DNA of 49,988 bases from an uncultured bacterium (GTDB lineage Bacteria; Verrucomicrobiota; Kiritimatiellia; RFP12; UBA1067): positions 1 through 49,988 of the forward strand of contig CACZAK010000032.1 of assembly GCA_902779075.1 (NCBI GenBank). Reading direction: 5' to 3'. The position numbers were made by a program, and so were the translations under genes. Positions 1 to 49,988 of the stretch are shown piece after piece. The notes below the pieces were generated by a model. That model was given only the letters and a program-made list of their open reading frames with translations, ran no database searches and was not told the DNA's origin. Each line of letters begins with the position of its first letter. Within the stretch, counting starts at the first letter, position 1.

Positions 1-2358
1 CCGAAGGGCGACCGCAAGGAGTGCATGTTCTGGGGCCTCGGCGCCGACGGCACGGTGGGCGCGAACAAGAACTCCATCAAGATCATCGGCAACTACACCG
101 AGAACTACGCGCAGGGCTACTTCGAGTACGACTCCAAGAAGTCCGGCGGCGTGACGATCTCGCACCTCCGCTTCGGCTCGGACATGATCCGCTCGCCGTA
201 CTTCATCAACTCGGCCGACTTCACCGCGTGCCACTGCTTCCCGTACCTCGAGAAGTACGACATGCTCAAGGCCGCGAAGCCGGGTTCCGTGTTCCTCCTC
301 GCCTCGCCCTACACGGCGGCCGAGATCTGGGACCACATGCCCGACGAGGTCGAGCAGGCGATCATCGACAAGAAGCTCAAGTTCTACGTGATCAACGCGG
401 CGAAGATCGCCCTTGAGAACGGCATGGGCACGCGCACGAACACCGTGCTGCAGACCGCGTTCTTCAAGCTCTCCGGCATCAAGCTCGCGAAGGCCGACGG
501 CACCGAGCTCGACCCGATCCAGGTGCTGAAGGACTACGCCGAGAAGGCGTACTCCAAGAAGGGCCAGGAAGTCGTCGAGATGAACTGGAAGTGCATCGAG
601 GCGGCGAGCGCCGCCATCGAGGAGGTCAACTACCCGGCCGCGCCCGCCGGCAAGCTCAAGATGCCGCCGATTGTCGCCGCCGAGGCGCCTGACTTCATCA
701 AGAAGGTCACGGCGAAGATGATCGCGCAGAAGGGCAACGAGCTGCCCGTCTCCGCCATTCCGGACGACGGCACGTGGCCGACCGCCACCACGCAGTGGGA
801 GAAGCGCAACGTGGCGGCGTTCATCCCGCAGTGGGATCCGTCCGTGTGCATCCAGTGCGGACAGTGCTCCATCATCTGCCCGCACGCCGCGATCCGCATG
901 AAGGTGTACGGCGCCGACAAGCTCGCCGGCGCGCCGGCCACGTTCAAGAGCGCCGACGCCAAGACGCCCAAGATGAAGGCTCTCGGCGAGAAGGTGACCG
1001 TCCAGTGCGCTCCCGAGGACTGCATGGGCTGCAAGCTCTGCGTCGTCAAGTGCCCGATGGCCGCCAAGGGCGCGCTCAAGATGGTCGAGCAGATCCCGCT
1101 CCGCCAGAGCGAGGCCGAGAACTGGAAGTTCTTCCTCGAGCTGCCGGACGTCGATCCCGCGAAGCTCGACACGAAGCAGGTCCTCGACTCCCAGCTGAAG
1201 CGTCCGCTCTTCGAGTTCTCGGGCGCCTGCTCGGGCTGCGGCGAGACGCCCTACATCAAGCTCCTCACGCAGATCTGCGGCGACCGCCTCCTCGTCGCGA
1301 ACGCGACCGGCTGCTCGTCCATCTACGGCGGCAACCTGCCGACCACCCCGTACTGCCAGCGCAAGGACGGCAAGGGCCCGTCGTGGTCCAACTCGCTGTT
1401 CGAGGACAACGCGCAGTTCGGCATGGGCATGCGCGTCTCCGCCGACAAGCTCTACGGTTTCGCCTTCGAGCTCGTCGAGAAGCTGCTCGCGAACGACAAG
1501 ACCCCCGCCGAGATGAAGGCGTGCCTCGAGAAGATCAAGGCCGTCGACCAGCACGACGAGAAGGGTCAGGGCGTCGAGCAGATGCGCGCGCTCGTCGCAG
1601 AGCTCAAGGGCTACCTCAAGGCCGGCAAGGACGCGGGCTGCGACCTCTGCGCCCAGCTCCTCTCGGTGGCGGACAACCTCGTCCGCAAGTCCGTGTGGGT
1701 CATCGGCGGCGACGGCTGGGCCTACGACATCGGCTACGGCGGGCTCGACCACGTCCTCGCCTCGGGCCGCAACGTCAAGGTGCTCGTGCTTGACACGGAA
1801 GTGTACTCCAACACCGGCGGCCAGGCTTCGAAGTCCACGCCGACCGGCGCGATCGCGAAGTTTGCGGCGTCCGGCAAGGTGCAGGCCAAGAAGAACCTCG
1901 GCCTCATGCAGATGCAGTACAAGAACGTGTACGTGGCGTACGTCTCGATGGCCGCGAACCCGGCCGCGACGGTGAAGGCATTCAACGAGGCCGAGAACTA
2001 CGACGGCCCCGCGATCATCATCGCCTACGCGCACTGCATCGAGCAGGGCCTCAACACGGCGACCGGTCCGGCGCACCAGGTGGCGGCGGTGGACTCCGTC
2101 CACTTCCCGCTCTGGCGCTACGACCCGCGCAAGGCGGCCGAGGGCAAGAACGGCCTCACGCTCGACTCGAAGGACAAGAGCGACACGGTCTCCTTCGCCG
2201 CGAACGCGGTCTCGAAGGAGCTCGGCGAGAACCGCTTCCGCCAGCTCGTGAAGATCGCCGGACCCGACCAGGCCAAGGCGATGCTCGAGAAGGCCGAGGC
2301 CGGCTTCAAGGAGAACTACAAGCTCCTCACCGAGCTTGCCGCGCTCCCCGTGCTGTAA
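1..2358 (+). CDS. nifJ: pyruvate:ferredoxin (flavodoxin) oxidoreductase, 3' part
   Basis: Oxidatively decarboxylates pyruvate to acetyl-CoA and passes electrons to ferredoxin in the cytoplasm. The frame is open from base 1, so the gene is cut by the window edge; 785 residues are visible of the roughly 1,180 usual for the single-chain enzyme, and the N-terminal pyrimidine-binding domain is missing. Seen in order: the gamma-type domain (GLGADGTVGANK), two 4Fe-4S motifs (CIQCGQCSIICP near base 847 and CMGCKLCVVKCP near base 1020), a cysteine motif SGACSGCGET at the start of the thiamine diphosphate domain, and the TPP/Mg motif GDGWAYDIGYGG with NTGGQASKSTPTGA near base 1810. The C-terminal AHCIEQGLN block is also typical. 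A strong hairpin terminator follows, so this is the last gene of its unit. The presence of this enzyme indicates anaerobic pyruvate metabolism. Confidence 0.97.
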   Translation, partial: PKGDRKECMFWGLGADGTVGANKNSIKIIGNYTENYAQGYFEYDSKKSGGVTISHLRFGSDMIRSPYFINSADFTACHCFPYLEKYDMLKAAKPGSVFLLASPYTAAEIWDHMPDEVEQAIIDKKLKFYVINAAKIALENGMGTRTNTVLQTAFFKLSGIKLAKADGTELDPIQVLKDYAEKAYSKKGQEVVEMNWKCIEAASAAIEEVNYPAAPAGKLKMPPIVAAEAPDFIKKVTAKMIAQKGNELPVSAIPDDGTWPTATTQWEKRNVAAFIPQWDPSVCIQCGQCSIICPHAAIRMKVYGADKLAGAPATFKSADAKTPKMKALGEKVTVQCAPEDCMGCKLCVVKCPMAAKGALKMVEQIPLRQSEAENWKFFLELPDVDPAKLDTKQVLDSQLKRPLFEFSGACSGCGETPYIKLLTQICGDRLLVANATGCSSIYGGNLPTTPYCQRKDGKGPSWSNSLFEDNAQFGMGMRVSADKLYGFAFELVEKLLANDKTPAEMKACLEKIKAVDQHDEKGQGVEQMRALVAELKGYLKAGKDAGCDLCAQLLSVADNLVRKSVWVIGGDGWAYDIGYGGLDHVLASGRNVKVLVLDTEVYSNTGGQASKSTPTGAIAKFAASGKVQAKKNLGLMQMQYKNVYVAYVSMAANPAATVKAFNEAENYDGPAIIIAYAHCIEQGLNTATGPAHQVAAVDSVHFPLWRYDPRKAAEGKNGLTLDSKDKSDTVSFAANAVSKELGENRFRQLVKIAGPDQAKAMLEKAEAGFKENYKLLTELAALPVL

Positions 2359-2360
2359 TC

Positions 2361-2387
2361 GGTAGGGCGGTCGCCCCGTGACCGCCG
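2361..2387 (+). repeat. GGTAGGGC palindromic repeat, copy 1
   Basis: A 27-bp unit beginning GGTAGGGCGGTCG whose arms GGCGGTC and GACCGCC form a hairpin around a GC-rich loop. A nearly identical copy (one difference) lies inside the macro-domain gene at 33789. A shortened relative lies at 31302 and a diverged inverted relative near 49858. Confidence 0.7.
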
Positions 2388-2394
2388 TCTGAAA

Positions 2395-2459
2395 AGCCCG
2401 CTCGCCGAGCGGGCCGCAAAGGGAGGGTCGCGCTTGTCGCGGCCTTCCTTTTATTTTTA
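2395..2459 (+). terminator. rho-independent terminator after nifJ
   Basis: Two hairpins in a row. The first has CCCGCTC/GAGCGGG arms. The second, 2419-2450, has arms running AAGGGAGG to CCTTCCTT with CGCG pairing inside. A TTTTATTTTTAT tract follows at once. Placed directly after the nifJ stop. Confidence 0.8.
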
Positions 2460-2465
2460 TACGAC

Positions 2466-2494
2466 TGGACGGCGGTGCGCAAGTGTGGTATACT
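2466..2494 (+). promoter_or_regulatory. promoter for Gfo/Idh/MocA gene 1
   Basis: -35 TGGACG (2466-2471), 17-nt spacer, extended -10 TGGTATACT (hexamer 2489-2494). Only six bases separate the hexamer from the ATG at 2501. Confidence 0.6.
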
Positions 2495-2500
2495 CACATC

Positions 2501-3943
2501 ATGCTTCAATCTCGGAAACGGTTTCTTTTGATGCAGAGACGTGATTTCATCAAGGTCGGCGCCGCTGCGGCAACGGCCGCGCCGGCAATTGTGAGTGCTG
2601 CCGCGGCGCCCCAGAAAGTGCGCATGGGCTTCATCGGCGTGGGCAACCGCGGCACGCAGTTGCTGCACCTGTTCATGCGCCAGCCGGACGTGGAGGTCAC
2701 AGCCCTCTGCGACGTATACGAGCCATTCCTCAAACGCGACGATTCCGCGTTCGACCCGAAGTTCCTCGACTGGGGACTGAAGGACCGTCTGCCGGTCTTC
2801 AAGGGAAAGGACGGAGCGCTGCTGTCTGACGAGAAGCGCATTCTTGACTCCGTGAAGGCGCGCACCTGCAAGCTGTATGCGGACTACCGGCGTCTCCTTG
2901 AGGACTCGAACGTGGACGCGGTCTGCATCGCGGTGCCCGACCACTGGCATGCGATCATGGCAATTGACGCGATTAAGGCCGGCAAGGACATCTACTGCGA
3001 GAAGCCGCTTACCGCCACCGTAGCCGAAGGTCGAGCCATGGTGAACGCCCAGAAGGCGTCTAAGCAAATTGCGTGCGTTGGACTCAACCGGCGCGGCAGT
3101 GCCGTATATCGCAAGCTGAAGGGCGAGATCGACAGCGGCAAGTACGGTACCTTTCGCGTGGGGCGTGCCGCACATGTCTCCAACCTTTTCCCGAACGGCA
3201 TCGGGAAGTGTCCTCAATGCCAGCCTCCGAAGGGTTTTGACTGGGACAAGTGGCTCGGACCGCGTGCGTTCCGTCCGTACAAGTACACGATTGCACCGTA
3301 CTACTTCCGCTGGCACGGGGATTTTTCGAGCCAGATGGGCAACTGGGGCGTGCACTACCTGGACGCGTTGCGCTGGATGATGGGCGAGGTCGCGCCAAGC
3401 GCCGTTACGGCCGTGGGTGGACAGTACTTCCTCGACCACGACGGCGACATCCCCGATACGATGGAGGTCACGTTCGAGTTCCCAGACAAGAAACTCATCC
3501 ATTTCATGATATACGAGGGCGGCACGGCGCGGCCGATCTTTACGCGCGAGCTCGAGCTTCAGGGATCTGACGGTGCAATCTACGCGAACGAGCGCGGATA
3601 TGACATTTTCCCGCAGAGGGGTCGCGAGTTCGGCAACCCCAAGAAACCGCTCTTCGAGGAGCAGCACTATGCTTCCAAGGAAGCGCAGATAGACGACGGC
3701 AGCGACGGCGTCAGCACATCTGTCGTGATCCGTGACTTCCTCGACCGAGTCAAGGATCGCGGCACGCCGCTCTGTACGCTTGAGGACGGGCACCGTTCCA
3801 CATGCTTCGCCCACCTCGCGAACATCGCCCTCTGCATGGGCCAGCGCCTTGAATGGAATCCCGCCTCCGAGAAGTTCACGAACTGTCCGAAGGCTAATGA
3901 GCTGCTGTCCTACACGTACCGTGACGGGTATGCGCTTGGATGA
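2501..3943 (+). CDS. Gfo/Idh/MocA family oxidoreductase with Tat-like leader (1)
   Basis: NAD(P)-dependent sugar or sugar-derivative oxidoreductase, probably exported or membrane-tethered through the twin-arginine route. The N-terminus carries RRDFIKVGAAAATAAPAIV, a Tat-like signal with an alanine-rich core. The Rossmann motif is GVGNRG, the conserved EKP appears in IYCEKPLTAT, and the C-terminal Gfo domain follows. Two starts are possible: ATG 2501 lies six bases after a -10 box (leaderless, 480 aa), while ATG 2531 gives the shorter leader MQRRDF (470 aa). Neither has a good ribosome binding site; 2501 is preferred because the same -10 to start spacing recurs in this window. The substrate cannot be told from sequence. 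Confidence 0.88.
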   Translation: MLQSRKRFLLMQRRDFIKVGAAAATAAPAIVSAAAAPQKVRMGFIGVGNRGTQLLHLFMRQPDVEVTALCDVYEPFLKRDDSAFDPKFLDWGLKDRLPVFKGKDGALLSDEKRILDSVKARTCKLYADYRRLLEDSNVDAVCIAVPDHWHAIMAIDAIKAGKDIYCEKPLTATVAEGRAMVNAQKASKQIACVGLNRRGSAVYRKLKGEIDSGKYGTFRVGRAAHVSNLFPNGIGKCPQCQPPKGFDWDKWLGPRAFRPYKYTIAPYYFRWHGDFSSQMGNWGVHYLDALRWMMGEVAPSAVTAVGGQYFLDHDGDIPDTMEVTFEFPDKKLIHFMIYEGGTARPIFTRELELQGSDGAIYANERGYDIFPQRGREFGNPKKPLFEEQHYASKEAQIDDGSDGVSTSVVIRDFLDRVKDRGTPLCTLEDGHRSTCFAHLANIALCMGQRLEWNPASEKFTNCPKANELLSYTYRDGYALG

Positions 3944-3967
3944 CCCAAAAGAAATGGGAGCGTGATC

Positions 3968-4504
3968 ATGGATATGACAAATGACGTGGCAAAAGCCGAG
4001 CAAAAGATAATAGCTGTTCTGGCGCGCATGTTGGTCGTTGCACCAGAGTCAATCAAGACGGACGTGCGCTACAAAGAGCTGTTCAACAATGATCCTGATC
4101 CTGTGCACGCGTTCGCCGTGCAGGTTGAACAAACCCTGGGCGTTATCGTCGGCGATTCCGTCCTCGACGCATATCCGACCATCGCTGAACTGGCCGTATA
4201 CTGTGCCGCGCACAAGGCAGAAGCGAACGGCGGACGGCGCTACGTGGTGGTGTGCCGGATGCCTGGTGGCGGCGTATGCGAGCGCATCTACAGCGCACGC
4301 GGGCACGAAAAAGCCGTCCAGAAGGCGATGGATGATGGTGTGGAAGCGGTACTGTCGGTCGAGCGCGAGGACGCCGAGGATTCTCCTCCGCAGAAGACGG
4401 GGCATCTGGGCAAAGTTTTGTTGCCGATTCTAATTGGAATTATCTTGGCTGGCATGGTTTTCCTTTTCTTCTGGTGGCGTAACGGTCGTCCGCGTCTCTG
4501 GTAG
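3968..4504 (+). CDS. membrane-anchored protein with ACP-like N-terminal domain
   Basis: 178 residues, no family recognised with certainty. Residues 1-75 look like an acyl carrier protein (helix KAEQKIIAVLARML, then VEQTLGVIVGDSVLDAYPTIAEL). Where a carrier has D-S-L/V for the phosphopantetheine serine, this protein reads NDPDPVHAF, so the attachment serine is missing. A short middle domain (YVVVCRMPGGGVCERIYSARG) follows. The end is a single transmembrane helix (VLLPILIGIILAGMVFLFFWW) with a short basic tail, giving a cytoplasmic domain tethered at its C-terminus. GGGAG at 3956-3960, seven bases before ATG 3968, decides the start. It follows the oxidoreductase by 24 bases and may share its transcript. 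The ACP resemblance is a judgement from pattern, not a search. Confidence 0.7.
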   Translation: MDMTNDVAKAEQKIIAVLARMLVVAPESIKTDVRYKELFNNDPDPVHAFAVQVEQTLGVIVGDSVLDAYPTIAELAVYCAAHKAEANGGRRYVVVCRMPGGGVCERIYSARGHEKAVQKAMDDGVEAVLSVEREDAEDSPPQKTGHLGKVLLPILIGIILAGMVFLFFWWRNGRPRLW

Positions 4505-4518
4505 GAAAATGAATCAAT

Positions 4519-4543
4519 GCGTTACGCCATGCTCATGGCGTTA
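4519..4543 (+). terminator. possible hairpin terminator
   Basis: Inverted repeat ACGCCAT/ATGGCGT with a four-base loop, followed by TACCTTCT. The T tract is poor, so this is a weak call. It sits between the ACP-like gene and the kdu promoter. Confidence 0.35.
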
Positions 4544-4584
4544 CCTTCTACGCGAGTGGGTACTGGTTTCGCGTCGGCCTATTG

Positions 4585-4593
4585 TGGTATAAT
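4585..4593 (+). promoter_or_regulatory. extended -10 promoter of kduI
   Basis: ATTGTGGTATAAT gives a perfect TGnTATAAT extended -10 (hexamer 4588-4593). No clear -35. It leaves a leader of about 25 nt with AAAGGAAG before kduI. Confidence 0.6.
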
Positions 4594-4624
4594 AGAGTGT
4601 CTTTCAACACCAAAGGAAGTAAAA

Positions 4625-5455
4625 ATGGAAGTTCGTTACACGACCGGCAAGAACGAATACCGGCGCATGACCACCGAGGAACTGCGCACGGCGTTCCTCA
4701 ACACCAAGCTCTACGAGAAGGGCAAGGTGAACCTGATGTACTGCGAAGTCGAGCGCGGCATCGCGGGTTTCGCGGTGCCCACCACGAAGCCGCTCGGGCT
4801 CCCGGCAGGCAAGGAGCTCGCAAGCGACTACTTCTGCGAGCGCCGCGAGCTCGGCATCCTCAACATCGGCGGCGCGGGCACGGTGACCGTGGACGGGAAG
4901 AAGTACGCGTTGCGTCCGCTCGACGTCCTCTACGTGGGCAAGGGTGCGAAGAAGGTGCTGCTCGCCTCGGATTCGGCGAGGAAGCCCGCGGAGTTCTACC
5001 TCGCGAGCTATCCCGCGCACAAGGAGTATCCCACGAAGCTCATCAAGTTCGAGGACGCGAACCACCGCCACCTCGGCACGGTCGAGGACTGCAACGTGCG
5101 CACGATCCACCAGTTCATTCTCCCCGGAAAGTGCGACAGCTGCCAGCTCGTGATGGGCGTCACGCGCCTCGAGCCGGGCAGCAACTGGAACACGATGCCC
5201 GCGCACACGCACGAGCGGCGCACGGAGATGTACATGTATTTCGACATCGCGCCGGACGCGGCGGTGTTCCACTTCATGGGTGCGGGCGACGAGACGCGCC
5301 ACCTCGCGATGCACAACCACGACGTGGTCGTGAGCCCGATGTGGTCCATCCACGCGGGCGTGGGCACGCGCGCGTATACCTTCTGCTGGGCCATGGGCGG
5401 CGAGAACCAGGTGTTCGACGACATGGACGGGATCGCGATCAGCGAGTTGCGCTGA
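4625..5455 (+). CDS. kduI: 4-deoxy-L-threo-5-hexosulose-uronate ketol-isomerase
   Basis: Converts 5-keto-4-deoxyuronate to 3-deoxy-D-glycero-2,5-hexodiulosonate in breakdown of pectin and related uronate polymers; cytoplasmic cupin enzyme. The 276-residue length matches the family (about 278). The metal site is visible as HTHERRTEMY, with the further histidine in HNHDVVVSPMWSIHAGVG. Start ATG 4625 has AAAGGAAG five bases upstream; the frame is open further 5' but that part lies across the promoter. kduD follows after 53 bases, matching the usual kduI-kduD pair, so the two carry out successive steps toward 2-keto-3-deoxygluconate. Confidence 0.95.
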   Translation: MEVRYTTGKNEYRRMTTEELRTAFLNTKLYEKGKVNLMYCEVERGIAGFAVPTTKPLGLPAGKELASDYFCERRELGILNIGGAGTVTVDGKKYALRPLDVLYVGKGAKKVLLASDSARKPAEFYLASYPAHKEYPTKLIKFEDANHRHLGTVEDCNVRTIHQFILPGKCDSCQLVMGVTRLEPGSNWNTMPAHTHERRTEMYMYFDIAPDAAVFHFMGAGDETRHLAMHNHDVVVSPMWSIHAGVGTRAYTFCWAMGGENQVFDDMDGIAISELR

Positions 5456-5457
5456 TC

Positions 5458-5490
5458 GAAAGTGTAAAGTGTAAAATGTAAAGTGTAAAA
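5458..5490 (+). repeat. short tandem repeat of AGTGTAAA type
   Basis: AT-rich phrase built of GTGTAAA and ATGTAAA units in the kduI-kduD gap. One of several low-complexity phrases in the window; see also 22503, 33711 and 49810. Confidence 0.6.
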
Positions 5491-5508
5491 TTGATGGTAG
5501 GAGTGAAA

Positions 5509-6273
5509 ATGATTCTGGATCAATTCAAGTTGGATGGCAAGGTGGCAGTGGTGACGGGTGCGGGACGCGGCATCGGCCAGGCGTATGCGCTCGGTCTTGC
5601 GGAGGCGGGCGCGGACATCGCCATCGTCGACGTGATCGACATGACGGAGACGGCGGAGAAGATCAAGGCGCTCGGGCGTAAGGTTCTCTGCGTGAAGGCG
5701 GACCTCGCGAAGGGCGAGAAGGAGAGTCCGAAGATCGTCGCGAAGGTGGTGAAGGCGCTCGGCCGCCTCGACATCCTCGTGAACAACGCCGGCATCATCC
5801 GCCGCGAGCCGTTCGTGGAGCATTCGGCGAAGAACTGGAACGACGTGATTTCGATCAACCTCTCCACGCCATTCTTCCTCTCGCAGGCGGCAGCGCGTCA
5901 GATGATCGCGCAGGGCCAGGGCGGCAAGATCATCAACATCGGCTCAATGCTCTCGTTCCAGGGCGGCATCCTCATCCCCGGCTATGCGGCGGCGAAGGGC
6001 GGCATAAAGTCGCTTACGATGCTGATGGCGAACGAGCTTTCGAAGCACGGCATCTGCGTGAACGCGATCGCGCCCGGGTACATCGCCACGGAGAATACGC
6101 GTCCTATCCGTGAGGACAAGAAGCGCAACAAGGCGATCCTCGACCGCATTCCCGCAGGGCGCTGGGGCACGCCGGACGACCTCAAGGGCCTCTGCGTGTT
6201 CCTCGCCTCCCCGGCGAGCGACTATGTGACCGGATTCATGTACGCCTGCGACGGAGGCTGGCTCGCGCGGTAG
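5509..6273 (+). CDS. kduD: 2-dehydro-3-deoxy-D-gluconate 5-dehydrogenase (SDR)
   Basis: Short-chain dehydrogenase/reductase that interconverts 2,5-diketo-3-deoxygluconate and 2-keto-3-deoxygluconate with NAD(H); cytoplasmic. The 254-residue length fits KduD (about 253). Seen: cofactor motif TGAGRGIG near the N-terminus, NNAG in DILVNNAGIIRREPF, catalytic serine in NIGSMLSF, the YxxxK pair in GYAAAKGG, and DGGW near the C-terminus. GGTAGGAG five bases before ATG 5509 decides the start over an upstream in-frame ATG. The position after kduI supports the specific call; SDR sequence alone would not. Confidence 0.9.
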   Translation: MILDQFKLDGKVAVVTGAGRGIGQAYALGLAEAGADIAIVDVIDMTETAEKIKALGRKVLCVKADLAKGEKESPKIVAKVVKALGRLDILVNNAGIIRREPFVEHSAKNWNDVISINLSTPFFLSQAAARQMIAQGQGGKIINIGSMLSFQGGILIPGYAAAKGGIKSLTMLMANELSKHGICVNAIAPGYIATENTRPIREDKKRNKAILDRIPAGRWGTPDDLKGLCVFLASPASDYVTGFMYACDGGWLAR

Positions 6274-6283
6274 GTACTGGACA

Positions 6284-7393
6284 ATGAAGATCCTCACGCG
6301 ATACATCCTTAGGGAGTTCTGCGTCCCGCTGTTCTACTGCCTGACGGGATTCATCTCCATCTACGTGCTCTTTGAGCTGTTCGGCTCGTTCAGCAAGCTG
6401 ATGGCGGCGAAGCCCGGTTTTGTTGCGTCCGTGACGTATTTTTCGGGGTACTTCGCGCCGTTCTTCCAGTGGATGGCGCCGGCGTGCCTAATGCTGGCCA
6501 CGCTCTACACGATGTGGCGCTTCTGTAGGAATTCGGAGATTGTCGCGATGCGCGCGAGCGGCATCGGGTTCTTCACGATCGTGAAGCCGGTGCTTGCGAT
6601 GTCCGTGCTGATGGCATGTGCCGTAGCGTGGGTGAACGAATCGTATGTGCCGCGCTACAGCTCGTGGGCGAAGCAGTTCAAGGACGCGAAGTTCGAGATA
6701 GGCGCAATGGGGGATGCTAAGGGCATCCTCTTCGTCAACGAAAAGGCCGGGCGTCGCTGGCAGGCGGACATGCCCAAGTCCCGAAGCGCGCGCGCCCTGG
6801 AGAACGTGCGCGTGACGGTGCGCGATCCTGAGTCGGTGCTGGACATCTCCGCGCGCCGCGAGCGCCGGATAACGTCGGTCCGCGCCGTGTTCAAGGGCGG
6901 GCAGTGGTATTTCTTCGCGCCGCGTGCTGTCTGGTGTGAGAACGGCGTGGAGACGCCGGATGAAAGCGTGCCGCAGGGCGCCGGGCTGTGGTGCTTCCCG
7001 GAGTTCGACGAGCGTCCGGAGGAACTTGTGCGCGAGAACTGCGAATGGGGATACATGTCCACACGCGACCGGCTTGGTTACCTCAAGGCGCATGACGGTC
7101 TCGACGAGCGCACGCGTCGGCGGTACCGCTACGACGTGTGGGCGAAGGTGGTTGCGCCGCTCGCCTGCATAGTCATCACGCTTTTCGCGATTCCGATGGG
7201 CATTGCAACGGGGCGGCAGAGCGTTTCCAAGGGCATAATCGGGGCTCTCGCGATGTTCTTCGCGTTCTACGGCCTTTCGATACTCTGCATGGTGTGCGCC
7301 GCGCGCGGGTGGCTTGCGCCGTTCCCGGCGGCGATTCTGCCGGATATAGTGTTTTTGGCGCTCGGAGTGCGACTTTTCTGGAAAAACCGATGA
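6284..7393 (+). CDS. LptF/LptG family permease
   Basis: Inner-membrane subunit of the LptB2FG transporter that extracts lipopolysaccharide toward the outer membrane (YjgP/YjgQ family). 369 residues. The N-terminus has the family start LTRYILREFCVPLFYCLTGF, with transmembrane segments near residues 12-35, 50-75 and 95-115. A large periplasmic beta-rich domain follows (about 120-290), then three C-terminal helices (KVVAPLACIVITLFAIPMG onward). Only one permease gene is here; the partner and LptB must be elsewhere. It starts 10 bases after kduD, so it may be co-transcribed although functionally unrelated. F versus G is not resolved. It implies a Gram-negative envelope. Confidence 0.88.
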   Translation: MKILTRYILREFCVPLFYCLTGFISIYVLFELFGSFSKLMAAKPGFVASVTYFSGYFAPFFQWMAPACLMLATLYTMWRFCRNSEIVAMRASGIGFFTIVKPVLAMSVLMACAVAWVNESYVPRYSSWAKQFKDAKFEIGAMGDAKGILFVNEKAGRRWQADMPKSRSARALENVRVTVRDPESVLDISARRERRITSVRAVFKGGQWYFFAPRAVWCENGVETPDESVPQGAGLWCFPEFDERPEELVRENCEWGYMSTRDRLGYLKAHDGLDERTRRRYRYDVWAKVVAPLACIVITLFAIPMGIATGRQSVSKGIIGALAMFFAFYGLSILCMVCAARGWLAPFPAAILPDIVFLALGVRLFWKNR

Positions 7394-7397
7394 ACGC

Positions 7398-7426
7398 TGG
7401 ACGCGCCGCCCCTTTTTTGATATACT
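7398..7426 (+). promoter_or_regulatory. promoter of ispD
   Basis: -35 TGGACG (7398-7403), 17-nt spacer, -10 TATACT (7421-7426). Same hexamers as the promoter at 2466. Leader of about 45 nt with GAAAGG before ispD. Confidence 0.55.
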
Positions 7427-7476
7427 TTCCTCAATTGATTTCGGTTCACTATGGATATAAAAGAAAGGCAATTTAA

Positions 7477-8157
7477 ATGGTAACGGCAATCATCGTGGCG
7501 GCGGGAAAGAGCGAGCGTATGGGCACGGGAACGGACAAGGCGTTCCTGAACCTGGGTCCAAAGCCCGTTCTGGCCTGGAGCCTTCTGGCGTTCGAGCGCT
7601 GCACGGACGTCGACCAGATCGTCGTGGTCGTGCGGAAGGACCAGATTGTGGCGACGAAGGCGCTCGTGCGCATGTTCGGCATTTCAAAGATCCGAACGGT
7701 CGTGGCGGGCGGGCAGAAGCGCCAGGACTCCGTGATGAACGGCCTCAAGGAGGTCGATTCGGATACGCGCATCGTCGTGGTCCACGACGGGGCGCGTCCG
7801 TGCGTTAAGCCCGAGACGATTGCCGAGACGGTGAAGGTCGCCAAGCGGACGGGCGCGGCGGTCATCGGCTGCCACATCTGGGACACCGTGAAATATGTTG
7901 AGAAGGGCACCACCGTGTCGCGTACTGAGGACCGTTCGAAACTCTGGGCCGTGCAGACGCCGCAGGCATTCAGCGCGTCCGTCATCCGCCGTGCCTACGC
8001 GGAGGTCGTGAAGAAGAACGTGGACGTCACGGACGACGCCTCCGCCGTGGAGCTGATCGGCGAGCCGGTGAAGATCGTGGAGTCGAACGTCCCGAACCTG
8101 AAGATCACCACGGTCGAGGACCTCCGGGTTGCCGCAGGGGTCGTATTGAAAGGCTGA
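7477..8157 (+). CDS. ispD: 2-C-methyl-D-erythritol 4-phosphate cytidylyltransferase
   Basis: Third step of the MEP isoprenoid pathway: CTP plus MEP gives CDP-methylerythritol; cytoplasmic. 226 residues, the usual length. The nucleotide-binding loop AAGKSERMGTGTDKAF lies at the N-terminus, followed by GGQKRQDSV, VVHDGARPCV and the family block VQTPQAF. TDDASAVE near residue 188 and the C-terminal NLKITTVEDL complete the pattern. ATG 7477 has a GAAAGG site about ten bases upstream. It heads a run of genes ending with the second oxidoreductase, several of which overlap by ATGA. Confidence 0.95.
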   Translation: MVTAIIVAAGKSERMGTGTDKAFLNLGPKPVLAWSLLAFERCTDVDQIVVVVRKDQIVATKALVRMFGISKIRTVVAGGQKRQDSVMNGLKEVDSDTRIVVVHDGARPCVKPETIAETVKVAKRTGAAVIGCHIWDTVKYVEKGTTVSRTEDRSKLWAVQTPQAFSASVIRRAYAEVVKKNVDVTDDASAVELIGEPVKIVESNVPNLKITTVEDLRVAAGVVLKG

Positions 8158-8179
8158 GCGAAAGGACGCGGACGCAGCT

Positions 8180-8917
8180 GTGGGAAGAGTTTATGCCATA
8201 CTCGGTGACATCCACGCGAACATCGAGGCGCTTGAGACGGTGCTGGCCGATGCGCGCGCCCAAGGGGCCACGCATTACGTCTGCGTGGGCGACGTGGTGG
8301 GATACAACGCCGCGCCGGCCGAGTGCATCCGCGTGGTGCGCGACGAGCTCCAGTGTCCCGTCGTACGCGGCAACCACGACCACTACGTGTCGTACTTTGA
8401 TACCAATCTCGCCGACTTCCACCCCGCCGCCGCGCAGGTGGTGGAGTGGACGCGTAGCCAGCTGACGAACGACGACATGAGCTGGCTCCACAACCTCCCG
8501 CTCCAGAAGCCTGTCATGGGTTTCATGCTTGTACACTCCACGCTCGACATGCCGGACCACTGGGGTTACGTGTTCGACAACCAGCAGGCGGAGTCGAACT
8601 TCAACTACCAGTACACGCAGATATGCTTCCACGGCCACACGCATGTGCCGATCATTTATGCGAACACGCCCGGCGGCGTGGTGCACTACGAGGCATGCGA
8701 CTTCACTTACGAGTTCGGGCAGAAGCTCTTCATCAACGTCGGAAGCGTGGGGCAGCCGCGCGACGGGGATCCGCGCGCGTCATACGTCCTCTTCGACATG
8801 TCCGCTCGGCAGGTCCGTTTCCGCCGCCTTGAGTACGACGTAGCCGCCGCGCAGGCGCGCATACGCGACGCCGGTCTCCCGGAGCGGTGCGCAGAACGTC
8901 TGGAGCAGGGCAGATGA
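8180..8917 (+). CDS. metallophosphoesterase (diadenosine tetraphosphatase/YfcE-like)
   Basis: Calcineurin-like phosphoesterase, 245 residues, probably cytoplasmic since no signal is seen. All metal motifs are present: GDIHAN (9-14), GDVVGYN, GNHDHY and HGHTHVP. The family includes small-molecule and nucleotide phosphatases; the substrate is unknown. The start is GTG 8180 (MGRVYAILGD), with only a weak AAAGGA upstream. The stop overlaps the next start as ATGA, implying translational coupling with the lipoprotein gene. Confidence 0.85.
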   Translation: MGRVYAILGDIHANIEALETVLADARAQGATHYVCVGDVVGYNAAPAECIRVVRDELQCPVVRGNHDHYVSYFDTNLADFHPAAAQVVEWTRSQLTNDDMSWLHNLPLQKPVMGFMLVHSTLDMPDHWGYVFDNQQAESNFNYQYTQICFHGHTHVPIIYANTPGGVVHYEACDFTYEFGQKLFINVGSVGQPRDGDPRASYVLFDMSARQVRFRRLEYDVAAAQARIRDAGLPERCAERLEQGR

Positions 8918-9555
8918 TCGGTACCGTTGCCATAACGGCCGCGCTCATCCTCTGCGCCGGCTGCTTCTCGTCATCGGTTCAACCTCTGAAGGCGTGGGCG
9001 GTTTCCCCGACTGACGCCAAGCCTCCCGCAGTACCGGCATCTGGTGCCTTCTCCGTGACCCGCCAGGGCGCAGTGACCGTGACAGCTCCGTTCGACTCGA
9101 CGAGCTTTGTCGTACGCCGTGCGGACGGCAGCGTCGCGCGCGATCCCTACAACGTGTTCGCCTCGCCTCCGTCAACTCTGTTGCGCGCGGCCGTGAGGGC
9201 GCGCCTTGAGGCGGACGGACGTTTCGGACGCGTAGTGCCGCAGTCAAGTTCAGCCTCTGCCGACGTGCAGGTGGAGGTGCTAGTGCGCGACTTGTCGCTC
9301 GACTGCACGGTTCCCGAACGCCGCACGTCGCGTGCGGCCGTGAGCATCGACGTGCTGCGTGCCGACCGCGGAGCCCGCACAGTGATTCTCTCCGGCGACG
9401 GCGATGGCACGGGCGATGTCAAGGACGGCAACTACTCCGCAGCCTTTTCGCAGGCGTTCGACGCCGCTCTCGTGGGCGCGCTCCGCAACCTGAAGGAACA
9501 GCCGCCAGTGAAACCCCTTGAAACAATCCCCAAGAAAAAAGGAGAAAACAAATGA
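8914..9555 (+). CDS. ABC-transport auxiliary lipoprotein, PqiC/DUF330-like
   Basis: Putative outer-membrane-attached lipoprotein of 213 residues. The start ATG 8914 gives a short signal peptide ending in the lipobox LCAGC, so Cys about 15 would be lipidated. The mature part resembles the PqiC/ABC auxiliary family: FDSTSFVVRRADGSVARDPYNVFASPPSTLLRAA, then a RFGRVV block and a strand-rich end. Such proteins work with MCE-type lipid transporters between the membranes; no MCE or ABC partner is seen in the window. It overlaps the previous stop by ATGA and its own stop overlaps the next gene by ATGA. The family call rests on pattern memory and is moderate. Confidence 0.62.
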   Translation: MIGTVAITAALILCAGCFSSSVQPLKAWAVSPTDAKPPAVPASGAFSVTRQGAVTVTAPFDSTSFVVRRADGSVARDPYNVFASPPSTLLRAAVRARLEADGRFGRVVPQSSSASADVQVEVLVRDLSLDCTVPERRTSRAAVSIDVLRADRGARTVILSGDGDGTGDVKDGNYSAAFSQAFDAALVGALRNLKEQPPVKPLETIPKKKGENK

Positions 9556-10949
9556 AACAAGACGTTTCCCGACGTGAATTCGTGAAGGGCGCCGCCGGGA
9601 TCGCCGGCGTCATCGCCGCTGGACACAGTCCGTCGCTGTACGCCGTAGGCGCGAACGACAGGGTGCGCGTGGCATGCGTCGGATACTCAGACCGCTTCCG
9701 CCAGTCCCTGCTGCCTTGCTTCAAGGCCCACATGAAAGATCTCAACTTCGACATGGTCGCCGTCGCCGATCTCTGGAAGAAGCGCCTCGAGGAGAATGCC
9801 GTACCCGGCCTCAAGGACGCCCTCGGACACGACGTGGCCGCATACCGCAGCGACGTTGAACTCTACGAGAAGGCGAAGGACATCGACGCCGTCATCATCT
9901 CCACGGCCGACTTCCAGCACGCGCAGCACGCGACGCACGCCGTCAACGCCGGCAAGGACGCCTACTGCGAGAAGCCGATGGCCGAGGACATGTATTCCGC
10001 CAACATGCTGCTCGACGCGGTGAACGCGAAGCGCAAGGCCGGATTCGCCCCGGGCGCGGTCCTCCAGATCGGCTCGCAGCGCCGCAGCGGTCCCGCCTAC
10101 CACGCCGCCAAGGCGTTCCTCGAAAGCGGCCGCTTCGGCAAGCTCACCTACGTGGACCTCTGCTGGAACGTGAACCAGAACCGCCGCTGGCGCCGCGACG
10201 AGAAGCTCGTCGCCTCGCTCAAGAAGGAGGACATCGACTGGAATCTCTGGCTCCTCGACCGCGATCCATCCAAGTACGAATTCGACCCGCGCAAGTACCT
10301 CGAGTTCCGTCTCTTCTGGCCGTTCTCGAGCGGCATCCCCGGACAGTGGATGTGCCATCAGATCGACACCGTCGGCTGGTACACGGGCCTCCTCCACCCG
10401 CTGAGCGCCGTCGCCTCTGGCGGCACATACGCGTGGAACGACGGCCGCATGAGCTTCGATACGTTCACCACGATCCTCGAGTACGGTCCCTCCAAGCTGA
10501 ACGACAAGGGCTTCCAGGCCGTGTTCTCGTCGCGCCAGACGAACAGCGCGCGTGGCAACGTGGAGAAGTACCACGGGCCGAATGGCACGATCGATCTTTG
10601 CCGCGGACGCTACACGAGCGAAGGCATCGAGCGTCCCAAGAAGAAGATCGACGAGAAGCTCACGGAGAACTACCAGGCGGCTGCTACTGCGGCCAATACC
10701 GGCGGCGACAAGCTCACCTCCGCGCACATGCGCAACTGGATGCTGTGCGTTCGCGACCGCAAGGACCCCAATGCGTCGGTTGACGCCGGATACGGACACG
10801 CCATCGCCCTCATCATGGCGAACGCCGCGAGCCGTACGGGTATGAAGGCCACGTTCTGCACGAAGACGCGTCAGGTGATGGTGGCAGGCAAGCCGTTCAT
10901 CGGCTACTCCTCCACGGCCTGCTGCGCCAATAATACATGCTGCGGCTGA
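9552..10949 (+). CDS. Gfo/Idh/MocA family oxidoreductase with Tat-like leader (2)
   Basis: 465 residues. The leader SRREFVKGAAGIAGVIAAG has a twin arginine. The nucleotide-binding turn is eroded: VACVGYSDRFRQ replaces the usual GxGxxG, which may mean altered or lost NAD binding. The EKP element is kept in AYCEKPMAED, as is the C-terminal sheet domain (GGTYAWNDGRMSFDTFTTILEY). The protein ends in an unusual cysteine-rich tail, STACCANNTCCG, with two CC pairs; it might bind metal or form disulfides after export. It is coupled to the lipoprotein gene by ATGA, with AGGAG ten bases upstream of the start. Confidence 0.88.
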   Translation: MKQDVSRREFVKGAAGIAGVIAAGHSPSLYAVGANDRVRVACVGYSDRFRQSLLPCFKAHMKDLNFDMVAVADLWKKRLEENAVPGLKDALGHDVAAYRSDVELYEKAKDIDAVIISTADFQHAQHATHAVNAGKDAYCEKPMAEDMYSANMLLDAVNAKRKAGFAPGAVLQIGSQRRSGPAYHAAKAFLESGRFGKLTYVDLCWNVNQNRRWRRDEKLVASLKKEDIDWNLWLLDRDPSKYEFDPRKYLEFRLFWPFSSGIPGQWMCHQIDTVGWYTGLLHPLSAVASGGTYAWNDGRMSFDTFTTILEYGPSKLNDKGFQAVFSSRQTNSARGNVEKYHGPNGTIDLCRGRYTSEGIERPKKKIDEKLTENYQAAATAANTGGDKLTSAHMRNWMLCVRDRKDPNASVDAGYGHAIALIMANAASRTGMKATFCTKTRQVMVAGKPFIGYSSTACCANNTCCG

Positions 10950-10969
10950 AGAAATTGAAAGGCATAAAA

Positions 10970-12277
10970 ATGAAGGTTGAAAAGAAGGAATCCAGCCCCT
11001 GCGTGCTGGAGTTGTCGGTGAAGGCCGAGGTGGACGAGGTCAAGGAAGAGTACCAGAAGGTGCTGACGGCGTTTATCAAGAATGCGATAGTGCCGGGATT
11101 CCGCAAAGGCAAGACCCCGTTGCCCATTATTAAGCAGAAGTTCCAGACCGAGATCTCGCAGGAGACACAGCAGGCCTGTTTCCACAAGCTGTACCCGGAA
11201 GCGCTCAAAGAGGCGTCCGTCGAGCCGCTGTCGCTCCAGGACGTTACGGAGCTGTCCTTCTCGCCCGAGACCGGCTTCGCGTTTACGGCGCTAGTCGAGG
11301 TGCGTCCCGTGTTCGACCTCCCGAAGTACAAGAAGCTCGCGATCAAGCCGGGCGACTTGTCGGTGAGCGACGACCAGGTGACGGCCGAGCTCGAGAACTA
11401 CCGTCGCGCGTTCGCGAAGTACGAGGACGCGAAGGAAGGTGCCGTGGTGGCCGAGGGCGACTTCGTTTGCTTCGACTACACCGGCACGACGGACGACGAT
11501 CCGCCGCAGCCGCTCAGCGAGCTCGTGCCGGACCAGAAGGCCGTCTGCGCCGGGACCGACTTCTGGACGCAGGTGGAGGAGGGCCGCTTCGTGCCCGAAA
11601 TACTCGAGGCGCTCAAGGGCATGAAGGCCGGCGAGACGAAGGAGGGCGTGAAGGTGTCCTTCCCGCAGGATGCCGCGCCGGAGTCGCTGCAGGGACGCAC
11701 TGCCGTCTACACCATCACGCTGAAGAGCTTCCGCAGCCGCACGCTGCCGGACGATGCCGGATTCGTCGCCGCCGCGAAGGCGGAGTCTATGGACGCCCTC
11801 CGCGCCGACTTCCGCACGCGTCTCGAGGAGGCCGCCAAGGCGCGCGACCTCGCCGCCCGGAAGGACCAGGCGATAGATCTGCTTCTCGCAAAGTCTGACT
11901 TCGACGTGCCACCCTCGCTCGTGCGCCGCCAGACGCAGTCGACCCTTGAGGAGCTTGCGCAGCGCGCCCAGTATTCGGGCCTGCCGGCAGACTACTTCCA
12001 GCAGAACCGCGACCAGATCCTCGCCGACGCCACCAACACCGCAATCCGCCGCGTGCGTCTCTCGTACATCCTCCTCGGCATCGCCAAGGAGGAGGGACTG
12101 GAGATCACGGAGGAGGACGTGATGGCCGGCCTCGAGAAAATGGCTGCCTCCACTGGCGGCAAGCAGACCGCCGCCGACCTCCGCAAGCAGGTCGAGGAGA
12201 ACGGCCAGCTCGCCGCCTACAAGGAGCAGCTTACTGCCGAGAAGGCGCTCGACTTCGTGCTCGCCCAGGCGAAATGA
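10970..12277 (+). CDS. tig: trigger factor chaperone
   Basis: Ribosome-bound chaperone and peptidyl-prolyl isomerase that shields nascent chains at the exit tunnel. 435 residues, the usual length. The ribosome-docking signature appears as [17 protein letters not shown] near residue 40. The FKBP-like domain starts around residue 160 ([10 protein letters not shown]), and the helical C-terminal domain follows. The start is ATG 10970, with GAAAGG seven bases upstream; the frame opens earlier but without a site. It heads the tig-clpP-clpX order known from many bacteria, and its stop overlaps the clpP start. Confidence 0.95.
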
Positions 12278-12897
12278 ACAGACAAGGTGAAACAGTGAAA
12301 GCGAACGCTTCCTATCTAGTGCCATACGTCGTCGAGCAGACATCGCGCGGCGAACGGTCATACGACATCTACTCCCGCCTCCTGCAGGACCGCATCGTCA
12401 TGCTTGGAGGAGAGGTAACGGACGACTCGGCTAACTCGATCGTCGCGCAGCTCCTCTTCCTCCAGGCGCAGGACGCTAAGAAGGAGATTTCGATGTACAT
12501 CAACTCGCCGGGCGGCAGCGTCACGGCGGGCCTCGCGATCTACGACACGATGCAGTTCATCTCGTGTCCCGTGGCGACGTACTGCATCGGCCAGGCGGCG
12601 TCGATGGGCGCGGTGCTGCTCACCGCCGGCGCGAAGGGTAAGCGTTTCGCGCTCCCCAACGCGCGCATCATGATCCACCAACCTTGGGGCGGCGCCGAGG
12701 GCAAGGCGAGCGACATCGAAATCACCGCGCGCGAGATTCTCCGCCTGAAGGAGATCCTCAACCAGATCCTCGCCTCCCATTCAGGGAAGGCGCTGGATGA
12801 CGTCGTACACGATACCGACCGTGACCACTTTATGAGCGCCGCCGAGGCCTGCTCGTGGGGACTCATCGACAAGGTCCTTGAACCGAAGAAGGCCTGA
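12274..12897 (+). CDS. clpP: ATP-dependent Clp protease proteolytic subunit
   Basis: Serine protease that forms the double-heptamer chamber of ClpXP. 207 residues from ATG 12274. The catalytic triad is visible as Ser110 in [11 protein letters not shown], His135 in MIHQPWGG, and Asp180 in HDTDRDHFM. The classic N-terminal block [23 protein letters not shown] is present. The ATG overlaps the tig stop (ATGA), but a GTG at 12295 has AAGGTG five bases upstream and would give a 200-residue form starting [10 protein letters not shown]; the true start is uncertain. clpX begins one base after the stop. Confidence 0.95.
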
Positions 12898-12898
12898 A

Positions 12899-14284
12899 AT
12901 GGCAAGGAAAAAACGCGATGACGAAATGTTCGGACCCGTCTGCTCGTTCTGCGGGCGCGGGCTCGACGAGACGATCGTGGTCCCCGGTCCCGATGGCGTC
13001 AGTATCTGCGAGGATTGCGCCCACCAGGTGCTTGACATCGCGGACGAGGCGCGCCGCCAGAGCGGCGGCATCCTCGTGGACACGAGGAAGACATACGCGA
13101 AGAAGTCGCAGAACGAGGCACAGGCACCTGCCAAGCCCGAGCCCTTGGGCCCGGTTCCCTCGCCGCGCGAGCTTAAGGAGTTCCTCGACAAGTACGTGAT
13201 CGGACACGAGGCGACGAAGAAAATTCTCTCCGTCGCCGTGCACAACCACTACCGCCGCCTCGAGTCATCGGCCGCCGAGGCTACGCGCGGGCCCGAGTTC
13301 GCGGACGTCGAGATCGAGAAGTCCAACATTCTCCTCATTGGCCCGACGGGCTGCGGCAAGACACTCTTCGCCCGCTCGCTAGCGAAGTTCCTCAAGGTGC
13401 CGTTCGCGATTGGCGACGCCACAACGCTCACCGAGGCCGGCTACGTGGGCGAGGACGTGGAGAACGTGGTGCGCTACCTCTGGCAGAACGCAGACGGCGA
13501 CACGGCCAAGGCCGCACGCGGCATCATCTACATCGACGAAATCGACAAGATCGCCTCGAAGACGGACAACGTGTCCATCACGCGCGACGTCTCCGGCGAG
13601 GGCGTACAGCAGGCGCTCCTCAAGATCCTTGAGGGAACCGTCTGCCGCTTCCCGCCGAAGGGCGGACGCAAGCACCCCGACCAGGAGTACATCGAGGTGG
13701 ACACCTCGAACATACTCTTCATCTGCGGCGGCGCGTTCGTGGGCCTCGACAAGATCATCGCCGAGCGCACGGGAAAGTCTGTCATTGGTTTTGGACGGCA
13801 AGTGGGTGAAGCGACAGGAGTGTCGCTTCCCCGAGCAGATGCCTCCAGTGGTGAAGCGACAGGAGTGTCGCTTCCCCGAAGCAGCGCCCCCGTCGGGGAA
13901 GCGGCGCTCTCGCCGCTTCAAGATGTGCGTCCGGAGGACCTCGTCAAGTTCGGCCTCATTCCTGAGTTCACGGGCCGCCTGCCAGTTGTCACTTCGATGA
14001 GCGAACTTTCCGAGGACGACCTCGTGCGCGTGCTGACGGAGCCGAAGAACTGTCTCGTGAAGCAGTATCGCAAGCTCCTCGCGATGGACCACGTGGACCT
14101 TGAGTTCGCACCCGAGGCGCTGCGTGAGCTTGCGAAGGCAGCCCTTGCGCGCAAGACGGGCGCGCGTGGCCTCCGCGCCGCGATGGAACGCATCATGACG
14201 GACGTCATGTACGAAGGCGCGGGCGACCAGGGCTCCCGAAAGGTCGTGGTCACCGCCGACATGGTGAAAGAAGGCTTGAAATGA
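12899..14284 (+). CDS. clpX: ATP-dependent Clp protease ATPase subunit ClpX with in-frame repeat insert
   Basis: AAA+ unfoldase that recognises substrates and feeds ClpP. 461 residues. The zinc domain has CSFC and CEDC pairs at the N-terminus. Walker A is GPTGCGKT, the pore loop region GYVGEDVEN, Walker [11 protein letters not shown], and sensor 2 lies in RKTGARGLR. Between SVIGFG and the conserved [19 protein letters not shown] lies a 43-residue segment where E. coli has about 18. It contains the repeat [10 protein letters not shown] twice and a third diverged unit GEAALSPL, each encoded by a DNA hairpin (13808-13919). The site is a variable surface loop, so the enzyme is probably functional. 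GAAGAAGG upstream of ATG 12899 decides the start. It overlaps panD by ATGA. Confidence 0.96.
13808..13919 (+). repeat. three palindromic repeat units inside clpX
   Basis: Unit 1 (13808-13829) and unit 2 (13853-13874) are identical: arms GAAGCGAC and GTCGCTTC around AGGAGT. Unit 3 (13898-13919) has arms GAAGCGGCG and CGCCGCTTC around CTCT; its two arms have changed together, keeping the pairing. All are in frame with clpX. Confidence 0.9.
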
Positions 14285-14661
14285 CCGTCACGCTCCTGCG
14301 TGCCAAACTACACCGCATCCGCGTGACCGAGGCGTGCCTCGACTACGTCGGTTCGCTCACAGTGGACGCCGATTTGATGGACGCCGTCGGGCTCTACCCC
14401 CACGAGAAGATTCTCTGTGCGGACGTGGAGAACGGCGCGCGCTTTGAGACGTACGCGATTCCTGGTCCGCGCGGCTCGCGCGTGTGCTGTCTCAATGGCG
14501 CCGCCGCGCATAAGGGGAAGGTCGGCGACAGGCTGATCGTGATGGCCTTCGGACAGTTCACGCCCGAGGAGGCCGTCCTCCACGTACCGAAGGTCGTGTT
14601 CCTCGACGAGCGGAACAACCCCGCGCCGCAAGCGCAGACTTCTGCCGGAACATCCGCGTGA
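14281..14661 (+). CDS. panD: aspartate 1-decarboxylase precursor
   Basis: Pyruvoyl enzyme that makes beta-alanine from aspartate for pantothenate and CoA. 126 residues. The self-cleavage site is Gly24-Ser25 in DYVGSLTVD, which yields the pyruvoyl group. Lys9 in AKLHR, the TYAI segment and the [16 protein letters not shown] block all match the family. It overlaps clpX by ATGA and mnmA by GTGA, so it is translated within the clp operon. Pantothenate synthesis seems unrelated to proteolysis; the linkage is probably only operonic. Confidence 0.95.
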
Positions 14662-15704
14662 AGGTCGCCGTCGGACTTTCCGGCGGCGTCGATTCGTCCG
14701 TCGCGGCGCTGTTGCTGAAGGACGCCGGCCACGAGGTGGTCGGCGTCACGATGAAGCTCTGGCGCGAGGGACGTTACCAAGGCGGTGCGCGCGACGCCTG
14801 TTTCGGCGCGGGCGAGGAACTGGACATCGCTCAGGCTGCCGCGCTTGCGGAACGCCTCGGCATCGACTACCGTGCTCTCGACTGCGCAGACGCCTACGAG
14901 CGCGATGTGCTCGATTACTTCCGCGAAACATCCCTCGCCGGACGCACCCCTAACCCCTGTGTGTTCTGCAACGCGCGCATGAAGTTTGGTCTTCTGCCGC
15001 GCCTTGCGCGCGAGGCCGGACTCGACTTCGAGGCGTTCGCCACCGGACACTACGCACGCATCGTGTGCCGCGACGGGCGGTACGCCGTCCAGCGCGCGGC
15101 GGACGAAGGCAAGGACCAGAGTTATTTCCTTTATCGTCTCTCGCAGGACCAGCTTGCGCACACGCTCTTCCCCCTTGGCGACCTCACGAAGCAGGAGGTA
15201 CGCGCCTACGCGCGCGCGCACGGGCTTGGCATGGCGGACAAGCCCGACTCGCAGGATTTCTACTCTGGCGACCGTAACGAACTTCTTGGCATCGCAGACC
15301 GTGAAGGGGAGGTCGTGGATCTCTCGGGGCGCGTGCTGGGCCGCCACCGCGGATATTGGCACTACACGATTGGCCAGCGGAAGGGACTCGGCATCGCCGC
15401 GCCGGAACCGCTTTACGTGGTGCAGATCGACGCCTGCCGCGACCGCGTGGTGCTGGGCAATCGGGAGGCGTTGTGCGTGAAGTCGTTCCATGTGGACGAA
15501 CTGAACTGGATGGCTCAGGCCAAGACGGATACGCCACTTGAGTGTCACGTGAAGATCCGCAGCACGGGCGCGCCGCGCGGTCCGGTCACGTTCCAGAACG
15601 GCGTATGCACCGCGCCGGAGGGACTTGCCGGCGTCGCGCCGGGACAGTCCGCCGTGTTTTACGGTGCGGATGGCGAAATCCTCTGCGGCGGCGTGATCCA
15701 ATGA
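14658..15704 (+). CDS. mnmA: tRNA 2-thiouridine(34) synthase MnmA, atypical cysteines
   Basis: ATP-dependent thiolation of U34 in tRNA-Glu, -Gln and -Lys. 348 residues. The PP-loop SGGVDSS is at residues 8-14. The first active-site segment reads NPCVFCN, a CxxC (Cys101, Cys104) instead of the DxxC of E. coli MnmA. The second catalytic cysteine of E. coli (in the SxxxCF block) is replaced: this protein reads DSQDFYSG, with Tyr202 at that place. TGHYAR, GKDQSYFLYRL and the C-terminal beta domain (IGQRKGLGI) are normal. The start is GTG 14658 overlapping the panD stop. The cysteine pattern suggests a different sulfur-handling mode; this is an inference. Confidence 0.93.
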   Translation: MKVAVGLSGGVDSSVAALLLKDAGHEVVGVTMKLWREGRYQGGARDACFGAGEELDIAQAAALAERLGIDYRALDCADAYERDVLDYFRETSLAGRTPNPCVFCNARMKFGLLPRLAREAGLDFEAFATGHYARIVCRDGRYAVQRAADEGKDQSYFLYRLSQDQLAHTLFPLGDLTKQEVRAYARAHGLGMADKPDSQDFYSGDRNELLGIADREGEVVDLSGRVLGRHRGYWHYTIGQRKGLGIAAPEPLYVVQIDACRDRVVLGNREALCVKSFHVDELNWMAQAKTDTPLECHVKIRSTGAPRGPVTFQNGVCTAPEGLAGVAPGQSAVFYGADGEILCGGVIQ

Positions 15705-15727
15705 GTCTCCCGTCTCGCGTCAAATAT

Positions 15728-15735
15728 GCTATACT
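15728..15735 (+). promoter_or_regulatory. -10 element of the NusG-paralog operon
   Basis: ATGCTATACTATTCCCATG: -10 TATACT (15730-15735) preceded by TGC, six bases before the start codon. No SD-like bases and no clear -35. Confidence 0.5.
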
Positions 15736-15741
15736 ATTCCC

Positions 15742-16254
15742 ATGACCGCCAACCCTAGAGACTGGTATGTTCTCCATGTGAAGCCGCGAACTGAGAAGAA
15801 GGTAATGCAGTACCTTGCGCTCGGTCGTGGATTCCGTTACCTTCCCGTCTACATAAAAGTGACGAAGATCCAGCGTCGGAAGGTGCGGCGGGAACTGCCG
15901 ATCTTTCCCGGTTATGTGTTCGCGCACCTCTCGCCGGACGAACGGCTGGCGGTGCTGAAGTCGAACCTCATCGTGCATCCGATTCCCGTGCCGAACCCGC
16001 GCGAGATGATCCACCAGCTCCGTCAGATCGCGCACGCGGGCCGAGGCACGACTGATATGCGCCCGACTAATCCGTTCAAGGAAGGCGACTACGTGCGCGT
16101 GAAATACGGGCCGATGCACGGTACGGAGGGGTACGTCAAGCGCGAGGGCGCTAAGGCCACGATTGTCCTCAACGTGGCTGCCCTCGGTACTGCCGTGGAG
16201 GTCTCCGTCTCCCCGGAAGACGTCGAGTTGGTAAAAGATAAGCACGACGACTGA
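15742..16254 (+). CDS. NusG-family transcription antitermination paralog (RfaH/UpxY/LoaP-like)
   Basis: 170 residues. The NGN domain occupies residues 6-105 (DWYVLHVKPRTEKKV, then IFPGYVFAHLS). The KOW motif lies at 112-140 (FKEGDYVRVKYGPMHGTEGYVKREG). Not the housekeeping nusG, which normally sits with secE and ribosomal protein genes; here it is the first gene of a polysaccharide-modification operon. Specialised paralogs in that position keep RNA polymerase going through long operons, so it likely acts on the genes that follow. The ATG is six bases after a -10 box, with no ribosome binding site. The next gene starts 11 bases after the stop. Confidence 0.87.
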   Translation: MTANPRDWYVLHVKPRTEKKVMQYLALGRGFRYLPVYIKVTKIQRRKVRRELPIFPGYVFAHLSPDERLAVLKSNLIVHPIPVPNPREMIHQLRQIAHAGRGTTDMRPTNPFKEGDYVRVKYGPMHGTEGYVKREGAKATIVLNVAALGTAVEVSVSPEDVELVKDKHDD

Positions 16255-16265
16255 GGACAACGGTC

Positions 16266-18050
16266 GTGGAGGATCTGATCAGATTGCTGCAGTGGCCGTT
16301 AGACGGGAAGTCTCTCGCCCGCAAGCGCATCGCGCTCCGGCGCGCTTTGCTGGAACGGCCTGGACTTCTGGAGAAGCGCATTGCTGTGCTTGGTGGCTCC
16401 ACTACCCACGACCTTGCTGCGTTTCTCGAGTTGTTCCTCCTCGGTAATGGCATTCGTCCCATATTCTACGAGAGTGAGTACAACCAGTGGTGGGAGGACG
16501 CCGTATTCGGCAATCCCGCACTTGATGCGTTTCGCCCAGACGTCATTTTCATCCACACAAGTGTACGAAATATCCGCGAATGGCCCGCGTTCGGTGCGGA
16601 ACCATCCGATGCGGGCGTGGAGGAGACGGTCGCGAAATGGCGCGCGGCGTGGGAGAAGATCGCGGAGAAGTTACACTGTCCCGTGATCCAGAACAACTTC
16701 GAGTACCTGCCCTATAGGCTGCTCGGTAATCTCGACGGCACGGACCTCCGCGGGCGCGTGAGTTTCGTGCGGCGTCTCAACGCCGCGTTTGCGGACTGGG
16801 CGCGCACGCATGAAGGCCTCTACATTAACGACATCTGCTGGCAGGCGTCCGACTTCGGCCTTACGCGCTGGCATGACGAGGCGTACTGGTGTCTCTACAA
16901 GTACGCGATGAGCCGCGAGGCGTTGCCGACGGTCGCGTTCAACGTCGCAAACATCGTGAAGGCTCTCTTCGGAAAGAACAAGAAGGCGCTCGCGCTCGAC
17001 CTCGACAACACGCTGTGGGGCGGCGTGGTGGGCGACGACGGACCCGAGAACCTCGAACTCGGCACGGAGACGGCCGTTGGGCAAAGCTACACGGAGTTCC
17101 AGCGGTACCTGAAGGATCTGAGCCGGACAGGCGTCCTCCTCAACGTCATTTCCAAGAATGAGCCGGAAAACGCGAAGGCCGGTCTCACCCACCCGCAGAT
17201 GGTGCTGAAGGAAGGGGACTTCATCAGCGTGAAGGCCAACTGGGAGCCGAAGAGCGAAAACCTCAAGCAGATGGCGCAGGAGCTTTCGCTTCTTCCGGAG
17301 TCATTCGTGTTCGTGGACGACAATCCCGCCGAGCGCGAGATTGTCCGCCAGCAGGTTCCGGGTGCGGCGGTGCCCGAGATCGGACAAGTGGAGAACTACA
17401 TCTCCGTCCTCGACCATGGTGGCTGGTTCGAGCCCACCAAACTCTCCGGCGACGACCTCAAGCGGAACGCGATGTACCGCGAGAACGCCCAGCGCGCACA
17501 GTTGCAGGGCAGCTTCACCGACTACGGGGCGTACCTCGACTCGCTGGAGATGACGGCGACGATCCGTCCGTTCGAGTCCGTCTACATGGCCCGGATCGCG
17601 CAGCTCACGAACAAGTCCAACCAGTTCAACCTCACCACGCGCCGTTACACGCAGGAGGAGATTGAGCGGGCGGCGGCCGACGACGCCTTCGTCACGCGCT
17701 ACGGCAGGCTCGAAGACCGCTTCGGCGACAACGGCGTGGTTGCGATCTCCATCGGAGAAGTGAAGGACGATGTGCTGGAACTCGTGCTCTGGCTCATGTC
17801 CTGCCGCGTCCTCAAGCGCGACATGGAGTTCGCGATGATGGACGAAATGGTCGCGGCGGCGCGGGCTCGGGGCGTGCGGCTCGTCCGCGGCTACTACTAT
17901 CCCACCGCGAAGAACGGCATGGTGCGTGAGTTCTACAAGACGCAGGGTTTCGCCAAAGTCTCCGAGGACGCGCAGGGCAATGCCGTCTGGGAGCTGGATG
18001 TTTCGGACGGCTACGAACCGAAGAACAACCACATCAAAATCGACCGATAA
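16266..18050 (+). CDS. FkbH-type HAD-IIIC enzyme with GNAT-like C-terminus
   Basis: 594 residues. The N-terminal part (1-235) has an SGNH-like opening RIAVLGGSTTHDLAAFL. The middle HAD domain starts with ALDLDNTLWGGVVGDDG (nucleophile Asp), followed by NVISKNEP and FVDDNPAERE. The C-terminal part (about 450-590) is acetyltransferase-like, ending NGMVREFYKTQGF. FkbH proteins take the glyceryl group from 1,3-bisphosphoglycerate onto an acyl carrier protein, which fits the ACP gene ten bases downstream. The start is GTG 16266, with GAGGA eight bases upstream. The product is presumably glyceryl-ACP or a related hydroxyacyl-ACP; that is inferred from the family. Confidence 0.88.
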   Translation: MEDLIRLLQWPLDGKSLARKRIALRRALLERPGLLEKRIAVLGGSTTHDLAAFLELFLLGNGIRPIFYESEYNQWWEDAVFGNPALDAFRPDVIFIHTSVRNIREWPAFGAEPSDAGVEETVAKWRAAWEKIAEKLHCPVIQNNFEYLPYRLLGNLDGTDLRGRVSFVRRLNAAFADWARTHEGLYINDICWQASDFGLTRWHDEAYWCLYKYAMSREALPTVAFNVANIVKALFGKNKKALALDLDNTLWGGVVGDDGPENLELGTETAVGQSYTEFQRYLKDLSRTGVLLNVISKNEPENAKAGLTHPQMVLKEGDFISVKANWEPKSENLKQMAQELSLLPESFVFVDDNPAEREIVRQQVPGAAVPEIGQVENYISVLDHGGWFEPTKLSGDDLKRNAMYRENAQRAQLQGSFTDYGAYLDSLEMTATIRPFESVYMARIAQLTNKSNQFNLTTRRYTQEEIERAAADDAFVTRYGRLEDRFGDNGVVAISIGEVKDDVLELVLWLMSCRVLKRDMEFAMMDEMVAAARARGVRLVRGYYYPTAKNGMVREFYKTQGFAKVSEDAQGNAVWELDVSDGYEPKNNHIKIDR

Positions 18051-18059
18051 GGAGAGATC

Positions 18060-18299
18060 ATGGATCGTACAGAAATCTACACGCGACTCGCTTCGGTATT
18101 TCAGGACGTCTTCGACCGCGCGGTCGCGCTCACGGACGCGACGACCGCGGCGGACGTCCCCGGCTGGGATTCGCTCAACCACATCACGCTCATTGGCACC
18201 GTCGAGGACGAGTTCGACGTCAAGTTCCCGATGAAGGACGTCGTCGGCATGAAGAACGTCGGCGAACTTGTGGACAAGATCATCGAGCTGTCAGCATGA
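18060..18299 (+). CDS. acyl carrier protein
   Basis: 79 residues, a free-standing carrier. The phosphopantetheine serine sits in PGWDSLNHITLI (Ser38). The acidic helical pattern and the length fit. AAGGAGAG is placed seven bases before ATG 18060. Located between the FkbH enzyme and a VOC protein, it is most likely the dedicated carrier of this operon rather than the fatty-acid ACP, which usually lies with fab genes. Its stop overlaps the next start. Confidence 0.92.
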   Translation: MDRTEIYTRLASVFQDVFDRAVALTDATTAADVPGWDSLNHITLIGTVEDEFDVKFPMKDVVGMKNVGELVDKIIELSA

Positions 18300-18691
18300 C
18301 GATCCACCACATCGGCTACCTCGTGAAGAAACTCGAACGCGCACGCCTGGCGTTTGAGGCGTTGGGGTACGGCGTGGAGCAGGAGACGATCCGGGACGAA
18401 TTCCGCAAAGTGGACATCGTGTTTCTATCCAAGGACGGTTACCGCATCGAACTCGTTTCGCCTTATGCCCCTGACTCCGTTGTCTCCGGACTGATCGCGC
18501 GCACGGGCAATGCGCCGTATCATGTCTGTTACGAGGTGGATGATTTGGATGCTGCAATCGAACGGCTGCGCGACGCCCGGTACGTGGTGAGCAGTGAACC
18601 CGCGCCGGCTCCCGCGTGTGGCGGTGCGCGCGTCGCGTTTCTTGTCCACCCGTATTTGGGCATGGTTGAACTCCTTGAGAAGGCTGGTTGA
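18296..18691 (+). CDS. VOC (glyoxalase/epimerase-like) family protein
   Basis: 131 residues with the vicinal oxygen chelate fold. It opens with the metal ligand pattern TIHHIGYLVKKLERA and has a second module at YHVCYEVDDLDAAIERL, then VEL near the C-terminus. It resembles methylmalonyl-CoA epimerase in size and layout. In this operon it may isomerise or epimerise the carrier-bound acyl group, but nothing in the sequence fixes the substrate. ATGA overlap with the ACP gene, TGATG overlap with the MBOAT gene. Confidence 0.8.
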   Translation: MTIHHIGYLVKKLERARLAFEALGYGVEQETIRDEFRKVDIVFLSKDGYRIELVSPYAPDSVVSGLIARTGNAPYHVCYEVDDLDAAIERLRDARYVVSSEPAPAPACGGARVAFLVHPYLGMVELLEKAG

Positions 18692-20193
18692 TGGTCTTTA
18701 CGACGCTCGAGTTCATCCTCTTCTTCGCGGCCGTGTTCGTCGTCTATTGGGCGCTGCCGTCACGCGCGCGTTGGGGAATGCTCTTGGCTGCGAGTTGGTT
18801 CTTCTATGCCTGGGCGTCGCCGTACTATCTGATCTTCTTGGGCGTGACGACGGGCGTCACGTACCTCGCCGCTGTCGGCATGGATGCAAAACGCATCTCG
18901 CGTACGTGGGGAGGCGTGGGCGTCGCCGTCATCACGATAGGGATGCTCGTCGTCTTCAAATACTTGGAGTTCCTCTTCGCCAATGTCAACTGGCTGATGG
19001 GTGCGGTTGGGGTTCATGCTTCGTTGCCCGCAGTTAAGTTGCTGTTGCCGATCGGGCTTTCCTTCTACGTGTTCCAGAGCCTTGGCTACAGCATTGACGT
19101 GCAGCGCGAGATCGTGCCGGCCGAGCGGAACTTCTTCAAGCATGCGCTCTTCGTTTCGTACTTTCCGCAGATTTTGCAGGGACCCATCGGCGACTACGGA
19201 CGTCTCGCGCCGCAGCTCTTCGAGAAGAAGTCCTTCAACTACGAACAGGCTGTATTCGGCATCCAACGCGTGGCGTGGGGCTTCTTCAAGAAAGTGATGA
19301 TCGCCAACATCATCGCGGATCGCATCAATCCCGTCTGGAGCGCGGTCGGGGACTACCCCGGTTTCATCTGCTGGTCGGCGATTCTCGTCCTCTACGCGAT
19401 CCAACTTTATGCCGACTTCTCGGGGTACATGGATATCGCGTGCGGGTGTTCGCAGATGCTCGGCATCCGGCTTGACGAGAACTTCCAGTGTCCCTATTTT
19501 GCGAAAAGCATTGCCGACTTCTGGCGGAGATGGCACATCACGCTTGGCGCGTGGTTCAAGAACTACGTGTTCTATCCGTTGTTGCGGGGCGGGCTCCTGA
19601 CGAAGCTCCGTAGGCGACTCAAGCAACATCGCAAGTTGGCAAACACCATGCCGACGGTTCTCGCGCTCTTCGTGGTCTGGTTCCTGATCGGTCTCTGGCA
19701 CGGCGCGGACTGGTCGTATGTCGCGTATGGACTCTTCCACGGGGCGTTCATCATCCTCGCCGTCGTACTCGCGCCACTCTACGACGGTTTTCATGCGCGT
19801 TTTCCGGTGCTTGCCGCCAGCAGATGCTATGCGCTCTTCCAGATGGTACGCACGTTCGCAATTGTCACGATGGGGTATGCCATCTTCAAGCCCGCTAACC
19901 TCGCGACGACGGGCGAGATTTTGCGGCAGATGTTTAGTGCGATTGACGGCGGGGGCGTCTACCAAATACAGTACACGCTGCACCACAGTTTCATCAAGGT
20001 GTTCGCGTGGATCGCGCTCATGTTCGTGGTTGATGCGGTCCACTACACGAAGCCGAACGGCACGATCCGCGCGTGGTTGCGCCGGGTACCGCTGCCGGTG
20101 CGCTGGACAATCTACGTCGCCGGGCTGTGGCTCATGGTCTTCTACGGAGAATACGGCTCGGGGTTCGAGCAGTTTGAATACTTCAAGTTCTGA
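18691..20193 (+). CDS. MBOAT family O-acyltransferase (AlgI/DltB-like)
   Basis: Integral membrane acyltransferase of 500 residues with about ten transmembrane segments. The family hallmarks are RRWHITLGAWFKNYVFYPLLRG and, further on, the catalytic histidine in LIGLWHGADWSYVAYGLFHG. ASWFFYAWASPYYL near the N-terminus is typical of AlgI. Such proteins pass acyl groups across the inner membrane onto exported polymers. With a carrier protein and an SGNH-like partner in the same operon, the layout recalls DltB-DltD. The start ATG 18691 overlaps the VOC stop; an in-frame TTG one codon earlier is less likely. Confidence 0.93.
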   Translation: MVFTTLEFILFFAAVFVVYWALPSRARWGMLLAASWFFYAWASPYYLIFLGVTTGVTYLAAVGMDAKRISRTWGGVGVAVITIGMLVVFKYLEFLFANVNWLMGAVGVHASLPAVKLLLPIGLSFYVFQSLGYSIDVQREIVPAERNFFKHALFVSYFPQILQGPIGDYGRLAPQLFEKKSFNYEQAVFGIQRVAWGFFKKVMIANIIADRINPVWSAVGDYPGFICWSAILVLYAIQLYADFSGYMDIACGCSQMLGIRLDENFQCPYFAKSIADFWRRWHITLGAWFKNYVFYPLLRGGLLTKLRRRLKQHRKLANTMPTVLALFVVWFLIGLWHGADWSYVAYGLFHGAFIILAVVLAPLYDGFHARFPVLAASRCYALFQMVRTFAIVTMGYAIFKPANLATTGEILRQMFSAIDGGGVYQIQYTLHHSFIKVFAWIALMFVVDAVHYTKPNGTIRAWLRRVPLPVRWTIYVAGLWLMVFYGEYGSGFEQFEYFKF

Positions 20194-21083
20194 TGGTTAA
20201 GTTTTTGTCCAGATTGGCCGCAGTGTCGGCAATCCTGCTGATGATCATCATCGGCATGCATGCCGTCGCAATTTGGAACATGCAGGACGAAGTAAATGCG
20301 GTTTACAAAATCGACGCGTCGACGGAGGTGCTGTTCCTTGGGTCGTCGCAGGTCGGCTGTTCGATTGACGAGGATGCGGAGCGGGTTTACCGCCTCCGCA
20401 AACTCTGGGTGTCAGAGACGATCACGCCGTCTTGCCTGATGCGCTTGAAAGAGTTGGAACGCCGAGGGCAGCTGGATGGATTGAAAACTGTTGTCGTGCC
20501 GTTCAGCATATACTCTGTGACAAGCCTGGGCAAGAACGGCTATCTGTGGGCATGGTACCTGGAGCTGCCGGTGTCATGGCGTTACATAGACATGCTTCCG
20601 TATGGCAAACTTGATCTTGCATGGTATATGCTGTGTAACCAGCGCTTCCCGTTCAGGATGTTGCTTGAGGAGGCACCGCCTGAACGCGAGGCGTTGGCGG
20701 AACGCCCCGAGGCGTACAGGAACAAGATGTTGTCGCTGTTTCGCAAGGAGGCTCGGGAAATGCGCGCGTGCGGGTCGGCTCCAGAGTGGGAGGGGCGTCT
20801 CTTCGACGCCTACCGCGAGATGGATGAAATCTGCAGGCGGCATGGCATCCGCTTCGTGGCCTTCAAGGCACCGCTCCTGCCAGCGTTCGAGCGCAACCTT
20901 CCTGAGGAAACGCAGAACCGGATTGCTGAATACGAGCGACGCCTGCACGACATGCACATCGAGTACGTCAAGCCGAAGATCGAACTAGATGAAAGGCACT
21001 TCTTCGATGCCGTGCATCTCATCATGTCCGGAGCCAAGATTTTCACGGCGGAACTCTTTCGGCAACTGAACGCCACCCGGTGA
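20193..21083 (+). CDS. membrane-anchored SGNH-hydrolase-like protein, MBOAT partner
   Basis: 296 residues. One N-terminal transmembrane helix (LAAVSAILLMIIIGMHAVAIW) anchors an extracytoplasmic domain. Block I of SGNH hydrolases appears as VLFLGSSQVGCSID (serine in GSS), and block V as FFDAVHLIMSGAKIFTAEL with the DxxH pair. It looks like a DltD/AlgX-type partner that receives or transfers the acyl group from the MBOAT protein. It overlaps the MBOAT stop by TGATG, and a terminator overlaps its own end, so it is last in the operon. The SGNH call is moderate. Confidence 0.7.
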   Translation: MVKFLSRLAAVSAILLMIIIGMHAVAIWNMQDEVNAVYKIDASTEVLFLGSSQVGCSIDEDAERVYRLRKLWVSETITPSCLMRLKELERRGQLDGLKTVVVPFSIYSVTSLGKNGYLWAWYLELPVSWRYIDMLPYGKLDLAWYMLCNQRFPFRMLLEEAPPEREALAERPEAYRNKMLSLFRKEAREMRACGSAPEWEGRLFDAYREMDEICRRHGIRFVAFKAPLLPAFERNLPEETQNRIAEYERRLHDMHIEYVKPKIELDERHFFDAVHLIMSGAKIFTAELFRQLNATR

Positions 21084-21117
21084 AAGTTCCGTCTTTTCAC
21101 CTTTTTCATTTTTTTTA
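21079..21117 (+). terminator. rho-independent terminator of the NusG-FkbH-MBOAT operon
   Basis: Arms GGTGAAA (21079-21085) and TTTCACC (21095-21101), followed by CTTTTTCATTTTTTTT. The 5' arm overlaps the stop codon of the SGNH-like gene. The T tract doubles as AT-rich sequence upstream of the next promoter. Confidence 0.85.
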
Positions 21118-21127
21118 AATTGCCCCC

Positions 21128-21156
21128 TTGCGCTCCGAAAGGGGTTTTGGTAAACT
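21128..21156 (+). promoter_or_regulatory. promoter P1 of the small basic gene and tRNA-Cys
   Basis: -35 TTGCGC (21128-21133), 17-nt spacer, -10 TAAACT (21151-21156), with T-rich DNA just upstream like an UP element. The block is clearly similar to P2 at 21856. Confidence 0.65.
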
Positions 21157-21164
21157 ACTCCGCC

Positions 21165-21263
21165 ATGGGACAACAATTGAGAACACGTGCCAAGAGAGCC
21201 CGCAGGAAGGCGCAAGCAAAACGCGCCCACGCGAGGCAGCTTGAGGCGAAGAAGGCCAAATAA
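21165..21263 (+). CDS. 32-residue highly basic protein
   Basis: Opens MGQQLRTRAKRARRKAQ and ends EAKKAK; 13 of 32 residues are Lys or Arg. The start is eight bases after a -10 box, with no ribosome binding site. Codon use is orderly and the ORF lies just before tRNA-Cys under a strong promoter, so it is likely real. The look is that of a ribosome- or RNA-associated micro-protein. Similar tiny proteins starting MGQQ are recalled from other PVC bacteria, but that is memory, not a search. Function unknown. Confidence 0.6.
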   Translation: MGQQLRTRAKRARRKAQAKRAHARQLEAKKAK

Positions 21264-21279
21264 AACGGGCCTTTTGAAC

Positions 21280-21353
21280 GGTGGGATGGCCGAGCGGTTA
21301 GGCTACGGACTGCAAATCCGTCAACAGCGGTTCAACTCCGCTTCCCACCTCCA
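21280..21353 (+). tRNA. tRNA-Cys (GCA)
   Basis: Acceptor arms GGTGGGA and TCCCACC, discriminator T, and encoded CCA (21351-21353). The anticodon stem ACGGA/TCCGT encloses loop CTGCAAA, giving anticodon GCA. The D arm is GCC...GGC and the T arm contains GGTTCAACTCC. Preceded by the small basic gene and followed by a terminator, so probably cut from a short dicistronic transcript. Confidence 0.97.
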
Positions 21354-21364
21354 ATGCACAGGAA

Positions 21365-21394
21365 ACCCCGTCAAGACGGGGTCTTCTTGTTTTT
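21365..21394 (+). terminator. rho-independent terminator after tRNA-Cys
   Basis: Perfect arms CCCCGTC and GACGGGG with loop AA, then TCTTCTTGTTTTT. Confidence 0.9.
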
Positions 21395-21482
21395 ACTGCT
21401 GCTGATGTGAAATTGCAGCCAAGGATTTCGGAATCCTCAGCGCGAACGACGGTATATTAGAACTCTACGTACTCATACGTGC

Positions 21483-21719
21483 CTAGGGGAGCGCGCCCGC
21501 CGCGTTACAGGCGTACGACCCAGAGCCGCTGCGCGACTCCAGTAGGCCCTCGCGCTTCAGTTCCATAAGCGCGCGTTCCACAGTGGGTTGGCTTGCGCCG
21601 AGCCTACGCGCGAGTGCCTCCTCGCTCGGAAAACTTTCGTGCGATTCGTATTTGCCGTTCAGGATCTCACGCTTGAGCGTGTCCGCCACGTCAAGGTACT
21701 TTTGGGTGCGTTCAGCCAC
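21483..21719 (-). CDS. short GntR-type winged-helix regulator
   Basis: 78 residues consisting only of the GntR DNA-binding domain: KYLDVADTLKREILNGKYESHESFPSEEALARRLGASQPTVERALMELKREGLLESRSGSGSY in outline. It has the usual recognition helix (SQPTVERALMELKREG) and wing. The effector domain that normally follows is absent, so it is either a stand-alone DNA-binding protein or a truncated regulator. The start is GTG 21719, exactly six bases after a -10 TATACT on the minus strand; no ribosome binding site. Targets unknown; the 79-bp inverted repeat just upstream is a possible binding region. Confidence 0.8.
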   Translation of the reverse strand: MAERTQKYLDVADTLKREILNGKYESHESFPSEEALARRLGASQPTVERALMELKREGLLESRSGSGSYACNAAGALP

Positions 21720-21725
21720 GACACT

Positions 21726-21731
21726 AGTATA
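21726..21731 (-). promoter_or_regulatory. -10 of the GntR-type gene
   Basis: TATACT on the minus strand (21731 to 21726), six bases before the GTG start. Leaderless geometry. Confidence 0.5.
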
Positions 21732-21751
21732 TCATTTCAGAGTGCTACCGT

Positions 21752-21830
21752 GGAGGTCGAAACGCCGGACGTTTCGGAACGACACGCCACCTTTTTATAG
21801 TTTTTTTGTGTCAGAGGCGTTTCGACCTCC
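21752..21830. repeat. 79-bp inverted-repeat element
   Basis: Perfect 15-bp terminal arms GGAGGTCGAAACGCC (21752-21766) and its complement (21816-21830), with an inner GACAC/GTGTC pair around an AT-rich loop. It lies between the GntR-type promoter and P2. It could be a miniature mobile element, an operator or a bidirectional terminator; no target-site duplication is obvious. Confidence 0.7.
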
Positions 21831-21855
21831 CGCAAAGTTTTTTTAAAATGACCCC

Positions 21856-21884
21856 TTGCGCATCTGCCTGAGGCGTGGTATACT
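21856..21884 (+). promoter_or_regulatory. promoter P2 of candidate structured RNA A
   Basis: -35 TTGCGC (21856-21861), 17-nt spacer, extended -10 TGGTATACT (hexamer 21879-21884), preceded by T-rich DNA and the shared CCCCTTGCGC block also present in P1. Confidence 0.65.
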
Positions 21885-21890
21885 ACAAAT

Positions 21891-22157
21891 TGGAAATTCA
21901 AAAAGCCCCATTGGGTAACTGGTGGGTCTTTGGAAGCCGAGGAAGAAGCAGAACCTTTCCAAGGCGTTAGCGGCTGGCCAGCGTAATTAACGAATTACGG
22001 CTCATCTGCTGACGGACGAGGGTCCGGCCGAGGCGCGGAAGGAAGGCAAAGCGACTGATCGGTGTGTTTTCGGTGTGCGGCAACGCGCACCAACCGCCGC
22101 AAGGCGGCCGGGCCGGATCTGGGCATCGCGAGATGCGCGGGTCCGGCTTTCGGTTTT
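21891..22157 (+). ncRNA. candidate structured RNA A, about 267 nt
   Basis: Part of a 549-base gap without a recognisable protein gene, placed just after a stable-RNA type promoter. The sequence folds into many helices: CTTTGGAA/TTCCAAGG near 21929-21965; a nine-pair helix CGTTAGCGG/CTGCTGACG enclosing the perfect hairpin CGTAATT-AACG-AATTACG; GTGTGCG-GCAA-CGCGCAC; CCGCC-GCAA-GGCGG; and GCATC-GCGA-GATGC inside a longer stem (22112-22147) followed by TTTCGGTTTT, a possible terminator. Three loops are GNRA tetraloops. It lacks the diagnostic motifs of RNase P RNA, tmRNA and SRP RNA, so the class is unknown. Ends are estimates. Confidence 0.55.
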
Positions 22158-22197
22158 CAAGGAAGTGACCCTGCGGTGACATGCAGCGGGGCGATTG

Positions 22198-22206
22198 TGC
22201 TATACT
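22198..22206 (+). promoter_or_regulatory. extended -10 upstream of the free ACP gene
   Basis: TGCTATACT (hexamer 22201-22206). It leaves a leader of about 55 nt. Confidence 0.45.
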
Positions 22207-22268
22207 TCACCACGCGCGGTGAAGTGTCCGCGCACGAAGGACAGATGAGCGAAAGAGGAAAACGGAAG

Positions 22269-22502
22269 ATGGATTCCGAAGCCAATGCAGTGCCGCGCGA
22301 GTTCCTCGAACTGGCGGCGGATGTGTTTGGCGTGGGCGTTGAGACGCTTACGCCTGAGACGGCGTACGGTTCGATCGAAGCCTGGGACAGCGTCGCGCAT
22401 CTCCGTCTTGTGATGGAGACCGAGGCGAAGTTCGGCAAGCCGATTCCGCTGGAAGCTGTGCCCAACCTCAAGACGCTGTCGGATTTCGGGAGGTATTGTT
22501 AG
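22269..22502 (+). CDS. acyl carrier protein, free-standing
   Basis: 77 residues from ATG 22269. The 4'-phosphopantetheine site is EAWDSVAHLRLV, and the C-terminal helix pattern (PIPLEAVPNLKTLSDFGRYC) fits carrier proteins of biosynthetic clusters. GAGGA lies nine bases upstream; an in-frame ATG at 22245 would add eight residues (MSERGKRK). No acyltransferase or ligase gene adjoins it, so its partner may be the FkbH/MBOAT operon about 1.2 kb upstream or genes elsewhere. Followed by a low-complexity repeat. Confidence 0.82.
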   Translation: MDSEANAVPREFLELAADVFGVGVETLTPETAYGSIEAWDSVAHLRLVMETEAKFGKPIPLEAVPNLKTLSDFGRYC

Positions 22503-22588
22503 GACAAAGGACAGAAGACAGAGGACAGAGGATTTAGGACTTTGGACTTTGGACTACCAGCTACCATCTACCAACTACCATCTAAAAC
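22503..22588 (+). repeat. low-complexity phrase repeat
   Basis: Purine-rich units GGACAGA/AGACAGA, then GGACTTT, then CTACCAACTACCATCT units. About 85 bp between the ACP and phosphatase genes, non-coding in look. Confidence 0.75.
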
Positions 22589-22600
22589 AGGAGAAACCAA

Positions 22601-23728
22601 ATGCATAAACTGATACTTGCGGCCCTTTGGGGTGCGCTGTTTGCCGCGACTGCGGCGCCGCTGGAAATCGTCTCGCCGAAGGAAGGGGCGACCGTGCCGA
22701 TTCTTACGGCGGAAATGAAGGCATACCTCGCGCAGCCACGTGCGGCGCGCGTGGCGCAGTTCGCCGATCCCGCCGCGCGGAAGCGCATCGCAAAGTTCAA
22801 GGATCGCCCGGTGAAGACGTTGCTTTCCTGGAACTGCACGGAGCCCGGAGCGACGGGCGTGGTATGGAGCGTGAAGGTGCGGCGTGCCAAGGACAACGCA
22901 GTGGTGTTCACGGCGAAGACGCGCAAGAACTCAATCGAGATAGACAACCTAGAGATTGCCTGTTCCTACAAGTGGCGCGTAAAGGGCACGCCGTCTGGTG
23001 GTTCGCAACTTCGCGCGGAGGGAACGTTCTGCACAGAGGACGTCGCGCCGAGGCTCATGCACCTCAGCCGCGTACACAACATGCGCGACTTCGGCGGACG
23101 GGTTGGACTTGGCGGACGCCGCGTGCGGCAGGGTATCCTGTACCGTTCAGCAGGACTCAACGCCAACGCCCGCAAGTCAAAGTCCCAAGGAAAGATGGTA
23201 CCGGGTAAGGTAACGCTGACCGATGCGTCGCGCGCGTATGCGAAGGGCGTTCTCCGCATCCGCACGGACCTCGACCTGCGCACTGACCACGAGTGTTTCG
23301 GCATGACTGGCTCACCGCTTGGCCCCGAGGTGAAGTGGGTACACATATCCTCATCCGCCTACGGCGGCATGGGCAAGGACAAAGGCAAGAAGGCGTTCGC
23401 AAAGGGATTCCGCGTGTTCCTCGACGAGAAGAACTACCCGATGGTGTTCCACTGCATCGCGGGGGCGGACCGCACTGGATCGCTCGCGTTCATCCTCGGC
23501 GCGCTACTTGGCGTGGACGAGGAGGAGCTGTGGCGCGACTGGGAGGTGACCGCATTCCAGAGCTCTAACATCAAATTCTCCCACAAGGCGCGCTTCAACA
23601 AGCTCGTGAAGGTCTTCGATGCGTTCCCTGGCGCGAACATTCACGAGAAGGTGGAGGCATACGTCAAATCTCTTGGCTTCACCGACGCCGACATCGCGAA
23701 GTTCCGCTCGATCATGCTGGAACCGTGA
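22601..23728 (+). CDS. secreted tyrosine/dual-specificity phosphatase-like protein
   Basis: 375 residues. A signal peptide (MHKLILAALWGALFAATAAP) directs export. Residues about 20-145 form a beta-rich, fibronectin-like front part (EIVSPKEGATVPIL). The catalytic domain then has NMRDFGG, YRSAGL and the signature HCIAGADRTG (CxxxxxR, nucleophile Cys in FHCIAGADR), which places it in the Y_phosphatase3-like group. CAGGAGAAAC sits six bases before the ATG. The substrate could be phosphotyrosine, a phospholipid or a sugar phosphate outside the cytoplasm; sequence does not decide. Confidence 0.85.
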   Translation: MHKLILAALWGALFAATAAPLEIVSPKEGATVPILTAEMKAYLAQPRAARVAQFADPAARKRIAKFKDRPVKTLLSWNCTEPGATGVVWSVKVRRAKDNAVVFTAKTRKNSIEIDNLEIACSYKWRVKGTPSGGSQLRAEGTFCTEDVAPRLMHLSRVHNMRDFGGRVGLGGRRVRQGILYRSAGLNANARKSKSQGKMVPGKVTLTDASRAYAKGVLRIRTDLDLRTDHECFGMTGSPLGPEVKWVHISSSAYGGMGKDKGKKAFAKGFRVFLDEKNYPMVFHCIAGADRTGSLAFILGALLGVDEEELWRDWEVTAFQSSNIKFSHKARFNKLVKVFDAFPGANIHEKVEAYVKSLGFTDADIAKFRSIMLEP

Positions 23729-23739
23729 CCGCAAAATTT

Positions 23740-23748
23740 TGGTATAAT
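23740..23748 (+). promoter_or_regulatory. extended -10 of Gfo/Idh/MocA gene 3
   Basis: TGGTATAAT (hexamer 23743-23748), seven bases before the ATG at 23756. No SD-like sequence. Confidence 0.6.
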
Positions 23749-23755
23749 ATCGGCC

Positions 23756-25123
23756 ATGAGAATCCAGCGACGTGATTTCCTGCGCAGCGCCGTGGCGGCG
23801 TGCGCGTTTCCATATCTGCGCGCTTCGGCGGCATCACCGAACGGCAAGGTTAACATGGCGTTCGTCGGCATCGGCCACCAGGCCGCGCGCGACTTTTCCA
23901 TGTTCGCGTACTACAGGGACCTCGTGAACGTGGTCGCCCTCTGCGACACGCAGATGGGCGCGTCCCACACGCAGAACGTCCTGAAGGAGTACCCGGCCGT
24001 ACCGCGCTACCAGGACTTCCGGAAGATGCTCGACGAGCACGCCTCCGAGATCGACGCAGTGTGCATCGCGACGCCCGACTTCTCGCACTTCCCCGCCGCA
24101 ATGCTCGCGATGTCGATGGGCAAGGCCGTGTACTGCGAGAAGCCGATGTGCAACTGTTTCCGCGAGATCGCCCTGATGACCACCGCCGCGAAGCGGTACA
24201 AGGTCGTCACGCAGATGGGCAACCAAGGCCATTCTGACGCGAACTACTGGCAGATGAAGACGCTCGTGGAGTCGGGCGTGATCAAGGACGTGACGAGGAT
24301 CAACGCCTTCATGTGCTCGAACAACCGTCGCTGGTTCAAGTGGAAGGGCACGATGACGGAGATGCCTGGCGAGGAAGCGGAGCCGGCGGAGATGGATTGG
24401 GACGTTTGGCTCTCGCAGCGTCCGTTCCGTCCATTCAACCACAACTTCATCAACGGCGACTGGCGCTGCTTCTACGAATACGGCACAGGCGCGCTCGGCG
24501 ACTGGGGCGCGCACATCTTCGACGCCGCGCACGAGTTCCTGAAGCTCGGGCTGCCGTGCCGTATCGAGACGGTGAAGAACGACCGCCGCACGCCCGTCGT
24601 GTTCCCGATGGCGTCCACCATCCGCTACGTGTTCCCCGCGCGCGGGCCGGGCCTTCCCGAATGCACGCTCGAGTGGAGTGACGGCGCGGGCAACTTCCCT
24701 GCCATGCCGGAGCATGTTACGGACAAGAAGTGGCGTCGCAAGGACTACGGCGCGGAGCTCTACCTCGCGGACGGACGCGTCTTCGCGCGTTCGAGCCACG
24801 GATCCGCTCTACAGCTCATCGCGGGCGGCGACCCGCGTGACCCGCAGATAAAGAAGACGATGCGCGACTTCCCGAAGGGGAAGAGCGGACACTATCTCAA
24901 TTTCATCAAGGCCGTGAAGGGCGAGGAGAAGGCGAACAGCGACTTCGCGGTGGCTGGTCCGCTCTCGGAGGTGATGGCCCTTGGCGCGCTTGCGCAGCGT
25001 CTCGCCGAGCCAGTCCTGACCTTCGACCGCGATAAGCTCCGTTTCACGGACAACGACGCCGCCAACGCCCTGCTCGACGGACCTCCCGTCCGCAAGGGCT
25101 GGGAAGAGTTCGCAAGACTTTGA
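23756..25123 (+). CDS. Gfo/Idh/MocA family oxidoreductase with Tat-like leader (3)
   Basis: 455 residues. Leader QRRDFLRSAVAACAFPYLRA. The NAD-binding turn is FVGIGHQAARD, with Ala at the place of the third glycine. AVYCEKPMCNC carries the EKP element, and the Gfo C-terminal domain (GALGDWGAHIFDAAHEFL) is intact. The start is ATG 23756, seven bases after the -10 box, so the mRNA is probably leaderless. It converges on the dihydroorotase gene, with a gap of only 20 bases. The substrate is unknown; homologs with this leader act on glycosides or sugar derivatives outside the cytoplasm. Confidence 0.9.
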   Translation: MRIQRRDFLRSAVAACAFPYLRASAASPNGKVNMAFVGIGHQAARDFSMFAYYRDLVNVVALCDTQMGASHTQNVLKEYPAVPRYQDFRKMLDEHASEIDAVCIATPDFSHFPAAMLAMSMGKAVYCEKPMCNCFREIALMTTAAKRYKVVTQMGNQGHSDANYWQMKTLVESGVIKDVTRINAFMCSNNRRWFKWKGTMTEMPGEEAEPAEMDWDVWLSQRPFRPFNHNFINGDWRCFYEYGTGALGDWGAHIFDAAHEFLKLGLPCRIETVKNDRRTPVVFPMASTIRYVFPARGPGLPECTLEWSDGAGNFPAMPEHVTDKKWRRKDYGAELYLADGRVFARSSHGSALQLIAGGDPRDPQIKKTMRDFPKGKSGHYLNFIKAVKGEEKANSDFAVAGPLSEVMALGALAQRLAEPVLTFDRDKLRFTDNDAANALLDGPPVRKGWEEFARL

Positions 25124-25143
25124 CACGCAGAGAGAAAAACGAG

Positions 25144-26298
25144 TTAGGCTGTCGTCTTAGAGGTTACACGCCCGCGCAGAACTGTGAGAATGGGCCAGGC
25201 TGCGAATCGCATTCCCGCGAAGGGCATGTTGCGTGACTTCGACTTGAACGTATCGGGATCGACGGCGCGGTTAGCCTGCGTGTCGATTATCGTGAAACTG
25301 TCGGGGTCTGGCGTCTCGCCGATTAGGGCGGCCGGGCCGGTCGTCCAGCGGGCGATCCAGTCCTGCGGGGGCATCCCCTCTTCCACAACCATCACCTGCC
25401 ACGTGATTGCGGCGGCGGTTTCGAGTCCGATGATGCCGTTCGCGGACGTGCGGAAACCGCCAGCCTTCTTTGCGGCGGGGTGTGGCGCGTGGTCGGTGGC
25501 GAAAAGACCGAGCGTGCCGTCCTTTACGCCTGCGCGTATGGCGGCCACGTCCTCGCGGCTGCCAAGGGGCGGTGCCATTTTCCAGTTCGCGTCGTCGTCG
25601 GGTATGTCGTCGCAGGAGAGGAGCAGATGGTGGGGCGTAGCCTCGCCAGTGACAGGCAGACCTTCGCGTTGTGCGGCGCGGATGAGCTCCACCGTTCCCG
25701 CGCAGGAAATGTGCTGTATGTGGAGGGCGCAGCCTGTAGTGCGGCAAATGGCGATGTCGCGGCGTACGGCCTCGGTCTCGGCTTCGGGCGGCATGACGGG
25801 AAGATTGAAGCGGCGGGCGACGGCGCAGTCGCGCATCACGCCCGCACCGAGAAGGGCGGGCACGACGGCGTGCTGCATTACGGGCTTGCCGAGTTTTGCG
25901 GCGCGGCGCATTGCCTCCTCCATCACATGCGCGTCGTCCACGAACGCGCCGTCGTCCGTGAACGCGGCGGCACCGGCGGCGGCGAGCGCCTCTAGGTCGG
26001 CGACTTCGCGTCCGAGGCGTCCCTTCGTGATGCAGGCGGAAGGCGCGATGCGGCAGGGGAGCGAGGCGTCCTCGATCTGCTCGCGGAGCCATTCTGGCGA
26101 GTCGCCGGCGGGAGTGGTGTTCGGCATCGTAGTGACGCAGGTAAAGCCGCCGGCGGCTGCCGCGGCTGCGCCGGTGGCGCGCGTCTCGGCCTCGGGCACG
26201 CCGGGGTCGCGGAAGTGTACATGCACGTCGCGGAGTCCTCCGGGTACAACCAAGTAGCGCGGATTTCCTTCAAAGGGTCTGAGCAGGTCGTTTGTCAT
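25144..26298 (-). CDS. pyrC: dihydroorotase
   Basis: Zinc amidohydrolase that closes carbamoyl-aspartate to dihydroorotate in pyrimidine synthesis; cytoplasmic. 384 residues. The metal motif is DVHVHFRDPG, followed by TTMPNTTP, AFTDDGAFVDD, the histidines in MQHAVV and HIQHISC, and the catalytic ATDHAPH. The length and FTDDG place it among the class I enzymes (PyrC of the aspartate-transcarbamoylase-associated type). The start ATG 26298 lies six bases after TATCAT on the minus strand, with no ribosome binding site. It stands alone, convergent with the upstream oxidoreductase and divergent from tadA. Confidence 0.93.
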   Translation of the reverse strand: MTNDLLRPFEGNPRYLVVPGGLRDVHVHFRDPGVPEAETRATGAAAAAAGGFTCVTTMPNTTPAGDSPEWLREQIEDASLPCRIAPSACITKGRLGREVADLEALAAAGAAAFTDDGAFVDDAHVMEEAMRRAAKLGKPVMQHAVVPALLGAGVMRDCAVARRFNLPVMPPEAETEAVRRDIAICRTTGCALHIQHISCAGTVELIRAAQREGLPVTGEATPHHLLLSCDDIPDDDANWKMAPPLGSREDVAAIRAGVKDGTLGLFATDHAPHPAAKKAGGFRTSANGIIGLETAAAITWQVMVVEEGMPPQDWIARWTTGPAALIGETPDPDSFTIIDTQANRAVDPDTFKSKSRNMPFAGMRFAAWPILTVLRGRVTSKTTA

Positions 26299-26304
26299 GG
26301 CGAT

Positions 26305-26313
26305 ATGATAGCA
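26305..26313 (-). promoter_or_regulatory. extended -10 of pyrC
   Basis: TGCTATCAT on the minus strand (hexamer 26310 to 26305), six bases before the ATG. Confidence 0.5.
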
Positions 26314-26349
26314 TATCCCTGTCCGTTTTCAAAGACAAAGCAATCGCAC

Positions 26350-26378
26350 TTGGATTCCGAGCGGCAGTATGGTAAAAT
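26350..26378 (+). promoter_or_regulatory. promoter of tadA
   Basis: -35 TTGGAT (26350-26355), 17-nt spacer, extended -10 TGGTAAAAT (hexamer 26373-26378). Leader of about 29 nt with GTAGGAA. Confidence 0.55.
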
Positions 26379-26413
26379 CTCCAATCAGTGAAAAGGCACG
26401 GTAGGAACACCGA

Positions 26414-26980
26414 ATGGAACAGGACTTTGACACATACTTCATGGCGATGGCGTTGCGCGAGGCCGAGAAGGCCGCCGCGGACGGCGAGGTGCCGACTGGG
26501 TGCGTGGTGGTGGAGCCGGCGTGGAACGAGGCGGCGAACGGACGCGAACCGACGTTCGACCCCGATCCCCGGACGGCGCGCATTCTGGGCCGCGCGCACA
26601 ACCAGACGGAGATGCTCGCGGACGCGACGGCGCACGCGGAGATGCTCGCGCTCTCATCCGCTTTCGCGGCGAAGGGCGCGTGGCGTCTTTCGGGCACGCG
26701 CCTATACGTGACGAAGGAGCCGTGTCCGATGTGCGCGGGCGCGATCGTGCTCGCGCGGATAGGCACCGTGGTATGGGGCCTCGACGATCCGAAGCGCGGC
26801 GGCGCCACCACGTTCAACATCTTCGGGCATCCCGGAATAAACCACCATCCGGCCGTAGTTCGCGGCGTGCTTGAGGAACAGTGCCGCGACGTGCTTGTGT
26901 CGTTTTTCCGCCAACGCCGCGCCGGATGTGGTATAATTCCCGTCTGCCAATGCAAAGAGAAAGAAGAGTATGGCGGCTGA
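26414..26980 (+). CDS. tadA: tRNA adenosine(34) deaminase
   Basis: Zinc deaminase that makes inosine at the wobble base of tRNA-Arg(ACG). 188 residues. The zinc ligands are in TAHAEMLAL (His, Glu) and [10 protein letters not shown] (two Cys). [23 protein letters not shown] opens the domain as usual. Between VVVEPA and LGRAHNQ there is an extra segment of about 20 residues ([21 protein letters not shown]) where most TadA proteins have a tight turn. AGGAA before ATG 26414 sets the start. Its 3' end overlaps the folD start by 11 bases. Cytosine or guanine deaminase is a less likely alternative. Confidence 0.85.
26929..26937 (+). promoter_or_regulatory. internal extended -10 upstream of folD
   Basis: TGGTATAAT (hexamer 26932-26937) inside the 3' end of tadA. 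It would give folD a leader of about 26 nt with AAAGAAAGAAG. Confidence 0.5.
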
Positions 26981-27848
26981 GCTTATAGACGGAAAGAAAC
27001 TTGCGGCGGAGACGCGCGCGCAGATAGCGGCGGGCGTCGCCGCGCTGAAGGCGGAGAAGGGCGTGACGCCCGGCCTCGCCGTGATTCTCGTTGGAGACAA
27101 CCCGGCGAGCGTCTCGTACGTGACCGCGAAGGAGAAGACCTGTGCAGCGGCGGGCATGTACTCGCGCGAGATCCGCCTAGGCGCAGACGTTGCGGAGGCG
27201 GACCTCCTCGCCGAGATTGCGCGCCTCAACGCCGCCCCCGCCATCCACGGCATCCTCGTGCAGCTGCCGCTCCCGAAGGGTTTTGACGAGAAGAAGGTAA
27301 TCGACGCCATTGCGCCGGAGAAGGACGTGGACGGCTTCACGCCCGTGAACGTGGGCAAGATGCTGATCGGCGAAGAATGTTTCCTTCCCTGCACGCCGCA
27401 CGGCATCATCAAGCTCATCGAGGTTACTGGCATGAACCTCGCCGGGAAGCACGCCGTGGTGATCGGACGCTCAAACATCGTGGGCAAGCCCGTGGCCGCT
27501 CTGCTCGCCCGCAAGAGCGTAAATGCGACGGTCACTCTCTGCCACACAGGCACTCCAGACGTTGGCGCGTTCACTCGTCAGGCCGACGTGGTGGTGGTGG
27601 CGGCGGGGCGTCCTAATACACTCACGGGCGACATGCTCAAACCGGGCGCGGTGGTGATCGACGTGGGCGTTAACCGCGTGCCGGACGCGACGAATCCGAA
27701 AGGGTACCGCCTCTGCGGCGACGCCGACTTCGCCTCCTGCGCCGCCGTTGCGTCCGCCATCACGCCCGTTCCGGGCGGGGTGGGTCCGATGACGATCACA
27801 ATGCTCCTCTGGAACACGCTCGAAGCCGCACGGCGCGCCGCAAAATGA
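26970..27848 (+). CDS. folD: methylenetetrahydrofolate dehydrogenase/cyclohydrolase
   Basis: Bifunctional one-carbon enzyme interconverting 5,10-methylene-, methenyl- and 10-formyl-tetrahydrofolate; cytoplasmic. 292 residues. The catalytic [15 protein letters not shown] holds the Tyr and Lys of the active site. [16 protein letters not shown], the NADP loop [13 protein letters not shown] and the C-terminal [14 protein letters not shown] are all family signatures. The start ATG lies inside the tadA end; a promoter just upstream may give independent expression. Its stop overlaps the next gene by ATGA. Confidence 0.97.
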
Positions 27849-28807
27849 ACCGCGAGACGCTCAAGGCATGGTTCTTCCTGTTCCGCCCGTGGAGCTACAC
27901 GGCGACGCTAGTGCCGTTCCTCGTGGCGGCGGGGCTCTTCGGTTCGCGGACGGCGCGCTGGGGACGCTGGGGCGTGGGGTTCTTCTGCGGGCTTCTCTTC
28001 CAGGCGACCGTCAACCTCCTAAACACGTGGGGCGACGAGCGCTCGGGGGTGGATTCCGTCCCCGGGGCAGTGCGTACCACGCCGCAGGTACACGACGGAT
28101 TAGTATCGATGCGTGCGCTGTTCATCGCGGCCGCTTGCTGCGCTATTGTGTCGGGCGCGCTCGGCACGGGGCTCTGCTTCTTCCGTGCGAACGGCGTTTG
28201 GCATGTTGATTGGCCGCTCCTCGCGGCGGGCTTCGTTGGTTTCCTCGGCGCGACTAACTACTCGACGGGGATCAAGTTCAAGTACCGTGGGCTGGGCGTG
28301 CCGTTCGTAGCTTTTCTCATGGGGCCGCTTGAAATCTTCGTGGCGGGTGAGTTGCTGCGTCCCCACGCGACATTCGCGGCGCTGGCGGCCGGTCTCGCGC
28401 CTGGCGCGATGTCCGGGTTTTGCATCCTCGCGCTGCCCGTCGCCGCCCTGGTGTGCGTGATCATGCACGGCAACGACATGCGCGACATCCCCACGGACCG
28501 CGCGGCCGGCATTACCACGCCGTCCACGTTTCTGGGTCCGCGCGGCGCGCTCTCCCTCTATTGGATATGCCATCTGCTGCCTTATCTCGTGTGCATGCGC
28601 GTGGTCCTGACGGGACGGTTGGCGTTTCTTCTGCCATTTCTTGCGCTGCCCCTGACGGCGCGTACGCTGTGGAAGGCGACTATGGTCTACCGTTCGATGC
28701 CCGAAAACCCGCCATGGCGCGGATTCGAGCGCGCATCGGGTGGCATCCACTGCATCTTCGGAATCCTGTATGCGGCCGCGTTCGCGTGGCTCAGAATGAA
28801 GACATGA
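27845..28807 (+). CDS. UbiA-family prenyltransferase, MenA-like
   Basis: 320 residues with eight or nine transmembrane helices. The first aspartate-rich site reads [15 protein letters not shown], close to the N-x-x-N-D-x-x-D pattern. The second is around [15 protein letters not shown]. This layout fits 1,4-dihydroxy-2-naphthoate polyprenyltransferase, the membrane step of menaquinone synthesis. Other UbiA members (heme O synthase, ubiquinone or chlorophyll types) are possible, and no other men gene is present here. ATGA overlaps on both sides place it in a folD-menA-chr operon. Confidence 0.8.
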
Positions 28808-29382
28808 GCGGCATGGATGACACTAGATTGCCGTCGTGCGCGTCCATCTTCTTCAGTTTCGCGAAGATAGGAGCTGTGCTCATTGGCGGCGGCTACGCGA
28901 TGCTGCCGCTTCTTGAGGACGAGATAGTGCGCCGTAAGAAGTGGACGACGTCAGAGGAGATTGCCGACTTCTTTTCTCTCGCGCAGCTCCTGCCGGGCGT
29001 GATTGCAATCAACACGGCAATGCTCGTGGGAAACCGTCTGCGCGGCCTTGCGGGGAACCTTGCGGCGTCGGTTGGCGTTGTTAGCGTGCCGTTCGCGCTG
29101 ATCGGCGCGTATGCCGTGGCCTATTCGCAGATGCAGGATTTCCCTGTCGTGATGCGAGTGCTGGAGGGAGTGCGTCCAGCCGTGGCGGGCATGATGCTCG
29201 CTATGGGCTGGAACATGGCGCGGAAAAGCGCGAAGGGCGTGTGGGGAATGGTCTTTGCGCTTGTCGTGGCGGCGATCGCGGTGATATGGAACCCGCCGCT
29301 TGTGCTGTTCATTCTCGGGGCCATCGCAGTAGGCATCGCGTGGAACGCCATCGCCGTGCGGAGGAAGGGGGACGTCGCATGA
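28804..29382 (+). CDS. chromate transporter, first half-protein
   Basis: 192 residues, one CHR domain. The start gives [42 protein letters not shown], with the family GGGYAMLPLL and then AQLLPGVIAINTAMLVG. Five to six transmembrane helices. The paired half-size genes of this family act together as a CHR heterodimer, with the second gene overlapping by ATGA. The natural substrate of such short-chain pairs may be another oxyanion rather than chromate. Confidence 0.88.
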   Translation: MSGMDDTRLPSCASIFFSFAKIGAVLIGGGYAMLPLLEDEIVRRKKWTTSEEIADFFSLAQLLPGVIAINTAMLVGNRLRGLAGNLAASVGVVSVPFALIGAYAVAYSQMQDFPVVMRVLEGVRPAVAGMMLAMGWNMARKSAKGVWGMVFALVVAAIAVIWNPPLVLFILGAIAVGIAWNAIAVRRKGDVA

Positions 29383-29948
29383 TCAGTCTCGTCGGTACCA
29401 TCTTCAGCACCTTCTTCAAGATCGGACTCTTTACGCTGGGCGGGGGACTCGCAATCGTCTCGCTCGTGCAGCAGGAGATGCTTACGCGCGGATGGCTGAC
29501 GAATGCGGAGTTCCTCGACATCCTCGGCATTGCGCAGATGACGCCAGGTCCGATAGGCGTGAACACCGCCACGTTCGTGGGCTACCGCGTGGCAGTGCAG
29601 CACGGCGCGGGCATGTGGACCGCGCTCGCGGTGTCGCTAGTCGCGACGGCTTCGGTGACGCTCCCGAGCGTACTGGGAGTCCATTTTGGCGGAGGCTGGT
29701 TCAACCGCAACCGCGAGCGGCCCGTAGTGCGGCGCGTGTTCGCCATCCTGCGTCCGCTCGTCGCGGGGTTCGTGACGGCGGCGGGCGTGACGCTCACTCT
29801 TGACGTCTTCCCGCACCTGGCGTTCACGGTGCGTGACGCGGTGAACGCGGGCGTGTTCGCGGTAACGGCGGGGCTTGTCCTGACCAAGCGCTTCTCGCCG
29901 CTCTGGGGACTGCTCCTCGGTGCCATAGCGGGCGCATTTATGCTATAA
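29379..29948 (+). CDS. chromate transporter, second half-protein
   Basis: 189 residues, the second CHR domain of the pair. Signatures are IGLFTLGGGLAIVSLVQQEML, GIAQMTPGPIGVNTATFVGY, and TLPSVLGVHF later. The opposite membrane topology to the first half is expected from the family. The start ATG 29379 overlaps the preceding stop. The gene ends in CTATAA, which is also the -10 box of the next promoter. Confidence 0.88.
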   Translation: MISLVGTIFSTFFKIGLFTLGGGLAIVSLVQQEMLTRGWLTNAEFLDILGIAQMTPGPIGVNTATFVGYRVAVQHGAGMWTALAVSLVATASVTLPSVLGVHFGGGWFNRNRERPVVRRVFAILRPLVAGFVTAAGVTLTLDVFPHLAFTVRDAVNAGVFAVTAGLVLTKRFSPLWGLLLGAIAGAFML

Positions 29949-29949
29949 T
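29941..29949 (+). promoter_or_regulatory. extended -10 overlapping the chromate-transporter stop codon
   Basis: TGCTATAAT (hexamer 29944-29949). A 14-codon ORF starts at 29959, and Gfo/Idh/MocA gene 4 starts at 30028. Confidence 0.5.
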
Positions 29950-30027
29950 ATCTCCGCAATGGCGATGGCGGAGATGGTAAAAAAGCCGTTCATCATCCGG
30001 TGAAGAAAAGAAGAAAGGACAAAACAA

Positions 30028-31275
30028 ATGAACATAACAAAACGTGATTTCATCAAAATCGGCGGCGGGGCCGCGCTTGCGGGGGCGGCGTTTCCGTCCT
30101 TTGCCGCGAAATCCGCGAAGCCTTCGTACGGCGGACGCAAAGTGCGCATAGCCGCTATCGGCACCGGCGGTATGGCCCGCGGCGACCTGAACAACTTCCT
30201 GCGCACGGGCCTTGCGGAGGTCGTGTGCGCGGCCGACGTGTACGAGCCGTCGCTCGCCTGGCTGAGGAAGGCCCAGCCGAAGGCAAAGTTCTACAAGGAC
30301 TACCGCAAGATGCTCGCCGAGTGCGCGGGCACGTTTGACGCGGTGACGATCGTCGTGCCGGACCACTCGCACTGCGTCGCCTTCCTCGAGGCCGTCAAGC
30401 ACAAGGTACCGGTGTTCTGCGAGAAGCCGCTGGGCCACACATTCGCCGAGACGGTCGCCATGATGCGCGAGGCGAAGAAGGCCGGCATCATCACGCATGT
30501 CGGCATGCAGGGCAACTCGTTCCCGACCACGCAGTCGCTGCGCGAATGGATGGAGAGCGGAGAGCTCGGGCAGGCCCGCGAGAAGGACGTCACGCCGGGA
30601 CACTGGCGGAACTGGTATCCCTACGGCGAGGGGTGCATGACCGACTGGGTCTGCCACATCCTCGGCCCACTCGTCACGGCGCTCGACCTCGAACTGCCGA
30701 CAGCGGTGACGGTGGACGCGCCGGGGTTCGACCCCGCGAAGACGCCGCAGGCGTTCCCGACCAACCCGTGCTACAAGTTCGAGTTCCCGGCGAAGGGCGC
30801 GCGCGCCGCGTTCACCGCGTACTGGTACGACGTGAACCGTACCGCGCCGCGTCCGCCTGCGCTGGAGGCGAACCAGGAGTTCGATCCGATCAAGCGCGGA
30901 TGGTCCGGGGCGTGGGTGAAATGCGACAAGGAGACGCTGATGTACGGTTCGCACGGCGCGACCGGACTGCGCATCGTGCCGCAGGAACGCATGCGCGCGT
31001 TCAAGCGTCCGCCGCAGAAGTACCGGCGCGTGCGCAACCACCACGAGGAGTTCCTCAAGGCCGTGCTGGAGAATCGGCCCGCGAACACGCCGTTCGAGCT
31101 TGCCGGAAAGGTGTCGCTGATGGGCCTCATCGGAACCGTCGCCACGCGCTTCCCCGGAACGCGTCTTGAGTTCGATGCGCAGAAGATGTGTTTCACGAAC
31201 TGCGACGCGGCGAACAGGCTTCTCAAGCCGGAATGGTCCGAGCAGGCGCTCGCAACATACGGATCGTACATCTGA
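30028..31275 (+). CDS. Gfo/Idh/MocA family oxidoreductase with Tat-like leader (4)
   Basis: 415 residues. The leader reads ITKRDFIKIGGGAALAGAAFPSFAA, where Lys-Arg replaces the Tat twin arginine. The NAD-binding motif is AIGTGGMARG, the conserved EKP lies in VFCEKPLGHT, and the catalytic region is WVCHILGPLVTALDL. A sound AAAGGA site sits 8-10 bases before ATG 30028. The gene is monocistronic: its own promoter lies at 29941 and a hairpin with T-run follows at 31296. Exported sugar-derivative oxidoreductase is the likely role; substrate unknown. Confidence 0.9.
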   Translation: MNITKRDFIKIGGGAALAGAAFPSFAAKSAKPSYGGRKVRIAAIGTGGMARGDLNNFLRTGLAEVVCAADVYEPSLAWLRKAQPKAKFYKDYRKMLAECAGTFDAVTIVVPDHSHCVAFLEAVKHKVPVFCEKPLGHTFAETVAMMREAKKAGIITHVGMQGNSFPTTQSLREWMESGELGQAREKDVTPGHWRNWYPYGEGCMTDWVCHILGPLVTALDLELPTAVTVDAPGFDPAKTPQAFPTNPCYKFEFPAKGARAAFTAYWYDVNRTAPRPPALEANQEFDPIKRGWSGAWVKCDKETLMYGSHGATGLRIVPQERMRAFKRPPQKYRRVRNHHEEFLKAVLENRPANTPFELAGKVSLMGLIGTVATRFPGTRLEFDAQKMCFTNCDAANRLLKPEWSEQALATYGSYI

Positions 31276-31295
31276 CAAGGCACTTTTAGGATCCG

Positions 31296-31330
31296 AAAAC
31301 TGGTAGGGCAGTCGCCGATCGTCAGTTTTT
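31296..31330 (+). terminator. terminator-like hairpin containing a GGTAGGGC repeat fragment
   Basis: Arms AAAACTG (31296-31302) and CAGTTTT (31323-31329), with a T-run. The loop holds GGTAGGGCAGTCGCC, matching the first part of the palindromic repeats at 2361 and 33789. Confidence 0.6.
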
Positions 31331-31353
31331 GAGTAAGTGATGAAACTTTGAGC

Positions 31354-31389
31354 GCAACCTACGGCAACCTACTTGACGGTAGGTTGCCG
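31354..31389. promoter_or_regulatory. palindromic operator over the ATPase promoter
   Basis: Perfect 11-bp arms CGGCAACCTAC (31362-31372) and GTAGGTTGCCG (31379-31389) surround the -35 TTGACG. A third half-site GCAACCTAC lies at 31354-31362, ten bases before the one in the left arm (31364-31372). A repressor dimer bound here would block RNA polymerase. Confidence 0.7.
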
Positions 31390-31401
31390 ATATGGTATCA
31401 T
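31373..31401 (+). promoter_or_regulatory. promoter of the AAA ATPase gene
   Basis: -35 TTGACG (31373-31378), 17-nt spacer, extended -10 TGGTATCAT (hexamer 31396-31401). The best -35/-10 pair in the window. Confidence 0.75.
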
Positions 31402-31428
31402 GTTCGCAAAAAGTTTTGGTGATACCAG

Positions 31429-33285
31429 GTGACGAAAAGTCAACAGGCGCTCTTGAATGAGCTGGAATCCCTTCCAAAGGGATACATCTCCCGCAAGGTG
31501 ATACGGGGGAGGGAGGTGTTTTATCATCAGTGGAAGGAGAACGGCAAGGTCAAGAGTAAGTATCTGAAGCATGATGAAGTTGATGGGTTTAGAGAGCAGA
31601 TTCGGCGGCGCCATGCAATTCAGGAGCTTCTGCTGAAGGAGGGAATTTCGGCGGGCGCGTTGCGGGCGAGGGATGGCGAAAGCGACCTCGAGACGGATGT
31701 AAAGACTGGAGCTGCATTGCGGAAGTTCGCCAAGGGCGTTGAAAAATGGGAACGGCGCGGTGCGCTGAAGGACATCTTGAAGTATGTGCGAGGGGATACG
31801 ATTGATCGTGTGATGATAGTATATGGCCTGCGTCGCACGGGCAAGACCACGATGCTCAGGCAGGCTATTTGCGATCTGTCAGATAAGGAGTTCGCGAAGG
31901 CGGCATACGTCAAGATGTCTCCTGCGAACGACATGTCGGAGCTGGGACGAGACATGGATCGCCTTCAGCGCAGCGGGTACAAGTATGTATTCATCGACGA
32001 AGTGACGCTGATGAAGGATTTCGTGTCGGACGCGGCGCTTCTCTCGGACATCTACGCCGGGATGGGGATGAAGGTTGTCCTTTCGGGTACGGACTCGCTT
32101 GGCTTTTGGCTGTCGCTCAAGGACGAACTTTACGACCGCGCGTTTCTTCTCCATACGACGTTCATCCCTTTTCGGGAGCATAGCCGTCTGCTGAAAGTCG
32201 ATGATGTCGACGACTACATAAGGTATGGCGGTACGCTCCGCATGGGCGAGCGCGACTTCGACGATCCTGCGGCATTCGCGGCGGATGCGTCGTTTCGCGA
32301 TGACGAGACGACGCGGCGGTACGTGGATACGGCCATCGCGTCCAACATACAGCACTCGCTTGCGTTTGCGGACGACGGACGCTACTTCGGAAAGTTGCGC
32401 GAGCTTTACGATGCGGGCGAGCTCACAAACGCCGTCAACCGCATCATCGAGGACATGAACCATCGCTTCCTCGTGGAGGTGGTGACGCACAACTTCGTCT
32501 CGCACGACCTGGGTTCTGCCGCGCAACTTCTGCGTCGCGAGCGGAAGGCCGAGCTACGTAACCGCATCCTTGAAGCCGTCAACAAGGTCTCAGTCACGCA
32601 ACAGTTGATGGATACGCTGTCCATAGTCGACGAGCCGGATCAGACGGTGAAGGTCGAGACGGCGCACGTCCGCCAGATCGAGGCGTACTTGAAGGCGCTT
32701 GACCTGATCATGACGTGTCCGATTGAGTCGTCCGACCCCGAGCAGACGGAGGCGGAGAGAATCCTCTTCACGCAGCCGGGCATGCGATTCGCCCAAGCCC
32801 AGGCGCTTATACATGCGCTTGGCAAGGACAGCGTGTTCAAGACTGAGACGGAGCGCGAGCGGCTGCGAATCTGCGCGAAGATCGAAAGCGATGTCATGGG
32901 GCGTATGCTGGAGGATATAGTTCTCGCCGAGACGATTCGCGCCATCCCTTACCGGCGCGACAAGTACAGGCAGCTGCGCGTGTTCAAGCTTGTGTTCCCG
33001 CGCGGCGAATTCGACATGGTGATATGCGATCCCGAGAAGTCCACATGCCGTCTTTACGAGATAAAGCATACGACGGAGCGCGACGACGGACAGCTCCGTC
33101 ACCTCGTAGATTCTAAGAAGCTCGCCTACGCCAAACATAACTATGGAGATATCCTCTCCCGTACAGTCCTTTATCGCGGAGAGAACTTCACCCATCCGTC
33201 TGGTGTGCTGTACATGAACGTCGGCGAGTGGTTGAAGGAACTGGATTTCGCGGCCCCTGCGCTGCAATCGGAGGAACATCCATGA
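31429..33285 (+). CDS. AAA family ATPase with C-terminal PD-(D/E)xK-like domain
   Basis: 618 residues. The N-terminal 50 residues ([21 protein letters not shown]) resemble a small domain often found on accessory proteins. The ATPase core has Walker [13 protein letters not shown] (about residue 128) and Walker [11 protein letters not shown]. The second half ends with a nuclease-like arrangement: GEFDMVICD, then YEIKHT, giving D...ExK. This resembles the archaeal/bacterial ATPases with DUF4143-type ends, of unclear function and often in defence or mobile contexts. The start is GTG 31429; GATACCAGG upstream gives only a weak site. It overlaps the macro-domain gene by ATGA and is governed by a palindromic operator. 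Confidence 0.82.
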
Positions 33286-33881
33286 TCAAGATAATACAAG
33301 GTGACATAACGACGTTGGCGGTGGACGCCATCGTAAACGCGGCGAACCAGGTGATGCTGGGCGGCGGCGGTGTGGATGGTGCAATCCATCGTGCCGCTGG
33401 ACGAGAGCTTTACGAGGCGTGTCTCAAGGTACCAGAGGTGCGTCCGGGCGTGCGGTGTCCGACGGGCGAGGCGCGCATCACGCCGGGCTTCAAGCTGCCC
33501 GCGAAGTTCGTGATCCACACCGTGGGCCCAGTTTATCGCGACGGCCAGCACGGCGAACCGGAAAAGTTAGCGAACTGCTACCGCAACTCACTCGCCCTCG
33601 CGGCAGAGAACGGCTGCACATCCATCGCCTTCCCCTGCATCTCCACGGGCATCTACGGCTACCCGAAAGATGAGGCTGCGCAAATCGCCGTACGGGAAGT
33701 GGAGATTTTTCTCACGCAGAGGCACAGAGAGGCAGAGGTCGCAGAGGAGGAATCTGGTAGTACGCGATCACCGAGCGCGCCGCAAGACGGTAGGGCGGTC
33801 GCCCCGCGACCGCCGATGGAAATCATCTTCTGTTGCTTCTCGGCACATGACGCGGCGGTTTACGAAAAACTCTTGTCATGA
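33282..33881 (+). CDS. macro-domain protein with in-frame repeat insert
   Basis: 199 residues. The ADP-ribose-binding fold is clear: [33 protein letters not shown] and [10 protein letters not shown]. Such proteins remove ADP-ribose or hydrolyse O-acetyl-ADP-ribose; YmdB-like. After the helix REVEIFL, where the last strand should follow at once, about 34 foreign residues appear ([15 protein letters not shown], then [14 protein letters not shown]), encoded by two repeat sequences (33711-33815). The last strand [19 protein letters not shown] then resumes. The insert falls in a surface turn, so activity may survive. It is translationally coupled to the ATPase, suggesting they work together. Confidence 0.9.
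33711..33752 (+). repeat. low-complexity CGCAGAGG-type repeat inside the macro gene
   Basis: Units ACGCAGAGG, CACAGAGA, GGCAGAGG, TCGCAGAGG in a row. A fragment CACGCAGAGAGAAAAACG also lies at 25124-25141. Confidence 0.7.
33789..33815 (+). repeat. GGTAGGGC palindromic repeat, copy 2, inside the macro gene
   Basis: 27 bp, one difference from copy 1 at 2361. Arms GGCGGTCG and CGACCGCC around CCCCG. Read in frame as part of GRAVAPRPP. Confidence 0.85.
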
Positions 33882-33982
33882 CCACCTTCCTCTCCAACCG
33901 TGAAATCTACACTTCCGTCGTGTGCGGAATCGTGCCGCAGGCGAGGGTAGGTATGGTAAAATATTTAACAACAGCGAGGTGA
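33878..33982 (+). pseudogene. 5' remnant of a PLD-like gene, copy 1
   Basis: ATG overlapping the macro stop (ATGA), encoding [21 protein letters not shown] and then unrelated residues to a stop. The first 69 bases match the start of the complete PLD-like gene at 37010. Most differences among the three copies are silent third-base changes, so they diverged while coding. The homology ends at GCAGGCGAGG, where the promoter of the next gene begins. Confidence 0.8.
33954..33962 (+). promoter_or_regulatory. extended -10 of the AlbA/RecG-like gene
   Basis: TGGTAAAAT (hexamer 33957-33962), directly after the PLD remnant. Leader of about 16 nt with GAGGTGA. Confidence 0.5.
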
Positions 33983-33984
33983 GA

Positions 33985-34731
33985 ATGACCATAGACGAAA
34001 TCAAAGGCGGCGAAAACGACAGGCTTGAGTTCAAGCGCGGGCTATCGAAGGATGATACGCGCTGGCTCAAGACCGTAGTCGCGTTTGCAAACGGACGCGG
34101 TGGACGGATTCTGTTCGGCATAGATACAGACCTGAGTGTTGTCGGCATGGGTGATGACCTCTTCGGTGCGAAGGATGCCATTGCCGATGCAAGTCCCATC
34201 ACCATTGCGTTGTACGATGACAGGCTCGAGGTGACATCGCCAGGTGGACTCGTGAAGGGCATGACCCTTGAGAAGATGAAGAACGGCTATTCCAAGTGCA
34301 GGAACAAGGCTCTTGCCGCCGCGTTCGCATATATGAACCTGATCGAGAACTGGGGTAGCGGAGTCAAGCGCTATATTCGCGAGGTGAAGGCTGCGGGACT
34401 ACGAGAACCAGAGTTCATCGAATGGCCTAACGCAATCAGGGTGAACGTGTACCGAGCCAAGGTGGATGTGGATAAGGCGGGTAAGGGAGAAAGTAAGGGG
34501 CAAAGTAAGGGAGAAAGTAAGGGAGAAAGTAAGGAGGATTCTTGTGGTCGCAACTCCGAGGCGGTAATCAAGAAATTGTCTGAGAACCCTGCATTGACAA
34601 TCCCGGAATTGGCGAAAGCTGTGCATCTCTCTGTGTCTGGCATTGAGAAGATCGTCCGTGGATTAAAGCGCTCAGGAAGGCTTCGCAGAAGTGGCGCAAC
34701 GAAAAATGGCAGATGGATTGTGGAGCGTTGA
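33985..34731 (+). CDS. AlbA_2/RecG-like ATP-binding regulator, internally shortened
   Basis: 248 residues from ATG 33985, set by GAGGTGA four bases upstream. The AlbA_2 start (ENDRLEFKRGL, FANGRGGRILFGIDTD) is followed at once by the end of the HATPase_c_4 part (IALYDDRLEVTSPGGL, LIENWGSGVKRYIREV). Family members are usually 400-500 residues, so around 150-200 residues are missing, including the NAxxHRDY motif. The frame is kept. A tandem 12-base repeat encodes GESKGQSKGESKGESK, and a winged helix closes the protein (LTIPELAKAVHLSVSGIEKIVRGLKRSGRLRR). It may be a trimmed DNA-binding regulator. Flanked on both sides by PLD-gene 5' remnants. Confidence 0.78.
   Translation: MTIDEIKGGENDRLEFKRGLSKDDTRWLKTVVAFANGRGGRILFGIDTDLSVVGMGDDLFGAKDAIADASPITIALYDDRLEVTSPGGLVKGMTLEKMKNGYSKCRNKALAAAFAYMNLIENWGSGVKRYIREVKAAGLREPEFIEWPNAIRVNVYRAKVDVDKAGKGESKGQSKGESKGESKEDSCGRNSEAVIKKLSENPALTIPELAKAVHLSVSGIEKIVRGLKRSGRLRRSGATKNGRWIVER
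34483..34535 (+). repeat. tandem 12-bp repeat in the AlbA/RecG-like gene
   Basis: About four copies of GGGAGAAAGTAA or close variants, encoding (K/G)GESK units that link the ATP-binding and winged-helix parts. Confidence 0.85.
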
Positions 34732-34732
34732 C

Positions 34733-34807
34733 ATGACCACCTTCCTCTCCAATCGTGACATTTACACCTCTGTCGTGTGCGGGATTGTGCCGCAGGCGAG
34801 GGAGTGA
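34733..34807 (+). pseudogene. 5' remnant of a PLD-like gene, copy 2
   Basis: 24 codons, [20 protein letters not shown] then QARE and stop. It begins two bases after the AlbA/RecG-like stop. About 90% identical to copy 1 over 69 bases, with all but one change silent. The homology again ends at GCAGGCGAGG just before the next gene's promoter. Confidence 0.82.
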
Positions 34808-34810
34808 TTG

Positions 34811-34819
34811 TGGTATAAT
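34811..34819 (+). promoter_or_regulatory. extended -10 of the small ORF and SWIM gene
   Basis: ATTGTGGTATAAT, identical in its last 13 bases to the kduI promoter (hexamer 34814-34819). Confidence 0.6.
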
Positions 34820-34848
34820 CTCCAATGCGGAAACCAAGGAGATGAACA

Positions 34849-35007
34849 ATGCCAATAGATGAAATTACAAGCGGAGGACACATGAACGAAGCGATTGAAT
34901 ATAGACAGGCCATACAGGTCATCAAAGAGGCGATTCTGCGCAGCCAGTACGATGCCGCCAGATCAGTGGTCGATGCCTTTAGACCTTGTCAAAAACATGA
35001 GCAGTAG
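34849..35007 (+). CDS. 52-residue ORF resembling the N-terminus of DUF1016 nucleases
   Basis: AAGGAG lies seven bases before ATG 34849, so translation is likely. The sequence MNEAIEYRQAIQVIKEAILR followed by SQYDAARSVV resembles the first helices of the DUF1016/YhcG PD-(D/E)xK family, and stops where the nuclease would continue. It is either a relic of such a gene or a small helical protein. The SWIM gene begins nine bases after its stop. The family resemblance is from memory and uncertain. Confidence 0.5.
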   Translation: MPIDEITSGGHMNEAIEYRQAIQVIKEAILRSQYDAARSVVDAFRPCQKHEQ

Positions 35008-35015
35008 AGCGTAAA

Positions 35016-36989
35016 ATGGTTGATGCAAGACTGAAAGATAAGCTTCTGGGGATGACTTGGGACGAACTGCGGGCGTGGGCGGATTCGAGGTCTGTCGAAC
35101 GTGGACGCGCTTACATCGGCAAAGTCGAACCGCCAATCGCACTTGCGGACGGCAGCATAGCCGCCAAAGTTCATGGAAGCGAGACATACTACACACGGCT
35201 AGCGGTGGACGCAAATGGCGAGATGAATGGCGTCTGCACCTGTCCCGTCGGCTACACGTGCAAGCATACTGTCGCGCTCGCGCTCGTCGCTTCCAAGGCA
35301 TTGCAGAAAAATGGCGAGATAGAAGATGCGCGAAGACTGGACAAAGGATGGACAATGGCCTTGGATGAACTCGACTGCCTGTCCGGCGACAGGGACAGGG
35401 AAGAAGAATCCGGGAATGAAGACGTGGATGAACGGGATGAAGTGCAGGACTATGTTGCAGATCTGGGCGAGAAGGAGTTGCGCGATTTGATGTTGGAACT
35501 GGTTGCGGCGTATTCCTCCGTGCACGAGCACATAGCGGCGAAACTTGCGTCGAGAAAGAAGGCGTCCGCAGCCAAGCCTGCTTCGGGGAAAAAACTGCCT
35601 GCGGACATTGTTCCTCAGGCGCGGCGAGCAATCAAGGACGCGACGCGAGACTACTACGATCCGTACGACAGGTATGGGTACGACGAAGCGCCAGATTATT
35701 CAACTGTCCTTCTGTACTTCGAGGTCTTGCGCGATGCCGGCGACTGGAAAAATCTCATGGAGCTCGGAAAGGAACTGAAGAAGCGCGCGAACGAGCAGTC
35801 TGAGAGGTCTGCGCATGACGAGGGGGAAATCGCCCGCGAAGCGTCGCGGTGCATGGATGTCGTGGCCCAGGCTGTCATGGAAAGCGATCTCGACCCGGTT
35901 GATAAGGTCAAGTGGGAGGCGGACATCAAGGCAGCCGATTCCTACGGTGCTCTTTCCGACATGGAGGTTTCATATCGCACGGTATTGAAAACCGGCTCTG
36001 TCGGGTGGAAGAAGATTGCTGACTATCTGGTTGACAAGTGGGAGGCCGACCATGTGGTCGGCAGTACGGGTCTTCGCGTCTGGGCGTCTTGGAGCGACGT
36101 CGCGCAGGCGTTGGAGAACGCGGGGGACGTGGATGAGGCAATCCGCACGCTCCGCGACCGCCTTGAAGATTATGACTCGCTGTATGTTGCCTTGGCCGAG
36201 CTTCTTGAACGGCACGGTCGCATAGATGAAGCGAAAGCCGTCTGCCGCGAGGGGATGGCCAGGCTTCCGGACGATGGTTACGAGACAACTTCAGGCGAGC
36301 TGCGAAAGAAACTGTGCGGATGGGCCGAGGCGGAAGGTGACGTGAAATCCGTCGCCGCTTACGATCTGGCTAGATTCCTTTCGCATCCATGGATCGGCCT
36401 CTACGACGAATTGAAGAAATCATGTGAAAGGGCCGGCGCGTGGGGACGAGTCCAGGACTTTCTGCGGAGGCATTTCGAGACGGGGTGTCCTGTAGCGAAT
36501 GAGAAGAGGTGGCCGCTGCCGAAGATCGAAGTCAAACTTCCCGACGCGAACGGCGGGGCATTCCCGAATTATGACATTCTGATCGACCTCGCGGTAAAGG
36601 AGGGGCGTGGACTGGATGCCCTCAAGTGGTTCAAGTCGCGTCCGAACAAGGATGAGCGCGCGTGGAGGGGCTGGCGCGACTTCTCGGGCGACAAGGAGTG
36701 GGACGTCGCAGACGCCGTGAGCGATCTCCAGCCGGACTCTGCGCTCGAAATCTGGCGTGGCATCGTCGCCAAGAACCTCGGCTACGCCGCCGAGGAGTGC
36801 TACCGTGTAATCTGCAAGGCGTTGGCGAAGATGCAGCCCGTGATGAAGAAGGCCGGGCGGCTGGATGAGTGGCAGAGAGGTGTTGCCGACATTCGCTCCG
36901 AATACAAGCGGCGCCGAAATCTCGTGAAGATGCTGGACGATCTCGTGCGCGAACACGGCGTTTCAAGCCGTATCGCGGACTATCAATAG
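35016..36989 (+). CDS. SWIM zinc-finger protein with helical repeats
   Basis: 657 residues. The SWIM motif is CTCPVGYTCKH (CxCx6CxH, residues about 76-86), preceded by the usual front part (RSVERGRAYIGKVEPP). SWIM proteins bind nucleic acid or partner proteins. The rest is acidic and helical, with TPR-like stretches (DVDEAIRTLRDRLEDYDSLYVALAELLERHGRIDEA). It resembles uncharacterised bacterial SWIM proteins that sometimes occur with helicases; none adjoins here. ATG 35016 follows the small ORF closely. The PLD-like gene comes 20 bases after its stop. Confidence 0.82.
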   Translation: MVDARLKDKLLGMTWDELRAWADSRSVERGRAYIGKVEPPIALADGSIAAKVHGSETYYTRLAVDANGEMNGVCTCPVGYTCKHTVALALVASKALQKNGEIEDARRLDKGWTMALDELDCLSGDRDREEESGNEDVDERDEVQDYVADLGEKELRDLMLELVAAYSSVHEHIAAKLASRKKASAAKPASGKKLPADIVPQARRAIKDATRDYYDPYDRYGYDEAPDYSTVLLYFEVLRDAGDWKNLMELGKELKKRANEQSERSAHDEGEIAREASRCMDVVAQAVMESDLDPVDKVKWEADIKAADSYGALSDMEVSYRTVLKTGSVGWKKIADYLVDKWEADHVVGSTGLRVWASWSDVAQALENAGDVDEAIRTLRDRLEDYDSLYVALAELLERHGRIDEAKAVCREGMARLPDDGYETTSGELRKKLCGWAEAEGDVKSVAAYDLARFLSHPWIGLYDELKKSCERAGAWGRVQDFLRRHFETGCPVANEKRWPLPKIEVKLPDANGGAFPNYDILIDLAVKEGRGLDALKWFKSRPNKDERAWRGWRDFSGDKEWDVADAVSDLQPDSALEIWRGIVAKNLGYAAEECYRVICKALAKMQPVMKKAGRLDEWQRGVADIRSEYKRRRNLVKMLDDLVREHGVSSRIADYQ

Positions 36990-37009
36990 AGAGCAAACTG
37001 ACTTCTGTC

Positions 37010-37528
37010 ATGACCGCCTTCCTCTCCAACCGCGACATCTACACCTCCGTCGTCTGCGGGATTGTGCCGCAGGTGCGCGAACGGCTGTGGATCGCTACCG
37101 CCGACATCAAGGACATGTATGTCGAATCTGACGGGCGCGACATGGTACCGTTTCTGGAGGTACTGGCGGGGATGGTGAAACGCGGGATCGAGGTGCGGCT
37201 CATCCACGCGAAGGAACCGGGGCCGAATTGGCGCGAGGACTTCGACCGCTATCCCGGCTTGTGGGAGGGGATGGAGCGGATGCTGTGTCCGCGCGTGCAT
37301 TTCAAGTGCATCATCGTCGATGGCACGAAGGCGTATTTCGGTTCGGCCAACCTCACCGGCGCGGGGATGGGCGCGAAGAGCGAGAAGAAGCGTAACTTTG
37401 AGAATGGCGTGCTGACCGACGATCTCGCGCTCGTCGCGCCGCTCATCGAGCAGTTCGATTCCGTCTGGCGCGGCGACTTCTGTCGCGACTGCGGCCGCCG
37501 CGACTTCTGCGGCGACCCGGCGGTGTGA
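37010..37528 (+). CDS. PLD-like (single HKD) protein with C-terminal Cys motif
   Basis: 172 residues. One phospholipase D motif, HFKCIIVDGTKAYFGSANLTGAG (HxKx4D then GSxN), in the second half; single-motif members act as dimers and are mostly nucleases or phosphodiesterases. The N-terminal region (FLSNRDIYTSVVCGIVPQ) and the C-terminal FCRDCGRRDFCGDPAV (CxxCx5C, likely metal-binding) are distinctive. Exactly these two ends recur as remnants elsewhere: the 5' end at 33878 and 34733, the 3' end at 38274. No ribosome binding site is obvious. A role in defence or DNA processing is possible but unproven. Confidence 0.82.
   Translation: MTAFLSNRDIYTSVVCGIVPQVRERLWIATADIKDMYVESDGRDMVPFLEVLAGMVKRGIEVRLIHAKEPGPNWREDFDRYPGLWEGMERMLCPRVHFKCIIVDGTKAYFGSANLTGAGMGAKSEKKRNFENGVLTDDLALVAPLIEQFDSVWRGDFCRDCGRRDFCGDPAV
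37466..37528 (+). repeat. direct repeat: PLD-gene 3' end (left copy)
   Basis: 63 bp at the end of the PLD-like gene; repeated at 38274-38335 with three base differences, bracketing the small ORF plus XRE gene. Confidence 0.9.
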
Positions 37529-37600
37529 CATCGCACCTCAAACAGCGGATCGGTGTGTGCGCATACATAATTCAAGTATTGAATAAAAACACTATGATGC

Positions 37601-37630
37601 TTGCGGTATTAGGATTGTTTGTGTTATAAT
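37601..37630 (+). promoter_or_regulatory. promoter of the small ORF-XRE pair
   Basis: -35 TTGCGG (37601-37606), 18-nt spacer, -10 TATAAT (37625-37630), in a locally AT-rich stretch unlike the surrounding genes. Confidence 0.65.
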
Positions 37631-37651
37631 ACTGTGCGCTGGAGATTAAAG

Positions 37652-37810
37652 ATGTGGATTGAATCATACGAATTTGCCGACTATATCTTGACGGTAGGCG
37701 ACAAATCCACGCAACAGCTTGACATAAATGCGTGTCATGCGAAAGCGAGGGAATTGAAGTCACAGTTGGCAAATGAACCACAAGCGGACGAGGAGAACGA
37801 AAATGGCTGA
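37652..37810 (+). CDS. 52-residue protein upstream of XRE regulator
   Basis: Starts MWIESYEFADYILTVGDKST and ends in an acidic tail (QADEENENG). GGAG lies eight bases before the ATG. No family recognised. Its 3' end overlaps the XRE gene by eight bases, a coupling typical of toxin-antitoxin or regulator pairs. It could be a short partner or a toxin relic. AT-rich compared with neighbours, suggesting recent acquisition. Confidence 0.65.
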   Translation: MWIESYEFADYILTVGDKSTQQLDINACHAKARELKSQLANEPQADEENENG

Positions 37811-38258
37811 AAAGGAAATGAAAGATTTCGCGGCGAGGGCTGCGGAGTTCCTTGGCGATGCAACAATCGCTGATGAAGTTGTCGCCGCGCAAAATGCAAC
37901 AAAAACGGCACGGTCGCTTGCTCGCGAACGGGCAAAGTGCGGACTTTCACAGAAAGAAGTCGCGTTGCGCATGGGCGTGTCGCAGTCGAAGGTATGTCGC
38001 ATGGAAGATTCACTAGATGCAGACCTTTCGTACGGCGACATTGAATCTTATGCACATGCGTTGGGCTTGGACGTGAGCTTGTTCTACGATGCGGTGAACG
38101 CCAGCAAGGAAACGCGTGCGGCCAACTTCGCAAACGCGATAGCCGACATGATCGACAAGTTGCGTGCCTTGTTGCCGGTGGATTCACGTTATGGCGACGC
38201 CATCGACCGCTTTTCTGGAGGCGTACTGTTTCCACTTGTGAGAGGACAAGGAGCATAA
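37803..38258 (+). CDS. XRE-family helix-turn-helix protein
   Basis: 151 residues. The HTH covers about residues 36-90: ERAKCGLSQKEVALRMGVSQSKVCRMEDS, with the family SQxxV contact helix. The N-terminal part is an acidic helix (EKEMKDFAARAAEFL), and the C-terminal 50 residues are helical. Likely a cytoplasmic transcription regulator or antitoxin acting on its own promoter. AGGAG precedes ATG 37803. Flanked by 63-bp direct repeats of the PLD-gene end, which supports arrival as a cassette. Confidence 0.85.
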   Translation: MAEKEMKDFAARAAEFLGDATIADEVVAAQNATKTARSLARERAKCGLSQKEVALRMGVSQSKVCRMEDSLDADLSYGDIESYAHALGLDVSLFYDAVNASKETRAANFANAIADMIDKLRALLPVDSRYGDAIDRFSGGVLFPLVRGQGA

Positions 38259-38335
38259 TGCTATTCGTGCATTGGCGCGGCGATTTCTGTCGCGACTGCG
38301 GCCGCCGCGACTTCTGCGGCGACCCGGCGGTATAA
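38258..38335 (+). pseudogene. 3' remnant of PLD-like gene, now a 25-codon ORF
   Basis: ATG overlaps the XRE stop (TAATG) and AAGGAG lies upstream, so the remnant WRGDFCRDCGRRDFCGDPAV would be translated with a new start MLFVH. From 38274 it is nearly identical to the end of the PLD-like gene, including the place of the stop codon. Either a decaying duplicate or a surviving cysteine-rich mini-protein. Confidence 0.75.
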
Positions 38336-38354
38336 AACATCAGGATTGAACCCC

Positions 38355-38942
38355 ATGCGAATAAGCACCAACACAGTGCCGCAGATTGCGGAATACGCCC
38401 GGAGCGGACGGGTGGTCGTGTTCGACACGGAGACGACCGGCTGCTCGCGCTGGGACGAAATCTGCCAGATCGCCGCCGTCGAGTATGTGGACGGCGTGCG
38501 TGCGCGCACGTTCAGCGTGTATGTGTGTCCCACGTGCGAGATGAACCCGTGGGCGGAAGGGGTGCATGGGCTGTCGCTGGATTTTCTCGCGGAGCATGGT
38601 CTGGCACCGGAAGAGGCGATGCGTCAGTTTTTCGAGTTTCTGGGAAGCGATGCGCTGCTCGTGGCGCACAACAACAAGTTCGACATGCGGATGCTCGACC
38701 AGGAGTGCGAGAAATTCGGCCTCTGCTTCGCGCCGGACGGCATCGAGACATGCGATACGCTCGCGCTCGCTCGCCACCTGCGCCCGGGATTGGGCAGCTA
38801 CTCGCTCGCAAACCTGATTGAAGCGCTCAACATCAACGGCACCAACAGCCACGACGCCCTTGACGATACGCTCGCCTGCGCCGGCCTGTTTTTCAAGTTA
38901 CTTCTCGGCCCTGACGCGGCGGTTTGTCAACAACTAGTTTAA
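38355..38942 (+). CDS. DnaQ-like 3'-5' exonuclease
   Basis: 195 residues, DEDDh fold. Motif I is [10 protein letters not shown], motif [15 protein letters not shown], and motif [18 protein letters not shown] (His and Asp). Not fused to a polymerase and shorter than the PolC type; it resembles DNA polymerase III epsilon-like exonucleases of accessory regions. ATG 38355 is preferred over TTG 38346; AGGA lies upstream. A role in repair or defence is possible. The neighbouring SEC-C gene starts 13 bases after the stop. Confidence 0.87.
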
Positions 38943-38955
38943 TGCAAGGAGGCTA

Positions 38956-40617
38956 ATGACAATGACAGTTCCCAACGGGTACATGACGCTGAAAGTGGAG
39001 CTCGCGGCGACGAAGATCGTCCGAACCATCGTCGTTCCCGAGCACATGACGCTCGAAGACCTGCATGACGCCATACAGGCGGTGATGGGGTGGGAGGACG
39101 CGCACCTGTGGCATTTCACGGACAGGCGGCACGACGGCGTCATCTACGAGCTGCCGCACGAGAATGACGGATTCCCGTCTTTCTCGAAGAGGTTGACCAT
39201 AGACGCGTCTAAGATGACGCTCCGCAAGGTGTTGCCTAATCGTGGTGCGAAGCTCTACTACGAATACGATTTCGGCGACGGCTGGCAACACGTCATCACG
39301 CGTCAGACCGATCCCAAGACGCCCGAGATCGCATGCGTGAAGTCGAATGGCCCGGACGGAATCGAGGATTTCGGCGGACCGTGGCGCTTGGCTGCCTTTA
39401 TCGAGGCGATGCGGACCAATCCTGAAAGCGAGGAATACGCCGAGACGCGCGAATGGGCCAGTCTGGACACGGCTGAAGACCTCAAGAAGTATCTTGACGG
39501 GGAGTCTCTCGGCCAAAAAACCAAAAAGTTGCGCAGGGCGTTGTCGCACGTCAAGCCTCCCGTACAGGACGCGGCAAAGCAGGAGAAACCGATGACGGAA
39601 GAGGAAAAGGCGAATGTGCTCGGCATGATATTTGCAAGGCTCGTGAACGCGCAGCTATGGCAGATACTTGACAAGGCCATGCGCAACGGCGGAACGTGCG
39701 AGTTCGAGGATCCTAACAAGGACATCGGCGAGTTCTTCCTCACCATGTTTGAGGGACTGAAGGTCAAGGACGGGCGCAGTTCGTTGTTCTACACGGATCC
39801 AAGTCGTCTGACCGTGTTGCCCGAGTGGGTCGAGATGTACAAGAAACATGGTAAGGAGTGGGGTCAGCTGCATGAACAGTTCGACATCCTGGAGTCATAC
39901 GCTTCTTCCGCCGTACGTCTGTACGGATCGGTTTCGCTTGCCGAGCTGCGCGAGATCATCCTGCGCTACGATCCAGGATGCACTTTGGGCGTGACCGAAC
40001 TTTCGAGTGTGCTGGAAGCGCGCGCCATCCATTGCCCAAAGATGCCATATCGCATCGTCAATGAACTCGTAGTGTCCGAGGACATCTTCCCGTCGGACAT
40101 CGAGGACATTGATGCGAAAGTCGCCAAGTACCACGATGAACAGTCCGAATTTCCTCGTTGGTATCCGCAGACGCGTGCTGAGCTTTTCAAATATGAAGAC
40201 CTGAACTGTTTTGACAACACCCCCGAATCAGACACGGTAGAACACCTGCTGAAGACAATCTTCAAGAATAAGCCGGATTACGATTACGGCGACGCGCTGC
40301 TGGGAATCTACCATACGCTGAAGCAATCGCTACGCCCTGACACGGCATACGACTTGTTGCTGAAAAACGATATTCTGCCGAAGCTTTCAGACAAAACGAA
40401 GCGCGAGTTGCTGGACGCGATGGACAGCTGGAGCGAAGTCATCCGAATGCCGCTTCTCAACGGCAACACGTTGAGGGAGCTTCGCGCCCAAGCGGCCCAG
40501 CAGCCGAAGATGCCCAATATCGGACGCAACGATCCGTGTCCGTGCGGGTCGGGCAAGAAGTTCAAGCACTGCTGCGGCGACTTCGCCAAAGGCCCTCGAC
40601 AGGCAAATAACGACTGA
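38956..40617 (+). CDS. plasmid pRiA4b ORF-3-like protein with SEC-C motif
   Basis: 553 residues. The N-terminal 170 match the pRiA4b ORF-3 family: [45 protein letters not shown], and then the acidic [14 protein letters not shown] long helical middle follows. The C-terminus is a SEC-C zinc motif ([19 protein letters not shown]), also found on SecA. The function of this combination is unknown; it is common on mobile DNA. GGAGG precedes both ATG 38956 and ATG 38962; either may be used. Last gene of the accessory island. Confidence 0.88.
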
Positions 40618-40636
40618 TGACCACTCGCCTGTAATC

Positions 40637-40654
40637 GTCGAGTTCAAGCTCGAC
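40637..40654. terminator. hairpin after the SEC-C gene
   Basis: Perfect GTCGAG-TTCAAG-CTCGAC. No T-run, so termination is uncertain. Confidence 0.3.
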
Positions 40655-40703
40655 GCCAACAACAAGGAGATACCATTCTCCCGTACTTTTAGTCAATCTG
40701 CGG

Positions 40704-40738
40704 AAAATAGAGCCTCTGGGCCGCCCAGTGGTCGGCCC
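40704..40738 (-). terminator. terminator-like hairpin, minus strand
   Basis: Arms GGGCCG and CGGCCC (40718-40738), followed on the minus strand by AGAGGCTCTATTTT. It would end a transcript started at 40939. Confidence 0.4.
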
Positions 40739-40754
40739 CTACCGGTTCGCATGG

Positions 40755-40930
40755 TAGGTATAATGGGAACCAGCTTTTCTTTCAAGCCATATAAGGCTTG
40801 TCGGAGAGGTTGGTTCTTTGGCAACCGAAAACAAAAAGCGCCGGTCTCCCTCTTTGGGTATCATATCGGTTGTAACGCACTCTTCAACGGGAAAGTGCAA
40901 AAACGAACAACACAAACCGAAAGGGACTAG
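40755..40930 (+). ncRNA. candidate structured RNA B
   Basis: The heart of a 510-base gap. Hairpins include CAAGCC-ATATAA-GGCTTG, GGTTG/CAACC, GCACT/AGTGC, a long pairing ATCGGTTGT to ACAAACCGA, and outer TCCC/GGGA pairs. A plus-strand TATAAT (40759) sits just before, and about 40 bases later comes GGTTGGTTCTTTGGCAACCG, which resembles GGTGGGTCTTTGGAAGCCG in RNA A. A minus-strand promoter (40939) could instead drive an antisense transcript. No protein gene is credible here. Strand and ends are uncertain. Confidence 0.4.
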
Positions 40931-40938
40931 CATAGAAT

Positions 40939-40947
40939 ATTGTACCA
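40939..40947 (-). promoter_or_regulatory. extended -10 on the minus strand
   Basis: ATTGTGGTACAAT on the minus strand, close to the kduI type (hexamer 40944 to 40939). No gene follows on that strand apart from a doubtful 69-codon frame. Confidence 0.45.
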
Positions 40948-41043
40948 CAATCGGCGTTGATGTGAGCGTGACGTGAGCGACGGAACGTCGAAAATCTGCA
41001 TGATGACTAATCTGACTCTCGTATGGCGGAAAGGGCGGATTTG

Positions 41044-41052
41044 TGATACAAT
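41044..41052 (+). promoter_or_regulatory. extended -10 upstream of the sugar cluster
   Basis: TGATACAAT (hexamer 41047-41052), about 75 bases before the first gene of the cluster. Confidence 0.5.
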
Positions 41053-41127
41053 TATGGCGGTTCGTTTGGACCTAAAAGAAATAAAAGCTGGAATTTTTCC
41101 AACTAACAACAAACAAGGAACAACAAG

Positions 41128-41910
41128 ATGGCAAACGAAAAGAAGTGCGACTTCGCGAAAGCCGTGAACGAATACCTCGCCACGCACCCAGTGAAGGGCC
41201 TTGCGGACTGGGGCGACTTCCAGAAGTACGCGGCAACGCCGGCGGTCAAGGGCGCGGTGGACGCCACGGTGCAGCCCTGCCACAAGGCGCGGCGCGTCCG
41301 TTTCTGGGGCGCACTGGAGCATCTGCCGCTCATGCGCTCGTGGGGCCTGGACGTGGACGAGTTCGACCCCGACGCCGCCGCGCGCAAGTGCGTCCCCGAC
41401 GTGATCATCTGCCACCTCCAGCCCAACTACTCGCAGGGCGACGTGGAGCAAATCCTCGGCGCCGTCCGGCGCGGCACGCACTTCATCACGCTCCAGTGCA
41501 CCGACAAGTGGTGCGAAACCCTCGCCAAGCGTCTCGGGCACACATACAACGGCGTGCTCCACGTCGGTTCCGTGAAGGACGCCGTGTACTTCGCGAACTG
41601 CCCCAGGCTTTTCGCAGGATTCCCGGAGGGCCGTCTGGACGCCAGCGCCTACCCCATCTTGCGTACGCATGCGTGTGCCGTGTACATGACGGGCGAGCGC
41701 TGTCTGCTGGGCGTGGCCGACACGAAGCAGAAGCGCATCGCCAGCGCGATCGCGCAGTACCCGTACGGCAAGGGTGCCGCCACGTTCGTGTGTCCGTTCG
41801 CCAACAAAAAGAATGAAGAGCTGAACGATCCCGCCTACAAGCGCCTCCTCATCAACCTCATCAGTCTCCTCCCGCCCGTGGGCGGGGCCACATGTGGAAC
41901 CAACTGCTAA
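41128..41910 (+). CDS. GATase/ThuA-fold-like protein of unknown function
   Basis: 260 residues, no signal peptide. It contains a Rossmann-like pattern VRFWGALEHLPLMRSWGLDVDEFDPDAAARKCVPDVIICHLQPNY, then RRGTHFITLQC and a final GKGAATFVCPF, which recalls the class I glutamine-amidotransferase or ThuA fold and the trimerisation domains of some glycosidases. No catalytic Cys-His pair can be assigned, so an enzyme activity is not claimed. AAGGAA lies about eight bases before the ATG. First gene of a cluster with an oxidoreductase and a ThuA protein, so sugar metabolism is likely. Confidence 0.7.
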   Translation: MANEKKCDFAKAVNEYLATHPVKGLADWGDFQKYAATPAVKGAVDATVQPCHKARRVRFWGALEHLPLMRSWGLDVDEFDPDAAARKCVPDVIICHLQPNYSQGDVEQILGAVRRGTHFITLQCTDKWCETLAKRLGHTYNGVLHVGSVKDAVYFANCPRLFAGFPEGRLDASAYPILRTHACAVYMTGERCLLGVADTKQKRIASAIAQYPYGKGAATFVCPFANKKNEELNDPAYKRLLINLISLLPPVGGATCGTNC

Positions 41911-41929
41911 CGAAAGGATCCGACCGAAA

Positions 41930-43399
41930 ATGAAAACGACACGTAAAGACTTCCTCAAATGCGCCCTCGCGGCGGGCGCGTTCCCCGCGATCGTCCCCGC
42001 CCGCGTGCTGGGCGCGTCCGCCCCGAGCAACCTGCTCCAGATCGCCCTGATCGGCTGCGGGCGCATCGGCACCTCGATGGATATCGGGGGCCTCGTGGCC
42101 AACCAGGACCTTGCGATGCTCACCACGGTGTGCGACTGCGACTCCGTGCGCCTCGCGAACATGAAGACCGTGGCCGAGCGCCGCTACCAGCGCAAGATGG
42201 ACCACCTCAAGCTCGAGATGGACTACCGCAAGGTGCTGGACGACCCAGGCATCGACGGCGTGATGATCTGCACGCAGGACCACTGGCACGCGCGCATGGT
42301 CGTGGAGGCCTGTTACAAAGGCAAGGACGTCTACGTGCAGAAGCCCATGGCCCTCTCCGTGGAGGAGAGCGAGGCGATCGTGGAGGCCGTGCGGAAGATG
42401 AAGCGCGTGTTCCACATCGGCACGCAGCAGCGCTGCGACAGGGGTTGCGGTGCCGGCTTCGTGAAGGGCGTGGAGTACGTGCGTGACGGCCGCCTCGGCA
42501 AGCTCGCGCGCATCGACCTCGGCATCATCGACAACTCGCCGAAGAGCGAGTGGCAGGTGCCGTCCCTTGAGCGCACGCCCGACCCCAAGGACTTTGACTT
42601 CGACCTCTGGCTCGGTCCGGCGAGCGACGCCGTGCGCTACTCGCAGCTGCGCACGCACTGGCGTCCTGTGGACGAGAAGGGCAAGCCCTACGCGAAGATC
42701 CCCGGTCAGAACGTCGGTTGGCTCCAGATCAAGGACTATTGCACCGGCAACATCTCGGGCTGGGGCTCCCACCATGTCGACATCGCCCAGTGGGCGATGG
42801 AGAACGCGGGGCCGGTCTCGGTGAAGTGCGAGAAGGTGAAGTTCCTCCAGGGACGCCTCTTCAACGTACACGACGACTGCCTCATCACCTACAAGTACGC
42901 GAACGGCGTGGAGATGAAGCTCGGCACGCCGCGCCTCACGGGCTACCGTTGCGGCGTGCGTTTCTTCGGCGAGAACGGCGACTGGATCTCCACCTGCCGC
43001 GGCACCACCGCTATCCCCGAGGGGAAGCGCGTTGACACGGCCTACAAGGCCAAGGCCGACTTCTGGCGCAACTGCGAGGCGAATCGGAAGGAGCTGATCA
43101 CCGGCGAGCCCAAGGTGAAGGTCGTCCACAACCCATTCAACCACCACCGTCCGTGGTTCCTCGGCATGCGCTCGCGCCAGGACACGAACGTCACCGTGGA
43201 GGAGGCGAACGTCTCGACGATCTCCTGCATTCTCGGCTACCACGCGATGAACGAGGCCGGCCGCACGATCGGTTGGGATCCCGAAAAGCGCGTCTTCACG
43301 AATCCCGACGACCAGAAGCGTCTCTACTCGTGCTTCGAGCGTCCGCAGTTCGCCGTCGCGCCGATCATCCGTGAAATCCGCAAGAAAGTGGGGGCCTGA
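41930..43399 (+). CDS. Gfo/Idh/MocA family oxidoreductase with Tat-like leader (5)
   Basis: 489 residues. Leader TTRKDFLKCALAAGAFPAIVPARVLGA, with Arg-Lys in place of the twin arginine. The NAD-binding turn GCGRIG is canonical. VYVQKPMALS shows the usual EKP changed to QKP. The C-terminal domain has NISGWGSHHVDIAQWAME. AAAGGA lies eleven bases before ATG 41930. It is followed two bases later by the ThuA gene, a pairing often seen in sugar-utilisation loci of these bacteria. Substrate unknown. Confidence 0.9.
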   Translation: MKTTRKDFLKCALAAGAFPAIVPARVLGASAPSNLLQIALIGCGRIGTSMDIGGLVANQDLAMLTTVCDCDSVRLANMKTVAERRYQRKMDHLKLEMDYRKVLDDPGIDGVMICTQDHWHARMVVEACYKGKDVYVQKPMALSVEESEAIVEAVRKMKRVFHIGTQQRCDRGCGAGFVKGVEYVRDGRLGKLARIDLGIIDNSPKSEWQVPSLERTPDPKDFDFDLWLGPASDAVRYSQLRTHWRPVDEKGKPYAKIPGQNVGWLQIKDYCTGNISGWGSHHVDIAQWAMENAGPVSVKCEKVKFLQGRLFNVHDDCLITYKYANGVEMKLGTPRLTGYRCGVRFFGENGDWISTCRGTTAIPEGKRVDTAYKAKADFWRNCEANRKELITGEPKVKVVHNPFNHHRPWFLGMRSRQDTNVTVEEANVSTISCILGYHAMNEAGRTIGWDPEKRVFTNPDDQKRLYSCFERPQFAVAPIIREIRKKVGA

Positions 43400-43401
43400 T
43401 C

Positions 43402-44253
43402 ATGCGACGCTCCGTACTTGCCGCCGTGGCCGCGCTGGCGCTTGCGCCCGCGGCCTTCGCCGATTCATTCCAGCCGGCAGACGTCCTCGTCTACACGCGC
43501 TGGAAGTACGTGTGGAACGCCAAGGCCCGCGTCGCCGTGCCCAAGGGCGCGTACCACCACATCTCGACTGAAGTCGGTGCCGAACAGGTACGCCGCTACT
43601 TCGGGGAGAAGGGTTATTCGTGCCTCGTCACGGACGACCCCGCCGTGTGGGACTCCGATGCGTTCAAGAAGGCGAAGTGCGTGTTCTTCCTGAACACCCA
43701 GCACGAGCAGTTCGCGAACGACGCGCAGCGCAGCGCCTTCTACGCCGCCGTCTCGAACGGCCTCGGCGTGGTCGTGACGCACTCCTCCAGCTGGAACGAG
43801 CACAGCCATCCCCAGCTTTGGCGCGATTTCCTAGGCGGGTTCTTCTCGTACCACTACCGCCGCCAGCAGCCGGTTCCGTTCACCCACGTGGACCGCACGC
43901 ACCCGGCGTTTGCGTTCTTCCCGGAAGACTACGTGTGGGAGCGCGAGGAAATCTACCTCAACCATCCCAAGGTGGAGGGACTGCGTTCGCTCCTCATGCT
44001 GCCGTGGAACGACATCCTGCCAGAGTCGCGCGCGCAGGACAAGGAAGGCTGCCCCAAGGCCGGCGGACACGTCCTCGCCTGGTGTAAGACCTACGGCAAG
44101 GGCCGCGTGTTCTACACGGCGCTCGGGCACAACCCGAAGGATTGGTCCAAGCGCGAGTTCCTCTACCACCTCCTCATGGCCACGAAGTGGGCGATGGGCG
44201 AATTGCCGGACCGCGTGGACAGCGGCAAGCCGCTGAACCTCGGCAACCGCTAG
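43402..44253 (+). CDS. secreted ThuA-domain protein
   Basis: 283 residues. Signal peptide MRRSVLAAVAALALAPAAFA. The ThuA fold follows: VLVYTRWKYVWN, VVVTHSSSWNEHSHPQLWRDFLGGFF, and near the end GHVLAWCKTYGKGRVFYTALGHNPKDW. ThuA proteins belong to the GATase-like superfamily and are linked to conversion of disaccharides to 3-keto forms together with Gfo/Idh/MocA dehydrogenases, which matches the gene just upstream. GGGGG precedes the start by a few bases. Acts outside the cytoplasm, like its partner. Confidence 0.88.
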   Translation: MRRSVLAAVAALALAPAAFADSFQPADVLVYTRWKYVWNAKARVAVPKGAYHHISTEVGAEQVRRYFGEKGYSCLVTDDPAVWDSDAFKKAKCVFFLNTQHEQFANDAQRSAFYAAVSNGLGVVVTHSSSWNEHSHPQLWRDFLGGFFSYHYRRQQPVPFTHVDRTHPAFAFFPEDYVWEREEIYLNHPKVEGLRSLLMLPWNDILPESRAQDKEGCPKAGGHVLAWCKTYGKGRVFYTALGHNPKDWSKREFLYHLLMATKWAMGELPDRVDSGKPLNLGNR

Positions 44254-44312
44254 GGCTGATGTGTTCTGAGGAACATGAAACGTCGAAATCGCATTTAGAA
44301 AGAGTGGCGACC

Positions 44313-45275
44313 ATGGATGTTACAAGACGAGGTTTCCTTACTGGCGGCATGGCGTTCGGCGGGCTGTTTGCCACGTCGGCGCTGCCGGCGATTGCGGACG
44401 ACGATCCGTCGCTGTTTCCGGGGCGGGGACGCTTCGAGCGCCTGTCGCTCACCTATCACGCGATCAAGGCCGGCGCGACGAAGCCGTTTACCGTTCTGCA
44501 CATCTCCGATACGCACCTCACGGCAGCGTATCCCGACGAGGGCGAATTTGAACGGAAGACCGCCTACCGGCGCATCCGCACGTTCGGGGGACGCCAGGAG
44601 GAGGCGCTGCGTGACTCCATCGCGTGGGCGAAGGAACACGTGGACTACCTCCTCCACACCGGCGACCTGATCGACTTCCAGAGCCGGGCGAATTTCGACC
44701 TCGTGAAGAAGTACTACGGCGAAGGCGGCGCGATGATGTTCGGGTGCCTCGGCAACCACGAGCACTACCGGGGCAAGAAGATGGCGAAGAAGGACGGCAC
44801 GCCCATCGTGCCGGCGGTCGTTCCCGATTTGCTCAAGGAGGCATACCCGTTCCCGAACGACTTCTGCTCAACCGTCATCAACGGCGTGAACTTCGTCACG
44901 ATCGACGATTCTACGGATACGGTGTCCGCCGACCAGGCGTCGCGCTTCGAGGCCGAGGTGAAGAAGGGGCTGCCGATTCTCCTCTGCATGCACTGTCCGT
45001 TCCCGACGCGCGAGATCGTCCGGGCCGCGAGCCGGTTCTGGCCGAGGACCAACCTGAAGGCCATCCGGGACATGAGCAACTTCGTCGAGAGCGAGAAGTA
45101 CAAGGACGCGACGACCAAGGATTTCGTCGCATACCTGCGCGCGCAGCCGCTTCTCAAGGGAATCCTCTGCGGACACGGCCACCTGAACGTCGTCGACGAC
45201 TTCTCGCCCACTGCGAAGCAGTACGAGGTGGCGGGCAACTTCATGTTCTGTGGACAGGAGTTCACGATCTCGTGA
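44313..45275 (+). CDS. Tat-type exported metallophosphoesterase
   Basis: 320 residues from ATG 44313. Leader VTRRGFLTGGMAFGGLFATSALPAIA has a proper twin arginine. The calcineurin-like motifs are LHISDTHLT, LHTGDLIDF, GCLGNHEHY and LCGHGHLN. Secreted phosphoesterases of this type remove phosphate from sugars, nucleotides or lipids. The frame is open far upstream, but that region belongs to the ThuA gene, and the leader fixes the start. It lies within the sugar cluster, 59 bases after the ThuA gene. Confidence 0.87.
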   Translation: MDVTRRGFLTGGMAFGGLFATSALPAIADDDPSLFPGRGRFERLSLTYHAIKAGATKPFTVLHISDTHLTAAYPDEGEFERKTAYRRIRTFGGRQEEALRDSIAWAKEHVDYLLHTGDLIDFQSRANFDLVKKYYGEGGAMMFGCLGNHEHYRGKKMAKKDGTPIVPAVVPDLLKEAYPFPNDFCSTVINGVNFVTIDDSTDTVSADQASRFEAEVKKGLPILLCMHCPFPTREIVRAASRFWPRTNLKAIRDMSNFVESEKYKDATTKDFVAYLRAQPLLKGILCGHGHLNVVDDFSPTAKQYEVAGNFMFCGQEFTIS

Positions 45276-45321
45276 CCGATTTCAAGAATCGCAAAATCAA
45301 ACGAAAACAAAAGGAGCAACA

Positions 45322-46170
45322 ATGAACGTAGGAGTATTCCTCTGCCTCGAGCCTTACACATCGCTCGAAAACAACCTCCGTCTCGCGCACGAGTACGGAT
45401 TCAACTATGCGGACATCACGGACACGCACTCCGGCGGCAGCATGTTCGCGAGCGCGGGGCTCTCGGCCTCCGTTAGCCTCGACGACAACCCGTTCGAGGT
45501 ACGGCGCACATTCGAGCGCAACGGCATGAAGATCATGACCCTCAGCGCACACGCGTTGCTGCTTGAGCCGTCCTCGCCCGCCAACTTCGCGACGTCCGAG
45601 ATCATGAAGGCGATCAAGTTCGCCGCCGGCGCAGGCATCGAGTACGTGATCACCACCGAGACCTTCGCGAAGAGCGAGTGGGCGAAGTCGCTCACCTACA
45701 AGGAGAAGGTGTTCATCGCTGCCGAGAAGCTGTACAACCCCTGCAAAATGGCGGCGGACTACGGCATCAAGCTCTGCCTCGAACAGCATGGTCCGCTCAC
45801 TGACACCATCGACGGCATCGCCGACATCATGGATCGCCTCGGCAACCCCGACTCCCTCGGCGTGAACCTAGACACCGGCAACAGCTGGCTCGGCGGCACG
45901 AATCCCGTGGACCTCGCGAAGAAGTACCACGACAAGATCTACCACATCCACTGGAAGGACCTGGGTGAGGAGTGGATTCCGAAACGCGGGACGATCTTCG
46001 GCTGCGGCTTCTCCACCATCGAAGTGGGTACGGGATGCATCGACATTGCCGGCGTGATCGAGACACTGAAGGACAACAAGAACATCAAATACTCCACGCT
46101 CGAGGTCGGTGGTTCGGCAGAGCTCCTCCGCGCCAGCGCGAAGTACATCGAGGACCGCTGGAACGCATAA
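45322..46170 (+). CDS. sugar phosphate isomerase/epimerase (TIM barrel)
   Basis: 282 residues of the xylose-isomerase-like barrel family (AP endonuclease 2 fold). Metal-binding pattern seen in LCLEQHGPLTDT, GVNLDTGNSW, HIHWKD and STLEVGG. Cytoplasmic, without signal. AAAGGAG sits five bases before ATG 45322. In the cluster it may isomerise or epimerise the keto sugar produced by the exported oxidoreductases after uptake. Precise substrate unknown. Confidence 0.87.
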   Translation: MNVGVFLCLEPYTSLENNLRLAHEYGFNYADITDTHSGGSMFASAGLSASVSLDDNPFEVRRTFERNGMKIMTLSAHALLLEPSSPANFATSEIMKAIKFAAGAGIEYVITTETFAKSEWAKSLTYKEKVFIAAEKLYNPCKMAADYGIKLCLEQHGPLTDTIDGIADIMDRLGNPDSLGVNLDTGNSWLGGTNPVDLAKKYHDKIYHIHWKDLGEEWIPKRGTIFGCGFSTIEVGTGCIDIAGVIETLKDNKNIKYSTLEVGGSAELLRASAKYIEDRWNA

Positions 46171-46198
46171 CGGCGAAACTAGATTCGGCGTCGGGCGG

Positions 46199-47470
46199 GT
46201 GACGCGCTTCTACGTGCCCCTGGTGCTTCAGGCGTTCTCGCAGTCGTTCGTGTACCCCCTCGCCGCCGGCATCGTCACGCACGGCGCACACGGCGTCAAT
46301 GCGCTCACGGCGTTTAATCAGGGTCTACTTATAGCATTCACGATCGGCGCCATCGGTGGCGGGCTTATTACAACCGGGATGCTGTTTGCCAAGACGTGGC
46401 TGGGATACGTCACGTTCCGTCGGCTCAACGCATACATGATGTGGAGCCTTGTAGCGCTGCAGTGCATCCCTGCTCTTCCGCCGTTTAACACATGGGTGTT
46501 CGAGGGGTTCTTCAACCTTCCGGCAGACCTTGCGGAGATATCCCGCGATACGCTCCTCTTCAGCAGCGTAATGAACATTGGATTCTTCGTGAGGAACGTG
46601 CCGATGGCGGTACTGTTCAACAACCTTGAATCCGGCAAGGCGAGTCGCGCGACCGCGCTGCGCATCGCTGCGACGCTTGGGTGCGCCGCCGTGTTCCCGC
46701 GCATCGGCTGGGTAGGCCCGGCCTGGGGGCTTTTCGCGCTTACGCTGGGCGTTTGGATTGAGACGCTGTCCACATGGCTGTACGCGCGCCCATTCGTCGC
46801 AAAGCTACCGGGGCGTCCGGAAAAAGGCGGCATAGATGCTTCTCCATCGGTGAACATGTCGTCGCTGCTCCTTGACCAGTTCCGCTTCACCATGCCGCTC
46901 TCGCTGGGGGGCTTTCTCCTCGCGTGTTCTCCGCTGGTGATCGCGGCTTTCGTCTCGCGTTCGGCTAATGCGGCGGACATGCTCGCGGTTCATTACGTGA
47001 CGATCGGCATCGTCGCTCCCGCGTCCTTCTGCGCCCTGCGTCTGCAGACCGTGACCGTGAAGTTCATGCCCGAATATCCCGGCGACCGCAGGCTTCTCTG
47101 GTATTCCATTGCGGCGGGACTCGTTCTGGGGGTTGTTCCGCTTGCGTTCTCCACGTCCTTGCTGGGCGACTGGTATTTCGGCGTGTTTCAGAACGTGCCG
47201 CCGCGCATTCTCGGCACGGCCAAGTTGGCCATGGGCATCTATTCGGTCATGGGCGTCATCCAGGCCATTCGCGGCCGCGTGGAGGGCCTAGCGGCAGGGC
47301 GGAAGCGTCCCAAGGCCGTGATGTGGGGACAGTTCGCCTACACTATGTCGTTGCTGCTGGTATGTGCAGCGCTTCTGCCGTTGGGCTTTCCCGGATGGAC
47401 GATCGCGGTCTCGGCGCTCATTGTCGCGCCAGTCTGCGTCACAGCGGTAATCTACGCGGTTTTAAGGTGA
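46199..47470 (+). CDS. multi-pass membrane protein, possibly MOP/MATE-like transporter
   Basis: About 423 residues with ten to twelve hydrophobic segments and short loops. It begins TRFYVPLVLQAFSQSFVYPLAAGIV, like the first helix of MATE or ANKH-type exporters. Internal repeat-like halves (FFNLPADLAEISRDTLLFSSV and later LLDQFRFTMPLSLGGFLLACSPLVIAAF) support a two-bundle flippase. The start is uncertain: GTG 46199 is chosen since it opens directly into the first helix and lies 28 bases after the previous gene; earlier in-frame codons overlap that gene. Family assignment is tentative. Confidence 0.7.
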   Translation: MTRFYVPLVLQAFSQSFVYPLAAGIVTHGAHGVNALTAFNQGLLIAFTIGAIGGGLITTGMLFAKTWLGYVTFRRLNAYMMWSLVALQCIPALPPFNTWVFEGFFNLPADLAEISRDTLLFSSVMNIGFFVRNVPMAVLFNNLESGKASRATALRIAATLGCAAVFPRIGWVGPAWGLFALTLGVWIETLSTWLYARPFVAKLPGRPEKGGIDASPSVNMSSLLLDQFRFTMPLSLGGFLLACSPLVIAAFVSRSANAADMLAVHYVTIGIVAPASFCALRLQTVTVKFMPEYPGDRRLLWYSIAAGLVLGVVPLAFSTSLLGDWYFGVFQNVPPRILGTAKLAMGIYSVMGVIQAIRGRVEGLAAGRKRPKAVMWGQFAYTMSLLLVCAALLPLGFPGWTIAVSALIVAPVCVTAVIYAVLR

Positions 47471-47491
47471 AAGAGGCGAAAGGACGAAGAG

Positions 47492-49792
47492 ATGATCGAC
47501 GACACGATAGGTAACAAGACCACGATAGGCAACATGCCCACTATGCGCCAATACACGGGATCAGCGCTGGGGCGCATTGACCAGTACGAGCTGCTGAAGG
47601 AGCTTGGCGGCGGAGGATTTGGTACGGTGTACCTTGCACGTGACACTGTTTCCGGCGTTGACGTGGCGGTGAAGGGACTGCCGCCGTTGGTGAAGAACAA
47701 CCGTGAGGAGATGGAGAACATCCGCTCGAACTTCGCGCTTGTCTCGCGTCTTCACCATCCGAACATCGCGGCCGCGCTCGTTCTGCACCCGGCGAAGGAA
47801 GTGACATACGCGGCGGAGGACGCCCGCCAGAAACTGCGCGTCGATCCAGGCGACACGCTAATGGTGATGGAATATGCCCCTGGCGTGACACTCTCCAAGT
47901 GGCGCAAGCAGTTTCCAAACGGCATTGTGCCGTTTGCCAAGGCGCTGGAGATAACCCGCCAGATAGCCTCGGCCCTTGACTATGCGCACGAGCGGAAGAT
48001 CGTACATCGCGACGTCAAGCCAACTAACGTGATGGTCGAAACGGCGGCGGACGGCTTGGTGACGGCGCGCGTGCTTGACTTCGGCCTCGCGGCAGAGGTG
48101 CGCTCGTCGATGGGACGTGTCTCGCGCGAAATACACGACACTTCGGGAACGCGTCCGTACATGGCCCCCGAACAGTGGGGCGGTGATAGTCAGGGACCTG
48201 CCACCGACCAGTATGCGCTTGCGGCGACTTTCTACGAACTCGTCGCAGGGCACGTGCCGTTCGCGAATGCTTTCGAGACCGGCGATCCAATGATCATGAT
48301 CACGGTGGTGACGACCCGCCAGCCGGAAATGCCGAACGGTCTTCCCGAATCTGCACGCAACGCGCTTGCCAAGGCGCTTGCAAAGAAGCCGTCCGATCGC
48401 TTTGCGTCCTGTTGCGACTTTACTGCGGCTCTTGCGGGAAGCGTCTCTGCGGCGCATGTTCCTGCCATCGCTGCTAAGGCGTCGCCGCTACCGCATTCGC
48501 ATATAAAGGCGGCTGCTACCGAGGAAGGCGCGAAGAGAGCACGTGCCGAGACGAAGATACGGATGTTGCGTCTCAAGCAGATTTCTGATGACAATGGATT
48601 CGCCAAGCGGAAGTCGGGGCTGAATGATGCGTTTCAGAAGGCCGATATTTTCTTTGAATCTGAGCTTTGGTCGGACGCCGCGAGCAGTTTCGATGAATGC
48701 TCTAGGCAAGTTGAATTTTTAGAGGAGTTGGATTCGGAGCGCAAGACTGCAGATGAGAAGCGCAAAAATGCCGTTGAGGCTCAAGACAGCGCAAAAAACG
48801 CTCAGGCAGAAAAATACACCGCAACAGAGTGGGGGAATGCAATAAAGCTGTTGTCGGATGGCGAGGCAGCGTATGGTCGGATGGACTTCGCTACCGCTAT
48901 TGTTGCCTTCAGCGATTCTGCTGCCGGATTTTCAAAGAGTGAGCAAAAAGCGATAGAGGAGCGAAAGGAGGCAGAACGCAAAGCGCGCGAGGAGGCGGAG
49001 CGCAAAGCGCGTGAGGAGGCGGAACGCAAAGTGCGCGAGGAGGCGGAGCGTAAAGCGCGTGAGGAGGCGGAACGTAAGGCACGCGAGGCAGCGGAGCGTA
49101 AAGCGCGAGAGGAGGCGGACCATAAAGCAATAGAGGAATGGGTGCGGTGTGGTAAGGTTCAGTTATGGGAGGGTGGCCCGTATTGGGCTACAAAGAACAT
49201 TGGTGCGGAAACTCCTGTAGATTATGGCTTCTATTTCTGGTGGGGCGATACCGTGGGATACAAGCGCGTGGGCGACTCCTGGGAGGCGAGCGATGGATCC
49301 AAGTCGGGATTCCAGTTTAGCAAAGACAACACTCCGACCGACGGGAAAAGTATCAGTGAACTAACGAACAATGGATGGATTACTGTGAAAGGGAAGGGAT
49401 GGTTTTCAAAGAAATATGCCCTTGCGCCAGAACGTGACGCCGCACACGTGCATTGGGGTGGAGAATGGCGTATGCCGACGAAACAAGAACTCGACGATCT
49501 TTCCAGCAAATGTGATTGGGAATGGACGACTGTTAATGGTGTTAATGGGTATGTTGTTCGCGGCAGAGGTAATTATGTTTCAGCAAGTATCTTCCTTCCC
49601 TGCGCCGGCAACGGCAGCGGGACTTCGCTCTACCTTGCCGGTTCGTACGGCGGCTACTGGTCGTCCGTTCCGCACTCGGTCTACAGCTACGGCGCGTGGG
49701 GCCTCGACTTCAATTCGAGCTGCCACAGCACGGACGACAACGGCCGCGACGGCGGGCAGTCTGTTCGCCCTGTCCAAGGGTTCACCCAATAG
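47492..49792 (+). CDS. Ser/Thr protein kinase-coiled coil-FISUMP protein, likely DGR variable protein
   Basis: 766 residues. Kinase domain about 31-310: glycine loop LGGGGFGTVY, Lys61, HRDVKPTN (172-179), DFG (196-198), APE (225-227), so active in form. Residues about 350-545 are charged and coiled, with eight-residue AERKAREE units repeated about seven times (48955-49125). The end (about 548-766) is a FISUMP/DUF1566 domain of the C-type-lectin-like group: GGPYWATKNIG, EWRMPTKQELDDL, GGYWSS, SVRPVQGF. No transmembrane helix is seen. Near the end most non-framework residues use NNC codons, as expected if a template full of AAC codons had been mutated at adenines. AAAGGA precedes the start. Confidence 0.9.
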   Translation: MIDDTIGNKTTIGNMPTMRQYTGSALGRIDQYELLKELGGGGFGTVYLARDTVSGVDVAVKGLPPLVKNNREEMENIRSNFALVSRLHHPNIAAALVLHPAKEVTYAAEDARQKLRVDPGDTLMVMEYAPGVTLSKWRKQFPNGIVPFAKALEITRQIASALDYAHERKIVHRDVKPTNVMVETAADGLVTARVLDFGLAAEVRSSMGRVSREIHDTSGTRPYMAPEQWGGDSQGPATDQYALAATFYELVAGHVPFANAFETGDPMIMITVVTTRQPEMPNGLPESARNALAKALAKKPSDRFASCCDFTAALAGSVSAAHVPAIAAKASPLPHSHIKAAATEEGAKRARAETKIRMLRLKQISDDNGFAKRKSGLNDAFQKADIFFESELWSDAASSFDECSRQVEFLEELDSERKTADEKRKNAVEAQDSAKNAQAEKYTATEWGNAIKLLSDGEAAYGRMDFATAIVAFSDSAAGFSKSEQKAIEERKEAERKAREEAERKAREEAERKVREEAERKAREEAERKAREAAERKAREEADHKAIEEWVRCGKVQLWEGGPYWATKNIGAETPVDYGFYFWWGDTVGYKRVGDSWEASDGSKSGFQFSKDNTPTDGKSISELTNNGWITVKGKGWFSKKYALAPERDAAHVHWGGEWRMPTKQELDDLSSKCDWEWTTVNGVNGYVVRGRGNYVSASIFLPCAGNGSGTSLYLAGSYGGYWSSVPHSVYSYGAWGLDFNSSCHSTDDNGRDGGQSVRPVQGFTQ
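48955..49125 (+). repeat. tandem 24-bp coding repeats (AERKAREE)
   Basis: About seven units of 24 bp, each like GAGGCGGAGCGCAAAGCGCG with small changes, coding the charged helix between kinase and FISUMP parts. Confidence 0.9.
49600..49786 (+). other. candidate DGR variable region
   Basis: The last 60 codons of the kinase-FISUMP gene. Framework residues (YWSS, LDFNSS, GQSVRPVQ) alternate with runs of NNC codons such as AGC TGC CAC AGC and GAC GAC AAC GGC CGC GAC GGC. This is the pattern of a variable repeat ending in an invariant SVRPV block. No template or reverse transcriptase lies in the window; 196 bases remain after the stop. Confidence 0.6.
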
Positions 49793-49809
49793 CGAGCGAA
49801 GCGAGCGCA

Positions 49810-49840
49810 TTCAATTCTTTAATTCTTCAATTCTTTAATC
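49810..49840 (+). repeat. low-complexity TTCAATTCTTTAA repeat
   Basis: ATTCAATTCTTTAATTC and a second close unit directly after the kinase gene, preceded by two GCGAGCG units. Same class as the other simple phrases in the window. Confidence 0.65.
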
Positions 49841-49857
49841 GTCGGCGCGGGATTGTG

Positions 49858-49888
49858 GGCGGCTCGGCGGGACGCCTCGCCCCACCAC
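49858..49888 (-). repeat. diverged GGTAGGGC-type palindromic repeat, minus strand
   Basis: On the minus strand GGTGGGGCGAGGCGTCCCGC resembles the start of the repeats at 2361 and 33789. Imperfect hairpin. The remaining bases to 49988 hold a possible TATACT (49924-49929) but no recognisable gene. Confidence 0.4.
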
Positions 49889-49988
49889 ACATCTACACGT
49901 TCTACATGTTCTTGCCTATAACTTATACTGCAACTGCGTAAATTCCTAGTTCCTCGGCACTTATGCCAAGTTTGGAAATCTTCTTCTT

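Follow-up and report, generated by a model that had tools for sequence, protein, structure and literature searches.

Near the end of the window (the whole stretch of 49,988 nt analysed here) lies a Ser/Thr kinase gene whose C-terminus was proposed, in an earlier note, to be the target of a diversity-generating retroelement (DGR). This raises the question of whether the sensor end of a signalling protein has been rewritten by such an element and, if so, from which template. We consider it very likely that this cytoplasmic kinase is a DGR target, in which mutagenic retrohoming rewrote 187 nt of a C-type-lectin domain, the source being an adenine-rich template like the one in G013, a genome in the same genus as the nearest genome compared (G001, with which the window shares 34% of sampled 31-mers). 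At the level of sequence, the case consists of adenine-confined differences, template-like third positions, a same-genus cassette of template, Avd and reverse transcriptase, and a conserved element behind the stop codon. The features concerned are:

47492..49792, + strand: Ser/Thr kinase–linker–Lcl_C gene, the DGR target (variable protein), from the open frame and Pfam; protein P0023
47585..48406, + strand: Hanks-type kinase domain, residues 32-305 (Pkinase E 8e-41, translation)
48961..49146, + strand: 24-nt repeats coding A-E-R-K-A-R-E-E (repeat family D1), from repeat analysis
49142..49789, + strand: Lcl_C (DUF1566) domain of C-type-lectin fold
49600..49786, + strand: variable repeat (VR), 187 nt, changed at 26/53 template adenines and 6/134 other bases
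49760..49786, + strand: 3' end of the VR, holding 4/6 non-adenine differences
49792..49806, + strand: hairpin-like GCGAGC-GAA-GCGAGC, overlapping the stop codon by one base, from comparison of gene ends

The kinase gene and its variable repeat

The frame at 47492-49792 has a product of 766 aa, in which a Pfam profile search scores Pkinase at 140.6 bits, above the cut-off of 31.7, and in which HRDVKPTN, DFG and APE, which we take to be the kinase motifs of those names, can be read within the kinase domain. The A-E-R-K-A-R-E-E repeats probably form a rigid charged helix or coiled-coil linker. Lcl_C matches residues 655-761 (E 3e-6) at 28 bits, below the Pfam cut-off of 34.9 bits, so that “Lcl_C-like” is the strict wording, though homologues of the protein carry PF07603; a PDB sequence search returned nothing relevant (3 matches, E 0.63-0.68). 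The earlier note had bounded its target at 49141 and 49988, which fits the C-terminal domain, but the gene begins further upstream, at 47492, and the repeat itself spans 49600-49786. Its view that the protein lacks a membrane helix agrees with a highest 19-residue Kyte-Doolittle mean of 1.39; among six Lcl_C-ended kinases, four including this one have no strong hydrophobic stretch (0.83-1.39) and two do (P0007, 1.99; G013:C1, 2.02). At the N-terminus (47492-47540) there is a T-I-N-D-A-x-T-like motif shared with L039, L146 and P0116, which comprise kinases and, in G001, a neighbour anchored in the membrane, in the forms MFQPTINDATT, MLEQTINDAAT, MITDTINDAQT and MNYDTINDAVT, which is possibly a phosphorylation or docking site.

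The template was guessed before it was found. When the end of the window gene was aligned with the ends of three G001 genes, fixed blocks alternated with NNC codons, and adenines were put at the variable codons. Searched against 97 relatives, this guessed template had its best match at G013:C54:23349-23535 (96% identity, 302 bits). The VR aligns with that segment, the template of another species, over 187 nt without gaps. Mismatches affect 26 of the 53 template adenines but only 6 of the 134 remaining bases (Fisher p 6.4e-12), a confinement to adenines far beyond chance. Of the adenine changes, 18 are A>G, 6 A>T and 2 A>C; the first position of a codon takes 15 of them, the second 11 and the third none, and 18 of the 21 template AAC/AAT codons differ in the window, with the third base kept in 18/18. 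The C-terminal framework blocks YWSS, LDFNSS and SVRPVQGF and the NNC-coded residues between them, ascribed earlier to an AAC-rich template, are both borne out, as is the placing of the variable stretch at the C-terminus of a C-type-lectin-fold domain (fold by model). Adenines account for 26/32 mismatches (81%), above the 75% adenine-mismatch threshold that the available part of PMC8144416 gives for secondary DGR targets. The non-adenine differences lie at VR positions 121, 122, 163, 173, 175 and 180; the 3' stretch 49760-49786 is where an IMH would lie.

The border of the repeat is also visible at third codon positions. Those of the window gene and of the G013 cassette target are 47% identical before the repeat and 95% identical inside it, and across 11 of 13 comparisons (G013 C86 and G001 C49 left out) the corresponding ranges are 0.37-0.54 and 0.70-0.98; over the remainder of the lectin domain, the DNA of the two targets is 67% identical (410-column alignment). 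Protein-level selection does not produce such a jump at a repeat border, which argues for copying from a common template.

Template cassettes and their probable distance from the gene

On the G013 contig, which belongs to isolate RUG14821, the cassette runs in the order Lcl_C target, 166-aa protein, Avd-like protein, template (19 AAC) and reverse transcriptase. The 166-aa accessory protein has no Pfam match, the Avd-like protein matches, at scores under the respective cut-offs, NF033474 (E 4e-12) and PF22296 (E 5e-9), and the reverse transcriptase matches RVT_1 at 52.9 bits, above cut-off, and carries GLPIGNLSSQ and YVDD. A GxxxGNLxSQ-like stretch is a mark of DGR reverse transcriptases; at the matching site, group II intron enzymes in these genomes have QGGxxSPLL. 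Further cassettes occur in G024 (Kiritimatiellae bacterium RGIG3447 from goat rumen, same family), where the template and its own repeat differ at 25/48 adenines versus 2/127 other bases, and in G104, where target, template (17 AAC) and reverse transcriptase are present. In G006 the accessory start joins the reverse transcriptase directly, with no template or Avd seen between (L103, G006:C50:8377-10479), representing either a deleted cassette or an assembly collapse. None of 66 pattern stretches in viral contigs is related to the cognate reverse transcriptase.

The earlier note had expected such a cassette, with its template, accessory protein and reverse transcriptase, to follow the window closely, an expectation that is not supported here. 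The accessory gene starts 82 nt after the target stop in G013, 108 nt in G024 and 135 nt in G006 (the start motif was not found in G104, the fourth related cassette compared), and the 196 nt between the end of the window gene and 49988 contain no such start. The window is probably one whole contig ending at 49988: the exact protein occurs on four contigs, the longest of 49988 bases, and the window's last bases have no exact match in viral_contigs or genome_contigs, where near records may be absent. A remote target, or the target of a now-lost cassette, fits better, because the 196 nt lack an accessory start and the reverse transcriptase of G001 is only of group II intron type; the gene is probably a remote target with its cassette elsewhere. 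G001 has three genes ending like the window gene, that is, three such repeats, and neither a matching template nor a cognate DGR reverse transcriptase was found there, its single RVT_1 match having been rejected as a group II intron enzyme.

Several observations concern the surroundings of the gene. The stretch 45213-47471 is 96% identical to G001:C43, with a synteny break at 47471-47492; a kinase ortholog at the same place in G001 was rejected, as similarity stops at 47471 and another gene follows. A palindrome-like dispersed repeat at 49852-49889 takes 27 of the 33 G001 matches of the gene's 3' region, and on the minus strand an open frame, KKKISKLGISAEELGIYAVAV*, enters from the contig end (49923-49988) and is perhaps the end of a convergent gene.

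Across the relatives, a repeat match was obtained in 34/97 genomes, including 15/16 of the genus, and a cognate reverse transcriptase in 3/97, 2/16 of the genus and 4/161 of the order; the mismatch between common repeats and rare enzymes is unexplained. The fetched loci, which are no census, comprise 49 distinct segments once matches <100 nt and identical cores are dropped: two templates (G013 and G024, with 19 and 18 AAC) and 47 repeats, in which 40-67% of template adenines are changed versus 1-28% of other bases. P0003 and P0007 have three or four tandem Lcl_C domains, each with a repeat-like stretch at its end.

These counts give substance to the view that the window gene is a fossil target, written by a past DGR whose cassette was lost or was never in the lineage, so that the sensor is now fixed. 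Besides the 15/16 against 2/16 imbalance within the genus, a near-identical frozen repeat is common to G001 C37 and G013 C36, and of nine genomes with repeats at ≤10% non-adenine change in the loci read, the reverse transcriptase was found in two. Against this, the window VR departs from another species' template at only 6/134 non-adenine bases, four of them in the last 25 nt; the repeat of the G013 cassette itself is the one closer (1/134) and one other ties (6/133), and metagenome-assembled genomes can lose DGR loci. We regard a fossil target as a serious contender, though we lean somewhat against it.

If the gene is a DGR target as we propose, template RNA would be reverse-transcribed with errors at adenines and the mutated copy would land upstream of the post-stop element, the kinase gene, apart from the cassette, being rewritten in trans now or formerly. 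The varied lectin face would then bind ligand and, when bound, tune the predicted kinase activity, so that a population could sample a wide range of specificities, all feeding the same signalling output.

The element behind the stop codon

In many repeats the sequence GCGARCGAAGYGAGC stands directly behind the stop codon. It has 26 matches in 18 whole genomes versus nine for the backwards-read pattern, and 21 of the 26 directly follow a whole repeat, two a repeat remnant, and three lie elsewhere. The row set for this element holds 30 rows, with L002 (at a locus edge) and L162 not flagged as repeats. Among 37 target-gene ends, 28 fit a 3-nt loop on a six-position stem in which two positions are G.A. 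Both GAA loops and G.A pairs in tandem form stable structures in DNA. The Bordetella phage BPP-1 DGR needs a hairpin at the stop codon of its target, according to the available part of PMC3240598, and the likeness lies in the place of the hairpin, or here hairpin-like element, which in targets follows the variable repeat directly at the stop codon; as far as that text goes, the forms differ, BPP-1 having an 8-bp stem and a 4-nt GAAA loop, whereas the common form here would have a stem of 6 bp, two of its positions G.A, closed by a 3-nt GAA loop.

The element could instead terminate transcription, or have been carried along as a hitch-hiker when a gene end was copied, with no role in retrohoming. 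In a DNA energy model, the common form folds no better than shuffles (z 0.13, -0.10), a T-rich tract comes after the element, and gene ends may have been copied as one. However, a terminator scan found none at the element, and stem positions 5 and 11 co-vary over the 28 fitting gene ends (G-C 15, A-T 12, G-T 1), with both stem forms inside single genomes (G011 and G013). In some divergent gene ends this site is occupied by hairpins with Watson-Crick pairing throughout (z -2.3 to -3.1), and the element is absent behind both templates (G013 and G024). Taken with these points, a terminator or hitch-hiker is unlikely, if well short of negligible.

Far less probable still, and already strongly disfavoured, is a history without any retroelement, in which paralogues diverged in the usual way or NNC codons came under positive selection. 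Such a history could draw on the large Lcl_C family of paralogues (813 proteins, E ≤0.001) and on binding loops that may vary under selection, but it leaves unexplained the confinement to adenines, a template found by prediction, and a third-position identity that is 0.47 before the repeat border and 0.95 past it.

A kinase family with putative evolvable sensors

Kinases related to the window protein, with 47-72% identity over the kinase part, occur in 10/59 genomes (E up to 1e-80); an eleventh genome and further rows match via the lectin domain only. One such kinase in G033 (69% identity over the part that aligns) has at its C-terminus an FGE-type domain with a DGR-varied repeat, changed at 21/34 adenines and 1/109 other bases relative to the template behind a neighbouring reverse transcriptase, so that DGR-varied lectin domains of two kinds occur within one kinase family. 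At this FGE-type DGR (L144 10962-12538, G033:C75), the reverse transcriptase frame continues into the template and three related kinases flank the locus. A near ortholog, P0088, is 80% identical over the first 429 residues and 69% over the C-terminal part, and in this protein comparison has different residues at many varied positions. The repeat of the G013 kinase is an old one (24/52 adenines versus 30/130 other bases changed). On a tree of 19 kinase rows (short row G008:C147 dropped; G013:C65 and G024:C218 missed by the motif filter), the Lcl_C label needs three changes and may have had a single origin; we draw no history from this tree, since only 2/16 inner branches are well supported.

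DGR-diversified kinases have already been published for cyanobacteria. To these the window gene adds a well-supported case, from a host group in which we found none reported: no paper joining DGR and Kiritimatiell appeared among the matches listed. The available text of PMC7517822 describes cyanobacterial variable proteins with an N-terminal Ser/Thr kinase and a C-terminal CLec, both cassette-internal and remote. As far as that account extends, the window protein shares with them a kinase joined to a C-terminal lectin fold, a variable repeat at the 3' end and remote paralogues; the cyanobacterial kinases are likewise mostly predicted to be cytosolic, and the same sensor idea was proposed for them. 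It differs in belonging to another phylum and in its Lcl_C/DUF1566 lectin, the related G033 kinase having an FGE-type domain. DUF1566 (Lcl_C) is the most common Pfam domain of DGR targets in surveys of the human microbiome and of genomes, as given in the main texts of PMC4159848 and PMC6642488; the varied domain of the window is the same one, and those main texts do not mention kinases. In multicellular bacteria, DGR-diversified putative antigen sensors include a Pkinase target (PMC10907252, in the portion available). Like the window protein, these sensors combine an effector or signalling domain with a varied CLec, and some targets there are thought to be varied in trans; the likeness drawn here is one of domain make-up and supply in trans, not of conflict-system partners.

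DGR-varied Ser/Thr kinases would thus now extend beyond cyanobacteria and the sulfur bacterium of PMC10907252 (on the available text) and sit on the commonest DGR target domain. Since a single kinase family has an Lcl_C end in the window and an FGE-type end in G033, where a template and reverse transcriptase of its own accompany it, one can test whether evolvable sensors are exchanged as modules, and widespread repeats set against rare reverse transcriptases pose the question of whether targets are rewritten by mobile or transient cassettes. As a conjecture, and one we think improbable as it stands, a cytoplasmic kinase receptor of Kiritimatiellae may have its binding face renewed in trans by a DGR that moves in and out of genomes, with the landing element a new form of DGR hairpin combining paired G.A positions and a GAA triloop. 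If this were true, targets would keep near-template repeats and the landing element with the cassette only occasional, and many signalling and surface proteins would share one wandering mutator.
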